Positions 1 to 64,000 of a DNA stretch of 64,000 nucleotides are shown one piece after another; within the stretch, counting starts at the first letter, position 1; each line of letters starts with the position of its first letter. The stretch spans positions 1 through 64,000 of the forward strand of contig WFTQ01000025.1 of NCBI GenBank assembly GCA_015485355.1, read 5' to 3'. Under the pieces are notes generated by a model. It was not told the origin of the DNA and did no database searches. It saw only the letters and a list, made by a program, of their open reading frames with translations. The DNA is from a bacterium. Lineage in GTDB: Bacteria > Calditrichota > Calditrichia > RBG-13-44-9 > J042. A program made the position numbers and the translations under genes.

Positions 1-20
1 CAGATGTGTATAAGAGACAG
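1..20 (+). other. Residual Nextera Read-1 adapter / Tn5 mosaic end (library artefact)
   Basis: cAGATGTGTATAAGAGACAG is identical to the 19-bp Nextera mosaic end, preceded by the C expected from the Read-1 arm (...GCGTC). Confidence 0.95.
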
Positions 21-64
21 CGATATATAATTTAGTTAAAAAGGAAAAATTAGGAGCACGAAAA

Positions 65-1138
65 GTGAGCCGCATTTACGGAAGATCGCAGAAATTAAAT
101 GAGCAGATTTACGAAGTTAAACTTCGCATTCCGGAGTGGAAAGTCTTATTCGCCCTGGATGGTTCCATGGATGAGGGTGCTCTGGCGGAGTTTCTGGAAA
201 TGGAGGTTACCGAGGTGCGGGCCGTTCTGGACCGTTTGAAGGAAAAACAACTGATAGAAGAGGTGTCGGCTGAGGAAGCGGCCGCGGCTTCGGAGGCGGA
301 GGCGGCACCGGAAGCCGTCGACCGGGCTTCCCGGGAAGCGGCGCCGTCCGAACCCGAAGCGGCATCGGATTCCGGACCGGAGGATCGTTTGATTGAGTTT
401 GACGAAGCGGAAGAAACGCCGGAATTGGAAGAGCCGGCATCGGTGAATGGGTCCCCGGCTGAGGAAGAAGCCACAGAGGAGGCTCAAGGCTCTGACGAGG
501 AATTCGATCGCCTGATCGGCGAACTGTTTGAAGAAGAGCCGGCGGCCAATGAAGAACCTCTCTCCGGCGGTGCCAAATCCGCTCAGAGTCCCGCACCCGA
601 AGAGGAAACCCATGTGGCCACCGAAGATGAGTTGGACCTGGAAGGCATGTTCGAGGAAGAACTGACCGAAACCGAGGAAAGTCTCACCGAAGTCATGGAA
701 GAAATGGAAGAAGAAGCAACCGCCGAAGAAGGGGTTCCCGAAGTGGTGGAGGAAAAAGAACCCCTTCCCAAAAAAACCATCATGGTGGTGGACGATAGTG
801 TCGTCATTCGGAAAATGGTGGAAATCGCCCTGGAAAATGAGGAACATTTCGAGATCGTTACCATTGGAAATGGCAAGGAGGCCCTCAAATATCTGGATGA
901 GCAGCTACCCGATCTGATTTTACTGGACATTATGCTCCCGGATGTCAATGGTCTGGATGTATTGAAGGCCATAAAGGCCAGTGATCGCAGTAAAAACATC
1001 CCGGTATTGATGTTGTCGGCGAAGGATACTCCCAGAGAGACCACCCATGCCAAGGAACTGGGAGCCAATGGATTTATATCGAAACCCTTCAAGGACGAGG
1101 AGTTAATCGCTAAAATTAAAGAATTGGTTGAGGGCTAA
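65..1138 (+). CDS. Response regulator: N-terminal winged-helix-like segment, long acidic linker, C-terminal REC domain
   Basis: GTG start; C-terminus TIMVVDDSVVIRKMVE...DLILLDIMLPDVNG...VLMLSAKD...KPF is a REC domain; middle is Glu/Ala-rich low complexity. Confidence 0.85.
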   Translation: MSRIYGRSQKLNEQIYEVKLRIPEWKVLFALDGSMDEGALAEFLEMEVTEVRAVLDRLKEKQLIEEVSAEEAAAASEAEAAPEAVDRASREAAPSEPEAASDSGPEDRLIEFDEAEETPELEEPASVNGSPAEEEATEEAQGSDEEFDRLIGELFEEEPAANEEPLSGGAKSAQSPAPEEETHVATEDELDLEGMFEEELTETEESLTEVMEEMEEEATAEEGVPEVVEEKEPLPKKTIMVVDDSVVIRKMVEIALENEEHFEIVTIGNGKEALKYLDEQLPDLILLDIMLPDVNGLDVLKAIKASDRSKNIPVLMLSAKDTPRETTHAKELGANGFISKPFKDEELIAKIKELVEG

Positions 1139-1146
1139 AATTTTAC

Positions 1147-1542
1147 ATGGCTAAAATTTTAGTCGTTGAAGACAGTACGGTCGATCGATTGGTCATTCGC
1201 CGCTTTCTGGCCGATACGCCCCACGAGGTGCGGGAGGTGGAACATCCGCGCCAGGTTCCTGCGATTGTGGAGCAGTGGCGGCCGGATCTGATCCTGTTGG
1301 ACATTGTTATGCCCGAGGTGAACGGATACGAAATCTGTCGTAACCTGAAGCGGAACCGGCGCACGGCGAATATTCCGGTCATCTTTATCACCGCCAAAAA
1401 ACAAAAAAGCGATATCTATTGGGGGAAAAAACAGGGGGCCGAGGAGTATTTGACCAAACCCATCAATCAGGATGTGCTTTTACGCACCATCGATAAATGG
1501 CTGGCAGATAAAAAACACGTGAACATCGATGAACAATTATAA
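1147..1542 (+). CDS. CheY/PilH-like single-domain response regulator
   Basis: ILVVEDSTVDRLVI...DLILLDIVMPEVNGYE...VIFITAKK...YLTKPI. Confidence 0.9.
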   Translation: MAKILVVEDSTVDRLVIRRFLADTPHEVREVEHPRQVPAIVEQWRPDLILLDIVMPEVNGYEICRNLKRNRRTANIPVIFITAKKQKSDIYWGKKQGAEEYLTKPINQDVLLRTIDKWLADKKHVNIDEQL

Positions 1543-1999
1543 TGACCGAAATGCAGAACATGGGGAACGCTTATCGATATTTGAGCTGTATACCCATTTC
1601 TTTGCCCTGGAAATTTCCCAGATTCGTGAAGTCATTCCCTTGCCGGCTTACACCCCTCTGCCCAATTCCAACCGCACCTATATTGGGGTCTTTAATCTGC
1701 GGGGGGAAATCTACCCCTTAGCCGACATTTCTCCGCTGCTGGGCTTCCCCAATAAGGAAATTTATACAGACGATATGGTCGTGCTGATCGAGAATGAAGA
1801 AATGGTGGTAGGCTTCATTGTTGACAAGATTTACGGAATGATCCATATCAACACCGCAGAAATTAAACTGCCTAAGGGATTGGTGCCCCACTCGATGGAA
1901 AAATATATTGCCGGGGTGGTGGAGTATCAGCGGAAACAGTACTACATTCTGGACGTCGGCACCTTGTTTAAATCCCATGAATTGTTGGCCTTTATTTAA
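1529..1999 (+). CDS. CheW-like adaptor protein (PilI type)
   Basis: CheW pattern ([43 protein letters not shown]); overlaps the previous ORF by 14 nt. Confidence 0.88.
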
Positions 2000-2009
2000 A
2001 GAGGAGTAT

Positions 2010-3824
2010 ATGAAAGACACGTATATCGGGATTTTCTGGAAGTTTTTTGCCATCCTGGGCATCGCCACATTGGTCGTGGTCGGAGTGGTTACCTATCATT
2101 CGGTAAATGCCACCCGGCAAGAGATCCTGAAGGAGGGAGTGGATTACCTGACCCAGGTGGCCGGTCTGATCGCCCGATCGATTTCTGCGGAAGACATTCA
2201 AAAGGCCCTGATGGCAGAAGACAGAAAAAACGATTTCTACCTTGAAATTGAAACCCGGGTCCGAAGCTTTCATCAATTTTTAAGCACCTCCAATCGTCGG
2301 TTTCCCACGGAACATTTGTATATCCTGATTCCGGAATCTGAGCGAGCCCAATTATTTTTCTCCACCCGCACCCCATTTCGCTTTTTAGGTGATGCTCCCC
2401 GGTTTGCTCAAATTCAGGAAGTGGTTCAGAAGAAGGCGATTCTGCTGGTGCCGGCGCATTATGAATCCAACCGGATGGTGTTATCGGCGCTGGCCCCTAT
2501 CCTTGATTCTTTTGAACAGGTCCGGGCCGTAGTAAAAGTGGACCTGGCCAGCCAGACCATTCAGCAGCTGATGCCCGGATTTATGGGGCGTTTTTTGCTG
2601 TACCTGATTCCCGGGATGGTGCTCGCCTTTTTTTTAAGTTTCGGGATGAGTCGAATGGTGAGTTCCCCCATCAATAAGTACATCAGTTTCATTCATTCGC
2701 TGCCCGAGGATCGTTTCGATAAGCGCATTGAGATAAAGACCGGCGATGAGCTGGAACAGGTGGCGACCATGCTGAACGTTTTGTTGGATCGGTTGCAGGA
2801 ATTGAGCGAAAAGGAGGCCGAACAGGAGGAACTGCAGGAACAGATCACCCATTTGATGGAGACGGTATCGCGAGCGGCCGAAGGGGATTTTACCGTCACG
2901 GCCGAGGTTACGGCCAGTGCCCTGGGGGCGTTGTCGGATTCTTTTAATCTGATGGTCAGCGATTTGTCCAAGATTATTCGCAATGTCAAAGAGGCCTCGG
3001 ATAAGATCGCCCAATCCACCCGGGAAATATATTTGCACACGGAGGTGATGGCCCAGGGAGCCGAGACCCAGGCCAAGGAGATCGAGACCACCTATCAGGC
3101 GGCCAAAGAGATGGCCGATTTGATCAAGTATGCCAACGAACGCACCCTTCAGGCGGCCGAGACGGCGCGCAAGGCCGCTCAGGTGGCCGAGAGCGGAGAA
3201 AGCGTGGTACAGCATTCCATCAAAAGTATGCATCGCATTCGGGAAACGGTGCAGGAAACCGCCCGCAAGGTGCGCTTGCTGGGAGAAAGCTCCATGGAAA
3301 TCGGTGAAATTATCGAGGTGATTAGCGACATCGCCAACCGTACCAATTTGCTGGCGCTGAATGCCACCATCGAGGCGGCCCGTGCCGGGGAAGCCGGCCG
3401 GGGATTTGCCGTGGTTGCCGACGAAGTGCGCATGCTGGCGGAACGCTCCAGCCAGGCCGCAAAGGACATCGCCGTGCTGATCGAAAGCATCCAGGTGGGA
3501 ACCAGCGAGGTGGTGGAAGCCATGGAACAGGGCACCGCCGAAGTGGAAGAGGGTACCCGTTTGGTGGACGAAACCGGAACCGCCCTAAAGAATATTCGAG
3601 AAATGGTCCAGGATTCCTCCCATCTGATCACCGAAATTTCCGGTGCCTTTCAGCAGCAAACCAAAGCCAGCTTCGATATCGCTCATTCCATGGAACGCAT
3701 CGCTAACATTGCCAATAGCACGGCCGAAGGCGCCAGCAAATCCCGCGCCCTGGCCGCCGAAATGGAAAAATTATCCCGTGAATTGAACAGCACCATTTCC
3801 AAATTTAAATTGTCCCGAAGTTGA
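2010..3824 (+). CDS. Methyl-accepting chemotaxis protein (PilJ-like)
   Basis: ORF track starts at 1908 but GAGGAG RBS precedes ATG 2010 (MKDTYIG); two TM segments, HAMP and signalling hairpin [46 protein letters not shown]. Confidence 0.93.
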
Positions 3825-3916
3825 AAAACAGGTATCCGCAACGCCCGAAACCGATGTACTCAACACATGCTTTGTGGGGAAAATGATTGGTATGAAATAA
3901 AAACCGCAGGTCGATC

Positions 3917-6900
3917 ATGAGACAGGACATACCCGTAAGTTTTGAATCCTATTATTTCGTGGAACTATTGAATACGATTCAAAATCAGGGAAAAAAGATT
4001 TATGATGGCGAGGCGTACGACTGTTTGATGAAATTTGTCCAGTATTTAAGCCGGGAAGAAGACGCTTTCCAGAATATCGAGAATCTGGCCAATTACCATA
4101 AAACCAGTGATCTGGCCATCTTCTTTTCGGACATATTGGAACGCTTGCCTCAAATTTCGCCCACCAGTGCCCTGGAAAAGCTTCCTTCCCATGCGTCGGA
4201 CTTTCTGGAAATTTTTAATCTGCTGGTGGCGGACGAGGAATGGAAAGGTTATCTGGAAACGCAGCTGGGGCTCCGCCGCGAGACCACGGCACCCCTGGAA
4301 GGGGAAAAAAGTTTCTCCGAGTTTCGCGAAGAACTGATTCGGGAAACCTTTCATCGAATGGTGAACACCCTTGCCCCGGAACGACAAAAGGAATTGTGGG
4401 ATTTCCTGCAGCGGAGTTTGACGGATGCGGATTTTCTGGATCGGCTTCTGGAAGCGGAGATCGATGGCCGTATGGGAAATTTTGTGGACCTGACTTTTTG
4501 GCTGGGGGACGATCAGCCGGTCATCGATTCCGGAGAGAATTACCTGGCCGAATTGTCCCGGCGCATTGAGGAATGGATTCGACTGGGGGAAGCGATCCAT
4601 CAGGCGGACCGGGAAGCCATTCAGCGCGTGCTGACAGGGGAAGTCCCGGAGATTGCTTCCGGCTCCGTGGAAGCCGAACCGCCTTTTGAGGAGCTCTTTG
4701 ATGCGGCGGAATCCGCGGCGGCCGCCCAAGAACCCCCCGTACCGGGCGGGGAAGAGGTGACCCGAGAACTGACCGAACTGGCCGAAAAGGCTCGCCGGTT
4801 AGAGGAGAAAAAGAAAAGCCCTCCGCAATCCTCCGAAGAAGAGGCCAGGCGGCGGCAATTACTGCGGGATTATGTGGTGAGCGAAATGAACGGTTATAAA
4901 GAGGAGATCGGGACGCTCATACAGCGATTGGTGGAACAAGGCCGTGATGAGAAATTGCTGAATTATTTATTCGACAGTCTCAAATCTTTAAAAGATATTG
5001 GAAAAATCCACAATTATCCGGGCATCGAGCTGGTGGCCGATCGCCTATTGCAAATGTTTGAGGCCGCGGAGAAAATCTCCGCCTCCGCCCGAAAAACACT
5101 CACCGCTCTTTTCGATGAGTTACCGGCATACATTGATGCCAATCTGTCTGGGCAGGATGCCGTATCCATGCAAACAATTACCAGGACGTTGAAGAAGTTG
5201 GAATCCGCCCTCAAGCTGGCGCCGGATGCTGTCCCGGTACGGGACGAAACCACCCTGGGCCATGCCTTTCAGGAAATTTTGACCCGCTACGGCCAGCGCA
5301 TGCTGGAGCTGTTGCAAAACGTTCCCCTGCGCGATTGGAAGCGGGAAGACCTGCGACGGGTCAAAGCCATTTTTAACAACCTGGAATACTGGACGGACGT
5401 CTTAAACCTGCACGATGCCCTTCGGGTGATCCGGCAGTTAAAGGGATTAATGACCACAAAAACCCGTAAACAACTGCAGGACCATCAGGTCGAAGTATTG
5501 AAAGAGTTTCTGGGTTTCTGGCAGACCGATTTTGTGACCGCCGATGACAGCGTTTGGCAGGATTGGTCCCAACGGCTGGAAGCGCTGACCAGCGAACTGG
5601 CCACGGTGTCTGTGGAAGGCGCCCGGGAGGCCCTGCAGGAGGTCCTGATCCGGAAGATTCGACGATTGAAACGCGAAGCCGCCGAATGGCCCGCCGGCTT
5701 TTCGGCTTTTCTGCGGGAGCGATTCCGCAGTTTCGCCGGCCAATTGTCCTGGGATGCCCGCATCCTGGACCGCGACCCCTTACGTCGGCTGGCGGAGGCT
5801 TTCAACCGGAAGCTGGCCACCATCGGCGAGGAAGGCCCGGTGTCGTCTCCGGAAGTGCTCGCCGCTTTTCAGGAATTGATGGATCGGTTGGCGCAGGCGG
5901 TCACCGATGCCGGGGCAGAAGAGGCCGCCCGAAAGGCATTGGATGCCTTTTTCCAGAATTGGCAACCGGAAACGGTGGTTTCCGCGGCGGAACCCCGGAC
6001 CAAAACCGAGGCTGCCCCCGCAACCCCGGAAATCACCGATGAAGAAATTGAACGGGTGTTTGTTCAAGAAGCCGCCCGGTACCTTGCCACCATGAGGGAG
6101 CTTTTATCCGCATTGAAGCAAAGGCCCGAGCGGGTGGAGAACTGGAAAAAATTGGGGGTGCAGGCCCACACGCTCAGGGGATCGGCCCAGATGATCGGTC
6201 GGGAGGAGATCGCCCGAATGGTGGCACCGCTGGAAGAAGTGGCCGAAGCCGTGGAGCAACAGAACTATGCTCCGGGCACAGAAATGGTGGAAGAGCTGAC
6301 AGACCTGTTGGATCGGGTGGAGCAGAACATTCAGGGTACTGCGGCGCCGGTGGATGAATTGAGTCGGCGGATCCGGGAACGCCTGGCCGCATCCCCAGAG
6401 GCTTCCATGCCGGAGGAGGGGGAGGTATCCGAAACCCCGGTTGAATCCGCAGCGCCCCGGGGAGAAGCAGAAGCCTCCGTCGAGGGGGAAGCAGAAGCCC
6501 CCTCTGTAGCACCGGAGGAAAGTGAAGAATTTATTTCTTTAAAAGAAAAAGATCCGGAACTGGTCACCATTTTCAAGGATGAAGTCAAGGACAACATCGA
6601 ACTGGTGGAGGCAACCCTCAATAACCTGGAAAAATTTACTTACGATAAAAAGGCTTTTCAGGACATTGAACAGGCGGTTCACGAAGTGCGCACCGCCGCC
6701 AAAATGCTGGGCTTGAGTGAAATCGGCGATCTGGCCGAGTATCTGGAAAAAGTGGTGGAAAAAATCATCCGCAAGGAAATGGATGATTGGAGAGCGATGA
6801 TTCCGTCTTTGCGGCGGGGAATGCAAGTCATCCAGGAAATGACGGCAACGGGTCGGGTGGAAAAGGAGCTCTACGAAACCTTGATCACGGATTTGCAGCA

Positions 6901-9397
6901 GATCATCGAATTGCAACGCTTACCGACCGCCGAACGACGGACACCGGAACCTGCAGAGGAAACCGTGATCCCTGAGGGGCGGATTCCGCGCAACCTCATC
7001 GATCTTTTTTATCAGGAAACCCGAGAACGGCTGGAGGATATCAATTACCTGCTATTGAAGCTGGAAAAATCGCCTGACGATACGGAACTGCTGCATCAAC
7101 TGATGCGCAATCTGCATACCCTGAAAGGGTCCGCCGCCATGGTCAATGCACATTCCATGGAGCGACTGGCCCACATAACGGAAGAGCTTCTGGAGAGGCA
7201 ATCCCGTAAAAACGCCCGGCTTACGCCGGAGATGTTCGATGTTCTGTTTGAAATTCACGATGAATTTGTCTTCATGGTGGAAGAGTTAAAGCGTACCGGA
7301 GAAGAGAAGTTCCGAAAATATACCGATCTGGTGCAGCGGATTCGCGATCTGGCCCAGGAGATTGATCTGGAAGAGGCCGAAGCTTTCCGGGAGGCACCGT
7401 CGGTTGCCGCGCCCGAAAAGCCGCCGGCCGCCCCCCAATTGCGGGCCGAAGATGAGTATGTGATCCCTGTAACGGGGGAACAAAAGCCGGCTTCCAGGGA
7501 AAGCGAATCCTTTATCCGCTTGAACATGCAGCAGATGGATCGCCTGTTGAACGCCGCCGCGGAATTGCTTGTGGGCCACACGCAGTTTCGCAATCAATTG
7601 GAACGCTTCAAAGGATTTGGTCCTCAAATTGACGCCAACCTGAAAATGTTTCAGGAAACCGAGGCTCATTTACACACCCTGCTCAAAGAGCAGAATCGTA
7701 TTTCCCAGAATCTGCTGAAACAGGAGGATCTGGAACCGGGCATTAAAGAAGCGCTGGAGAAACATTTGCAAAATCTGGAAAAGATCGGCGGGAATTTGAA
7801 AGAACTGCACGGGCAAGTCCAAACCTTTATGCTGACTTTTCGGGAATTTGCCCGAACATCGGATGAAAATATTGAAAAGCTAAATAAAATCAGCACCGTG
7901 TTGCTGGACGAAATTATGGAGGCGCGCCTGGTGCCTATTCAATTGCTGTTTCAGCGGTTCCAGCGCCCGATCCGCGATCTGGCCCGCAAAGCGGAAAAGA
8001 AGATCCGCTTGAGCATCCAGGGAGAACAAACCGAGCTGGATCGTACCCTGATCGATCACCTTTATGAACCGCTGCTCCATGTTATTCGCAATGCCATTGA
8101 TCATGGCATAGAACCTGTGGAGGAGCGGCGTCGGCTGGGCAAGCCGGAAGAGGGCTTTATTGAAATCAAGGCTCAACGTTCCCGTAATCAGGTGCTGATT
8201 GAAATTCGGGATGACGGGCGGGGTATTGACCTGGAAAAGGTGAAGGAAAAAGTGGTCGAAAAGGGCCTGGCAAAACCCGAAGAAGTGGCCCGAATGAGCG
8301 AGGCGGAATTGTATCCCTTCCTGTTTTATCCCGGTTTCTCGACCCGGGAAGAAACCACCCTGGTATCCGGTCGGGGCGTGGGACTGGATGCGGTGAAAGC
8401 CCAAATCGAAAAAATTAAAGGGGACTTGCGCATCCTTTCGGAAAAGGATAAAGGGACAACCTTCCTCTTCCGGGTTCCCATATCGTTATCCCTGATTCAA
8501 GCGATGATGGTGGAAGTCAATCAGCATGTGTATTCCATTCCGCTGATCCAGGTGGAAGAGACCACCCATGCCCGGGGTCGGGACCTGTTAAAAACCGACG
8601 AGGGTTATCGTTTTAAGCACAAAGGCCTGGATATTCCGGCGTTCTACCTCAGCAGTCTGTTGCGCATGCCCGGTGAAGAGGAGGAAAGCATTGCGCCGGA
8701 CCAGGAATATCCGGTGATCATTGTTCAGGATGAGGGGAATCGGGTGGCCTTTATAGTGGATCGCATCGTTCGGCGGGAAGAAATACTGATCAAGTCGTTG
8801 GGTCCGGGGCTGCGCCGGCTGAAATATATCGCCGGTGGTTCCATTCGTGAGGATGGCCATGTGGTTCTGGTGTTGGATGTGGCGCAGATCATCGAAGATA
8901 CCACCCGCCGGATGAATCGTTCCGGTGGGATACCGGCTCCCACCGCGCCCGGCCCTGCCCGACCGCGCCGCTCGCTGCGCTCCAGAAAACCCCAAAAAAT
9001 CCGCAAAGTGGTGGTGGAAGGCCGCGACCCCGTCGTCCTGATTGTGGACGATTCCATCAGCATCCGAAAATACGTGAGCGGGATTTTCACCGATCATCAC
9101 TACCAGACCCTGGTGGCCAAAAACGGCTCGGAAGCCCTGAATCTGTTGCAAAAACATCAGGTGGATTTGATCATAACCGATCTGGAAATGCCGCAAATGT
9201 CAGGCTATGAATTCATCAAGGCCATACGGGAACACCCCGATTTGCAAGCGTTGCCCGTTGTCGTTTTAACCGGGCGCACCGGTAAAAAATTCGAAGAACT
9301 GAGCATGGACCTGGGTGCCGATGCTTACGTCAACAAGCCGTTTAAAGATATGGAGCTATTACAGCTGGTAAACAAATTTATTGTTCGGAAAAAATAG
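3917..9397 (+). CDS. ChpA/PilL-like hybrid CheA histidine kinase (multiple Hpt, HATPase, CheW, REC)
   Basis: Hpt-type motifs HTLRGSAQM, HEVRTAAKML, HTLKGSAAM; kinase H/N/G boxes (HVIRNAIDHGIEP, GRGVGLDAVK); C-terminal REC VVLIVDDSISIRKYV...DLIITDLEMPQMSG. Confidence 0.92.
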   Translation: MRQDIPVSFESYYFVELLNTIQNQGKKIYDGEAYDCLMKFVQYLSREEDAFQNIENLANYHKTSDLAIFFSDILERLPQISPTSALEKLPSHASDFLEIFNLLVADEEWKGYLETQLGLRRETTAPLEGEKSFSEFREELIRETFHRMVNTLAPERQKELWDFLQRSLTDADFLDRLLEAEIDGRMGNFVDLTFWLGDDQPVIDSGENYLAELSRRIEEWIRLGEAIHQADREAIQRVLTGEVPEIASGSVEAEPPFEELFDAAESAAAAQEPPVPGGEEVTRELTELAEKARRLEEKKKSPPQSSEEEARRRQLLRDYVVSEMNGYKEEIGTLIQRLVEQGRDEKLLNYLFDSLKSLKDIGKIHNYPGIELVADRLLQMFEAAEKISASARKTLTALFDELPAYIDANLSGQDAVSMQTITRTLKKLESALKLAPDAVPVRDETTLGHAFQEILTRYGQRMLELLQNVPLRDWKREDLRRVKAIFNNLEYWTDVLNLHDALRVIRQLKGLMTTKTRKQLQDHQVEVLKEFLGFWQTDFVTADDSVWQDWSQRLEALTSELATVSVEGAREALQEVLIRKIRRLKREAAEWPAGFSAFLRERFRSFAGQLSWDARILDRDPLRRLAEAFNRKLATIGEEGPVSSPEVLAAFQELMDRLAQAVTDAGAEEAARKALDAFFQNWQPETVVSAAEPRTKTEAAPATPEITDEEIERVFVQEAARYLATMRELLSALKQRPERVENWKKLGVQAHTLRGSAQMIGREEIARMVAPLEEVAEAVEQQNYAPGTEMVEELTDLLDRVEQNIQGTAAPVDELSRRIRERLAASPEASMPEEGEVSETPVESAAPRGEAEASVEGEAEAPSVAPEESEEFISLKEKDPELVTIFKDEVKDNIELVEATLNNLEKFTYDKKAFQDIEQAVHEVRTAAKMLGLSEIGDLAEYLEKVVEKIIRKEMDDWRAMIPSLRRGMQVIQEMTATGRVEKELYETLITDLQQIIELQRLPTAERRTPEPAEETVIPEGRIPRNLIDLFYQETRERLEDINYLLLKLEKSPDDTELLHQLMRNLHTLKGSAAMVNAHSMERLAHITEELLERQSRKNARLTPEMFDVLFEIHDEFVFMVEELKRTGEEKFRKYTDLVQRIRDLAQEIDLEEAEAFREAPSVAAPEKPPAAPQLRAEDEYVIPVTGEQKPASRESESFIRLNMQQMDRLLNAAAELLVGHTQFRNQLERFKGFGPQIDANLKMFQETEAHLHTLLKEQNRISQNLLKQEDLEPGIKEALEKHLQNLEKIGGNLKELHGQVQTFMLTFREFARTSDENIEKLNKISTVLLDEIMEARLVPIQLLFQRFQRPIRDLARKAEKKIRLSIQGEQTELDRTLIDHLYEPLLHVIRNAIDHGIEPVEERRRLGKPEEGFIEIKAQRSRNQVLIEIRDDGRGIDLEKVKEKVVEKGLAKPEEVARMSEAELYPFLFYPGFSTREETTLVSGRGVGLDAVKAQIEKIKGDLRILSEKDKGTTFLFRVPISLSLIQAMMVEVNQHVYSIPLIQVEETTHARGRDLLKTDEGYRFKHKGLDIPAFYLSSLLRMPGEEEESIAPDQEYPVIIVQDEGNRVAFIVDRIVRREEILIKSLGPGLRRLKYIAGGSIREDGHVVLVLDVAQIIEDTTRRMNRSGGIPAPTAPGPARPRRSLRSRKPQKIRKVVVEGRDPVVLIVDDSISIRKYVSGIFTDHHYQTLVAKNGSEALNLLQKHQVDLIITDLEMPQMSGYEFIKAIREHPDLQALPVVVLTGRTGKKFEELSMDLGADAYVNKPFKDMELLQLVNKFIVRKK

Positions 9398-9443
9398 GAC
9401 GTTTTCCTTATATTTAAGCCAGGCAGGATGAAAAGGGATTTGG

Positions 9444-10955
9444 ATGGCAAAAGAAAGTATGTCGCGATATTTGATATTGTTGATAGCGGCAACGTTGTGT
9501 TCGGCGGGGGCACAGAGCCGTGACTATTTTTCAGGGACGATCTCTACGGACACGCGCTGGTCAGGGGAGATTTATGTGGATGGGGATGTGATCATTGCCC
9601 GGGGGGTGACGCTGACCATCGATTCCGGTAGCCGCATCATTTTTAAGGCCCGCAGCGATCGAATGCGTTCGGGGGAAGACCCGGAACGGGCGGAAATTAT
9701 TGTTTACGGCAAATTGATCGCCCGGGGAAGAGAGCGAGGTGGCCGCATCATTTTTACCTCTGGAGCCGACCATCCTCAAATGAATGATTGGTACGGCATC
9801 ATTTTCAAAAACTTGCAGGAACCATCGGTGCTGGAATTTTGCTTGGTGGAATATGGGTACAAAGGCATCACCTGTTACGGCAGTTCCCCCCGGATAGAGA
9901 ATAGTGAAGTGCGGTTTAATTATTACATCGGCATTAGTGTGGAAGTGCGTGCTCGCCCCCTCATTCGCAATACCCTGGTGCTGGGTAACGGATTTGCGGG
10001 GATTAATTGTGAACTGGCCGCTGCCCCTCGCATCGAGCAAAGTGTCATCAACCAGAACACCAATGGGGTGATTATTTTCGATCGTTCCCAACCGGATCTG
10101 GGGGTATTTCCTCCGGAGGAGGGGAAATCGGTCGGCGAGAACCGAATCTTCAATAATTTTGAATACGACGTGTACAATCATTCATCGAACGATATTTTCG
10201 CTCAAAACAATATCTGGAACACGGAGCGTCCCGAGGAGCTGGAGCAACACATTTATGATCGGCGAGATCATCCGGCCTACGGGGAAGTGATCTATCGACC
10301 GCTTTATGGCAGGGGGACCCGCCTGGCGCGGCGTCGTCCCGGGGTTTTACCGCCGGTTCTCCCGGCGGAGACCCGTCAAAGGGAGGCCGATACGCTGCTG
10401 GCCGGCGGAGAACCTTCAACCCCGCGCCATCGGCCGGGAGAGCAGGCGGGTGAGGTGTTCCCGGAACGGACCGAGGACGCCCCGGTGTCGCGAACGGAGG
10501 AACCCGTGGCTCCGCCCCTCTCGCCGGTCGCCCCGCCGGCCAGCGCCTCTTCGCCGGAAACGCCGGCCATCACCCGAACCGAAGCGGCGCCTCCGGAAAA
10601 ATCGGAGAACACACCGGTTGAAACCCCGGCGGAAACACCGCCCAGAGTTCCTATCGTGGAACCCGTGCTGGAACCCTTTATCGATGGGGGCCAGCGGGAA
10701 TACCTCCGACGGGTGAAACCCAAATTCCCCGATATCTATAAACGCACCCGAAGAGAAGGCCTGGTGATTATGGAAGTCATTGTCGCCCGTGATGGTAGCG
10801 TGGAATCTTACCGCATTTTACGCAGCGACGGGGAGGCCTTTAGCGAAGCCGTCAGGGATGTGATCCGCCAATTTCGATACAAACCGGCAACGGTGAACGG
10901 TAAACCGGTTCGCTTTAAGGTCGTGGAACGCTTCCGATTCAAATTAGTGCGATAG
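9444..10955 (+). CDS. Right-handed beta-helix domain fused to a TonB C-terminal domain
   Basis: Signal-like N-terminus; beta-helix repeats (VTLTIDSGSRIIFKA..IIVYGKLIARG..GRIIFTS); Pro-rich linker; C-terminus YLRRVKPKFPDIYKRTRREGLVIMEVIVARDGSVESYRILRSDGEAFSEAV..FRYKPA is TonB-C. Confidence 0.85.
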   Translation: MAKESMSRYLILLIAATLCSAGAQSRDYFSGTISTDTRWSGEIYVDGDVIIARGVTLTIDSGSRIIFKARSDRMRSGEDPERAEIIVYGKLIARGRERGGRIIFTSGADHPQMNDWYGIIFKNLQEPSVLEFCLVEYGYKGITCYGSSPRIENSEVRFNYYIGISVEVRARPLIRNTLVLGNGFAGINCELAAAPRIEQSVINQNTNGVIIFDRSQPDLGVFPPEEGKSVGENRIFNNFEYDVYNHSSNDIFAQNNIWNTERPEELEQHIYDRRDHPAYGEVIYRPLYGRGTRLARRRPGVLPPVLPAETRQREADTLLAGGEPSTPRHRPGEQAGEVFPERTEDAPVSRTEEPVAPPLSPVAPPASASSPETPAITRTEAAPPEKSENTPVETPAETPPRVPIVEPVLEPFIDGGQREYLRRVKPKFPDIYKRTRREGLVIMEVIVARDGSVESYRILRSDGEAFSEAVRDVIRQFRYKPATVNGKPVRFKVVERFRFKLVR

Positions 10956-10964
10956 AGGAATTCG

Positions 10965-11588
10965 ATGAATCAGCGGGGTTTTTTAATCAGTATTGCCGGA
11001 AATATCGGGGTGGGAAAAACCACGTTGACAGAAACGTTGTCTCGCCGACTGGGCTGGAAGGCCTATTACGAAAGCGTCATCGATAATCCCTACCTGAGCG
11101 ATTTTTATCAGGACATGCACCGTTGGAGCTTTCATTTGCAAATTTACTTTTTATCCCATCGGTTTCGGAGTCAAAAGGAAATTGTCGAGTCCGGGGAGCC
11201 CGCCATTCAGGATCGCACCATTTACGAAGATGTGGAAATCTTTGCCCGTTCCCTTTATCAGCAGGGATACATGGATGAGAGGGATTATCGAACCTACAGG
11301 GATTTGTTTTACAATATGGTGCCCTATTTACCCACACCGGATTTGATCATATATTTACGGGCTTCTGTGGATACGTTAATGGAACGGATTCTAAAACGGG
11401 GACGGGATTTTGAGCGCACCATTCAACGGGAATACATTGCTTATCTGAACCAGGCTTACGAGCGCTGGATTAAAGAGGCCCAACAAAGCTTTCGCGTGTT
11501 GGTGGTGAATGCCGACCAGACGGATTTTGTGAACGGGGATCACGATCTTGAAGAACTTATTAACCGAATCAAAGACGTCCTACCTTAA
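10965..11588 (+). CDS. Deoxynucleoside kinase (dGK/dCK-like)
   Basis: P-loop GNIGVGKTTLTETL, Q-D-R-T-I-Y-E-D motif, FLSHRFRSQKEI. Confidence 0.88.
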   Translation: MNQRGFLISIAGNIGVGKTTLTETLSRRLGWKAYYESVIDNPYLSDFYQDMHRWSFHLQIYFLSHRFRSQKEIVESGEPAIQDRTIYEDVEIFARSLYQQGYMDERDYRTYRDLFYNMVPYLPTPDLIIYLRASVDTLMERILKRGRDFERTIQREYIAYLNQAYERWIKEAQQSFRVLVVNADQTDFVNGDHDLEELINRIKDVLP

Positions 11589-12933
11589 ACCCCACATCGT
11601 TTTTTTACATTATTATTTTCCGCCCATGGGAGGCGGTGGGGTACAGCGGGTGGTGAAGTTTTTAAAATATTTTGATTATCAGGCCTTCCGGGTCAGTGTG
11701 GTTACGGTAAAAGCCAGTCATAGTTTTGCCGAGGATCCCACCCTGGAAAAAGACGTTCCTCCGGGGGTGCAGGTCTTACGCAGCGGTTCTCTGGATCCTT
11801 TTCGCTTGGCCAATCTGATCAAGCGCGTATTCCCGTTCCTGCAGCCTCCCCGGGGCCGTACGGAACTGGTGTACGAAAGCTCGGGATTTTGGCGCCGGAT
11901 CGCCATGTCCCTTTTTTTACCGGACTCCCGGGTCTTGTGGCTGCCGTTTGCCCTGGGAAAATTATGGCGCCTGCATCGACGTCACCCCATCGATGTGCTG
12001 ATTGCCAGCATGCCCCCGTTTACGACCGGTCTGATCGGGGCACTGTTTAAACGCCTTGTTCCCCTCCGTCTGGTATTGGATTTTCGGGATGCTTGGACGG
12101 AAAACCCTTATCTGCCGGAAATCGGCACCTGGCATGGCCGGGCCATGGCGGCTCTGGAGCGGTTTACCCTGCAACATGCCGACGGCACTCTGTTTGTGAA
12201 TCCCGGCTTGGCCCGGTATTATCATCGGCGTTATCCTCATCTGCAACAACGACCCTGGAGAGTGATTCGCAATGGATACGATGCAGCCGATTTGCCCCGC
12301 TCCCTTTCTCGGCCTGCTGTCGGGAATCGGCGAAGGGTATTTCGAATGGGAATCCTGGGAACGATTTACTCCCAGGGCAACAGACCTCTGACGCTGCTTC
12401 AGGCTCTTGGGGAGATGCTGGGGCAATCCCCCGAGCTGCGCAGAAACTTCCGTTTGGTTTTTATCGGGAAATGGTCACCGGATTTCCTGGCCCGATTTCG
12501 TGCCTGTCCGTTGGAAACCGTTACGGAGTTTGTTCCCTATTTACCGCATCGGCGGGCGTTGGCAGCGGCTGCGGAGATGGACGCCCTGGCTCTGGCAATC
12601 GAAAGCCGGTTTCCCGGAAGCGAGCGAGTAACCCCGGGACGCATTTACGAATACTTGGCCCTGAGAAAACCCGTCCTGGCCATGTGCCCTCCGAACAGCG
12701 ATCTGGCGGAGCTGATCCGGGAAACCCGTTCCGGAGAAGTGGTACCCTATGACGATGTGGAGGCAATAAAACGGGTGTTGGCTCAATGGTTGACGTATCC
12801 GGATCGATCCCGGGAAAACTATGCCTTCCTTCACCTGGATCAATTTGAACGCCGGGTGCAAACTCGGGAGCTGATGGCTGTTCTGCATGCCCTGGTCCCA
12901 TCGGACGCGGCCGACCCTGAGAAGAGTGCATGA
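11548..12933 (+). CDS. Glycosyltransferase, GT4-like
   Basis: HYYFPPMGGGGVQRVVKFLKY N-terminus; TTG start, 41-nt overlap with the upstream dNK gene. Confidence 0.82.
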   Translation: MKNLLTESKTSYLKPHIVFLHYYFPPMGGGGVQRVVKFLKYFDYQAFRVSVVTVKASHSFAEDPTLEKDVPPGVQVLRSGSLDPFRLANLIKRVFPFLQPPRGRTELVYESSGFWRRIAMSLFLPDSRVLWLPFALGKLWRLHRRHPIDVLIASMPPFTTGLIGALFKRLVPLRLVLDFRDAWTENPYLPEIGTWHGRAMAALERFTLQHADGTLFVNPGLARYYHRRYPHLQQRPWRVIRNGYDAADLPRSLSRPAVGNRRRVFRMGILGTIYSQGNRPLTLLQALGEMLGQSPELRRNFRLVFIGKWSPDFLARFRACPLETVTEFVPYLPHRRALAAAAEMDALALAIESRFPGSERVTPGRIYEYLALRKPVLAMCPPNSDLAELIRETRSGEVVPYDDVEAIKRVLAQWLTYPDRSRENYAFLHLDQFERRVQTRELMAVLHALVPSDAADPEKSA

Positions 12934-13207
12934 AACTCGATCTCCATGGCCCCTCGATCCCCGGGCGGCGATTCGCCGATTCTCGTCACTGTGCCCGGAT
13001 TTTTCCGGCGGTGGAGACCTTTGTCACCCCTCCGGGGAGGCGAAAATGGGAACCGCCCTTGGATAGACAGGCCGGCGGCAACGCCCGAAGGAAAAGACCG
13101 GACCTGGTTGTCTGCGGTCGGGCCCGGCCCATGGATCATGCGATCTTCCGCCATACGCAAGGTCCGGTACCGGGACGGTCCGAAGAACGCGATCACGAAA
13201 AACGATA

Positions 13208-13246
13208 GAAAAAAACCGGTTACCCGAGACCGCGGCGGGTAACCGG
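13208..13246 (-). terminator. Rho-independent terminator of the M14 peptidase gene
   Basis: 11-bp perfect stem CCGGTTACCCG/CGGGTAACCGG followed on the minus strand by TTTTTTT. Confidence 0.85.
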
Positions 13247-13257
13247 ACGGATGCCTA

Positions 13258-15825
13258 TCAGCGATATAAAGCATTGAAAAGCAGTTTGAAGGTACCCCAG
13301 GTTTGTCCCCGATGATGCACCCGAAAGGCGTATAAAATTATCCGTCCTTTGCCGTAAGGGATGTCCGCCAGGGCCACTTTCCGATGCAAGTGCTTTTCGC
13401 CCACTACCCAGCCGCTGAGTACCACCTCTCGATCATCGTAGATTCCTACCTCTTTCAGTTCCCGGGTGTAGGGTTCCAGGGTTAACGCCACGGGACGATT
13501 AATGTAAACGGCGGCTTCGTCGGGCATTCCGAAGGTCAGTTCCGAGCGGGGATCCAGATGAATTTTGACGATGCTCCCCGGGGCGAAGAAATCTTTTCGG
13601 GACGTTTTTTTCAGGACGTTGCGTGCAGGCACTCCCAGATGGTCGATGGCAAAATCCACCGCCTCTCCAATAAAAATCGCCGTTCCTCCCTGCCGAATGA
13701 ACTGGGCCACTTTTTCTTTTCCCGCATCGCCGATACCTCCCCGATACTCCGGACGTACTTCGGGAGCATCAATTTGTGGCGAATATCCCCGGGTTAACGG
13801 AGCGCCGTTGAGTATGCTTTTGGCCGATTGGTTGGTAAAGATCAGTATATCGAATTTTCCGGTAAAGCCCCCCTTCTTCCGAAAATCCTGATTGTGCAAT
13901 ACCTGATAGTCAAACCCGAAATGGTCCAGGATCAATCGGAGCCAGCCTTCATCGTACACCCAGGGAATCCAGGGTTGGTAAACGGCAATGCGGGAGGACT
14001 GAATCGGTTGCAACTCGTCGGGGGTGATGGAAGTGTCCAGCTTTACAGGTGTCACTTCAAACGCCTGGAAAAGGGGAAAAATCGTGTTTCGGTTTTGGTT
14101 GGTAGCGTGAATCAGGAAGGCGCCCCGGGGAATCCGGGTGTGCTCCTGAAACAGGGTATATACAGGGATGTTCTGTTTCAATAACCGATTTACCAGGGCG
14201 TAGCTGTTGATGAATCGTCGTTCGACGGCGAACCATCCGGAAGCATTTTCGGGTAAGGGCACTTGCAGGCGGGGTTCAACGGGTTCCATGGTCAGCTGGA
14301 AGGGCGCGGCGATGGTGAAGGCGGTGACCCCCATTTGCAGGGGCAATGTCCAGGCGGTGACGTCATAGGGCCGCCGGGGTGGACCTCCCGGATACTCGCG
14401 CAAATCCGGGTAATATTGGCGTTCCAGCAAGTCCTTGATGTAGGTGCGATTCGATTGGGCCATGGGAATGATGAAATCTCCTTTCCGGATGGTTCCCTCC
14501 GGGGCCTGGTAATCCTCCTGAGCCCGGTAGACCTTTACATTGGCCAATCGCAAACGCCGTAGCATCTCCACGGCGCTGTTGGGGTCTCGTTGATCCAGGG
14601 GAATCACATAGGCAAAAGGATTGCCTTGGCGACCGGCTTCGATGGCCTCCCGATTTAATCGGTAATAATTGCGCTTAAATTTGTTCTTGTATGTGGCTGC
14701 CAATTTCAACATGGAATAGGTAGCGGCCTTCTGATAATCAATAATATCTCGCAGTCGCCACCATCCCCCGGGCCAGGGAGCCAGAAAATTATTTTGTTGT
14801 TTGTACTCGGGTAAGTCCTGTCCCATGCCCCGCAGACTGGAGGGCGGTAAATACACCGGGCTGGCTATGCGGACACTGGCCGCCTCGGATAAAATGCCGA
14901 TGCGATTTTGCCACAGGGGCGTTTTGGACATGGTGCCCACAAAATACGCATTGAAAATAGTGTTGGTCACCAGCCCGGTGAACCCCTGATCGTGCATATC
15001 GGCAATCACGTGTTTGCCGATCATGTTGGTGTTGGCCATTAAGGAGGGGGGCACATTGGGATTCACCGGGTCCGAATAGGGCGGTAGAAAAAAACGGGCG
15101 CTGCGGCCACCCATTTGATGCTGATCGAATACAATCTCCGGGTACCATTCATGATACAGAATACGTGCCACGTGACGACTTTCTACCAGATTGAAGAAAA
15201 ACCAATCCCGATTGTTGTCATGGTCGGCATAATGATGATACTTCATGGGCATACGGCTTCCTTCGTATGCTGTCCCCACATCCTTCAAATACCATCGGGT
15301 GATCATGTCCTGCCCATCGGGGTTCAGGGAGGGTATCATGAGCAGTATGATGTTGTCCAGCACTCGGAGGAGCTCTGGATCGCGAGTGGTGGCCAGTTCA
15401 TATCCCAGTTCCACAGACGTTTGGCTGGCGGCTATCTCCGTCGAATGGATGTTCAAGGTGAGAAGAAACACCAGTTTCCCTTTCTGAATGAGTGCCTCGG
15501 CCGCCGCTTCCTCCAGCTCGTAGGGCCAGGCGATCGTTTCCTGTATCCGGCGGTACTTCTCCAGATCGGCCAGCGTTTGCCGGGCGGCAATGATGACCAT
15601 GATCATGGGACGCCCCAGAGTGGTTTTCCCCAATTCCAGTACCTGAACCCGGGGAGAGCGTTCATTCAGCAATTGAAAATATTCCAGAATCTGTTCCCAG
15701 TGGATCAACCGACGGTCGGCCCCTATGGGGAAACCGAAATACTCGCTCGGTGAGGGAATATCCTGCCCCATTCCCGGAGACAGGCTCAGAAACAGGGAGA
15801 ACAAAACGGTATAAACGAACCGCAT
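13258..15825 (-). CDS. Secreted M14-family zinc carboxypeptidase-like protein
   Basis: Start trimmed to ATG 15825 (MRFVYTVLFSLFLSLSPGMG signal peptide, RBS GGAGG); NIHSTEIAASQTSVELGYEL and IPSLNPDGQDM..DNNRDWFFF are M14 signatures. Confidence 0.88.
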   Translation of the reverse strand: MRFVYTVLFSLFLSLSPGMGQDIPSPSEYFGFPIGADRRLIHWEQILEYFQLLNERSPRVQVLELGKTTLGRPMIMVIIAARQTLADLEKYRRIQETIAWPYELEEAAAEALIQKGKLVFLLTLNIHSTEIAASQTSVELGYELATTRDPELLRVLDNIILLMIPSLNPDGQDMITRWYLKDVGTAYEGSRMPMKYHHYADHDNNRDWFFFNLVESRHVARILYHEWYPEIVFDQHQMGGRSARFFLPPYSDPVNPNVPPSLMANTNMIGKHVIADMHDQGFTGLVTNTIFNAYFVGTMSKTPLWQNRIGILSEAASVRIASPVYLPPSSLRGMGQDLPEYKQQNNFLAPWPGGWWRLRDIIDYQKAATYSMLKLAATYKNKFKRNYYRLNREAIEAGRQGNPFAYVIPLDQRDPNSAVEMLRRLRLANVKVYRAQEDYQAPEGTIRKGDFIIPMAQSNRTYIKDLLERQYYPDLREYPGGPPRRPYDVTAWTLPLQMGVTAFTIAAPFQLTMEPVEPRLQVPLPENASGWFAVERRFINSYALVNRLLKQNIPVYTLFQEHTRIPRGAFLIHATNQNRNTIFPLFQAFEVTPVKLDTSITPDELQPIQSSRIAVYQPWIPWVYDEGWLRLILDHFGFDYQVLHNQDFRKKGGFTGKFDILIFTNQSAKSILNGAPLTRGYSPQIDAPEVRPEYRGGIGDAGKEKVAQFIRQGGTAIFIGEAVDFAIDHLGVPARNVLKKTSRKDFFAPGSIVKIHLDPRSELTFGMPDEAAVYINRPVALTLEPYTRELKEVGIYDDREVVLSGWVVGEKHLHRKVALADIPYGKGRIILYAFRVHHRGQTWGTFKLLFNALYR

Positions 15826-15932
15826 GAACCAACCTCCTTTTTTTAACCTTGTGTTAAGGAAGACACCATTTAGCGTTGACTTGTCAGGCATAGGATAGTT
15901 GCCGATTTTGTGCCGATGATTCTTTTGATTGT

Positions 15933-17327
15933 TTACAAATCCAGCTCGAACGTCTGGCCGAAGGAAGGAATAACCACGTTCCAGCCGAATTGTTCGCGGA
16001 TCTGGTGAGCCAGGGCTTCACTGCTGTTGTTTTCTCCGTGAACCAGGAAGGTTAAATCCGGCGGGCGGTTAAAGCCCATCAGCCAGGCCAGGATCTCGTT
16101 ATAATCGGCGTGGCCGGAAAAACCGCTGATGTGTTCCACCCGGGCCTTGACGGGCACGAATTTTCCGTGAATTTTGATCTGAGGCTGCCCCTCCAGAATG
16201 CTTCGGCCACGAGTGCCTTCCGCCTGGTAGCCCACAAAAAGGATGGTATTTTCCCGGTGGGGAAGGCGTTGCTCCAGATGATGCAATATTCGGCCGCCCG
16301 TGGCCATCCCACTGGCGGAAATGATGACGGCCTTGGATCGAACATCGTTGATGGCCCTGGATTGGTCCCGGGTTTTACCAATGTGCAAACGGGAGGGCCG
16401 AAATATGCGTTTCCCCATCAGGGTGAGTAAACGACTGGTAAGGTTCTGTTCCGGAATGTGGGATCGGAATATCCGGGTGGCATCGATGGCCATGGGGGAG
16501 TCGATATAAACCGGAATGGAGGGAATGCGCCGGGTTTCTTCGAGCTCCCGGATGAGGTATAACAACGTCTGGGTCCGTCCCACGGCGAATGCGGGAATCA
16601 GCAATACACCGCCTCGTTCCACACTTTCGTTGATGATGCGGGATAATTCCGTTTTCGGTGTAAGGCCTTCGTGCAATCGGTTGCCATAGGTGGACTCCAG
16701 CACCAGATAGTCCACGTTGAACGGTTGAGTGGGTTCTTTCAAAATGGGCTTTCCCGGCCGCCCCAGATCGCCGCTGAAAATGATTTTACGGCTGGCTTTG
16801 CGCTGACCCACTTTGATGTCGATATATGCCGAACCCAGAATGTGTCCCGCATCTCGAAATTTGCCCCGAACGTCTCCGTCCAGGTAAATATCGTCTCCGT
16901 AATAAACGGGGCGAAACAGATGAAGCGCCTGGTGGGCATCGGCGACGGTATAAAGAGGCAGGGCCGGTTTGTGTTTGGAAAAGCCTTTTTTGTTCGCCCA
17001 TCGGGCATCTTCTTCCTGAAGGTGGGCGCTGTCCGGCAAAAGGATGGAACAGAGGTCGTGGGTGGCACGGGTACAAAAGATGGGCCCGGAAAATCCCTGT
17101 TTACATAACCGGGGAAGGTATCCGGTATGATCGATGTGGGCATGGGTGATGAGCACATGGGTGATGCCGCTGGGGGATACGGGAAAGGGTTCCCAGTTTT
17201 TCCGACGATTTTCCTTTCTCCCCTGAAACAAACCGCAATCGATGAGAAATTGTTGCTGACGTAACTCCAGCAGGAAACGTGAGCCTGTAACCGTACCCGT
17301 GGCCCCGTAAAAAGTGAGTTTTGCCAT
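15933..17327 (-). CDS. MBL-fold beta-CASP family nuclease (CPSF/RNA-specificity domain)
   Basis: ITHAHIDHTGYLPRL; AGHILGSAYI; GDLGRPGKPIL; ESTYGNRLH; GFSGHADYNEIL. Confidence 0.92.
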   Translation of the reverse strand: MAKLTFYGATGTVTGSRFLLELRQQQFLIDCGLFQGRKENRRKNWEPFPVSPSGITHVLITHAHIDHTGYLPRLCKQGFSGPIFCTRATHDLCSILLPDSAHLQEEDARWANKKGFSKHKPALPLYTVADAHQALHLFRPVYYGDDIYLDGDVRGKFRDAGHILGSAYIDIKVGQRKASRKIIFSGDLGRPGKPILKEPTQPFNVDYLVLESTYGNRLHEGLTPKTELSRIINESVERGGVLLIPAFAVGRTQTLLYLIRELEETRRIPSIPVYIDSPMAIDATRIFRSHIPEQNLTSRLLTLMGKRIFRPSRLHIGKTRDQSRAINDVRSKAVIISASGMATGGRILHHLEQRLPHRENTILFVGYQAEGTRGRSILEGQPQIKIHGKFVPVKARVEHISGFSGHADYNEILAWLMGFNRPPDLTFLVHGENNSSEALAHQIREQFGWNVVIPSFGQTFELDL

Positions 17328-17720
17328 GTATACATCTCCATTTCGTATCGTTCAATTTACGCTCACCCATGGGAAAAGAAAAGTGTTATCCTGATTTGAT
17401 GGGCAGGAGCGGAAAATGATCTTCCTCGAAGCCGGACCTCAGGTTGCCTGGCCGGATCAGAGAAAAGGCGGCCGTCCCTGTCATGCGGCTCGGGATCGGT
17501 TTGGGTCGGTTTCAGGAATCCTGTGAATTCCCGGCCCCGATGGCTGCTGCAGGGATCGCCCTGATGGGACCTGGATCGATCCCGAGGCTCCCGATTTTTC
17601 TGAATGCAGGATCAAACTTAAAAGCCGACCGATTTAGTCCGATTTTTTTAAAAAAGTATTGATAAAAGGTTTAGAACGTTGTATTATAGGGTGTCGGGAA
17701 ACAAAGCAGTGGGGATCGTT

Positions 17721-18167
17721 ATGTTAACGATGGATGAATTCATCAGAACGTGTCGGGAAAAAGGCTTGAATGTCACCTACCAGCGAATGGTTATTTATAA
17801 ATCGCTCATGCATTCTAAAAATCATCCCACAGCGGAGGAAATTTACCACATGGTGCGGAAGGAATACCCGTCCATCTCCCTGGCCACGGTGTACAAAACT
17901 CTGGAGACGTTTGCCGAACTCAAGATTATCAATAAGGTCACCCATTTACACGATATGGCCCGTTACGATGCGGATACTCGTCCGCATCATCATATGATCT
18001 GTGTTTACTGCAAAGCGGTACAGGATGTGCACGATGAGCGGCTGAATCGCCTGCCCATGCCGGACATGAATTACAATGGATTCCAGATTACCGGATACAG
18101 CATTCAGTTTGAGGGGGTTTGTGTGGCCTGTGCCCAGAAGTTTCAGCGGAAAGCATCATCGAATTGA
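17721..18167 (+). CDS. Fur-family transcriptional regulator (PerR-like)
   Basis: GLNVTYQRMVIYKSL..HPTAEEIYHMVRKEYPSISLATVYKTLE; RPHHHMICVYC. ATG 17721 preferred over 17679. Confidence 0.88.
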   Translation: MLTMDEFIRTCREKGLNVTYQRMVIYKSLMHSKNHPTAEEIYHMVRKEYPSISLATVYKTLETFAELKIINKVTHLHDMARYDADTRPHHHMICVYCKAVQDVHDERLNRLPMPDMNYNGFQITGYSIQFEGVCVACAQKFQRKASSN

Positions 18168-18230
18168 TCCGCCTGACCGGCCCACGAGACGATTCCCGGA
18201 TGCGGAAGAAAGGCTCGTGACTTCCATTCC

Positions 18231-19394
18231 TTAAAAGACTGTTGCCAAGGCGGCGTCCAGATCTTCCAGCAAATCCTCTGTGTTTTCAATTCCCACCGAT
18301 ATACGAATCAGGGCATCGGAGAGACCTATTTTTTCCCGTTCTTTGCGGGGGATGGAGGCATGGGTCATCAGCGCGGGAAGTTCGATGAGCGATTCCACCC
18401 CACCCAGACTTTCGGCCACGGCGAAATAGCGCAGGCTTTCTACAAATTTTTTGGCCTGTTTCACATCGGCATCCAGTTCAAAAGAGATCATGCCTCCGAA
18501 ACCGCTCATTTGCCGGCATGCCAGCGAGTGCTGGGGATGGCTTGCCAGGCCCGGGTAATACACCTGCTTTACCCGGGGGTGTTTTTCCAGAAAGCGGGCG
18601 ACGGCCAGGGCGTTTTGTTCATGCCGGCGCATCCGTACAGCCAACGTCTTGATGCCCCGAAGAACCAGAAAACTGTCGAACGGAGACAGGATGGCCCCGG
18701 CGGCGTTCTGCACGAATTTGATTTTCCGGTACAGGGTTTCGTCGGACACCATGATCGCCCCACCCACCGAATCGCTGTGACCATTTAAATATTTGGTGGT
18801 GCTATGCACCACGATGTCGGCCCCCAGTTTCAGCGGTTGCTGAAAGTAAGGACTGGCGAAGGTGTTATCGACCACCACAATCAAGCCGTGTGAATGGGCC
18901 AGCTCGGAAATGGCCCGAATATCGCACAGCTTCATCAACGGATTGGTGGGGGTTTCCAGCCAGATCATGCGGGTGTGCGGTTGAATGGCGTTCTCGATCT
19001 GGGACAGGTGCCGCGCATCCACATATTGGATGTGGATCTGGAAGTTGCCGGCAAAGACCTGAGAGAACAGCCGTCGCGAGCCTCCGTACAAATCGTCGAA
19101 GGCGATCACATGGTCGTTGGCCCGAAGCAATGCCAGAAATATGCTGGTTTCCGCGGCCAGTCCACTGGCAAAGGCCATACCGAAACGCGCCTCTTCCAGG
19201 GATGCCAGTCGTTTTTCCAGGGCGTTGCGGGTGGGATTGTCCGTTCGTGCATATTCATACCCCGCGGTGGGTTGGTCCACTTCTTTGCGCGCATAGGTAC
19301 TGGCTACATGGATGGGCATAGCCACATCCCCATACCCCCCGTCTTTGAGATTGGGCTCTTCGCCCACATGAATGGCACGTGTTTCGAATCGCAT
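18231..19394 (-). CDS. Cys/Met-metabolism PLP enzyme (cystathionine gamma-synthase/lyase type)
   Basis: RAIHVGEEP, YEYARTDNPTRNALEKRLA, VHSTTKYLNGHSDSVGG. Confidence 0.92.
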   Translation of the reverse strand: MRFETRAIHVGEEPNLKDGGYGDVAMPIHVASTYARKEVDQPTAGYEYARTDNPTRNALEKRLASLEEARFGMAFASGLAAETSIFLALLRANDHVIAFDDLYGGSRRLFSQVFAGNFQIHIQYVDARHLSQIENAIQPHTRMIWLETPTNPLMKLCDIRAISELAHSHGLIVVVDNTFASPYFQQPLKLGADIVVHSTTKYLNGHSDSVGGAIMVSDETLYRKIKFVQNAAGAILSPFDSFLVLRGIKTLAVRMRRHEQNALAVARFLEKHPRVKQVYYPGLASHPQHSLACRQMSGFGGMISFELDADVKQAKKFVESLRYFAVAESLGGVESLIELPALMTHASIPRKEREKIGLSDALIRISVGIENTEDLLEDLDAALATVF

Positions 19395-19420
19395 CGGTTT
19401 TTCCTTCCGTTAGGGCGGGA

Positions 19421-20407
19421 TTACGATTGGGTTTCGTCCAGAAAGCCGTTTTTCCGCATCCAATCGTCATTATACATTTTACTCAAATAACGGCTTCCGG
19501 AATCGGGAAGAATCACCACTATATTTCGGGGTTCGCTGAGTTGCCGGGCCAGCTGCATGGCCGCCCACACGGCGCTGCCACTGGACCCCCCGGCAAAAAT
19601 GCCTTCCTCTCTGGCCAGCCGCCGGGCCATTAAAAACGAGTGCTTATCGTTCACCTGGATGATGTCGTCGATAATCTCGAAATCCACCGCCTTGACCAGA
19701 TAGTCTTCTCCAATGCCCTCCACTTGATACACATGAGGTTGGGGAATTTTGCCGGTCTTAAAATAATGATAAAAAACCGATCCTTCGGGATCGACGGCGA
19801 TGATTTTTATATCGGGTTTCTTTTCCTTCAGAAAGCGTCCCGCGCCGCTCAGGGTTCCTCCGGTTCCGATCCCGGCCACCAAATAATCGATGGCCCCACC
19901 GGTCTGTTCCCAGATTTCCGGGCCTGTGGTGCGATAGTGAGCCTCGATGTTTTTAGGATTGTTGTATTGGTCCGGGTAGAAGGCGCCCGGTGTTTCCCGA
20001 GCGATGCGACGGGCCACGCTGTAATAACTTTCGGGAGAATCCGCCGGCACATCGGTGGGGGTGACCACCACTTCGGCCCCAAAGGCCCGCATCAAATCAA
20101 TTTTTTCCCGGCTCATCTTATCGGGAATCGTTATAATGCATCGGTACCCTTTCACCGCGGCGATCATCGCCAGAGCCGCACCGGTATTGCCCGAAGAATT
20201 TTCGACAATGGTTCCCCCCGGCTTTAACAACCCCCGCCGCTCGGCATCTTCGATTATGAATAAGGCCATGCGATCCTTGACGCTTCCGCCCGGATTGAAA
20301 AATTCCAGCTTGGCAAACAGATTCGCTTTGGTACCTGCGGGTATCTTCGTTAAGCGAACCAGGGGGGTGTTCCCAATGGTTCCCAGAATGTTTCCCGCTG
20401 TAAACAT
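19421..20407 (-). CDS. Cysteine synthase / cystathionine beta-synthase-like PLP enzyme
   Basis: IGNTPLVRL, GGSVKDRMAL, ENSSGNTGAALA, GTGGTLSGAGRFLKE; C-terminus LPDSGSRYLSKMYNDDWM is CBS-like. Confidence 0.9.
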   Translation of the reverse strand: MFTAGNILGTIGNTPLVRLTKIPAGTKANLFAKLEFFNPGGSVKDRMALFIIEDAERRGLLKPGGTIVENSSGNTGAALAMIAAVKGYRCIITIPDKMSREKIDLMRAFGAEVVVTPTDVPADSPESYYSVARRIARETPGAFYPDQYNNPKNIEAHYRTTGPEIWEQTGGAIDYLVAGIGTGGTLSGAGRFLKEKKPDIKIIAVDPEGSVFYHYFKTGKIPQPHVYQVEGIGEDYLVKAVDFEIIDDIIQVNDKHSFLMARRLAREEGIFAGGSSGSAVWAAMQLARQLSEPRNIVVILPDSGSRYLSKMYNDDWMRKNGFLDETQS

Positions 20408-20684
20408 GAAGTCCCCCTTCTTCTTATCCGGTTCAGACAGCCTGCCGCCTTGTTCTGTTCAGGTCCGCCATTTCCTGCGTCACCGATCACGGCGTTCCCG
20501 AACCGTTCCCAAGTCGGCTTCTCAAAAACGAAATTTAATTCCAATCCGGGGAAAAACAAAGCATCGGAAAAGAAACTGAAGCGATCGGAAGCGCCCTCCT
20601 TTCCCGAGGGACTTTGGCCTTTGTGATTTTTCCTGTATCTTACCGGTGGATCGAAACATCACAACGGGAAAAAGGAGGAGACCT

Positions 20685-21320
20685 ATGCGTAATGTGATTG
20701 GAGGAACGATTATTTTGCTGGCCTTGGTGCTGGCAACCGGGTGTCGGAAAACAGAGAGGGAAGAAGTGACCGTTGGGGTCATGGCTCCCGATTCAGCGCA
20801 ATTGGTACACATCACCCAGTTTGGGGATTCCGTTGCTCTGCTTTTGATGCAAACTTTAAAACAGGCGGTGCTGAAAGCGATGGAAGCTGGCGGTCCGGTG
20901 AATGCGATCCAGGTGTGCAATACCAAGGCGCTGCCCTTAACCCGGCAAGTGGAGGAACAACTGGGGCGGCCCGTGGCGGTCAAGCGTACCAGCCTTCGGG
21001 TTAGAAACCCGGATAACCGCCCGGATTCCCTGGAAGCGATGGCTCTCCGGTTTTTCGAGACTCAGCGGCACGCCACCGGAACCCTGCCCCCCTATTTTGC
21101 TCAGGTGATTCAGAAAAATCGAGCCCGCTATTATCGTTACTATAAGCCCATGACCGTTGCCCCGTTGTGCCTGACCTGTCATGGGGATCCGGCCACCATG
21201 GGGACGGCTTTACGGCATGCATTGGAACAACTGTATCCCGATGATCAGGCCACCGGCTATCGGGAAGGGGATTTTCGGGGGGTGATTCGGGTAGAATGGC
21301 CGGCGCCCTCCGAGGAGTGA
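20685..21320 (+). CDS. Tll0287-like/DUF3365 haem-binding lipoprotein
   Basis: Lipobox LATGC; RYYRYYKPMTVAPLCLTCHGDP with CxxCH. Confidence 0.8.
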   Translation: MRNVIGGTIILLALVLATGCRKTEREEVTVGVMAPDSAQLVHITQFGDSVALLLMQTLKQAVLKAMEAGGPVNAIQVCNTKALPLTRQVEEQLGRPVAVKRTSLRVRNPDNRPDSLEAMALRFFETQRHATGTLPPYFAQVIQKNRARYYRYYKPMTVAPLCLTCHGDPATMGTALRHALEQLYPDDQATGYREGDFRGVIRVEWPAPSEE

Positions 21321-23113
21321 GATCGGGGGAGAAGCGGAGCAATGGTGGAGTCGGTTTTTCCGAGAAAATAGATGCGGATTTCCGGTCCCGGCGTTTTCCA
21401 GTTCGGTCGGAATACCTGAACCGGTTGATATCGGCGGAAAAGCTCTTCGTAAAACGCCCGTTTGCTTAAAAATAATGTACGCAGGGGATTGTCTTCCGCA
21501 GGGGGGGGATTGGTTAAATACTTCTGGAACGTCTCGCTGTTGAGGATGAGCCATTCGGTGCCTTCCAGAAGCAACTCTTCTAAGGTTTTAAATGGATGGG
21601 AGAATTGTTCCACCAGAAAGGGATTTTGCGCATATTGGTGGATCCGGGCACTATCCAACGTCCCCGGCCATCGGGGGCGCTGCAGCCGGTGCCGGGGGGA
21701 AACCAATCGGTATTGATTGGCGAAAGACGGTAACCGGGACAGCCTCTCTTTTAATTCGGGCGAAAGCAATTGGGCTCCTTTCCCATAGCGGGTGAAACGG
21801 TTCCGATCAATGAGATTGAGGTCATAGTGATAGTGATCGTAGCAAATTTTACTGCCCTGGGGAACATGAAGGGTAATCCACCGGGTGGCCTGCTGTCGGG
21901 TATCCTCCCGGGTATACAGAAATTTCAGATAACCCACGTGGATCAAGGAGGGGATGAACACCAGCAGGATAAGGGCCGTGATCAGCGGCCGTGGTCCTTT
22001 CCCACGAAAATGGTCGGCGTAAATTAATCCCGCCTGGAGGGTGAGCAAGGGAAAAATTATCAGCAGGTAATCCAGGCCTTTCTTTTCCCAGCTGCCCACC
22101 ACCAGAAAAGTCGGGTATACGACCAGCAGCACCGGCCAGTATTGCTTCCGGGGTCGGCTCATGCTCCAGAATAAGGCCGACAGTAATACCCCTCCCAGCG
22201 CCCATTCTGTTCTCAGGATTTCCCGTATTTCCCATAAATAGGCCATTCCTGTGGTTATGTTGTAGTCGTATTGAGCCTGACTCCAGACGGTCTGCAACCC
22301 TTCGCGGAATTTGGGGAACGCCAGCAACCAATAGGGGGTGCCCAGTAAAAAACCGGCCAGAATTGCCGGCACCAGCAGGGACAAGCGATTTCGGAGGAGC
22401 GAAAAACGTCTCCGTGGATTGTTCAGCAACACCGCCCCGATTAAACCCACCGGCAGGAACCCAGCATTGTATTTGGCGGAGAGGGTCAGCCCGCAAATCA
22501 ATCCCGCCCAGGGAATCTCATTCCGGCGGATGCCCATCTTGTGCCATTTCAGAATGAAGTAAAAAACCAGGATGGTGCCGGTAAACAACAGCGCATCGGG
22601 GACCATCCAGAAGGTATAGAACTGAACGTTGTAGGAGAAGACCAGTAGAAGGGAGAAAAACAGAGCGCCCCGGGGTTCCAGATACAGCCGCAGGGTCCGA
22701 TACCCGTAGACGATGCCCACGATGACGATGGCGGCCACCAGAATACGGCCCAGGAGATAAAAATTGCCCGGTTGAAGCAAGAATTCCAGGGCAAAGTCGT
22801 CGGGAGAAGGAAAGCGGCCCAGTAAAAATCCCACAAAAAAATACATGCCGTAAAGGCCGGCCGTCAGATAGGTCATCAGGGTGGGGTAAATGAAATATAA
22901 AGGTTCCAGAGTATGACGGGCCCCCAGGCTCAAGGCGTGTTTGGCGATAAAATATTCGGTGGAATTATAGGTGGTCGGTAGACCGTAAGTGATGCCGATG
23001 GCCCGGGTCAGCACGGCGGCCAGCAGAAGAACGAAAACATACAATCGTTCACTACGGAGGGTCTTTTGCTCGAAAAGGTGCCGGCTGAATTGTTCACGGA
23101 AAGAGCGGGTCAT
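21257..23113 (-). CDS. GT39-like (ArnT/PMT) membrane glycosyltransferase
   Basis: Multiple TM segments; YNSTEYFIAKHALSLG, LCGLTLSAKYNAGF; polytopic GT39 layout. Confidence 0.8.
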   Translation of the reverse strand: MTRSFREQFSRHLFEQKTLRSERLYVFVLLLAAVLTRAIGITYGLPTTYNSTEYFIAKHALSLGARHTLEPLYFIYPTLMTYLTAGLYGMYFFVGFLLGRFPSPDDFALEFLLQPGNFYLLGRILVAAIVIVGIVYGYRTLRLYLEPRGALFFSLLLVFSYNVQFYTFWMVPDALLFTGTILVFYFILKWHKMGIRRNEIPWAGLICGLTLSAKYNAGFLPVGLIGAVLLNNPRRRFSLLRNRLSLLVPAILAGFLLGTPYWLLAFPKFREGLQTVWSQAQYDYNITTGMAYLWEIREILRTEWALGGVLLSALFWSMSRPRKQYWPVLLVVYPTFLVVGSWEKKGLDYLLIIFPLLTLQAGLIYADHFRGKGPRPLITALILLVFIPSLIHVGYLKFLYTREDTRQQATRWITLHVPQGSKICYDHYHYDLNLIDRNRFTRYGKGAQLLSPELKERLSRLPSFANQYRLVSPRHRLQRPRWPGTLDSARIHQYAQNPFLVEQFSHPFKTLEELLLEGTEWLILNSETFQKYLTNPPPAEDNPLRTLFLSKRAFYEELFRRYQPVQVFRPNWKTPGPEIRIYFLGKTDSTIAPLLPRSHSSEGAGHSTRITPRKSPSR

Positions 23114-24240
23114 GGCGTTCCAGAAATTAGGTCGTTATACAGACTTAGTAAACGGTCCTCTTGTTGTTCCCAGCACCAGACGGTTCGGGCTTTCAAGCAT
23201 TGCTGGTGCAGGCGATGCCACACGTCTGGTTGCTGCAGCAATATACGAATCGCCCGGGAAATTTCCTCGGGTTTATTCGGATCCACCAGCAAAGCGACTT
23301 CGAATTGTTGGTTCAATGCCTCGAAAGTGGGAATGCGCGAGGCGACGATGGGTGTGCCGGCGGAAACATATTCAAAGAATTTGTTGGGTGCGGCCAGCCG
23401 GTAATTGATGCTGGTGGGTTCGAATAGTACCACGCCAACCCGGGCCCGCCGGGTAAATCGGCCGATGGACGGAAGGGGGAGTTTTCCCAGAAAATGAATC
23501 TGGCTGCGGCGCGGATGCGACCGAAAGCGCTGTTTGAGCCGATCTTCCAGTTCGCCGAATCCAATGAGCCATAAATGAATCGTTTCGTCCATCCCTTCGA
23601 ACGCCGTCAACAAGGAGAACAATCCCCGTCCGGGTTTGAAAATCCCCTGAAAAAGCACCACATTTTCGCGATCCTGAAAGCCGGGTGTTCTGGTGGAGCC
23701 GCCGCTCCGGCAACGAGGAAAGTTGAACAGTACCCGACACCGTCGTAATCGCGGAAAATCCTCTTGATACCGGGCCAGTTGCTCCGGGTTGACGGCGATC
23801 AAAGCATCCACCAAGGGCATCAGCCACCGCTGTACCTGTAACCACAATACACGGGAACACCGCTTGTGCTGAAAAATTTCCAGTCCCGCATAATATTCGT
23901 GGGCGTCGTAGACCAGTTTTTTCCCTTTCAGACGAGCCGCCAATGCCGAAGCGGGCAACACCCACAGGTCGTGGCAATGCAAAAGGTCGAAAGTGGTCCC
24001 GAACAGCTTGAAAAACAATTTGAGATTGAAGAGCAGGAATTTGAAGGGTCCCCCCTTCCAGACCGGAATCGGCAGCCGGTGTATGGGAACGCCTCCCTTC
24101 AACTCTCTGGCGGGGAGGTCCGGTGTTTTAAGCGCCAGGATGAATACCCGATACCCCGCGCCTGATGCGGTTTCCACTTCATGAAAGATGCGGCGTTCGT
24201 TGTCGCAGGGACTGATTGTCGTGTGGAGGATCGTTTTCAT
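23110..24240 (-). CDS. Glycosyltransferase, GT4-like
   Basis: MKTILHTTISPCDNERRIFHEVETASGAGYRVFILAL; PNKFFEYVSAGTPIVAS. Confidence 0.85.
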   Translation of the reverse strand: MKTILHTTISPCDNERRIFHEVETASGAGYRVFILALKTPDLPARELKGGVPIHRLPIPVWKGGPFKFLLFNLKLFFKLFGTTFDLLHCHDLWVLPASALAARLKGKKLVYDAHEYYAGLEIFQHKRCSRVLWLQVQRWLMPLVDALIAVNPEQLARYQEDFPRLRRCRVLFNFPRCRSGGSTRTPGFQDRENVVLFQGIFKPGRGLFSLLTAFEGMDETIHLWLIGFGELEDRLKQRFRSHPRRSQIHFLGKLPLPSIGRFTRRARVGVVLFEPTSINYRLAAPNKFFEYVSAGTPIVASRIPTFEALNQQFEVALLVDPNKPEEISRAIRILLQQPDVWHRLHQQCLKARTVWCWEQQEDRLLSLYNDLISGTP

Positions 24241-24319
24241 TCCCTTGCAAGGCTCCCTTCAATCGAACAATGAATAATGGACGAATTGGATGTCGATGCC
24301 CATTGGAGCATGGTTGGTT

Positions 24320-25780
24320 TCACTTTTGAGTTTTCCGGGACAATCGCACCGGGGTTTGCCCGGGGCGCAATTGAGGAAGAATCAGAAAGTATCGCTTTCC
24401 ATCGATTGGCATCAGGGAACCCACAGAATGTTCCAGGGACAAGGCTTCTTCACTGAAAATTTCCAGAGTGAGTCCCTGAATTTCTGCGGGCGTTTCCAGC
24501 AATAGGGAAATTCGGTCGTTCTCGATCTGAAGCGTTTTGAGCAGCACGCGATGCCGGGACACCCACCAGGTGGCCATCTGGTCCAATGTAGTCACAAAAG
24601 CGTTTTGCGTTGCCATCCAGAGGAAAAACCTTTCCCACAGGGGACGAAAGTCGGTTTCCGCCAGATTACTGGGGTGCCATAAGAGGCAGAGGTGACCCTG
24701 ACTGTTGCGAATGTTGTATGCTAAATTCTGGAAGTGTTCCCAGGCTCGGTCGATATCTCCCAGATGTTTCCAGGGATAATCCATGACGGCGAAGGGAATT
24801 TCCACCAGGATTTCGGGAACCTCTACACCGCACTGGGCCGGCAGGTAGGGAAAAGAGGATCCGGTGGGAAACCCCAGACCGCGATTGCACCCGACGCTGG
24901 AATCGTAACGGAGACCCGCCTGATGGAATAAGGACCAGGCCCGGGGAAATTCCAGACGCAGATAGTGCTGACGCACACCCGTAAGGGAGTGCCGGGTCAC
25001 TTGTTCCAGTCGGTTCTTTTCCCGTCGAATTCGCCGGGGATGCTTGAAGGCGTGTAAGCTGCTGTGCAATCCAACCTCATGGCCATGTTGTTCTATACGC
25101 CGGATCAGTTGCCGGAACGGTTTCCGGTGAATATTATAACGGTAGGAGAATCCTTCCCAGGCTCTTCCCAGAAAAAAAAATGTCGCTGTCAGACCCTGGT
25201 CTTCGTAAAAGGCCAGCAGTTCGGGATATACCCAGTAGGGATTGTTACGGTGCACCATTTCCCGTAATCGCCCGAAAGCGGCCCGAGGACGACCCCGAAT
25301 CAACTGGCCAAGCGTGGATTTTAGACCGAACTTCCGGGTCAGGTCCACATCATGGGTCAAGGAGACGGCTAACGGCTTGGCAAACGGCCAGGGCCACTTG
25401 CGTAAAAAAAATCGCCCCGCACGCAGGTTCCGATAGATATGCCCGTATAATTGCCGGCACATTTCCAGATCCATCAGGGGCAGTAAAATTCGGGAAGAAG
25501 ACGAGGGCGTCGTCAGGGGGCGTTGCAGCCGCTGCATCGCCTCCCGGGCACTCCCGGAAGAAATCTCCCACTCCCATTGAAGATTCCCCCGGGGATGAAT
25601 TCTTATAAACGTTCTCCCGGAACCGGAATGTGCCTGGGTTATCCCGGAAACCTGCGCGGGGAAAATACCCAGTGTGGTGAATAACCAGGCGACAAAATGA
25701 TGCCAATCCGGGTTCGAATGCCTCTTGAGTTGTAGCAACTGCATGCGATCGAAACGTCCCACTATCTTCACCGGTATCAA
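24320..25780 (-). CDS. Polysaccharide deacetylase-like protein
   Basis: AVSLTHDVDLTRKFG; HGHEVGLHSSLHAFKHPRRIRREK; RYDSSVGCNRGLGFPTG. Start uncertain (TTG 25780 or ATG 25744). Confidence 0.78.
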   Translation of the reverse strand: MIPVKIVGRFDRMQLLQLKRHSNPDWHHFVAWLFTTLGIFPAQVSGITQAHSGSGRTFIRIHPRGNLQWEWEISSGSAREAMQRLQRPLTTPSSSSRILLPLMDLEMCRQLYGHIYRNLRAGRFFLRKWPWPFAKPLAVSLTHDVDLTRKFGLKSTLGQLIRGRPRAAFGRLREMVHRNNPYWVYPELLAFYEDQGLTATFFFLGRAWEGFSYRYNIHRKPFRQLIRRIEQHGHEVGLHSSLHAFKHPRRIRREKNRLEQVTRHSLTGVRQHYLRLEFPRAWSLFHQAGLRYDSSVGCNRGLGFPTGSSFPYLPAQCGVEVPEILVEIPFAVMDYPWKHLGDIDRAWEHFQNLAYNIRNSQGHLCLLWHPSNLAETDFRPLWERFFLWMATQNAFVTTLDQMATWWVSRHRVLLKTLQIENDRISLLLETPAEIQGLTLEIFSEEALSLEHSVGSLMPIDGKRYFLILPQLRPGQTPVRLSRKTQK

Positions 25781-25912
25781 AATAGTAACCCGACAAAGAA
25801 AAAATCCACTGAAAAAGGGAATTTATGATTACGGTTGCTTTTGATGTGGCCAAAGGCGTGATTAAATTTCGGCGAGAAAGAACAGACGGTGCGCCGTAGA
25901 AGGAGGGACAGG

Positions 25913-26716
25913 GTGGAATATCGTATCGGAACCTCGGGATATAGTTATGAGGACTGGCGGGGCGTTTTTTATCCTTTGGATTTGCCCCGGGGACAGATGC
26001 TCGAGTATTATGCACAATTTTTCGATGCCGTGGAGATCAACTCCACCTATTACCGTATTCCGCACCGGGCCGTTTTTTATCATCTGGGAAGAAAGACTCC
26101 CGAACGATTCGAGATCATCGTAAAAACCCATCAGGAAACAACGCATATCCGCCCCAAAAGCGCCGAGGCCATGCAGAAGCTTATCCAGAGCATCCAGCCC
26201 CTGGATGAAATGGGGAAATTTCAGGGTTTTCTGGCTCAGTTTCCTTACTCGTTTAAGAATACGCCGGAAAATCGGGAATATCTGTTAAAACTACGGGAAC
26301 AGGCGGGGGTGTATCCGCTCTTTGTGGAGTTTCGCAACAGGTCCTGGAACCGACCGGAAGTTTTCCAATTGCTGCAGGACAACGATATCGGTTATGTCAA
26401 TGTCGACCAGCCGCTTCTGCGAGGGTTGTTGCCGCCCCAGGATAGGGTTACCACCCGGACAGGATACATTCGTTTCCACGGGCGGAATAAGAAAGAGTGG
26501 TGGGAAGGTACCAATCAAACCCGTTACGACTACCTGTACACCCGGGAAGAACTGGAAGAATGGATGATCCGGATTGCCCAGGTATTGAAAAAGTCCTATA
26601 AAACCTACATTTTTTTCAACAATCATCCTCAAGGCAAGGCGGTGCAAAACGCCAGGATGCTGAAAGAGATGCTGGAAGCTCAGAAAAGCTTTTGGGAAGA
26701 AGCCCGATCGGGTTGA
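25913..26716 (+). CDS. DUF72 domain protein
   Basis: YRIGTSGYSYEDWRGVFYP..LEYYAQFFDAVEINSTYYRIP; GTG 25913 with AAGGAGGG RBS. Confidence 0.9.
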   Translation: MEYRIGTSGYSYEDWRGVFYPLDLPRGQMLEYYAQFFDAVEINSTYYRIPHRAVFYHLGRKTPERFEIIVKTHQETTHIRPKSAEAMQKLIQSIQPLDEMGKFQGFLAQFPYSFKNTPENREYLLKLREQAGVYPLFVEFRNRSWNRPEVFQLLQDNDIGYVNVDQPLLRGLLPPQDRVTTRTGYIRFHGRNKKEWWEGTNQTRYDYLYTREELEEWMIRIAQVLKKSYKTYIFFNNHPQGKAVQNARMLKEMLEAQKSFWEEARSG

Positions 26717-27178
26717 TGCGGCCAATGGATCATCCTCCCCATTACCCTGGAGAAGATATCACCGGATCATTGGTTCGAAGTGGTCCATCCACGGCCCCTT
26801 GCCAAGAATCCGGATTGCTGAGGAAGATCGGGTTTGAGCCACCGGAGTTGTGCCTACCCGGCGATCCATCGACAAAGGCAATGGAGCAGACCCTTACTGC
26901 AGAGATGTCGGAAGGCGTCTATTGATTGCGGAAACCATTTCCTCTCCCCAACCGACCCTGCCCTGTGGCACCGTTCCAGAAACGCGATAAATGTTTTGTC
27001 TTGAAACAGAAGCGTCAGGGTTGCAGAATGGAGGAAATATCTTCAGACTCGGGATGTTTCCGTGCAGACCCTTTGTCACTTTTACCGGAGGATCGGTAAA
27101 ATTTACAGGGGGCTCGGCGCCCGGATGGATGAGAGGCAGCTTGTTGTTTTTCCTGTGGTTATATTGGTTTGGCGGTTT

Positions 27179-27194
27179 TGGCATGAAGCTTGTA
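27179..27194 (+). promoter_or_regulatory. sigma54-like -24/-12 element upstream of first hsp20
   Basis: TGGCATGaagcTTGTA versus consensus TGGCACG-N4-TTGCW; 61 nt before ATG. Confidence 0.4.
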
Positions 27195-27255
27195 CCAAAT
27201 ACCGGTGGAAATGATAAGAAGAATGAAAGAACATAAAAGAAAGGAGGTGTGAACG

Positions 27256-27708
27256 ATGGCACTGGTTCGTTGGCGTCCATTACGAGATTTGATGAGCATT
27301 CAGGAAGAAATGGATCGCATGCTGGACCGCTTCTTTGGTCCCGGCCTGTTGGAAGAGATGGAAGTCACCACCCCGACGGTGTGGAGTCCTAATGTGGACA
27401 TCGCGGAAACCAATGATGCTTTCATCGTTACCGCAGAATTACCCGGACTGAATAAGAAAGACATCCATGTGACCTACAAGGATGGGGTGTTGACCATCGA
27501 GGGCGAACGGAAGCGGGAGAAAGAAGAAAAGGAAGTGAATTTCTATCGGGTAGAGCGTTACTATGGAAAGTTCTGCAGAACGTTCCATCTGCCGGCCGAG
27601 GTGCGGGAGGATAAAATCGAGGCCAATTATAAAGACGGCATCCTGACGGTCCACTTGCCCAAGGCCGAAAAGGCCAAGGCCAAAGAAATCGATATCAAAG
27701 TCTCCTGA
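27256..27708 (+). CDS. Hsp20/alpha-crystallin small heat-shock protein
   Basis: ITAELPGLNKKDIHVTYKDGVLTIEGERK; strong RBS AAAGGAGGTG. Confidence 0.95.
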   Translation: MALVRWRPLRDLMSIQEEMDRMLDRFFGPGLLEEMEVTTPTVWSPNVDIAETNDAFIVTAELPGLNKKDIHVTYKDGVLTIEGERKREKEEKEVNFYRVERYYGKFCRTFHLPAEVREDKIEANYKDGILTVHLPKAEKAKAKEIDIKVS

Positions 27709-27727
27709 TGCTGCCCGGAGTTTTGGA

Positions 27728-27757
27728 AAGCGGGTCGAACGACCCGCTTTTTTTTAT
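27728..27757 (+). terminator. Rho-independent terminator after first hsp20
   Basis: AAGCGGGTC-gaac-GACCCGCTT followed by TTTTTTT. Confidence 0.93.
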
Positions 27758-28035
27758 CCCTCCTTGACGATTCCCTTCTCCGACGAGACCCTCCGTTGTT
27801 GCCTCCCCGGTTCCCCCGGGTGAAAGGGCCGATCGGGAAACCGATACCGCTTTTTCACCTCCACGGGGCGACCCAATGCCCTAACGGTCGATCTGAAAAA
27901 TCTGCCAAATGTGTTTCAAATCTTCCGGATGAATTTGTCAAAATGATGGACGGTTTGAATTTTTTGCAGAAGGGCATCGCCGAGGGGTGGTCGCTATAAG
28001 TATTGATTTATCAGGGGATTATAAGTTCGGATGGT

Positions 28036-28051
28036 TGGCACGTGAGTTGTA
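28036..28051 (+). promoter_or_regulatory. sigma54-like -24/-12 element upstream of second hsp20
   Basis: TGGCACGtgagTTGTA; 68 nt before ATG; matches the element at 27179. Confidence 0.42.
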
Positions 28052-28119
28052 ATTTAATATTGCGACGCTTCGATGGGAGTAAAAACGATTCAAAATAAAA
28101 ACGAAAGGAGGTGTGAACG

Positions 28120-28572
28120 ATGGCACTGATGCGTTGGAGTCCGGCTCGGGAATTGATGAACATTCAGGAAGAAATGAATCGGCTGATCCATCGTTTCTTG
28201 GGACCCGGCTTGCTGGAAGAGACGGAACTGCCCACGCCGACGACCTGGTACCCGCTCGTGGACATTAAGGAAACCGGCAACGAGTTTATTGTGACCGCGG
28301 AATTGCCGGGGATGAACAAAAACGATATTCACATCACCTACAAAGACGGTGTGTTGACCCTCGAAGGCGAACGGAAACAGGCGAAAGAAGAAAAGAGTGT
28401 CAACTTCCATCGGGTCGAACGCCGGTATGGCAAGTTTTATCGGACCTTCCAGTTACCGGCCATGGTCCAGGAGGATAAGATTGAGGCCCATTACAAAGAT
28501 GGCATTCTAACGGTGCGGTTGCCTAAAGCCGAGGAGGCCAAGGCCAAGGAGATCGAGGTGAAACTCTCTTGA
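28120..28572 (+). CDS. Hsp20/alpha-crystallin small heat-shock protein (paralogue)
   Basis: VTAELPGMNKNDIHITYKDGVLTLEGERK; co-linear with the 27256 ORF, same RBS block. Confidence 0.95.
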   Translation: MALMRWSPARELMNIQEEMNRLIHRFLGPGLLEETELPTPTTWYPLVDIKETGNEFIVTAELPGMNKNDIHITYKDGVLTLEGERKQAKEEKSVNFHRVERRYGKFYRTFQLPAMVQEDKIEAHYKDGILTVRLPKAEEAKAKEIEVKLS

Positions 28573-28596
28573 GTGCGAGGGAGGACACGGATGGTG

Positions 28597-28622
28597 AGGC
28601 GGGCATGGTCCCGCCTTTTTTT
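28597..28622 (+). terminator. Rho-independent terminator after second hsp20
   Basis: AGGCGGG-catggt-CCCGCCT followed by TTTTTT. Confidence 0.9.
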
Positions 28623-28708
28623 GTGCGCCCGGCAGGGCGCCGTCACCGGGCGGTGACCGACACAGGGAGAGCCGGAAGTCTCCTACCGGACCGGCAAGGC
28701 CTCCCCCC

Positions 28709-28785
28709 GTCATTCTAAGCGCGGCGAAGCATCTCTCTCCCTCGCCGTTTCGGGGATGCTTCGTCGCTTCGCTCCTCAGCATGAC
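28709..28785. repeat. Palindromic REP/MITE-like intergenic element
   Basis: GTCATtctaagcgcgGCGAAGCATC...GGATGCTTCGtCGC...ATGAC; ends GTCAT/ATGAC and interior arms are inverted; antisense translation gives the well-known spurious RSEA..RCFAALRMT peptide. Confidence 0.75.
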
Positions 28786-28992
28786 AATCCGCTCCCTCCT
28801 CTGTCGGTGGGTGAACCACCGGATACGGTACCGGATGTCCGGGGGTGCGATCGAACGGAGGGCGCAGGCCCTTAACCAACTCGATGGCCTGTGACCAACG
28901 GGGAATTCTCCGGGATGGGATGTTCGGTCCTCATCCTGAATTTTCCAAAAATCTCCTTCCCTATGAAGGGAAAAAGCGTTTAAATTAAGTCT

Positions 28993-29487
28993 ATGGTTAA
29001 AATACTCATCAGTGCCTGTTTGCTGGGCGAGCGGGTAAGGTACGATGGTGGCGATGCCCGTCTGGAGCATCCCACGGTGGCGCGGTGGCATCGGGAAGGC
29101 CGGCTGATCCTCTTTTGTCCGGAAGTAGCGGGAGGATTACCGGTTCCTCGACCGCCGGCGGAAATTATCCAGGGCGATGGTGGGGATGTCCTTCAGGGGC
29201 GCAGTCAGGTGGTCACCTGGAAAGGGGAAACGGTTACCCGGTACTTTCTGGAGGGGGCCCGCCGGGCATTGGGGATTGCCCTTGCCGATGGTGTGCGACT
29301 GGCCGTGTTGAAAGAATACAGCCCATCCTGTGGTAAGTACTGGATTTATGATGGGAGCTTCTGCCGGCAGCAACGAAAAGGAGCCGGAGTCACGACCGCC
29401 GTGTTGCAAAACGCCGGTATCAAAGTCTTTAACGAGCATGAGATTGAACTGGCGGACGCTTATTTGCAGGAACTGGAATCGTCATGA
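28993..29487 (+). CDS. DUF523 domain protein
   Basis: VKILISACLLGERVRYDG; ILFCPEVAGGLPVPRPPAEI; LKEYSPSCG. Confidence 0.9.
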   Translation: MVKILISACLLGERVRYDGGDARLEHPTVARWHREGRLILFCPEVAGGLPVPRPPAEIIQGDGGDVLQGRSQVVTWKGETVTRYFLEGARRALGIALADGVRLAVLKEYSPSCGKYWIYDGSFCRQQRKGAGVTTAVLQNAGIKVFNEHEIELADAYLQELESS

Positions 29488-31763
29488 ATCTGGAGCAATT
29501 GATAGACTATTTGCGCGGAAATCCACAACTGGGGGCCAATATTACCCACTGGGAGGAAATTCCCCCCAGGGAGGCTCAATGGGAAGACTTTCCGGATGCC
29601 ATTCAGCCGCGTTTGATGGAGGCCTTAAGGGCCAAAGGGATTCAGCGATTGTATGTCCATCAGGCGGAAGCCTTCCGGCATGTGGAGGCGGGTAAGCACG
29701 TGGTACTGGTGACCCCAACGGCATCCGGGAAAACCCTGGGTTATAATTTACCCGTATTGAATACCCTGTTGCAGGAGCCGGATACCCGTGCCCTGTATCT
29801 GTTTCCTACCAAAGCGTTGTCCCAAGATCAGCTGAACGAGTTGCACGATTTGATCACTCGGATGGAGGCCGACATCCGTACGTTTACCTTCGATGGCGAC
29901 ACCCCCGTGGCGGCCCGGAAAGCGATTCGCCGGGCGGGGCATATTGTCATCACCAATCCGGATATGTTGCATCAGGGAATTTTACCTCATCATACCATCT
30001 GGATACAGCTGTTTGAAAATTTACGTTTTGTCGTTATTGACGAGATTCATTATTACCGGGGGGTGTTTGGCAGTCATCTGGCCAACCTTCTGCGCCGATT
30101 AAAGCGGATCGCCCATTTTTACGGCCGTCGGCCGCAATTCATCTGTTGTTCCGCCACCATCGCCAATCCCGGCGAACTGGCCGGCCGACTGCTGGAAGAC
30201 GATGTGGTGGTGGTCGATCGCAATGGGGCGCCTTCGGGTAGAAAACATTTTGTTTTTTACAATCCGCCGGTAGTGAATCGGGAGCTGGGGATTCGCCGTT
30301 CGGTGGTGAATGAAACCCGTCGGTTGGCCCGGTTTTTACTGGATGCAGCGGTTCAGCATATTGTCTTCGCCCGAAGTCGAGTGCGGGTGGAAATTTTAAC
30401 CCGGTATCTCAAAGAGGATGCCCGAACCCTGCACATGGAACAACGGCGGGTTCGGGGGTATCGGGGGGGATACCTGCCCAACGAACGTCGTCAAATCGAG
30501 CAGGGATTGCGTTCCGGGGACATTCTGAGTGTGGTCAGCACCAATGCCCTGGAATTGGGCATCGACATTGGTCAGCTGGATGCCGCCATCCTGGCCGGGT
30601 ATCCGGGCAGCATTGCCAGCACCTGGCAACAGGCGGGTCGGGCCGGGCGACGCAGCACCACCTCCCTGGCCATTCTGGTCGCCAGCAGCTCGCCGCTGGA
30701 TCAATTCATCATCCAGCATCCGGAGTATTTTTTCCACAAATCCCCGGAGATGGGAATCATCGATCCCGATAACCTGTTAATCCTGATGAGCCATCTGAAA
30801 TGCGGTGCCTTCGAAATTCCCTTTGAGGAACAGGAAGAATTCAGTCCCGTGGGTACGGCCGAAATCCTGGATTACCTGGTGGATAAAAGGGTGCTTCGGA
30901 AGACCGGAGGAAAGTATTTCTGGATGAGCGAGATCTACCCCGCCGAGGAGGTCAGCCTGCGAAGTGCTTCCCCGGATAATGTTGTTATCGTGGACACCAC
31001 CGAAGGCGAGCAGGTCATTGGAGAGGTGGATCTTTTCAGTGCCCCCATGTTGGTGCACAAGGAAGCCATCTATTTACACGAAGGCAACATGTACCACGTG
31101 GACAATCTGGACTGGGACCGTAAAAAGGCGTATGTGCATCGGGTGGCCGTGGATTATTTTACCGATGCCATCACCAAGACCACTATTAAAGTTTTGACTG
31201 TCGATGAAGACAAAGATGCCGGGATGTTTCGCCTGGGATACGGAGAAATACAGGTGAGCGGTGTGACCACCGGATATAAAAAGATCAAATTGCACACCCA
31301 CGAAAATGTTGGGGCGGGTCGGGTCTATCTTCCGGAGCTGGAAATGGCCACCAGCGCCGCCTGGGTGGAAATCCCCGATGCCCTTGCCGCGGAACTGAAT
31401 TTTAACGAAAATCAGTTGAGCGGTGCCCTGCAGGCTACAGCCAATCTGATGCGCAATGTTGCCCCGGTGTATCTGATGTGTGATCCCAATGACATTCGTG
31501 CCCTGCCCATGGTGCGCAGCCCTTTTTCCCATATTCCCACCATCTATCTGTACGACAATTACCCCGGGGGTGTGGGACTGAGCTTTAAATTTTTTACCGA
31601 TCCGTTGCCCATTGTGGAGGCGGCGCTGCAGCTGGTAAGTCATTGTCCTTGCGAGGCGGGGTGTCCTTCCTGTGTTGGCCCGATGCTGGAAGTGGGCACC
31701 GCCGCCAAGCAACACAGTTTGATTGTTTTGCAACAACTTACGCAGGCACTGGGGAACAGATAA
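29484..31763 (+). CDS. mrfA: DEAD/DEAH helicase with DUF1998-type Cys cluster, MrfA/YprA-like
   Basis: TPTASGKTLGYNLPVL, VIDEIHYYRG, AGRAGRRS; C-terminal CPCEAGCPSC; yprB homologue nearby. Confidence 0.85.
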   Translation: MNLEQLIDYLRGNPQLGANITHWEEIPPREAQWEDFPDAIQPRLMEALRAKGIQRLYVHQAEAFRHVEAGKHVVLVTPTASGKTLGYNLPVLNTLLQEPDTRALYLFPTKALSQDQLNELHDLITRMEADIRTFTFDGDTPVAARKAIRRAGHIVITNPDMLHQGILPHHTIWIQLFENLRFVVIDEIHYYRGVFGSHLANLLRRLKRIAHFYGRRPQFICCSATIANPGELAGRLLEDDVVVVDRNGAPSGRKHFVFYNPPVVNRELGIRRSVVNETRRLARFLLDAAVQHIVFARSRVRVEILTRYLKEDARTLHMEQRRVRGYRGGYLPNERRQIEQGLRSGDILSVVSTNALELGIDIGQLDAAILAGYPGSIASTWQQAGRAGRRSTTSLAILVASSSPLDQFIIQHPEYFFHKSPEMGIIDPDNLLILMSHLKCGAFEIPFEEQEEFSPVGTAEILDYLVDKRVLRKTGGKYFWMSEIYPAEEVSLRSASPDNVVIVDTTEGEQVIGEVDLFSAPMLVHKEAIYLHEGNMYHVDNLDWDRKKAYVHRVAVDYFTDAITKTTIKVLTVDEDKDAGMFRLGYGEIQVSGVTTGYKKIKLHTHENVGAGRVYLPELEMATSAAWVEIPDALAAELNFNENQLSGALQATANLMRNVAPVYLMCDPNDIRALPMVRSPFSHIPTIYLYDNYPGGVGLSFKFFTDPLPIVEAALQLVSHCPCEAGCPSCVGPMLEVGTAAKQHSLIVLQQLTQALGNR

Positions 31764-31764
31764 A

Positions 31765-32631
31765 ATGCACCTGATAACGGATATCGCCCTAAAGCGGTGG
31801 ATTGTGCTGACAGGATGGCTTTTTGCCGTGGGCCAGTTTGGGGGCCATTCCCGGGTTTATGGAGAGGTCAACTGGATCACAATGGCCCCAGGGATGGAGA
31901 TCGCTCACTTCCCTTTGCCGCGGGAAGCCGGCAAGGGTACCATCGTGGTAGCCCGGCTGGATCCCCATCGACTCTGGTTTGGAATCTATTCATCGAAACA
32001 ACTGGGCCTGGAGAAACTGACCGTAAGAGAATGGGCTCAACGTTTCCAGCTGATGGCCGTGGTCAATGCGGGGATGTACCATACCGATCAGCGTACCCAT
32101 GTGGGCTACCTGAAACACTTTGATGTTGTGAACAACCCCCGACCGGTGCGTCGATACTACAGCGCGGCTGCCTTTCACCCGGTGCGCCAACATCTGCCAC
32201 CTTTTCGGATTTTTGATCTGGATGAAGTACCCCTGGACACGGTGCGCACTCGATACCATACCGTGATTCAAAACCTGCGATTGATTAAACGGCCGGGCGA
32301 GAACCGTTGGTCGCCAGAAAACCGGGAAGCCTGGAGCGTGGTGGCTCTTGGAGAAGACCGGCAAGGCAACGTGTTGTTCCTGTTCTGCCGGCAACCTTTA
32401 ACCATGTATACCTTTAACCGTATAGTTCTCTCGTTGCCCATCCATCTGGTGGCCGCTCAATACCTGGAGGGTGGCCCCGAGGCTTCGTTGTATCTGAAGG
32501 GCGAGCATTTGACGGTCCAACGGATGGGGGCACTGGGCGAAGCTTTTGGAAATGAAGATACGGTGCCGGCTTTTCTGCCCCTGCCCGTTGTCATCGGCGT
32601 TCAGGCGACAACGCCGGTGGAAGACGAGTGA
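31765..32631 (+). CDS. Phosphodiester glycosidase (NAGPA/DUF2233)-like secreted protein
   Basis: AVVNAGMYHTDQRTHVGYLKHFDVVN; YLEGGPEASLYLKG. ATG 31765 preferred over 31723. Confidence 0.78.
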   Translation: MHLITDIALKRWIVLTGWLFAVGQFGGHSRVYGEVNWITMAPGMEIAHFPLPREAGKGTIVVARLDPHRLWFGIYSSKQLGLEKLTVREWAQRFQLMAVVNAGMYHTDQRTHVGYLKHFDVVNNPRPVRRYYSAAAFHPVRQHLPPFRIFDLDEVPLDTVRTRYHTVIQNLRLIKRPGENRWSPENREAWSVVALGEDRQGNVLFLFCRQPLTMYTFNRIVLSLPIHLVAAQYLEGGPEASLYLKGEHLTVQRMGALGEAFGNEDTVPAFLPLPVVIGVQATTPVEDE

Positions 32632-33947
32632 AATCCAATCAGGATGGGGTGAGGATGAGTCTGCGTGATCGGCTGGAACGATTGGAAGGCGCCGTCAAGA
32701 AGTCCGGTTCGGAACGGCTTGTCCCGGAGTCGATGGACTGGATCGCCCCTCTGGAACGGGAACTCAATGTTCGGGTGTTGCAAAAGGAAAATTCATTTTT
32801 TTTACTGAAGGAGGCGGTGCATCCTGTTTTGAATAACCCTGCCTTTGCGTATTTGCAGCAGAAAGGGTTTCAAACCGATTGTTTCTATCGTCTGGTTGGA
32901 CTGGAACGGGAGCAGCCTCTGCCTCTGCGCCGGGCGGTTTTTTTTGATCTGGAAACTACCGGACTGGCGGGAGGAACGGGAACCTATGCCTTTCTCATCG
33001 GTGTGGGGACCCTGGAAAGCGACGCCATTCGGGTGCGACAATACATCCTGCCCGATTACAGTCACGAATGGGTGCTGTTGGACCATCTGCAACTGCTTTT
33101 TAGGGAGTATCCCTTTACCATTTCCTTCAATGGTAAAACCTTCGATATCCCGTTGCTGGGGAACCGTTTTGTCTTGAATCAAATGGAGAATGTGCTGGAA
33201 GAGAAATTACACATCGACCTGCTGCATGCGGCGCGTCGCATCTGGCGGCGGGTGTTGCCGTCCTGCGATTTGCAACAGCTGGAAAAGGAAATTTTGCAGG
33301 TGGAGCGGGTCGACGACATTCCCGGAGAGCTTATCCCTCAGATTTTTTTTGATTTTATCCGAAAACGGGACGCCTGGCTGCTCGGCGATATACTGGAACA
33401 CAATTACCACGACATCGTGAATATGGTGCTGCTGGGTGTTTATCTGGCCGCAGTGGCGGAAGACCCGCTGCAATTCCTGAATTCTCCCCGGGAAATTGCC
33501 GCCCTGGCCGATTATTATTTCCGGCGACGCTGGGATGAGCCCGCCTTACCCCTCTTAAAATACTTGATCCACCGCTCGCAGCACTTTCCCGTCCGATTGA
33601 ATATGCAACCTTTTTTTCAACTGGCCATGATCCTGAAACGCCAGGGCAAGCCCCGCGAGGCCACTGAATACCTGTGGCGATTGATGAAACAAAATGTGAC
33701 CCATCCCATGGTCATCGAAGAACTGGCCAAATTCTACGAACATCGAGAGAAAAACTACCCCCTGGCTCTTGAAATCGTGGAACGCGGATTGAACCGTTTG
33801 CGACAGATGGAGCAGCTGGATCGGGGCAAAGTCAAGGGGCGGTATTTTCAGGCTCTGGAACACCGACGGCAGCGATTGCGAAATAAAATCGCCCGCCAAC
33901 AAACCGGCACCCCTCGTCATCGGAATTGTTGGACGAACAACGGGTAA
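32628..33947 (+). CDS. mrfB: YprB/MrfB-like ribonuclease-H-fold exonuclease
   Basis: VFFDLETTGLAGGTGTYAFLIGVG; TISFNGKTFDIPLLGNRF; HNYHDIVNM. Confidence 0.85.
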   Translation: MKSNQDGVRMSLRDRLERLEGAVKKSGSERLVPESMDWIAPLERELNVRVLQKENSFFLLKEAVHPVLNNPAFAYLQQKGFQTDCFYRLVGLEREQPLPLRRAVFFDLETTGLAGGTGTYAFLIGVGTLESDAIRVRQYILPDYSHEWVLLDHLQLLFREYPFTISFNGKTFDIPLLGNRFVLNQMENVLEEKLHIDLLHAARRIWRRVLPSCDLQQLEKEILQVERVDDIPGELIPQIFFDFIRKRDAWLLGDILEHNYHDIVNMVLLGVYLAAVAEDPLQFLNSPREIAALADYYFRRRWDEPALPLLKYLIHRSQHFPVRLNMQPFFQLAMILKRQGKPREATEYLWRLMKQNVTHPMVIEELAKFYEHREKNYPLALEIVERGLNRLRQMEQLDRGKVKGRYFQALEHRRQRLRNKIARQQTGTPRHRNCWTNNG

Positions 33948-34268
33948 AGTGTCCCACCGGCTTTCGTTTGAACCGGTGACGGCACCCGGCTTCTTTCCGT
34001 AAACACCGTTGCCCTCCGAAGGGAAAATTGGCACCGCTGCAGATTGACGGCCGTGAAAGGCGATCTTTATCCGCAAGGGTGTGTCGAAGTGTATACTCCG
34101 GAAAAATGAAGAATTTTTGTAACTCCCGACCCGATTTTGAATTCCATAATATGGAGTGGATTGCAGCAATGGAGGTGCCAGAAACCGGAAAAAAGGCCGA
34201 AGGTCCCACAGCCCGGACGGTTCTGCGAACCTCCAAGAATCCCGGGGATATGCCAGGAAAAGATCACC

Positions 34269-36026
34269 ATGTGGACCGCAATTCGACGATGGATTCCCAT
34301 TTTGCACTGGATTCGAAGCTATTCTCGATCCGATTTTATCGCGGACTTGCAGGCCGGTGTAACGGTGGCGGTGATGCTGATTCCCCAGGGGATGGCTTAT
34401 GCCTTGCTGGCGGGCTTGCCGCCCATCATGGGGTTATACGCCTCCATAGTGCCCCTCATGGTTTACGCGGTGCTGGGAACCTCCAGGCAGTTGGCAGTGG
34501 GTCCGGTAGCCATGGTTTCGCTTCTGGTCGCCGCAGGCATCGCACCCCTGGCGGAAGAGGGTTCCCATTCGTACATCCAGTATGCCATTGTATTGGCCGG
34601 TATGGTGGGCCTCCTTCAATTGCTGATGGGCCTTTTACGAATGGGGTTTCTGGTCAATTTTTTGTCTCATCCCGTCATCAGCGGTTTTACGTCTGCCGCC
34701 GCACTGATCATCGGCTTCAGTCAGTTAAAACACATTCTGGGAATTCCCATCGACCGCAGCCACCATGTTCACACCATCCTGTGGCAAACGCTTCAACAAT
34801 TGCCGCAAATTCACCCTCCCACATTAGGGATCGGCCTGGGAAGCCTATTCCTTTTACTGTACTTCAAGCGGCGGCGTCCCGCTTTCCCTGCGCCTCTGGT
34901 TGTGGTGCTGCTGGGTACCCTAAGCGTTTGGCAGCTGGATTTGGCCGGTGAAGGGGTGCAGATTGTGGGAAACATTCCTGCGGGATTGCCCACTCCTACC
35001 CTTCCGACCATCGATGGCAACGCGATACGGCACTTGCTGCCCATGGCCCTCACCATTGCCGTGGTTGGATTTTTGGAATCCATTGCGGTGGCCCGAGCCG
35101 TAGCGGCGAAACATCGATACTCGGTGGATGCCGATCAGGAACTCATCGGCCTGGGATTGGCCAATATCGCGGGATCGTTTTTCCAAGGGTATCCGGTGAC
35201 GGGAGGTTTCTCGCGGACGGCGGTCAATGATCAGGCTGGTGCGCGCACGGGAATGGCTTCCATTATTACCGCAGTGGGCATTGGTCTCGCTTTGCTCTTC
35301 TTGACATCGGTTTTTCAGAATCTTCCCCGGGCCGTGCTGGCCGCAATTATCATGGCGGCGGTTTTTGGTCTGGTGAACCTGCAGAAAATCCGGTATTTGT
35401 GGCAAGTGCAACGCAGCGAGGCGTTTCTGATGTTATTGACGTTTTTGGCTACCCTTTTTCTGGGAATTGAGCCCGGCATTCTTCTGGGTATGGCTATGTC
35501 CCTGATCTTCTTTATTGTTCGCAGTACCCGGCCTCATCATGCCATTCTGGGGCGGTTGCCCGGTACCCCACATTATCGCAACCGAGAGCGATTTCCCGAT
35601 GTCCGCCAAGAACCCGGCATTGAAGTGATTCGCATCGATGCATCGTTTTATTTCGCCAACGCGAATTTTTTGAGGCAACGGCTGGAGCAATTATTATACG
35701 CCGACCAACAGCCGGAAGTGGTGGTACTGGATGCCAGCAGCGTCAATTACCTGGATGCCACCGCTCTGGATACCCTGGCGGATATGGTGTGCCGGTTTGA
35801 AGAAAATCGGGTCGAATTGTTTCTGGCAAGTGTAAAGGGCCCGGTGCGGGACGTATTGAAGGCCTCCGGGTTGTATGACCGTCTGGGAGCAACGCGGTTC
35901 TTCTTCAGCGTTGCCGACGCCGTGGAGTGCTGGAAACGGCGAAAACAGGGAAATAGCGGAGAAGGCTGTTTTTCCGAAGCCGAGCCGGTGGCCGGATATG
36001 GGTCGACCCAATTGCCCAGGAAATAG
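34269..36026 (+). CDS. SulP-family anion transporter with STAS domain
   Basis: DFIADLQAGVTVAVMLIPQGMAYALLAGLPPIMGLYAS; C-terminal STAS VVVLDASSVNYLDATALDTL. Start trimmed to ATG 34269. Confidence 0.92.
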   Translation: MWTAIRRWIPILHWIRSYSRSDFIADLQAGVTVAVMLIPQGMAYALLAGLPPIMGLYASIVPLMVYAVLGTSRQLAVGPVAMVSLLVAAGIAPLAEEGSHSYIQYAIVLAGMVGLLQLLMGLLRMGFLVNFLSHPVISGFTSAAALIIGFSQLKHILGIPIDRSHHVHTILWQTLQQLPQIHPPTLGIGLGSLFLLLYFKRRRPAFPAPLVVVLLGTLSVWQLDLAGEGVQIVGNIPAGLPTPTLPTIDGNAIRHLLPMALTIAVVGFLESIAVARAVAAKHRYSVDADQELIGLGLANIAGSFFQGYPVTGGFSRTAVNDQAGARTGMASIITAVGIGLALLFLTSVFQNLPRAVLAAIIMAAVFGLVNLQKIRYLWQVQRSEAFLMLLTFLATLFLGIEPGILLGMAMSLIFFIVRSTRPHHAILGRLPGTPHYRNRERFPDVRQEPGIEVIRIDASFYFANANFLRQRLEQLLYADQQPEVVVLDASSVNYLDATALDTLADMVCRFEENRVELFLASVKGPVRDVLKASGLYDRLGATRFFFSVADAVECWKRRKQGNSGEGCFSEAEPVAGYGSTQLPRK

Positions 36027-36184
36027 CAGGAATCCCCCGGGAAACGCCCGAATCGGAAGAACGGCCATCGGGGGCGGAAAGACACGGCACCGATAGGAAA
36101 ACGCTGCTCGGGTGCAGAACAGGAGGGATCACTATCTTGCCAGAAAATAAAAACGGGGCGGCGGCCCGGCTACCCCTCATGGTA

Positions 36185-36278
<94 letters not shown>

Positions 36279-36418
36279 CGTAAAACATTCTCCATGAACC
36301 GCTCCCAGAGCGCCCAAAAGTTAAAAAGTTCCCCCTAAGGACGCAAGGCTTTTTTGATTCCTGAGAGGAAATCCCCCCACCAATCCTCAAGGCGGATATC
36401 GATTCTCTGCAAAACCCT

Positions 36419-37600
36419 TCATCCGGTGTCTTTGACCGTTTTCAGTTCTTCCAGGTAGGCCAGTGAATAGATACGATCCAGCATCAAATGATCCAGAAAG
36501 GCCGGCGTTAGACGAACAAAGTTGAAGATCAAGCCTCGATGGAGTGGCGAGATAGAATTGAGCAGCTGATTGTAGTGCCAGGACAATTTATTGACCAGTG
36601 TGGCTCGGGGTTTGCGAAGGTGTTCGTATAATTGCAGGGCCCGGGAAAAGTGGGGTTGGTGCCGAAGGCAATGGGCCAGAACATAAGCGCTTTCCATGGC
36701 CTGTGCGGCTCCCTGTCCCAGATTGGGAGTTGTGGCATGTGCCGCGTCTCCCAGTAAGGCGATACGTCCGTCATGCCATCGTTCCAGGGGCGGAATGTCG
36801 AACAAATCTGTCTGGATAAAACTTTCCGGGTCGGCTTGCCGGATTAAGCGATGAAGAAAGGAAGGAAATTTGTGAAACCGTTCCAATAAAAAGGATGGAA
36901 GTTGGGAATCGGAAATGCGGTGTCCGGGCTTTTGGTTATGGGTGAAATAGACATAGACGTTTTGAGGGTCAATGTACCCCAGACCGGCGCGCAATCCCGA
37001 CTCCGGCCCCCAGATTTCATACATCCTCTTGACGGATAGTGAGGGATCATTAAAGGGAACCACCGTTCTCCAGCAGGTTTGTCCCGAATACCGCAGGGAG
37101 ACCTTCCCTAAAACAAGCCGGCGCACAGTCGATCGGATGCCATCGGCACCGATGAGTAAATCGCCTCTGGCTGTAGAACCATCGACAAATTCGGCGACCA
37201 CGTGGGGGCCCTCCGTCCGCAGGGCCCTGAAACGCCGACCCGGGTGAACCCGATGAGAGTCCAGGGACTCCCATAAGATCCGATGCAGATCGGCACGGTG
37301 AATGCCATAGGTGCCAAAACCGAATTTTTGGATGGTGCGCTCTGTGCTTATTTGTTTCAGTCGATTACCGGAAAAGTCCCGCAGTTCGATACCCTGGTAC
37401 AGTATGCCCCTCTGCCGAATAGCCGATGCAAGGCCCAGCCGGTGCAAAATTTGCATGGCATTGGGAGGTAACCAAATGCCGGCACCTACAGGCCTGATTT
37501 CCCGCGAAGCTTCAAATACCTGATAGTCGATCCCCATATGCCGGCAGGACAGGGCTAAAGTCAATCCTCCAATACCTGCACCTACGATGAGTACGGTCAT
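36419..37600 (-). CDS. FAD-dependent monooxygenase (UbiH/salicylate-hydroxylase-like)
   Basis: VLIVGAGIGGLTLALSCRHMG; LLIGADGIRSTVRRLV; RIALLGDAAHATTPNLGQGAAQAMESAYVLA. Confidence 0.9.
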   Translation of the reverse strand: MTVLIVGAGIGGLTLALSCRHMGIDYQVFEASREIRPVGAGIWLPPNAMQILHRLGLASAIRQRGILYQGIELRDFSGNRLKQISTERTIQKFGFGTYGIHRADLHRILWESLDSHRVHPGRRFRALRTEGPHVVAEFVDGSTARGDLLIGADGIRSTVRRLVLGKVSLRYSGQTCWRTVVPFNDPSLSVKRMYEIWGPESGLRAGLGYIDPQNVYVYFTHNQKPGHRISDSQLPSFLLERFHKFPSFLHRLIRQADPESFIQTDLFDIPPLERWHDGRIALLGDAAHATTPNLGQGAAQAMESAYVLAHCLRHQPHFSRALQLYEHLRKPRATLVNKLSWHYNQLLNSISPLHRGLIFNFVRLTPAFLDHLMLDRIYSLAYLEELKTVKDTG

Positions 37601-37755
37601 GAACACCACATCGGGTTTTCCTTAAAGATAATTCCGGGGGCGAGCGGGGAAAAGGGGTTTTTAAACGGAAGACCGAATTCCTCGGCTTCTTTAAAACGGG
37701 AAACGGAAGGTCGAAACACCATTTCTATGGCGTAGGGGCAAAAGGCGAAGAGCAG

Positions 37756-37783
37756 CCTAAAATATAATTTAGGACAACCTAAA
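37756..37783. promoter_or_regulatory. DtxR/MntR-type operator: three alternating half-sites
   Basis: CCTAAA-atataa-TTTAGG-acaa-CCTAAA; the inner TTTAGG-N4-CCTAAA is a perfect inverted repeat upstream of a DtxR-family gene. Confidence 0.7.
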
Positions 37784-37790
37784 TATTTTC

Positions 37791-37819
37791 TTGCATTCGC
37801 TTAATCTTTGCCTTAATAT
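37791..37819 (+). promoter_or_regulatory. Candidate sigma70 promoter of the DtxR-family gene
   Basis: TTGCAT-N17-TAATAT ending 26 nt before ATG 37845. Confidence 0.5.
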
Positions 37820-37844
37820 AAAGCCTTTCAAACGAGGAATGGAC

Positions 37845-38510
37845 ATGAATCGAGTGATTGAAGATTATTTGAAAACCATCTACGATATCCATGCCACAGA
37901 AGGGAAGGTAACGACCACGGCGATTGCTCAGCGGCTGAAAATTGCACCGGCTTCGGTCACCGGCATGTTAAAAAAGCTGGCACGCATGAACCTGGTGCAG
38001 TACGAAAAGTATCAGGGGGTGCGTTTAACGTCGGCGGGGGAACAAATCGCCCTGGAGGTCATTCGTCATCATCGCCTGATCGAGTTGTTCTTGGCCCAGG
38101 CCCTTAATGTTCCCTGGGATCAGGTGCACGAGGAGGCCGAAAAGTGGGAGCATGTGTTATCCGAAGAGATGGAGGACCGGATCGATCGCTGGCTGGGATC
38201 GCCCAAAACAGACCCGCATGGGGCTCCCATCCCCGATAAAAACGGGCATATCGAGGAACCGCCCAAAGTGCGTCTCTGTGAAGTGGTGCCTGTGAGTCGG
38301 GTGGTGGTGGCCGAGGTTAGCGATCACGATCCGGAATTGTTGCGCTATCTGGGCAAACTGAATGTGTATCCCGGAACCTCCCTGGAAGTGGTGCAAGTGG
38401 AACCGTTCGATCGGTCCATGGAGGTGCGCATCGGGGAACAAATTCGGGTACTCAGTGCCCTAGTAACCCGTTGTATCTGGGTTACCGACGTGCAAGCGTT
38501 GGATGCTTAA
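37845..38510 (+). CDS. DtxR/MntR-family metalloregulator
   Basis: IEDYLKTIYDIHATEGKVTTTAIAQRLKIAPASVTGMLKKLARMNLVQYEKYQGVRLTSAGEQIALEVIRHHRLIELFLAQ; C-terminal FeoA/SH3-like region. Confidence 0.93.
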   Translation: MNRVIEDYLKTIYDIHATEGKVTTTAIAQRLKIAPASVTGMLKKLARMNLVQYEKYQGVRLTSAGEQIALEVIRHHRLIELFLAQALNVPWDQVHEEAEKWEHVLSEEMEDRIDRWLGSPKTDPHGAPIPDKNGHIEEPPKVRLCEVVPVSRVVVAEVSDHDPELLRYLGKLNVYPGTSLEVVQVEPFDRSMEVRIGEQIRVLSALVTRCIWVTDVQALDA

Positions 38511-38548
38511 AAGGCAAATGTTGAGAATTTAAATCAACAGGAGGCAAG

Positions 38549-39394
38549 ATGGGATTGATCCTACGGCATCATGTGATGGTATCTCTGCTCCGAGGATGGT
38601 TCCGGCATATCGGAAGAAACGTTTTTCTGGTGGGCTGGACGATTGCCCTGCTGGTAACATTCGGGGAAAGTGGGGCGCAGGAGGTATCGCCCATCGTGGG
38701 CGAGCGGCCGGGCTATGGGGAAAGTACCCTGACCGTACCCCCTGGCTTCGTTCAGGTGGAAATGGGGTATACCTTTTTTCGTCAGGATCCGGTGGATCAG
38801 CAGACCATCGGGGAATTATTGATCCGGCTCCCGATCACCCGTCGTGTGGAATTGCGTTTTCTGGGAAATTCGTATCTGGTTCAAAAGTCCAATCGGGGTA
38901 ACCCCGTGCGCGGGTTGGAGGACGCCGGTCTGGGAGTGAAGTTTCAGCTGAGCCGGGCCGAGGGAAGTGCCTTCAACATTTGGAAACCTCAGGCGGCTTT
39001 GTTCCTTAGTACCTCCATCCCCACAGGCAATCGAGCTTTTCGTTCGAACGACCCACAGCCTTCGGTTAAACTGGGGGTGGAATATCCCCTTTCTCATACA
39101 TTGTCTATCACGGGTTTCTGGATTGCGGATTGGATTTCCAGGGACAATCGGTATACCGCGGATTGGTCCGGCAGTCTCTCCCTGGGCATCACCCTGACCC
39201 CCAACCTGGCCGGCTTTATGGAGATGTACGCCATCTTCCCCGGGCGAAGCGGTGAAGGAACCACCGGTTTTGTGGATGGGGGGCTGACCTTTTGGGTGAA
39301 TGACAATCTGGCCTGGGACGCCCATTCCGGCATTCAGGTGATAGGCGCCGGAAGCGGTTTTTTTATTGGCAGTGGTCTGATTGCGCGATTTTAA
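38549..39394 (+). CDS. Secreted beta-barrel (Phenol_MetA_deg/transporter-like) protein
   Basis: Signal peptide, alternating hydrophobic strands, ERPGYGESTLTVPPGFVQVEMGYTF. Confidence 0.6.
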   Translation: MGLILRHHVMVSLLRGWFRHIGRNVFLVGWTIALLVTFGESGAQEVSPIVGERPGYGESTLTVPPGFVQVEMGYTFFRQDPVDQQTIGELLIRLPITRRVELRFLGNSYLVQKSNRGNPVRGLEDAGLGVKFQLSRAEGSAFNIWKPQAALFLSTSIPTGNRAFRSNDPQPSVKLGVEYPLSHTLSITGFWIADWISRDNRYTADWSGSLSLGITLTPNLAGFMEMYAIFPGRSGEGTTGFVDGGLTFWVNDNLAWDAHSGIQVIGAGSGFFIGSGLIARF

Positions 39395-39472
39395 AACGGG
39401 CATTGTGAAGGCCACTATGGGGGCCGGGCGGCGATTTGGCTGACAACCGGGAAAAAATTAGGTATTGGGGCC

Positions 39473-40483
39473 ATGAAAGTTAAAAACGTTTTGCCCTATA
39501 TGCCGCTGGTTTGGGTGTGTGCTTGTTTATGGGGCGGCTGGACGGGGTGTAGTCGCAGCGCCTTGGAGCGGGACAATTGGCAGATTCAGCGAAAGGTCAC
39601 CGAAACGGATCCCCTTAAGATCGTGACGACCACCGGGATGATCGCCGATGCGGCTCGACGCGTGGGGGGACGTTGGGTGTCCGTGAAGGCACTGATGGGT
39701 CCCGGAATCGATCCCCATCTTTACAAAGCCCGGGAAGGGGATGTGTTGCTTCTGGCGGATGCCGATTTGATCCTGTTTAATGGGCTGCACCTGGAGGGAA
39801 AAATGACCGATATTTTGAAACAGCTGACCGATTACACCCCCACCGTGCCGGTGGCGGAGGCCATCCCGGAAACCCTGTTAATCTCTCCCCCGGAATATGA
39901 GGGGAATTATGATCCTCACATCTGGTTCGATGTACGCCTGTGGATGATGGTGGTACAAACCATACGGGAGGTATTGATAGAATTGGATTCCCTTCACGCC
40001 CGGGAATATCGCCGGAATGCGGAGGAATATTTGCAGCGGTTGGAGGTGCTTCATCAATATGTCTTACAACGTTCCCGGGAGGTGCCACCCTCCATTCGGG
40101 TATTGATCACCGCCCACGATGCCTTTAACTACTTCAGTCGGGCATATGGGTTTGAAGTAAAAGGATTGCAGGGGATCAGTACAGCGGCCGAAGCCGGCAT
40201 TTCGGATGTGCGCGAGTTGGCGGAATTCATTGTGCAACGGGGCATTCCCGCCGTTTTTGTGGAAACATCGGTGCCGCCCCGTTATATCGAGGCCCTTCAG
40301 GAGGCGGTGCGCGCGCGTGGGTTTGAGGTGCGGATCGGGGGATCTCTCTTCTCCGATGCCCTGGGAAGCCCCGGAACTCCGCAGGGAACGTATCTGGGGA
40401 TGGTGCGCCATAACATCGATACCATCGTATCCGCTTTGTTGTCTCGACCGCTGTCGGTATCATCGCTCTGGGAAAAAAGGTGA
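39473..40483 (+). CDS. Mn/Zn ABC transporter substrate-binding lipoprotein (TroA/ZnuA type)
   Basis: Lipobox [65 protein letters not shown]. Confidence 0.93.
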
Positions 40484-41265
40484 GGAGAGCGACCATGGCA
40501 GACGTCCGGAACAGCGGCCCGATGGCCGTCGAAATAGAGGATTTGACAGTGGCTTATCAGCAACAACCGGTTTTGTGGGATGTGGATCTGCGCATTCCCC
40601 GGGGAGTGCTGATGGCTATTGTCGGACCCAACGGGGCGGGGAAAACGACACTGATTAAGGCGGTGTTGGGGCTGGTCAGACCCCTGGCCGGGGAGGTGCG
40701 CATCTTTGGAAAACCCTATAAGGAGCAGCGTCAGCGGGTGGCCTATGTGCCGCAGCGCAGCAGTGTGGACTGGGATTTCCCGACCACGGTACTGGATGTG
40801 GTGATGATGGGCCGTTACGGCCAGCTGGGTTGGTTTCGGCGGCCGGGCAGGAGGGAGCGCCGGCTGGCCATGGCCGCACTGGAAAAATTAGGCATGCAGG
40901 CCTTTGCCGAGCGCCAGATCAGCCAGCTGTCCGGTGGGCAGCAGCAACGGGTGTTTCTGGCCCGCGCATTGGTTCAGGATGCCGATGTGTATTTGATGGA
41001 TGAACCCTTCCAAGGGGTGGATGCTACCACAGAGCGCGCGATCGTGACCCTGTTGCAGGAGCTGAGTCGGCAGAAAAAAACCGTCGTGGTGGTGCATCAC
41101 GATCTGCAATCGGTACCGGATTACTTCCACTGGGTGGCATTGTTGAATGTGAGGGCCATTGCCAGCGGACCGGTCGATCGAGTGTTTACCCTGGACAATT
41201 TGAAAAAGACCTACGGAGGCCATCTGGTGTGGATCGAAAAAGAGGCCCTGGCCGGAAGCGATTGA
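40480..41265 (+). CDS. Metal ABC transporter ATP-binding protein
   Basis: [43 protein letters not shown]. Confidence 0.95.
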
Positions 41266-41476
41266 TACGGACCCTTCGAAACGATGGTAGACCGGGGAGG
41301 CCCGGGGCCCAGCCGAACGTTCCCCCGTGGAAACAGGTGGGGGATGGGGTTTGAACCGTGTATCGGCCGGTGGCTCGGGGGAACCACCGCCAATGGATAC
41401 TCCAGGGGACAATGAAACGGTGCCGGGTGGAAGAATGAAAACGGGTTTCTCACCCGCAAATGACGGATAAAGGGCT

Positions 41477-42613
41477 ATGGAATTGTTGCAGACCATCGGG
41501 ATCGTGTTCGGGGACTACACTCTGCGCACTGTTTTATTGGGGGCCTTGATCTTAGGCGGGGTGAGCGGCGTTTTAGGAGCGCTGGCGTTGCTGCGCCGCC
41601 AGAGTCTGCTGGGGGACACCATCTCCCATGCGGCTTTGCCCGGCATTGCCATGGCCTTTTTGTTAAGCGGATCGAAATCGTCTCTGGTGCTGCTGAGCGG
41701 AGCCGCCCTCTCCGGCTGGCTGGCGACGCTTTTTATGCTTCAGGTAGTGCGAACCTCACGGATCAAAGACGATACCGCCCTGGGGTTGGTATTATCGGTG
41801 TTTTTCGGTTTTGGACTGGTATTATTGACCTTTATCCAGAAACGGCCGGATGCAGCCCAAGCGGGTTTAGACAAATTCCTTTTCGGGCAGGCGGCCACCC
41901 TGATGGCCGAAGACGTGACGATTATGGCCTGGTTAAGTGCCCTGGTATTTGTTCTGGTGGTGCTGTTCTGGAAAGAGCTTAAAGTCTATTTGTTCGATTC
42001 CGGATTTGCAGAAAGCCTGGGGTTCCCGACCCGGTGGCTGGATATCCTCTTGCTGTCTTTGCTGGTCATTACCATTGTCATCGGATTACAGACGGTGGGG
42101 GTGGTTTTGATGAGCGCCATGGTGGTGGCGCCGGCCGCCGCGGCCAGACAGTGGACCCATCGTCTGGAGCGAATGGTATTGTTGGCCGGGCTGTTTGGGA
42201 TGTTCGCCGGAGTCAGCGGGTCTCTGACCAGTAGTCTGGTGCCCCGATTACCTACCGGTCCAACCATTGTGGTGGTGGCCACGATCATGGTCCTCTGTTC
42301 ACTCCTGTTTGCCCCCGCCCGGGGCATTCTCTGGAACCGGTTTCGATTGAAACGGCAACAAAAATCCATTCAGGTTCATATTGCTTTGCTGACTCTACTG
42401 GACTTGGCGGAACATCATCGCGATTACAGGCATCAACACTCTCTGGAGGTTGTGCGGGCTGTATTACCTCGCACGACGCATTTAAGCCGAACGTTGAAAG
42501 AATTGGAAGAGAGGGGGTGGATTACGGTGCCGCGGAAGGGATTTGTGGCCTTGACGGCCCGGGGGGTTGAGGTGGCCCGCCGCTTTCGTGAAAACCAGGA
42601 GGTCGCCGGATGA
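41477..42613 (+). CDS. Metal ABC transporter permease (ABC-3) with C-terminal winged-helix domain
   Basis: ABC-3 membrane domain LLGDTISHAALPGIAMAFLL; last ~89 aa soluble wHTH-like HIALLTLLDLAEHHRDYRHQHSLEVVRAVLPRTTHLSRTLKELEERGWITVPRKGFVALTARGVEVA. Confidence 0.9.
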   Translation: MELLQTIGIVFGDYTLRTVLLGALILGGVSGVLGALALLRRQSLLGDTISHAALPGIAMAFLLSGSKSSLVLLSGAALSGWLATLFMLQVVRTSRIKDDTALGLVLSVFFGFGLVLLTFIQKRPDAAQAGLDKFLFGQAATLMAEDVTIMAWLSALVFVLVVLFWKELKVYLFDSGFAESLGFPTRWLDILLLSLLVITIVIGLQTVGVVLMSAMVVAPAAAARQWTHRLERMVLLAGLFGMFAGVSGSLTSSLVPRLPTGPTIVVVATIMVLCSLLFAPARGILWNRFRLKRQQKSIQVHIALLTLLDLAEHHRDYRHQHSLEVVRAVLPRTTHLSRTLKELEERGWITVPRKGFVALTARGVEVARRFRENQEVAG

Positions 42614-43746
42614 ATGTGCTGCAACTGGAAATCCAGCTGGTGGCGGTGGTTGTGGCCGTCGCCTGTGCCCTGCCGGGCACCTTTCTGGTTTTGCGGAAAA
42701 TGGCCATGATGAGCGACGCCATCAGTCATTCCATCTTGTTCGGTATTGTGGTGGCCTTCTTCTACACCCGGGATCTGTCTTCTCCGTTACTCGTGTTGGC
42801 CGCCACGGCTACCGGGGTGTTGACCGCGTTCATGGTGGAATTGTTGTTGAAATCCCGAAGAGTGGGCGAAGACGCCGCGATTGGATTGGTGTTTCCCTTT
42901 TTATTCAGCATGGGGGTGATTTTGATCTCTCGCTATGCGGGCAATATTCATCTGGATACCGATGCGGTATTGCTGGGGGAGATTGCGTTTACGCCGTTCG
43001 AACGCCTGAAGCTGGCGGGACTGGATTGGGGTCCCCGGGCCCTGTATCTGATGGGAGGGATTCTGCTTCTGAATGGTTTATTCATGGGACTGTTATACAA
43101 GGAGTTGAAGCTGGCCACTTTTGATCCGGCGCTGGCGGCGGCGCTGGGATTTTCCCCGGCACTGGTGCACTATTTGCTCATGGGGATGGTCTCCTTGACC
43201 GCCGTGGGGGCTTTCGATGCCGTGGGATCCATCCTGGTCATCGCCCTGATGATCGGCCCTCCGGCGGCGGCTTATCTATTAACCGATCGCCTCTCCCATA
43301 TGATTCTCCTGAGTGCGGGGATCGGAAGCCTGGCCTCCATTGGAGGCTACTGGATGGCTCACGGGTTCAATGCATCCATTGCCGGTTCCATGGCCACCAT
43401 CATCGGGGTCGTTTTCCTCCTGGTTTATTTATTGGCCCCTCAGCGCGGGGTGTGGGCGATGTACCGCAAACGTCGACAACAACAGCTGGAAACCGCCGTA
43501 TCCCTGCTGCTGGTGCATGTGTTCAGCCATCAGCATCAGCTGGATGCCCGGGAGGAGTGTCATGTGGATCATTTGTACAATCACCTCAAATGGGATTTCC
43601 GCTTCACCCGCCGGCTCATCCAGCATTGCCGGAAAGAGGGATTGGTGTCCCTTCGGAAAAATCTGCTTTACCTGACCCCCAAGGGACAGGCGCATATCCA
43701 TCGGGTGGTCGGCCTGAGGGATATGGGCGAAGGTGCCGCCCGGTAA
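42610..43746 (+). CDS. Metal ABC transporter permease (ABC-3) with C-terminal winged-helix domain
   Basis: MMSDAISHSILFGIVVAFF membrane domain; C-terminal FTRRLIQHCRKEGLVSLRKNLLYLTPKGQAHI wHTH-like. Confidence 0.9.
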   Translation: MNVLQLEIQLVAVVVAVACALPGTFLVLRKMAMMSDAISHSILFGIVVAFFYTRDLSSPLLVLAATATGVLTAFMVELLLKSRRVGEDAAIGLVFPFLFSMGVILISRYAGNIHLDTDAVLLGEIAFTPFERLKLAGLDWGPRALYLMGGILLLNGLFMGLLYKELKLATFDPALAAALGFSPALVHYLLMGMVSLTAVGAFDAVGSILVIALMIGPPAAAYLLTDRLSHMILLSAGIGSLASIGGYWMAHGFNASIAGSMATIIGVVFLLVYLLAPQRGVWAMYRKRRQQQLETAVSLLLVHVFSHQHQLDAREECHVDHLYNHLKWDFRFTRRLIQHCRKEGLVSLRKNLLYLTPKGQAHIHRVVGLRDMGEGAAR

Positions 43747-43881
43747 CCTCGCGGGAAAGAGGGGCCGGACCACCCGGTAGGCAGGGGAGGCTATTTGGAG
43801 GCATTCTACTCCCGGAGGGTTCCCGAAACCCCTCCAGAGGCATTGTTCCCGTATGCCGGAAGAACGGGCAAACGCTGGCGT

Positions 43882-44757
43882 TTACCATTTTTCCCCGAAA
43901 CGAAGCAGCCGGGTAATGGAAAAACCCAGATGCCACTTCCCGGGGTCCCAGCCGGTGGCACCGCTGCCGGCCAGGAACTGGGAGGTGTTTAAACGGGTGC
44001 TATTGGTTAAAAAGATTTTGAAAAAATGGCCCCCGGTTTCGAATTCGATGCCGGCGGTGAAGGGCATTTCGCCGTCCCGGTAGCCGCTCACCACAGGGGC
44101 CGCTTCCGCCCATATGTTCCAGGAAGGCGATACATACACCTGCAAATAAGCACCCATCGTAACGCTGGATAGGGATCGGTCGCCGAGCAGATCGCTGTTG
44201 TGAAGATAAGCCGGAACCAGACCGATCCCCACCTTCTTCTGGATCAGTGTGTTGAACAGGAGTTGACCGAAAAATTGAAAATTACGGACGTCCCAACGAT
44301 CCCGTCGGTACGCCCGGGGATCCAAAGGGCTGAAGGCAATGCCGGCACGGGCCCCCATTACCAATGGAAGCCCGGGGTGGGCGCGTTGCCATAGTTTGCT
44401 TTTCACGCTCAAATCGATATTGCGCAGACGATTGCTTCGCCCGATTTCCACCATCAGCTGATGGGTAAGGGCATATGCCAGGGACAATCGATTATACGCC
44501 GGACCGTCGACCCCCCAGAAACTATCGAAACCGGAGGAAAGGTCCGGGATGAACCGATGAGATACGATAAATTCGAAATTGCCCTTTCGCAGCGTTTCGG
44601 TGGTCGGCAGGTTGGCCACAATGGTGGAATGGAACAGTTGGATATCCTGTGGAGGTTTATGCACCCGTTTTTTCCACCTTACCCGTTGCCCTTCCAGAGT
44701 AGCCTGGCCCACAAGGCCCGTTAGGATCATGACCAATAAATAGATGTGCCAGCCCAA
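43882..44757 (-). CDS. DUF5777-like outer-membrane beta-barrel protein
   Basis: LPTTETLRKGNFEFIVSHRFIPDLSSGFDSFWGVDGPAYNRLSLAYAL. Confidence 0.75.
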   Translation of the reverse strand: MGWHIYLLVMILTGLVGQATLEGQRVRWKKRVHKPPQDIQLFHSTIVANLPTTETLRKGNFEFIVSHRFIPDLSSGFDSFWGVDGPAYNRLSLAYALTHQLMVEIGRSNRLRNIDLSVKSKLWQRAHPGLPLVMGARAGIAFSPLDPRAYRRDRWDVRNFQFFGQLLFNTLIQKKVGIGLVPAYLHNSDLLGDRSLSSVTMGAYLQVYVSPSWNIWAEAAPVVSGYRDGEMPFTAGIEFETGGHFFKIFLTNSTRLNTSQFLAGSGATGWDPGKWHLGFSITRLLRFGEKW

Positions 44758-44779
44758 GGTCGCTTCCTCCTATTTTCGT

Positions 44780-45361
44780 TCAATCGGCCACTTTAATCAG
44801 GTAAAAATCCAGTTCCAGACGAATGATTTCACTCAATTTAAAAAACATGATGCGAGGGATTTTTATCTTATAATCCGGCAATTTCACCTGGAAACGAGCC
44901 TGGATACGCATGCGGTTTTCCTCGGGGAAAAAGACTGTACCCTCGATCGTGATGTTTCGCTCCACTCCGTGAATGGAAAGGGTGCCCTTCGCGGTGGCCT
45001 GGTACGCCGTTAGGGAGGTATCCAAACGAACAACCCGGCTCACCCGACCCCGAAACACCGCCATCGGCCAACGGTCCGTTTCCAGGTAATTTTCCCGCAT
45101 GTGACGATTACGCAGGCCGATGCCGGTGTCCAGGGTGCGCAAATCCACCTCGAAATACAGTTCGTTGGGGTTTCCAAACAGAGAATCCCCTTCCCAGTAA
45201 ATGTAACCATCGATGTAGTCGGTAACGCCTTCAAATTCTTCCAAGGGAGCACGGGAAATGAATTTTATCTGATGTTTGGCTTGGGTATCCACGTTCCATT
45301 CCACTGCCTGGAGGGGCAAACCGGCCAGGCAAATCAAGGCAAACACCCGTATGCTGTTCAT
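44780..45361 (-). CDS. YceI-family protein
   Basis: WNVDTQAKHQIKFISRAPLEEFEGVTDYIDGYIYW..VDLRTLDTGIGLRNRHMRENYLETDRWP. Start trimmed to ATG 45361. Confidence 0.87.
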   Translation of the reverse strand: MNSIRVFALICLAGLPLQAVEWNVDTQAKHQIKFISRAPLEEFEGVTDYIDGYIYWEGDSLFGNPNELYFEVDLRTLDTGIGLRNRHMRENYLETDRWPMAVFRGRVSRVVRLDTSLTAYQATAKGTLSIHGVERNITIEGTVFFPEENRMRIQARFQVKLPDYKIKIPRIMFFKLSEIIRLELDFYLIKVAD

Positions 45362-45375
45362 GGTTCCCCCGGCGA

Positions 45376-45810
45376 TTAATTGTTTTGTGCCCCGTCGGAG
45401 ATCCACTGGCGAATCACGTTGATGGTGGACTGGGGTAATGGATTGCTGTTAAAAGGCATGCGAGCCTGCTGGATTTGCGGATCTCCTTCCAGCTTCATGA
45501 TGAGATAACTCTGGTCGGGATCGCCGGGTTTTACCCGTTGGAGTTGGGGAATCTGGGAGCTGTTGACGTTGACCAGGTTCGAGTAGGACCTTCCCTGAGA
45601 GAGATCTAATCCCGCCTGTCGGTCTGTTGTGCTATGACAACTCGACAGGGCGCATCGAGGAGTGAATACATTGGCCTGAATGGAGGAGAGTTTGGGTTGT
45701 AGCCCACCATTCTCCTCCGGATTCTCCTCGGTGGGGCTGCTGCATCCCGCTGTCACTATCAGAGCAGCGGCCGCAATGACTATGGTGAACAGAATGGATT
45801 GACCAGACAT
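45376..45810 (-). CDS. Lipoprotein with cytochrome-c-like domain (CX4CH)
   Basis: Lipobox VTAGC; VFTPRCALSSCHSTTDRQAGLDLSQGRSYSNLVNVNSSQ; ATG 45810 with GGAGG RBS. Confidence 0.75.
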   Translation of the reverse strand: MSGQSILFTIVIAAAALIVTAGCSSPTEENPEENGGLQPKLSSIQANVFTPRCALSSCHSTTDRQAGLDLSQGRSYSNLVNVNSSQIPQLQRVKPGDPDQSYLIMKLEGDPQIQQARMPFNSNPLPQSTINVIRQWISDGAQNN

Positions 45811-46209
45811 GGATATGCCTCCTTTTTGGTTGGTGTTGTGGGTGTTCGGGGCTGTGGAAGATCCAATTAATAATGCCGTTGCCGCCGGATGATCTCGCGG
45901 GGATACCGATTTGGAAAGCAATGTATAGAATGCAATTGGGTTGTCATCTGTTGAGCCTCCTCTACACGTACTCGAAACGATTTCATATTTCAAATGCAAC
46001 CATAACGCAATTGGTTCCGAATCTCACGGTAAAAATGTAAAACATTCCGAAAAATTTTCAAATGGTTTCCGGGAAAAGAGAATCCCTCGTTCCCACTGGG
46101 GGTTGTCTGCCGGGTGGGGAGCGCCCAATCCGTTCTTTGGCAAAAGAGCCGGCCGTCGAGGGTCCTTGAAAAATTGCGGTGCATGGAAGGGCGGAAAAAG
46201 GGGGTGGAA

Positions 46210-49083
46210 TCAGGAGGCGTCTTCCAGGGAAGCCGGCTGTTTCTGGAGGGATTTCCAGTGATCCAGCTCTTTTTTTAGAAATTGACCGGTGTAGGAATGG
46301 CGGGCCTGCGCGGCTTCTTCCGGGGTGCCTTCGAAAATGATTTCGCCGCCTTGATCGCCTCCTTCCGGTCCCAGATCGATGATCCAGTCGGCGGTTTTGA
46401 TGACATCCATGTTATGCTCAATAACAATCACCGTATTGCCTTTGTCCACCAGACGGTTGAGGACATTCAACAATTGGTTGATATCATCAAAATGCAGGCC
46501 GGTGGTGGGTTCGTCCAATAGGTAGACGGTGTTACCCGTACTGACCCGGGACAGTTCGGTCGCCAGTTTGACCCGTTGGGCTTCGCCGCCGCTCAGGGTG
46601 GGGGCCGGCTGGCCCAGCTGGATATAGCCCAGCCCTACATCGTGCAGCGTCTGCAGTTTTCTGCGAATGGTGGGGATGTTTTCAAAAAACTCCAGGGCTT
46701 CGGCAACCGTCATGGCCAGCACATCGGCTATGGATTTGTCCCGATAACGAATTTCCAAGGTTTCCCGATTGTAGCGCTTGCCTTTGCAAACTTCACAGGT
46801 CACGTAGACGTCGGGCAGAAAATGCATTTCGATCTTCTTCATCCCATCCCCCTGGCAGGCCTCGCAACGCCCCCCTTTCACATTAAAGCTGAATCGCCCC
46901 GGTTTATAACCGCGAATTTTGGCCTCCGGCAGTTGGGAAAATAAATCCCGGATGAGGGTGAACAACCCGGTGTAGGTTGCCGGGTTGGATCGAGGGGTGC
47001 GCCCGATGGGAGATTGGTCGATGCCGATCACCTTGTCCACATATTCCAGCCCTTCGATGCGATCGTATGCCAGGGGGATCATTTTGCTGTGATAAAAATG
47101 GCGCGCCAGGATGGGATAAAGGGTTTCGTTGACCAGGGTGCTTTTGCCGGAACCGGAAACGCCGGTTACACAGATAAACGTGCCCAGGGGAAACCTGACC
47201 GTGATGTTTTTCAGATTGTTTCCTCGGGCGCCGTAAAGGGTGAGAGTTTGCCCCTTGCCTTTACGCCTGCGTTCCGGGATGGGGATGAACTTTTTATACC
47301 GCAAATATTTTCCAGTGATGGATTCCGGATGAGCGGCGATCTCCGCCGGGCTGCCGGTAGCCACTACCTTACCCCCGTGTTTCCCGGCCCCCGGCCCCAG
47401 ATCAATCACAAAATCGGCATGTTCGATGGTTTCGCGGTCGTGCTCCACAACCAACACCGTATTACCCAGGTCGCGTAATTGAATCAGGGTATGGATCAGG
47501 CGGCGGTTGTCCCGCTGGTGCAGTCCAATAGAGGGCTCGTCCAATACGTACAGCACCCCCACCAGTTGACTCCCGATCTGAGTCGCCAGGCGGATGCGTT
47601 GGGCTTCCCCCCCGGAAAGACTGCCCGCGGAGCGATCCAAGGTCAAATATTGCAGGCCCACATTCAGTAAAAACTGCAGGCGGGCTTTAATTTCCTTTAA
47701 AATCGAGTGGGCGATCTGAGCCTCTCGTTCCGTTAATACCAGTTGATCGAAAAACCGGAAGGCTTTTTGGATATCCATCGCCGTCACCTGGGCGATATTC
47801 AGACCATTGATTCTTACCCCCAGGGCCTCTTTACGTAACCGGGCTCCCTTACAGGTAGGGCAGGGGATGGGGTGCATAAATTCTTCGATCCATTCCCGTA
47901 TGGTCGCCGACCCCGTTTGTTTATACCGACGATACAGGTTGGGGATGATCCCTTCCCATCGGGTGGTGAATTCGAAACGGGAATCATTTCGATGAAAGCT
48001 CAAGCGGATTTTCTTGTCCCCCGATCCGTATAGAATGAGTTGACGGATCGATTCAGGCAACGCCTTCCAGGGAATGTCCAATCGGAATCCCAGGGCTTCC
48101 GCCAACCCCTGAAGCATCTCAAAATGCCAGTTGTTGCGCTGTTCCCCCAGCGGTGCCAGAGCCCCCTGTTGTATGGAACGGTTGGGATTGGGGACCACCA
48201 GTCGAGGATCGATTTCGCGTTTCATGCCCAGCCCGTCACAGTCCGGGCAGGCTCCGTAGGGACTGTTGAAGGAAAACATACGGGGTTCCAGTTCCTCGAA
48301 ACTGATGCCGCAGCGGGGACAGGCAAAATGTTCACTAAAGAGTTCCTCGGATGGTTGCTCCATGTTGGCGATGATAACCAACCCGCCTGCCATTTGCAGG
48401 GCGATTTCTACCGATTCCGTCAGGCGTTGCCGAATGGTGGGGGTAATCTTCAATCGGTCGATAACCACTTCGATATTGTGTCGGAGGTTCTTGTTTAAAC
48501 GGATTTCTTGTTCCAGAGAGTGCAGCCGTCCGTCGATGCGTACCCGAAGGAAGCCCCCTTTACGGATCTCGTCCATCAATTCCCGATATTCGCCTTTCCG
48601 GCCTCGCACAACAGGGGCCAGGATCATGATCCGGCTGCCGTCGGGAAGCTCCAGCAGTTTATCGACGATTTGCTGAGGAGTTTGGCGCTGGATTGGATCC
48701 CCGCACTGGTAACAATGGGGCCGACCGATGCGGGCAAACAACAGGCGCAGGTAATCGTAAATCTCTGTGACTGTGCCCACGGTGGAGCGGGGATTCTTGT
48801 GGGCGGACTTCTGTTCGATAGAGATGGCCGGGGAAAGGCCGTCCACATAATCCACATCGGGCTTTTCCATCAGGCCCAGAAACTGGCGTGCATAGGCGCT
48901 GAGCGACTCCACGTATCGCCGCTGCCCTTCGGCGTAAATCGTGTCGAAAGCCAGACTGGATTTCCCGGAACCGGAAATGCCGGTGATGACCACCAGTTTG
49001 TCCCGTGGTATCTCCAGATCGATGTTTTTAAGATTATGTTCCCGGGCACCCTTGATGATTATGGTGTTTTTTCGGTTCATCAT
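46210..49083 (-). CDS. uvrA: Excinuclease ABC subunit A
   Basis: [54 protein letters not shown]; Zn motifs [14 protein letters not shown]. Confidence 0.98.
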
Positions 49084-49247
49084 TTTCGGTTCTTGGCATC
49101 GTTTTATCCCCTTACCCCAGCCCGATGACTTGTGGAAATTCAGGAAAGTTCTGACGGGTTTCCCCTTACGTTTTGATTACCTTCCGACGGTTCTGATTCC
49201 CACCACGGGTGCTGCTTACCGCTCCCTGGTATGGGATGGTTCGTTTG

Positions 49248-50630
49248 TCATTGATGGTGAACTTCCCGTGCTTTTAATTGGTTGAACAGATTCTGGAGCT
49301 TGCGACTGTAACGCACCGGATAGGTTTCGGGTTCATGGAATCGTTTGAAGCGGTCGTCCAGCCGGGCGAAATTTTCCAGAAAACCACTGCGGATGTCCTC
49401 CAGTGCGGGCAGCGGGTAAATTAGTTTACCCTTCTCGATAATGGGCACCAGCAGGGTGAAATGCTCTTCGGGGATTTCATCGTCTTCCAGACCAATCACG
49501 TCTTTAACGAAACCTTGGTGCTGATCCACCAGACGAAACACCTGCTTTTTTCCGGGATAGGTAGCTTTATTCAGAGAAAATTTGGCCCGATAACGCACCC
49601 GGCCGTCGATGATTTGTTCCACCAGTTTGTAAATGCCACCCAGAGAGGGTGCGTCTTCGGAAGTGACCATTTGAGTTCCCACGCCAAAGGCATCGATAGG
49701 AGCGCCCTGGTCCACCAATTCTTTGATTCGGTATTCATTGAGATCGCCGCTGGCCACAATGATGGCCCGGTGGAGCCCTGCATCGTCCAGTATCCGGCGT
49801 ACCTGCCGGCTGACGCGTAACAGGTCTCCGCTGTCGATGCGCACCCCCCGAATCCCGGGTCCCAGATGAGTGGCTCTTCGGGCGCCTTCCAGCACGTCAT
49901 AGGTATCGATCAATAGGATGGTGGATTCGGGAAAGACCCTGTGATAGGCCCGAAAGGCCTCCGCTTCCGTGGGAAAGGCCATGGTCCAGGAGTGAGCGGC
50001 GGTTCCGTATACCGGGATACCGAATTTCATTCCCGCCAGTACGTTGGAGGTTCCCATGCACCCGGCGATGTAGCTGGCTCTGGCGGCCAACAGGCTCGCT
50101 TCCGGCCCGTGAGCCCGCCGGGAACCAAATTCCAGAACCCCTCGTTCCCGCCCATCGCTGTGGGCCGCATACACAACCCGCGAGGCCTTGGTGGCAATCA
50201 TGCTCTGAAAATTAAACGTAGAAAGCAAAAAGGTCTCGACAATCTGGGCCTGAATAATGGGCGAGGAAACGCGTAACAAGGGCTCTCCCGGAAAATAAAT
50301 CTGCCCCTCGGGAATGGCCCATACGTCGCCGGTAAAACGAAATTCGCCCAGAAAATCAAAAAATTCGCTGGAAACGTGTTTAAATACCGGTAACCCGCGG
50401 AGGTAATCGATTTCGGCAGGCGTAAATCGCAAATGAAGCAAATACTCCACCGCCTGTTGCAAACCGGCGCTGACCAAGTATGATCGATGCGGAGGCATTT
50501 CCCGAACGAATATTTCAAAGGTGGACCAGGGGTTGTAGCGATTTTCAAAATAACCGGCGGCCATGGTCAGTTCGTAAAGGTCTACAATCAATGCCTGATT
50601 ATAGAGGGGCTGTTCTGGTTTCGCTGGCAT
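49248..50630 (-). CDS. pncB: Nicotinate phosphoribosyltransferase
   Basis: [59 protein letters not shown]. Confidence 0.93.
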
Positions 50631-50738
50631 AAGCGCTTCCTGAATTTTTGAGAGACAAAGTTACAGTTTGAGGCCCTGGGAAGCAAGCCGCAAAAATACG
50701 CCCCGCGGGGGTGCGGTTGTCTGAACGCAGCAGAAAAT

Positions 50739-52313
50739 TTATTGATAAGACAACAGCTGTTCCACGCTGATCTTGAGGTAACGCGGGTTCAGTTCCGGAA
50801 AATCCAATTTCTTTAAAATGGCGGTCATGGGAAGGGAATTGCCTTTCCACCACAGAGATTTCAGAAACTTGCCGCATTTGGGATTCTCGAACCAGTTGCG
50901 ACCAAAATTGGTTTCCAGATGCTGAACCAACGCCTCCTTGAATAAGGCGGCCTGAAATTGAATGGCCGCATTCATAAAAGGATTCATGTCGATCAAATAC
51001 CAGTCCATTTCGAAAACATAATCGGGAAAGGCGAGGATGGAATTGACAAAGGTCTGGAGTTGCAGGGTGTCGGGGGATTCGGATTGAAAGATTTGATGCC
51101 CATCGATGTAAATCTGGGCCCAATGTCGAACGAAAAACAGTTTGCGAAAGGCCATGTATTCCCAGTAGTGCGTTTTTCCGGGATCGCTCAACAGACCGGT
51201 TTGCTTCATCCAGTGGGGATTTTCCCAGACGGATTCAAACAATTGGCCAAAGGCTTTTCGTACCGAAGCCGGTCCCAGATGCTGAAAGGCCCAACGGTTC
51301 ACCTCGGTATGCAGATATTGTTGGGCCATGCCCAGCAAATGGAACAGTTGCAGGAAATCCTGAAAGTTTCCCGAAGGTTTCAGGGAGATGCGCACATCGG
51401 TGGGAATATCCACCGGAATGCACAGTGCAGGATAGATCTTCGCGGGATTGTTTTCCAGATCGATTTTGAGCCCCGTTTGTTTTTTAATGTCGATACCCAG
51501 GCTCCGCAAGAGCTGATTGTAAGAGGTGCGGCGGTATTCGGGGGGGAAGTATTCGCTGAATTCTTGCCCGGAAAGCAGCAGGGCGTAATCCGCCGGGTGA
51601 AGGGATTCGGGGGATTGCTTCAATAGCCGGCGGGTCAGAGAAGCCTGCAATGCCCGAAACAACGAGTCGGTTTCCTGCAGCGTCTGCTCTGCCAGGGGCA
51701 ATAGCCGCTCCGGACTAAAATAATGCACTTCGGCCACGAAAGCGGTATAATCGGGAAAGCCCAACTGCCGGGCCAGCAGGCGCGATCTGCGGTATTTTTC
51801 CATAAACAGGGGAACCATTTGTTCCACCACCTGCGCTCCCTGCCGCCAGAGCCGGCGGCGTCTCTGGGCCGACGGTTCCTGACTGAGCAAGTAGGGAAGC
51901 TGACGAAAGTAAATGGTCTGGTCGCCCTCCTGGATGGTGGAATAATCATAGATATCCCGTAGGGAATCGTCCCATACAACGGTGTGCATTTCAACAAATT
52001 TTTGTAGCAGATAGTTCTTAAAATATCGGAGTTCCCGGATTTTACCGGGGTTCCGGCTTTCTTGAATCACATCCACTAAAAGTTGTAACGTGGGGATGGA
52101 AAACAACTCCTGATGTTTTCGATAGGTTTCGGAAAGGTGCATCCGGGTTCCCTGCGTGCCATGGAACCAAAGCAAAAGGGCCTGTTGTTTAGCCAGCTTT
52201 TGGGCTTCCTGCTGAAACTGTTCCACCCGCTCCAGGTCCCTTTTCAATTTGGAAGTACATTGCCATAGCAGAAGAGAGATTAACCCGGTGGCTAAAATGA
52301 ATCGGATTTTCAT
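50739..52313 (-). CDS. M2/M3-like metallopeptidase-fold lipoprotein lacking the HExxH motif
   Basis: Fold-context CIPVDIPTDVRISLKPSGNFQDFLQLFHLLGMAQQYLHT resembles M3 ...KPQGG..LFHEAGH.. with HEAGH replaced by HLLGM. Confidence 0.65.
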   Translation of the reverse strand: MKIRFILATGLISLLLWQCTSKLKRDLERVEQFQQEAQKLAKQQALLLWFHGTQGTRMHLSETYRKHQELFSIPTLQLLVDVIQESRNPGKIRELRYFKNYLLQKFVEMHTVVWDDSLRDIYDYSTIQEGDQTIYFRQLPYLLSQEPSAQRRRRLWRQGAQVVEQMVPLFMEKYRRSRLLARQLGFPDYTAFVAEVHYFSPERLLPLAEQTLQETDSLFRALQASLTRRLLKQSPESLHPADYALLLSGQEFSEYFPPEYRRTSYNQLLRSLGIDIKKQTGLKIDLENNPAKIYPALCIPVDIPTDVRISLKPSGNFQDFLQLFHLLGMAQQYLHTEVNRWAFQHLGPASVRKAFGQLFESVWENPHWMKQTGLLSDPGKTHYWEYMAFRKLFFVRHWAQIYIDGHQIFQSESPDTLQLQTFVNSILAFPDYVFEMDWYLIDMNPFMNAAIQFQAALFKEALVQHLETNFGRNWFENPKCGKFLKSLWWKGNSLPMTAILKKLDFPELNPRYLKISVEQLLSYQ

Positions 52314-52474
52314 CAAGCTTACCTTTGTTTTTTCCCGCCGGAGCCTTGCAGAACACCTATTACCGCTCATAGCGGGTACCATCCAATATACGGCGTGAGG
52401 GTCCACACAAGCAAATCCAGCCCAGAGAATTCAAGAAAATTCATCGGTTTTGTCATCCAGGCGCGTTCCTTCGT

Positions 52475-53998
52475 TTAGAGCAGCCGTTGCCCAAGGTACA
52501 CAAACGCCACCGCACTCAGGGTGTTCAGGAAGTTGACCATATCATTGTTCATCCAGCGAATGCCCCGCAGCGGTTCTGTGGGCCGTCCATTGCAGTGATG
52601 CGTTCTTTCGGTTACCTTCTGGCACACGGGACAACGGTATTGAATTTGAACCGTAGCTCCCAGGTAACTGTCCACCAGACTCCCCAGGAAACCGCTGCCG
52701 GTGATTAAACCCACGGAGGCGGCGATCGATGCGGAGGTGTCTGCCATAAAATACCATCCGCTGAGGGCCAGGACCAAGGCTCCGGCGATGGCTCCCAGGG
52801 AGCCGGCCGGAGTGATGCCGCCGGAGGTTCCCGGCGCCACAGGTTGCCAATTGCGAATCAGGCGCGGTTGTTGTCCGGTGAGAATACCGATCTCCGTGGC
52901 CCAGGTATCGGCGGTGGCAGCGGCCAGGGCGGCCAGATAAAACCGATAAATTTCCGGGAGGGGAAAAAACATGTATAGCACCATTAAAACGCCGGCGACA
53001 CCGCCATTGGCCAGCACCTGAGCATAATCCCGCCGGTTGCCCTTTTCGAAAAGCCCTTCGTAGATGCGTTTGTGTGCTTTCCCGATCTTTGACAACACAC
53101 TGGATAGAACAAAAAACGTCAGGATGGGAAGAGTCCATGCCCACCCCCCGAATCCGAAAATGCATACGGCCAGAAGGAAGGCAGCCACGGCGCCGCTGGC
53201 GCTTAAGAACCGAGCCCCATAGGAGGCCAAGGCCATGGCCGCCCCCAAAACGGTGCCCAACGTCAATTGCAGATTTTCCACCAGGGAGTGGTTCAACAGA
53301 TAATACAGGATCAAGGCGGCGAATAAAGGAACGGTCAGATTGTCACTGCCTTTGGCGCTTAGGGCTTCGGCGGCAGTGGCTACGACGGCGGTGAGGGCGG
53401 CGAACCACAGGCAAACCCAGAGCGAATCCACCGGAAAGCGGGATTCGAAGGGAAACAGCCGGAGGGCAAGAAAGATGACCAGGGTACTGCTCAGAAACAT
53501 GGCCGCAGAGCCTTCCAGGGATTTCGTCTCACCGATCAGGCGGAATGCGTGAGGGCGCGGAATGGATCCCCCAACAATGGCTGCCACAGCATCGCCGATG
53601 GCCAGTACCAACATGGCCGCAATCAATACCACCTTCTGGTTCTCCCAGGTCAACAATAGCAGAATCAGGAAGGCCAGGGGGTACAGCGTGGTGCCGTAAC
53701 TCTCCCGATCACTTTCCATGCCTTTCAGCCAGCCCTTTTTCATGGCCATAAAGTTGGTCACTGTGAAAAGGCCGGCCATGAGTATCAGGGGAAGAGAGCT
53801 TTCCAGCAGAATGGGAGAAAAAAACATCAGCACGCCCACAGCAATGTGAACCAGTTTACGGGTAAATTCCGATGGCCAATTTCGTTTCTTGCGCAACGCT
53901 TCCGCCAATCCGATAAAAACCACTATCCCCAGGAACAACCCGAGCAGGGAGAACCAATCACCGGCCGGAACCGGCCGGAAGATGTGCGACATATTCAT
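52475..53998 (-). CDS. Fusion of phytol/dolichol kinase-like (VTE5-type) and DUF92 (VTE6-type) membrane domains
   Basis: N-half RKLVHIAVGVLMFFSP..AIGDAVAAIVGG..ETKSLEGSAAMF; C-half SKIGKAHK..NGGVAGVLMVLY..ATADTWATEIG..TSGGITPAGSLGA..GFLGSLVDSYLGATVQ. Confidence 0.85.
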   Translation of the reverse strand: MNMSHIFRPVPAGDWFSLLGLFLGIVVFIGLAEALRKKRNWPSEFTRKLVHIAVGVLMFFSPILLESSLPLILMAGLFTVTNFMAMKKGWLKGMESDRESYGTTLYPLAFLILLLLTWENQKVVLIAAMLVLAIGDAVAAIVGGSIPRPHAFRLIGETKSLEGSAAMFLSSTLVIFLALRLFPFESRFPVDSLWVCLWFAALTAVVATAAEALSAKGSDNLTVPLFAALILYYLLNHSLVENLQLTLGTVLGAAMALASYGARFLSASGAVAAFLLAVCIFGFGGWAWTLPILTFFVLSSVLSKIGKAHKRIYEGLFEKGNRRDYAQVLANGGVAGVLMVLYMFFPLPEIYRFYLAALAAATADTWATEIGILTGQQPRLIRNWQPVAPGTSGGITPAGSLGAIAGALVLALSGWYFMADTSASIAASVGLITGSGFLGSLVDSYLGATVQIQYRCPVCQKVTERTHHCNGRPTEPLRGIRWMNNDMVNFLNTLSAVAFVYLGQRLL

Positions 53999-54060
53999 AA
54001 TGACGAATACCGATTGATTGAATTTTGTCTGATTTCCACCGTCTGCTGCCGGCGTTCGGT

Positions 54061-56532
54061 TTAGCGGATCACGATGTTGATCAGTTTGTTGGGTACCACA
54101 ATGGTCTTGACGATTTGTTTGCCGTCCAGCAGCTTAGGAATACGACCGGTTTGAAGCGCCGCCTGAATAATGGCTTCCCGGGAAGCTTCCCGCGGTACCC
54201 GAACCTTCTCCCGCACCTTCCCGTTGATTTGAATGGCATACTCCACGGTGTCTTCTTCCAGCAGTTTAGGATCGTATTCCGGCCAGCGCTGATGAAAGAT
54301 GCTGTAATCGTGGCCGGTACGTTCCCAGAGTTCCTCGCCCAGATGGGGGGCGAAAACCGACAGCATGATGTTGAATTTTTCCAATATCTCTTTCAGCAGG
54401 CCGGCATTTTGTTCTTCCCGGGGACGATTCCCCGTATATCGATACAGTTCGTTTGTGAGCTCCATTAACCGACTGATGGCGGTATTGAAATGAAAGCGTT
54501 CTATATCGATAGTAGCCCCTTTTATGGATCGATGCAGGGTTTTGATCAGTTTCTCTTCCTCGGGACCCTTTCGGCGATAGGCATTGCCTTCCCGAAATAC
54601 CCACCGGCAATTTTGAAATAGCCGCCACACCCGATTGAGATACCGGTCCATGGAAGCGATACCGCTGTCGTCCCAGGGCCCCCCCATGGCATAATCGAAA
54701 CCGAACATCAGGTAACAACGAAAGACGTCCGAGCCGTATTTTTCCAGGTAGTCATCCGGATTGACCACATTGCCCAGGGACTTCGACATTTTTTGACCAT
54801 CGGGTCCCATAATCACACCCTGATGGCGCAAGGAGGTAAACGGTTCTTCAAACTGGATATATCCCAGATCGTACAACACCATATTCACGAAGCGGGCGTA
54901 CAGCAGGTGCATGGTCGCGTGTTCGGCGCCGCCCACATATTTATCCACCGGGCACCATTGGTTAACAATTTCCCGATCAAAGGGGGCGTTTTCCAGATGG
55001 GGAGTAAAATAACGCAGATAGTACCAGGAAGAATCGACAAAGGTATCCATGGTATCGACTTCGCGGGTGGCCGGTCCCCGACATTGGGGACATTGGGTAT
55101 TCTTGAAGCCCTCGTGGGTTTGCAAGGGCGATTCTCCGGTGGGCCGAAAGTCAACCTCGTAAGGTAATTCCACGGGTAATTGATCTTCCGGCACCGGAAC
55201 TTCTCCGCAATGGTCACAATATACTATGGGAATAGGTGCTCCCCAGTATCGCTGGCGGGAAACCAGCCAGTCTCGCATCCGGTAATTGATTTTGCGCCGC
55301 CCGATCCCTTTTTCCTCCAGCCACTGGATGATTTTTTCCCGACCTTCCTGAGAAGGCACACCGGTAAAGGGCCCGGACTGGATCATGACGCCCTCCCCGG
55401 TATAAGCCGCGGTAAGCGGGGCATCCTCCCGGGTTCCCGGTTCCAGAATGACTTTGCGAATGGGCAATTCGAATGTTGCGGCGAATTCGAAATCCCGCTC
55501 ATCATGGCCCGGTACGGCCATCACCGCCCCCGTTCCGTAGGTCATCAGAACGTAATCCGCAATCCAGATCGGTACCTTCTCTCCATTGACCGGGTTAACG
55601 GCAAAGGCGCCGGTAAACACGCCTGTCTTGTCTTTCTCGGTGAACAAGCGCTCAATTTCGGATTCCCGGAGAGTGGCCTCGACATATTGTTGCACCTCTT
55701 CCTTCTGGGTAGGCGTGGTAATGTCTTCCACTAATGGATGTTCCGGAGCCAGAACCATGTAGGTTACGCCGAACAGGGTATCCGGCCGGGTGGTAAACAC
55801 TTTAATGATGCGCTGGCTGTCGTCGGCCAGACGAAAATCGATTTCCGCCCCTTCGCTCCGACCAATCCAATGGCGTTGCATGGTTTTTGTTTTTTCCGGC
55901 CAATCCAATTTGTCCAGGTTTTGAAGCAGGCGCTCCGCATAGGCGGTGATCTTGAAGAACCACTGAGTCAGGTTCCGTTTGGTCACCGGTGTATCGCAGC
56001 GTTCGCAGCGGCCATCCCCCACAACCTGTTCATTGGCCAGCACCGTATTGCAAGAGGGACACCAGTTAACCGGGGCATTGGCCCGGTATGCCAGCCCCGC
56101 TTTATAGAGCTGCAAAAAGATCCATTGGGTCCATTTGTAATATTCGGGTCGACTGGTAATGACTTCGTGATCCCAGTCGTACATGGCTCCAATCTGCTTC
56201 AGTTGCCGGCGGATGTAGCGGATATTTTCCTCGGTGATGTCCCGAGGGTGACCCCGGGTTTTAATGGCGTAGTTTTCCGCCGGCAGGCCAAAAGAATCGA
56301 ATCCCATGGGTTCGAACACGTTATATCCCCGCAGCCGGCGAAAGCGGGCCCAGGTATCGGTGGGACCGTAATTAAACCAGTGGCCCAGGTGCAGCTTATC
56401 CGAAGACGGGTAGCTGAACATCACCAGGGTGTAGCATTTATTCCGGTGGTGCGAAAAATCGGTTTTGTAAAGTTTGGTCTCTTCCCATCGTTTTTGCCAT
56501 TTGGCTTCGATCCGTTTAAATGGATATCCCAT
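54061..56532 (-). CDS. leuS: Leucyl-tRNA synthetase
   Basis: FSYPSSDKLHLGHWFNYGPTD (HIGH), DGQKMSKSLGNVV (KMSKS). Confidence 0.98.
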   Translation of the reverse strand: MGYPFKRIEAKWQKRWEETKLYKTDFSHHRNKCYTLVMFSYPSSDKLHLGHWFNYGPTDTWARFRRLRGYNVFEPMGFDSFGLPAENYAIKTRGHPRDITEENIRYIRRQLKQIGAMYDWDHEVITSRPEYYKWTQWIFLQLYKAGLAYRANAPVNWCPSCNTVLANEQVVGDGRCERCDTPVTKRNLTQWFFKITAYAERLLQNLDKLDWPEKTKTMQRHWIGRSEGAEIDFRLADDSQRIIKVFTTRPDTLFGVTYMVLAPEHPLVEDITTPTQKEEVQQYVEATLRESEIERLFTEKDKTGVFTGAFAVNPVNGEKVPIWIADYVLMTYGTGAVMAVPGHDERDFEFAATFELPIRKVILEPGTREDAPLTAAYTGEGVMIQSGPFTGVPSQEGREKIIQWLEEKGIGRRKINYRMRDWLVSRQRYWGAPIPIVYCDHCGEVPVPEDQLPVELPYEVDFRPTGESPLQTHEGFKNTQCPQCRGPATREVDTMDTFVDSSWYYLRYFTPHLENAPFDREIVNQWCPVDKYVGGAEHATMHLLYARFVNMVLYDLGYIQFEEPFTSLRHQGVIMGPDGQKMSKSLGNVVNPDDYLEKYGSDVFRCYLMFGFDYAMGGPWDDSGIASMDRYLNRVWRLFQNCRWVFREGNAYRRKGPEEEKLIKTLHRSIKGATIDIERFHFNTAISRLMELTNELYRYTGNRPREEQNAGLLKEILEKFNIMLSVFAPHLGEELWERTGHDYSIFHQRWPEYDPKLLEEDTVEYAIQINGKVREKVRVPREASREAIIQAALQTGRIPKLLDGKQIVKTIVVPNKLINIVIR

Positions 56533-56583
56533 TGCTCCGCACTCCCTTTTCCCTTTTGCGCCCGGTGGTTCAAAGCCGATGTT

Positions 56584-56618
56584 ATAAAAGAACCCACCAG
56601 CGGGATTCCAGTGGGTTC
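56584..56618 (-). terminator. Terminator/attenuator-like hairpin in the leuS leader
   Basis: GAACCCAC-13 nt-GTGGGTTC followed by TTTTAT on the minus strand, about 50 nt before leuS ATG. Confidence 0.6.
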
Positions 56619-56766
56619 ACAGGACGCATCATTTATGCCCCTGATCTTTTTCAAATTTTCAAGTTCAAAATATACGAATCCATACCGGGATATTCAAGGT
56701 GTTTCGTTCTCCTGAGCGGATGGAACGGGTCACCGGAGGCATCCTACAAGTGACCCAGGATGGGAA

Positions 56767-56793
56767 AGGCTCCCGGGCTGTGCCAGGGAGCCT
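56767..56793 (-). terminator. Candidate terminator hairpin after pfk
   Basis: AGGCTCCC...GGGAGCCT followed by a short TTTCCC tract on the minus strand. Confidence 0.5.
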
Positions 56794-56933
56794 GAGCCGT
56801 GGAGGCTGTGATCGGCGCGGTCCCGAAAAAATCCAATTTGCCGGAGGCAAAAACGTTGGGGAGCCCAGGAGTATAGGCCGGAGCCATTGCCGGGGGTGCA
56901 GCCGTTTATCCAGGAGAATATTTTGGGGGATGA

Positions 56934-58031
56934 TTAATCCATTGTTACCCCGAAACTGGTGCCCACGCAGAGTGCCGCTTTGATGAGTGGAGAGTCTTTG
57001 GGTACCCGCCGCTGTTTGCCCATCACTTTTTCGATGGGAACGGCCACCATATCCCGGCCCTTCAGGGCAACCATGTGATTGTATTGCTTTTCTATGGTGA
57101 GTTCCACGGCCTTGACGGCATACTGAGTGGCTAACAGGCGATCGTAAGGGGTAGGAGTACCGCCCCGTTGCAGGTGGCCCAGAATGGCCACCCGGCATTC
57201 GATGCCGGTGGAGGTTTCGATCTGCCGTGCAATAACGTTGCTTACCCCTCCCAGGCGTTTGGGCTCGCTGGGATCGTCGACGATGCGCTGATAGACCGGT
57301 TCACCCCCCTGGGGTCGGGCCCCTTCGGAAACCACGATAATGCTGAACCGTTTTCCGAAACGGTTCCGCCGGCGAATGGCGGCGATGATTTCATCGATTT
57401 CGTAAGGAATCTCCGGAATGAGAATGATGTCCCCCCCACCGGCCAGTCCCGATTCCAGGGCCAGCCATCCGGCATTACGTCCCATTACCTCTACCAACAT
57501 CACCCGGTGATGGGATTGCGCCGTGGTGTGGAGCTTATCGATGGCTTCGGTGGCCGTCTGACGCGCCGAATCGAAACCAAAAGTCTGATCCGTTTCCATT
57601 AAATCGTTATCAATGGTTTTGGGTACCCCGATCACGTTCGCTCCCTTCTGGGACAGCTTGCCAGCGATGGTTAGCGTGCCGTCACCGCCCACACATATCA
57701 GGGCGTCCAGCCCCAGATCCCGATAAAACTCCATGCACTGGTCGGATCGGTCGACGAGTTCTTTCTTCCCGTTGACAATCTCCAGAACGTTGAAGGGATC
57801 GGTCTTATTGTCTGTTCCCAGAATGGTGCCTCCAATGGTTAAGATGCCTGAAACTTTTTCATAGTCCAAAATGGTAAAGCGGCCCTCCAGCATGCCTCGA
57901 AATCCGTCCAGAATACCCACCACTTCCATGCCGAATTGATTGATCGCCGTTTTGGCTACTCCCCGGATGACGGCATTTAATCCGGGACAATCACCGCCAC
58001 CGGTAAGGATACCAATGCGTTTCTTACCCAT
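56934..58031 (-). CDS. 6-phosphofructokinase
   Basis: Start trimmed to ATG 58031; RIGILTGGGDCPGLNAVIRG; GGDGTLTIAGKL; VPKTIDNDL; MGRNAGWLAL. Confidence 0.93.
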   Translation of the reverse strand: MGKKRIGILTGGGDCPGLNAVIRGVAKTAINQFGMEVVGILDGFRGMLEGRFTILDYEKVSGILTIGGTILGTDNKTDPFNVLEIVNGKKELVDRSDQCMEFYRDLGLDALICVGGDGTLTIAGKLSQKGANVIGVPKTIDNDLMETDQTFGFDSARQTATEAIDKLHTTAQSHHRVMLVEVMGRNAGWLALESGLAGGGDIILIPEIPYEIDEIIAAIRRRNRFGKRFSIIVVSEGARPQGGEPVYQRIVDDPSEPKRLGGVSNVIARQIETSTGIECRVAILGHLQRGGTPTPYDRLLATQYAVKAVELTIEKQYNHMVALKGRDMVAVPIEKVMGKQRRVPKDSPLIKAALCVGTSFGVTMD

Positions 58032-58573
58032 GATTTGTCTCCAGCTGCTTTGGGTTGACGTTGGGGTTCTCCCGAAACGGCTTCCAGCCCTTTCCGGTTC
58101 CCGCTTCCTTTTTCGGTAATGGGCGGACCGGGGTTTCCAGCTTCGCCCGTTGCCGGACGATCCCTTCCCGGGCCCTTCGGTAACCATCATCGATGATCGG
58201 TGGCATTTCTTGATCGATAATCTGGACGGTTTTATCGTCCAGGAATGGTTCATCCGATGGGATGCCCGGAAAAAGGTCTGTTCCCCTTTTGGCCGCTCCT
58301 CGATAATTCACCTCATGTTCCTCCAACAACGGCGGCTGTTTGTCCACCAGGGCCGCCATTGTTAAAGTCGACTGCATTTTCGACGATGGCCGAGCGTTTC
58401 TTCAGTTGATTGTCGGCCGTTTGAGCGGTGTTCGGAACGATTTGGCGAATGGTTTTCCAGGATGGGAATTTCCCCCCGCTGTCGGCTTCTCCGATGGTGA
58501 CGGCTCCCTCTGCTCCCGGCCGATCGTCGGCGGTGAACTCTTTATCGGAGGGGTCGGGGATGGGTTTGCTCAT
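58024..58573 (-). pseudogene. Hypothetical protein apparently split by a +1 frame change (two ORFs)
   Basis: MSKPIPDPSDKEF...LKKRSAIVENAV (frame ending 58313) continues plausibly as QSTLTMAALVDKQPPLLEEHE... in the frame starting at 58377. Confidence 0.4.
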
Positions 58574-58902
58574 AAACCGGCACCGAAGTCCGAATAACGG
58601 CGGAAGGGCGATGAAAGAGTCAAAGATGGAGAATGTCCAGCGTGTTCCCATGTGGGTCCCACCCGGGTTCATCGTTATTCATTGAAAAATAATCGATTAC
58701 AAAGATAGTGAACCCGCTTCCCCTACGCAAGCAATCGGCTCGGGAAAACCGATTGCACTTCGTATTGCTGAAATCGGGGGTGGAGTGTCGGACCTCGCTC
58801 AAGGTTGGGCGGGTGACTCTTTTCAACCATTCTGGTGTTATCGATCCGCAATGGGTCGTAAACGATTTGGGAAGGGGCGCCGCCGGGTCGCCCGGATAGC
58901 AG

Positions 58903-58991
58903 CGGAGAGGGTGGGATTCGAACCCACGGTCCCCCTTCCGGAGGACACACGATTTCCAGTCGTGCCCGTTCGACCGCTCCGGCACCTCTCC
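58903..58991 (-). tRNA. tRNA-Ser(GGA), CCA not encoded
   Basis: GGAGAGG acceptor, anticodon arm CACGA-CTGGAAA-TCGTG, class II variable arm, GGTTCGAATCC. Confidence 0.95.
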
Positions 58992-58996
58992 GTATC

Positions 58997-59461
58997 TTAA
59001 TTGGTCTCCCGCAATTTGCGGAAAAAGTCGGTTAAAATTAAGGCACATTTCGATTCCAAAATACCGGAGACCACCTCGGCGCGATGATTCAGGCGTTTAT
59101 CCTGCACAATATTGTACACCGTGCCGCAGGCCCCCGCCTTGGGATCGCCGGCCCCGTAAACCAGCAACGGGATGCGTGCCAGCACAATGGCACCGGCACA
59201 CATGGAACATGGTTCCAGGGTCACATATAAGGCGGTATCCAGCAGCCGCCAGGAACCCAGATAATCCGCCGCTGCGGTGATAGCCAGCATCTCGGCATGG
59301 GCTGTGGGATCCTGTAACGTCTCCGTCAGATTGTGACCCCGACCTATTATCCGGTTTTCAAAGACCACCACCGCACCGATGGGAACTTCGCCCTTTTGAT
59401 AGGCCTTCTCCGCCTCCGAGAAGGCCTGTTCCATCCAGTATTCGTGCGATCGGCTGAGCAT
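58997..59461 (-). CDS. tadA: tRNA-adenosine(34) deaminase
   Basis: VPIGAVVVFENRIIGRGHNLTETLQDPTAHAEMLAI; YVTLEPCSMCAGAIVLARI; VYGAGDPKAGACGTVYNIV. Confidence 0.95.
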   Translation of the reverse strand: MLSRSHEYWMEQAFSEAEKAYQKGEVPIGAVVVFENRIIGRGHNLTETLQDPTAHAEMLAITAAADYLGSWRLLDTALYVTLEPCSMCAGAIVLARIPLLVYGAGDPKAGACGTVYNIVQDKRLNHRAEVVSGILESKCALILTDFFRKLRETN

Positions 59462-59463
59462 AA

Positions 59464-59488
59464 CAAAAAAAGGGAGAAGCTCCCTTTT
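59464..59488 (-). terminator. Terminator hairpin between tRNA-Arg and tadA
   Basis: AAAAGGGAG-ctt-CTCCCTTTT TTTTG on the minus strand, ending immediately before the tadA ATG. Confidence 0.75.
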
Positions 59489-59496
59489 GTATTGGG

Positions 59497-59570
59497 TGCG
59501 CCCGGGAGGACTCGAACCCCCAACCTTCTGATCCGTAGTCAGACGTTCTATCCAATTGAACTACGGGCGC
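59497..59570 (-). tRNA. tRNA-Arg(ACG)
   Basis: GCGCCCG acceptor, anticodon arm TCTGA-CTACGGA-TCAGA, TPsiC GGTTCGAGTCC. Confidence 0.96.
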
Positions 59571-59981
59571 ACATTGCTTATCCCATAAACGCCCATGAAG
59601 AAGAAACGTTTCCCTTCCTTAAAGCGCTGCCCAATTTAACGGACAATTCCAGGTAAATCAACAGGATTTTTCAATTCGTCTTTCCCGGAAAGCCCCGGTG
59701 AAGTCTCCAATCAACTCCCTGTTGCCGGTCCGACCTGTGGCATCTTCCCCGCCGTCGGTGGAAGAAACCCTGACAACACCGGGGTTTTATGCCCTGCCGC
59801 CTGTGGATGGGCACGGCATTGGAGGCTTTGCGGCAAAAGAAGCCCTGTAACTTCATATCTTCTGATTCATCCAATTCATTCGAAAAGGGAAGGTTGAGGG
59901 GAGGAACGAAAATTTTATTTCTTTTTTTAAAAAAATGAAAATGGGCATTAAATTTGAGAGCTTACGGAGGGTAAAAAGGCG

Positions 59982-60230
59982 ATGGCACAACAACCGCGGG
60001 TAATTATTTTCACGACGCCGACCTGTGGTTTTTGCCGGGCGGCAAAACAATACTTCATTCAAAAAAAGATCAAATTTAAAGAAGTGGACATTACGCGGGA
60101 CGAACGGGCCGCCAGGGATATGGTCCGCCGGACGGGACAAACGGGCGTTCCGGTGATCCTCATCAACAATCGTCCGGTGGTGGGCTTCGACAAACCCAAA
60201 ATAAATCAATTGTTAGGGATTCGGGGATAA
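59982..60230 (+). CDS. Glutaredoxin-like protein
   Basis: VIIFTTPTCGFCRAAKQYF; TGVPVILINNRPVVGF. Confidence 0.92.
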   Translation: MAQQPRVIIFTTPTCGFCRAAKQYFIQKKIKFKEVDITRDERAARDMVRRTGQTGVPVILINNRPVVGFDKPKINQLLGIRG

Positions 60231-60271
60231 ACAGGAACAACCAGTTCAAAAAATACTAAAGGAGGTGACGA

Positions 60272-60544
60272 ATGAAGGTTCAACCCATTGACGATCGCTT
60301 GTTGATTGAACCGATGGAGGAAACCGAGGAACGCGTGGGAAGTATCATCATTCCAGATACGGCGAAGGAGAAACCACGAATGGGCACGGTCATTGCTGTG
60401 GGAACGGACGAAGATTTGCAGAAGGTGTTCAAAAAAGGCGATAAAGTATTGTTTGCCAAATACGCCGGCGAAGAGATCAAACTGGATGGTAAGGAGTATC
60501 TCATCGTTCAGCGCAGCGATGTGCTGGCTATCGTCCGCGAATAA
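60272..60544 (+). CDS. groES: Co-chaperonin GroES
   Basis: VQPIDDRLLIEPMEETEERVGSIIIPDTAKEKPRMGTVIAVG; KVLFAKYAGEEIKLDGKEYLIV. Confidence 0.96.
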   Translation: MKVQPIDDRLLIEPMEETEERVGSIIIPDTAKEKPRMGTVIAVGTDEDLQKVFKKGDKVLFAKYAGEEIKLDGKEYLIVQRSDVLAIVRE

Positions 60545-60570
60545 AGCCTTTAAGACAAAGCTTATCCCGA

Positions 60571-60599
60571 AAGGCGATCGAAAGATCGCCTTTTGGATT
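60571..60599 (+). terminator. Rho-independent terminator after groES
   Basis: AAGGCGATC-GAAA-GATCGCCTT TTGGATTTT. Confidence 0.88.
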
Positions 60600-60755
60600 T
60601 TCTATCCGTTAAAGAATCCTTTTCCCCACCGGATGCCCCTTCGGCATCCATTTGCTTCACATTTCCAGCTTCCATTTGAATTATTAGGGGAAATTTAGTA
60701 TCATTGTCGATGGATATGGACTCAAAACGATGAACCCGACTCAGGAGGTGTAACC

Positions 60756-61856
60756 TTGGCCAGAGTGGAGTTGGTTGATGTTACCAAAGTGTATGATAAC
60801 AAGGTCACCGCCGTAAACACTGTGAATCTGGTGATCGAAGATCGGGAGTTTGTCGTGTTGGTCGGCCCGTCCGGCTGCGGTAAATCGACCTTACTGCGTA
60901 TGATTGCGGGGTTGGAGGAGGTGACATCGGGGGACATTTTCATCGGTGGCCAGCGGGTAAACGATGTTCCCCCCAAGGACCGGGATATTGCCATGGTCTT
61001 TCAAAACTACGCCCTCTATCCGCACATGACGGTGTTTGAGAACATGGCCTTTGGGCTGAAGATTCGTAAATTTCCCCGGGAAGAGATCCGCCGGCGGGTG
61101 CTGGAAGCCGCAGACATTCTGGGCTTGCAGGAGCTTTTGGATCGGAAACCCCGGGCTCTATCCGGTGGGCAGCGGCAGCGGGTCGCCGTGGGAAGAGCCA
61201 TCGTTCGAAAACCCAAAGTGTTTCTCTTCGATGAACCCCTCTCCAATCTGGATGCCAAACTGCGGGTCCAAATGCGTATCGAGATCAATCGCCTTCACAA
61301 ACGCCTGCAAACGACCATGATTTATGTAACCCACGATCAGGTGGAAGCCATGACCATGGGGGACAAGATCGTGGTATTGCGCGATGGAGTGGTTCAGCAG
61401 GTGGATGCTCCCCTCAACCTCTATAACAATCCCGCCAACCTATTCGTGGCTGGATTTATTGGCAGCCCGGCCATGAACTTTATGGCCGGTATCATTCAGG
61501 ATAACGGCGGCTTCGTTTTTCAGGGAAAACGTTTTCGGTTTGCTCTTCCCGAAAGCCTGGGAGATTCGCTTAAACCTTATGTGGGGCGTCGGGTGATTTT
61601 GGGAGTGCGCCCGGAACATGTCTACGATCAGCAGTTGGCGGGCCGTCGGCCCCTTACCAATGCTCAGGAGGTACAAGTGGACGTCATCGAGCCCATCGGT
61701 AACGAAGTATTCCTCTATTTTGGGGATGGAGAAAAGAGCTACTGCATGCGTATGAGTCCAGATAAATTGTACCGTCCGGGGGAAAAGCTGCAAATTGCCC
61801 TGGACGCCCGGAAATTGTTCTTCTTTGATCCGCAAACGGAACAACGCATTGCCTGA
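60756..61856 (+). CDS. MalK/UgpC-type ABC transporter ATP-binding protein
   Basis: [67 protein letters not shown]-terminal TOBE region. Confidence 0.92.
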
Positions 61857-61914
61857 ATATCCGGCATTTTGAATATCCAATGCCCGGCTCGGGAAATGTA
61901 ACGGGTAAGATCCT

Positions 61915-63417
61915 ATGGCATTGCTGCAATGGCTGAAGGGCAAACGCTGGAACTGGGGCTTCTGGGTGGGAATAGGAATATTTTTTTTCTTTTTAGAATA
62001 TCCTGTGAGTCCTCAGATGGCCGCCGCCGCCCGGAAAATGTTTGCCATCACTCTGCTCATGGCCGTTTTCTGGATGACCGAAGCCGTTCCCCTGGCCATT
62101 ACCGCCCTACTGCCCTTGGTTCTCTTTCCCATACTGGCGATCATGCCCACCAGCCAAATCGCCCCCAATTATGCGCATCATTTGATCTTTTTATTCATGG
62201 GGGGCTTTTTGATCGCCAACGCCCTTCAGAAATGGAATTTGCATAAACGATTTGCCCTGAACACAATTCGCTGGCTGGGCAATCGACCCCGCTCGTTGTT
62301 ACTGGGGTTTATGCTGGCTACGGCATTCTTATCCATGTGGATTTCCAATACCGCCACTGCGGTGATGATCATGCCCATCGGGCTGGCCGTTATCCGGCAT
62401 CTGGAAGAGGATAATCGCAAGCTGGCCACGACGTTTGGAACGGTATTGATGCTGGGTATCGCCTATGCGGCCAGCATCGGAGGGACCGGTACCTTGATCG
62501 GTACGCCACCCAACCTGGTTTTTTCGGCCGTGTATAAAAAATTTTTCCCCGAATTGCCCGAAATCTCCTTCGCCCAGTGGATGTTGCTCATCTTTCCCCT
62601 GACGCTCGTACTGTTCGGCGTTACCTACGGATATTTAAGCCGGGTTGTTCTTCGTGGGAGAAAAGATTTCGCTGCCCTGCGCCTCAATACCGTCGGCATC
62701 GAAAACGAATTGAAACAATTGGGTCGGTTGAATCGGCCTCAGAAGCGTGTGCTCATCATCTTTGGGGCAACGGCTTTGCTGTGGATGTTTCGCTCGGATA
62801 TTGCCATGGGTCCGTTCAAAATTCCCGGTTGGCCGGGACTCCTGGGATTGCACAGTCCAATTCAGGATTCCACCATAGCCATTGGAATGGCCATGCTGTT
62901 GTTTCTGATCCCTACCGGCGAGGCCGTTACCGATACCCCCACGTTGTTGCACTGGAAAGATATTCTGACCATTCCCTGGGATATTTTATTACTCTTTGGC
63001 GGTGGACTGGCCCTGGCGGAGGGAATTCAAACTACCGGCTTGGCGACGTTCCTGGCACAAAAATTGACCTTTATTTCCGTTTTACCAGACTTTGTGTTCA
63101 TTTTTGGACTCACCCTCTCGGTGGCCTTGTTAACCGAAATAACTTCCAATACCGCCGTGGCAACCACCATCTTACCCATTCTGGCTGCCGTAAGTCAGGA
63201 TGTCCGTTTGCCTCCTTTGATCCTCATGTTGCCCGCCACCATTGCCGCTTCTTGTGCGTTCATGTTACCGGTGGCCACACCTCCAAATACCGTCGTCTTT
63301 GGTACCCGGCTGGTGCCGATCCGCAGAATGGTATCCATCGGCTCGGTTTTAATCGTCGTGTCGGCTCTGATCACTGGAATCTATTTTGTACTGCTTAAAC
63401 GGCTTCTTGGAGGATAA
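61915..63417 (+). CDS. DASS/SLC13-family sodium:anion symporter
   Basis: WMTEAVPLAITALLPLVLFPIL; FMLATAFLSMWISNTATAVMIMPIGLAV; GTLIGTPPNLVF; MLPVATPPNTVVF. Confidence 0.93.
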   Translation: MALLQWLKGKRWNWGFWVGIGIFFFFLEYPVSPQMAAAARKMFAITLLMAVFWMTEAVPLAITALLPLVLFPILAIMPTSQIAPNYAHHLIFLFMGGFLIANALQKWNLHKRFALNTIRWLGNRPRSLLLGFMLATAFLSMWISNTATAVMIMPIGLAVIRHLEEDNRKLATTFGTVLMLGIAYAASIGGTGTLIGTPPNLVFSAVYKKFFPELPEISFAQWMLLIFPLTLVLFGVTYGYLSRVVLRGRKDFAALRLNTVGIENELKQLGRLNRPQKRVLIIFGATALLWMFRSDIAMGPFKIPGWPGLLGLHSPIQDSTIAIGMAMLLFLIPTGEAVTDTPTLLHWKDILTIPWDILLLFGGGLALAEGIQTTGLATFLAQKLTFISVLPDFVFIFGLTLSVALLTEITSNTAVATTILPILAAVSQDVRLPPLILMLPATIAASCAFMLPVATPPNTVVFGTRLVPIRRMVSIGSVLIVVSALITGIYFVLLKRLLGG

Positions 63418-63677
63418 ACACGTTTTATCGGTGCCTTCCCTCGTCGGGAAAGGAGGAACACTTTTGGAACAGCGGCGCAGCGGATTCCGGCGAGCGGGGT
63501 TCCGGAGTAAATCCGCTCCTGAAAGCCCATGGCACCGGAAGACGCCTCTCCGTTTTTGGCCCTACAGGTCGATAATGGGTTGAGGATCGGATGAAGAAGG
63601 CCAGTGGCAGGGGATAACCCGGTGTACCGCGCGGTGACAACGGAGGCGGAAAACGGCTGCGGTTAGAAAAAAAATAC

Positions 63678-63707
63678 TTGCATTATAGGGGATTAGAATT
63701 TTATAAT
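63678..63707 (+). promoter_or_regulatory. Candidate sigma70 promoter of the DHH gene
   Basis: TTGCAT-N18-TATAAT, 52 nt before ATG 63760. Confidence 0.6.
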
Positions 63708-63759
63708 TGGCACTATTTTAGCTTAAATCTTCCGCTCGAACAAACCCGGAGAGATTGGG

Positions 63760-64000
63760 ATGACGGCCGATCGCGAAACAGTATATACGGATATTGTTCA
63801 ATTTTTGAAAGACCACGACAATTATTTGATCACTGCCCATCTGAACGCCGATGGGGATGCCTATGCTTCCTGCTTGGCCGTAGCCTACTTATTGCATCAG
63901 TGGAATAAGCGGTTTCGTATTATTCTCCATGATGAACGCAAGGAAGATAAATATGCCTTTTTGTGGGGATGGGAGTATATTCAGAGCTATCGGGAGGGTA
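63760..64000 (+). CDS. DHH-family phosphoesterase (NrnA-like), truncated by window end
   Basis: MTADRETVYTDIVQFLKDHDNYLITAHLNADGDAYASCLAVAYLL; HxNxDGDA motif; ORF runs off the window. Confidence 0.85.
   Translation, partial: MTADRETVYTDIVQFLKDHDNYLITAHLNADGDAYASCLAVAYLLHQWNKRFRIILHDERKEDKYAFLWGWEYIQSYREG

Follow-up and report, generated by a model that had tools for sequence, protein, structure and literature searches.

Truncated DtxR-like winged helices on both ABC-3 permeases of a Calditrichota TroABCD-type operon: a candidate cytosolic metal gauge

Within the window (the whole 64,000-nucleotide stretch of Calditrichota DNA analyzed here), a gene cluster encodes, in order, a DtxR/MntR regulator, a putative outer-membrane protein, a binding lipoprotein, an ATPase, and the two permeases C and D (Table 1). 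The stand-alone regulator, the presence of which the initial annotation had correctly recorded, comprises a winged helix-turn-helix (wHTH), a metal-binding/dimerization domain, and an FeoA/SH3-like domain. The otherwise tight cluster is interrupted by a 211-base gap (41266–41476) between the ATPase gene and that of permease C, in which neither a second operator nor a long reading frame was found; the two permease genes share 4 bases (ATGA). A pattern search of the 3.44-Mb genome for TTTAGGN4CCTAAA returned one exact copy, and because this sole exact palindrome lies just upstream of dtxR, the cluster is most likely under ordinary DtxR/MntR control. The free DtxR and the adjoining palindrome can explain control of the operon unaided. 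The operon would represent a TroABCD-type importer of Mn, Fe, or Zn under its own DtxR/MntR repressor, resembling the Treponema TroABCD-TroR system in that its binding protein is closest to TroA and its regulator, like TroR, is of the DtxR type. Treponema TroD measures 366–367 aa and TroC 298–304 aa (PMC2628430); compared by length alone, these proteins fit a tail on D only, TroC being too short to carry one.

Table 1. Coordinates of features in the metal importer cluster (positions are those of the window).
Feature	Position	Strand	Basis or remark
DtxR/MntR-type operator-like palindrome TTTAGGACAACCTAAA	37768..37783	.	genome pattern search
Stand-alone DtxR/MntR-family regulator	37839..38510	+	PF01325, PF02742, and FeoA
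Putative outer-membrane protein	38549-39394		between dtxR and binding lipoprotein; read from sequence
Metal-binding solute-binding lipoprotein, TroA-like	39473..40483	+	best solved match TroA, E 1.8e-92
ABC ATPase subunit	40480..41265	+	P-loop and ABC signature read from sequence
Permease C, ABC-3 transmembrane part (residues 1-285)	41477..42331	+	PF00950
Tail C (residues 286-378), basic linker and winged helix	42332..42610	+	stop codon 42611-42613
Tail C His314 (42416-42418) and His321 (42437-42439), invariant; His319 (42431-42433), common	42416..42439	+	
Tail C helix 3, recognition helix position (residues 336-345)	42482..42511	+	poorly conserved
Permease D, ABC-3 transmembrane part (residues 1-280)	42610..43449	+	PF00950
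Tail D (residues 281-378), basic linker and winged helix	43450..43743	+	stop codon 43744-43746
Tail D His303 (43516-43518), His307 (43528-43530), and Glu316 (43555-43557), invariant	43516..43560	+	
Tail D helix 3, recognition helix position (residues 330-342)	43597..43635	+	basic here, not in family

Both permeases (ORFs 41477–42613 and 42610–43746, 378 aa each) belong to the ABC-3 metal permeases; PF00950 matches permease C over residues 14–278 (E 5e-73, 246 bits) and permease D over residues 10–274 (E 3e-44, 152 bits), in each case above the cut-off (20.1) and over the length of the model. Past the last transmembrane (TM) helix, C continues for 93 aa and D for 98 aa, in agreement with the approximately 90 extra soluble residues assigned to each permease in the initial annotation, the quoted peptides of which are exact. 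These tails are real additions, as ABC-3 frames without a tail in Chloroflexota genomes typically span about 285–310 aa. By the positive-inside rule, the charge of their basic linker (about +4.4) is consistent with tails that lie in the cytoplasm. Comparison with the congener L062 (82% identical) gives a dN of 0.28 in both tails and 0.07–0.09 in the TM parts, such that the tails evolve 3–4 times faster, with a dS of 1.55 in tail D and saturation in tail C. Both tails are under purifying selection and are constrained.

AlphaFold2 models, built from small alignments and with each tail as a single chain, confidently predict a winged-helix fold for both tails (pLDDT 88.7 and 84.3), with a long helix 1 followed by helix 2, helix 3, a wing, and helix 4. 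Foldseek searches with both tails returned structures of MarR, MntR, DtxR, and IdeR, at E-values that were modest (0.004–0.04) and probabilities close to 1, together with winged helices from enzymes (methyltransferases). No confident Pfam or NCBIfam domain was recovered for either tail: PF01325, the Pfam model of the DtxR wHTH, matched neither, the Pfam matches consisted of generic wHTH models alone, weak and all below cut-offs, and sequence searches against solved structures also gave weak matches. Profile–profile comparison aligned the entire tail D with single-TM membrane-anchored DtxRs (E 2.2e-10) and matched it to the free DtxRs of the same loci (E 1.2e-5); the corresponding values for tail C were 6.8e-7 and 1.3e-4, and the two tails matched each other at E 1.1e-4. 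An unrelated GntR winged helix, used as a single-sequence control and in that respect weaker than a profile control, gave E 0.07. A direct search matched residues 262–370 of P0002 to the anchored DtxR of L059 (E 5.9e-5).

The metal-binding/dimerization domain PF02742 is absent from both tails, as had been claimed at the outset, and present in P0003 and in a Calditrichota relative, G025. In the latter, both permeases (433 aa) are fused to a wHTH and PF02742 (E 9e-15 and 1e-15), and the DtxR metal ligand residues are kept (HRLWE, H, EH). Judged by sequence kinship, tails C and D are descendants of the DtxR family, and they are best read as truncated DtxR fusions because of their profile kinship to DtxR and the untruncated double fusion in G025. 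Together with the winged-helix models, these data bear out the DtxR-like wHTH character originally ascribed to both tails.

Fusions of permeases with repressors have been reported from 11 phyla (PMC5599777), and in Chlamydia YtgC/YtgR an ABC-3 permease carries a C-terminal DtxR-derived domain (PMC5599777; PMC6504234). The permeases of the window share this arrangement within one frame. However, YtgR keeps its metal-coordinating residues, is cleaved off, and works as a repressor, whereas in the window both subunits retain the wHTH alone, the invariant His/Glu residues are different ones, and a free DtxR is present. The fusions of G025 and of L242/L243 have the same fusion point as the tails of the window, in G025 on both permeases, but the metal/dimer domain of DtxR is still present in them, as are its ligands; L243:2075–3826 is a complete fusion, a single frame of 584 aa that joins an ABC-3 permease to a full-length DtxR/MntR. 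No description of truncated tails or of double fusions was found in the literature searched, and the truncated, His-bearing, often paired form of the tail appears to be undescribed.

Two further groups of proteins were observed. Single-TM membrane-anchored DtxRs of about 340–365 aa (L140:1885–2916, L162:6423–7439, L163:2305–3384, L244:6342–7439, and L059:246–1292) have a TM helix that ends like the last ABC-3 permease helix (FRPxxGL), followed by a DtxR wHTH, a metal/dimer domain in which the ligands are kept, and FeoA domains; that of L140 lies directly downstream of a tailed permease D. These proteins could be true membrane-tethered regulators. A second, single type of ABC-3 permease in Calditrichota (L015:954–2336 and L032:1459–2940) carries a C-terminal extension of about 150–200 aa that matches no Pfam model and includes a His-rich stretch; this extension is unrelated to the tails.

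Tails at the same position recur in dozens of other genomes. At E 1e-3, the D-tail profile found matches in 58 of the 301 Chloroflexota genomes sampled; 54 of these matches fell below 1e-19, and at least two of the other, weak four are anchored DtxRs rather than permeases. In a wider sample the profile matched 31 of 385 genomes; tailed D permeases are also encoded on named plasmids of Paracoccus aestuarii and Deinococcus. Among 74 complete C–D pairs from Calditrichota and Chloroflexota, nearly all picked for carrying a tail, such that the counts are not population frequencies, 39 carry a tail on both permeases and 35 on D only. On a tree of the TM parts, made by a quick method and containing some long branches, the double-tail state requires 6–9 changes and is strongly clustered. 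An apparent loss of tail C in G013 was rejected as an assembly frameshift, the tail being present in another frame. The paired arrangement is established across a large clade, but the D tail is the wider feature.

The strongest constraint on the tails, unnoticed in the initial annotation, falls not on the recognition helix but on histidines elsewhere. The most conserved columns of tail C are His314 and His321 (100% each across 22 non-redundant sequences), and an H-x6/7-H pattern occurs in every truncated tail C. In tail D, the top four columns are Trp328, His303, His307, and Glu316 (all 100% across 51 non-redundant sequences), with Cys, Asn, or Ser at position 317. The pattern H-x3-H-x8-E was recovered in 74/74 Calditrichota and Chloroflexota D tails, with 5–9 residues allowed before the Glu and with the untruncated G025 tail counted through a chance match elsewhere in its longer sequence. 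Beyond these, 14 of another 19 truncated D tails carry it, among them that of Paracoccus. The tails retained in three copies from Deinococcus and in two other genomes lack the motif, which is therefore not needed for tail persistence. On the Deinococcus plasmids, the genes of the tailed D permeases without it (L222:3947–5026 and L223:3947–5038) are overlapped or immediately followed by a second DtxR-like regulator gene, a short one. In both tails, the conserved His/Glu residues rank above all recognition-helix columns, and the conserved histidines sit at the junction of helix 1 and helix 2. Part of the conservation of tail D is structural, as the invariant Trp328 is no metal ligand.

The conserved histidines suggest that what is built into the transporter is a metal gauge and not a gene switch held at the membrane. 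A regulatory metal domain is favored because the candidate ligands are kept, the reading helix is not, and the DtxR metal domain is gone; tentatively, then, the tails may be cytosolic metal-binding domains that regulate transport. Each permease would end in a cytoplasmic winged helix derived from a permease–DtxR fusion minus its metal-binding/dimerization domain, and the invariant His/Glu, as candidate ligands, would form metal sites. Remaining attached to the permeases, the tails would sense metal in the cytosol and respond by slowing the transport cycle, an instance of trans-inhibition and not of DNA-binding repression. In MetNI and ModABC, cytosolic add-on domains trans-inhibit uptake when substrate is plentiful (PMC10710835). 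The likeness of these domains to the tails would be one of working only: their folds are unrelated to those of the window's tails, and their position on the ATPase subunit, not on the permease, would by analogy count against a metal gauge here. Of the metal site that marks trans-inhibition by an add-on domain, the tails present invariant candidate ligands alone.

The main rival to a metal-sensing role is a FeoC-like role in stability, in which the tails, much as FeoC does with FeoB, would help to assemble the transporter or to protect it by contacting the ATPase, one another, or a partner, and the His/Glu residues would serve packing or an interface with no metal sensed; we regard this as possible but somewhat unlikely. 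FeoC is itself a winged helix. This small cytosolic protein acts on a metal importer at the protein level and shields it from FtsH (PMC10710835), though it differs from the tails in being a separate protein, with an Fe–S cluster and a different transporter, and the likeness drawn here is one of role. A structural role is consistent with the invariant Trp328 and the conserved hydrophobic positions beside the His residues, with the persistence of the Deinococcus tails without the motif, and with the enzyme winged helices among the Foldseek matches. However, two to three fully conserved His/Glu residues clustered near one junction, in both tails, exceed the usual needs of packing.

A DNA-binding role, with the paired tails acting as a membrane-tethered or YtgR-like cleaved regulator that couples transport state to transcription, appears improbable. 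DtxR descent, the wHTH fold, and the Chlamydia precedent with cleavage (PMC5599777; PMC6504234) are compatible with such a role. The helix 3 of the window's tail D is moreover unusually basic (+5), as it also is in the congener, and nucleic-acid binding by tail D is therefore possible in this organism. Across the family, however, helix 3 columns are mostly variable, and the mean charge is −0.05 in tail C and +0.8 in tail D, as compared with +1.3 in free DtxRs; the conserved DNA-reading helix that is a trait of DtxR/MntR proteins is replaced in the tails by one that is near-neutral and poorly conserved. A DNA-reading role is disfavored because a domain that reads DNA would be expected to retain the helix with which it does so. 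The loss of the dimerization domain, the 35 of 74 operons with a tail on D only, and the free DtxR beside the genome's only exact palindrome likewise argue against it, and with it against the paired, membrane-tethered heterodimeric sensor originally proposed.

That the tails are vestigial, decaying and functionless leftovers of old permease–DtxR fusions, was rejected as highly improbable on the grounds of selection and conservation, for although they change faster than the TM parts and the tree shows several changes in the presence of tail C, purifying selection acts on them, their His/Glu residues are fully conserved over many bacteria, and their predicted fold is intact.

Control of TroABCD-type Mn and Fe importers is thought to be mainly transcriptional. 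It is conceivable, if doubtful in its full breadth, that a DtxR repressor domain has here been converted to a cytosolic metal gauge, in which paired His/Glu winged helices bind metal and gate transport, and that these constitute an undescribed family of regulatory domains in Calditrichota, Chloroflexota, Alphaproteobacteria, and further bacterial families. The families observed here can be read as an evolutionary series from free DtxR, through the permease–DtxR fusion, to the truncated His-bearing tail. If true, a metal gauge of this kind would provide many bacteria with a second, fast control at the protein level, made from a recycled gene repressor.
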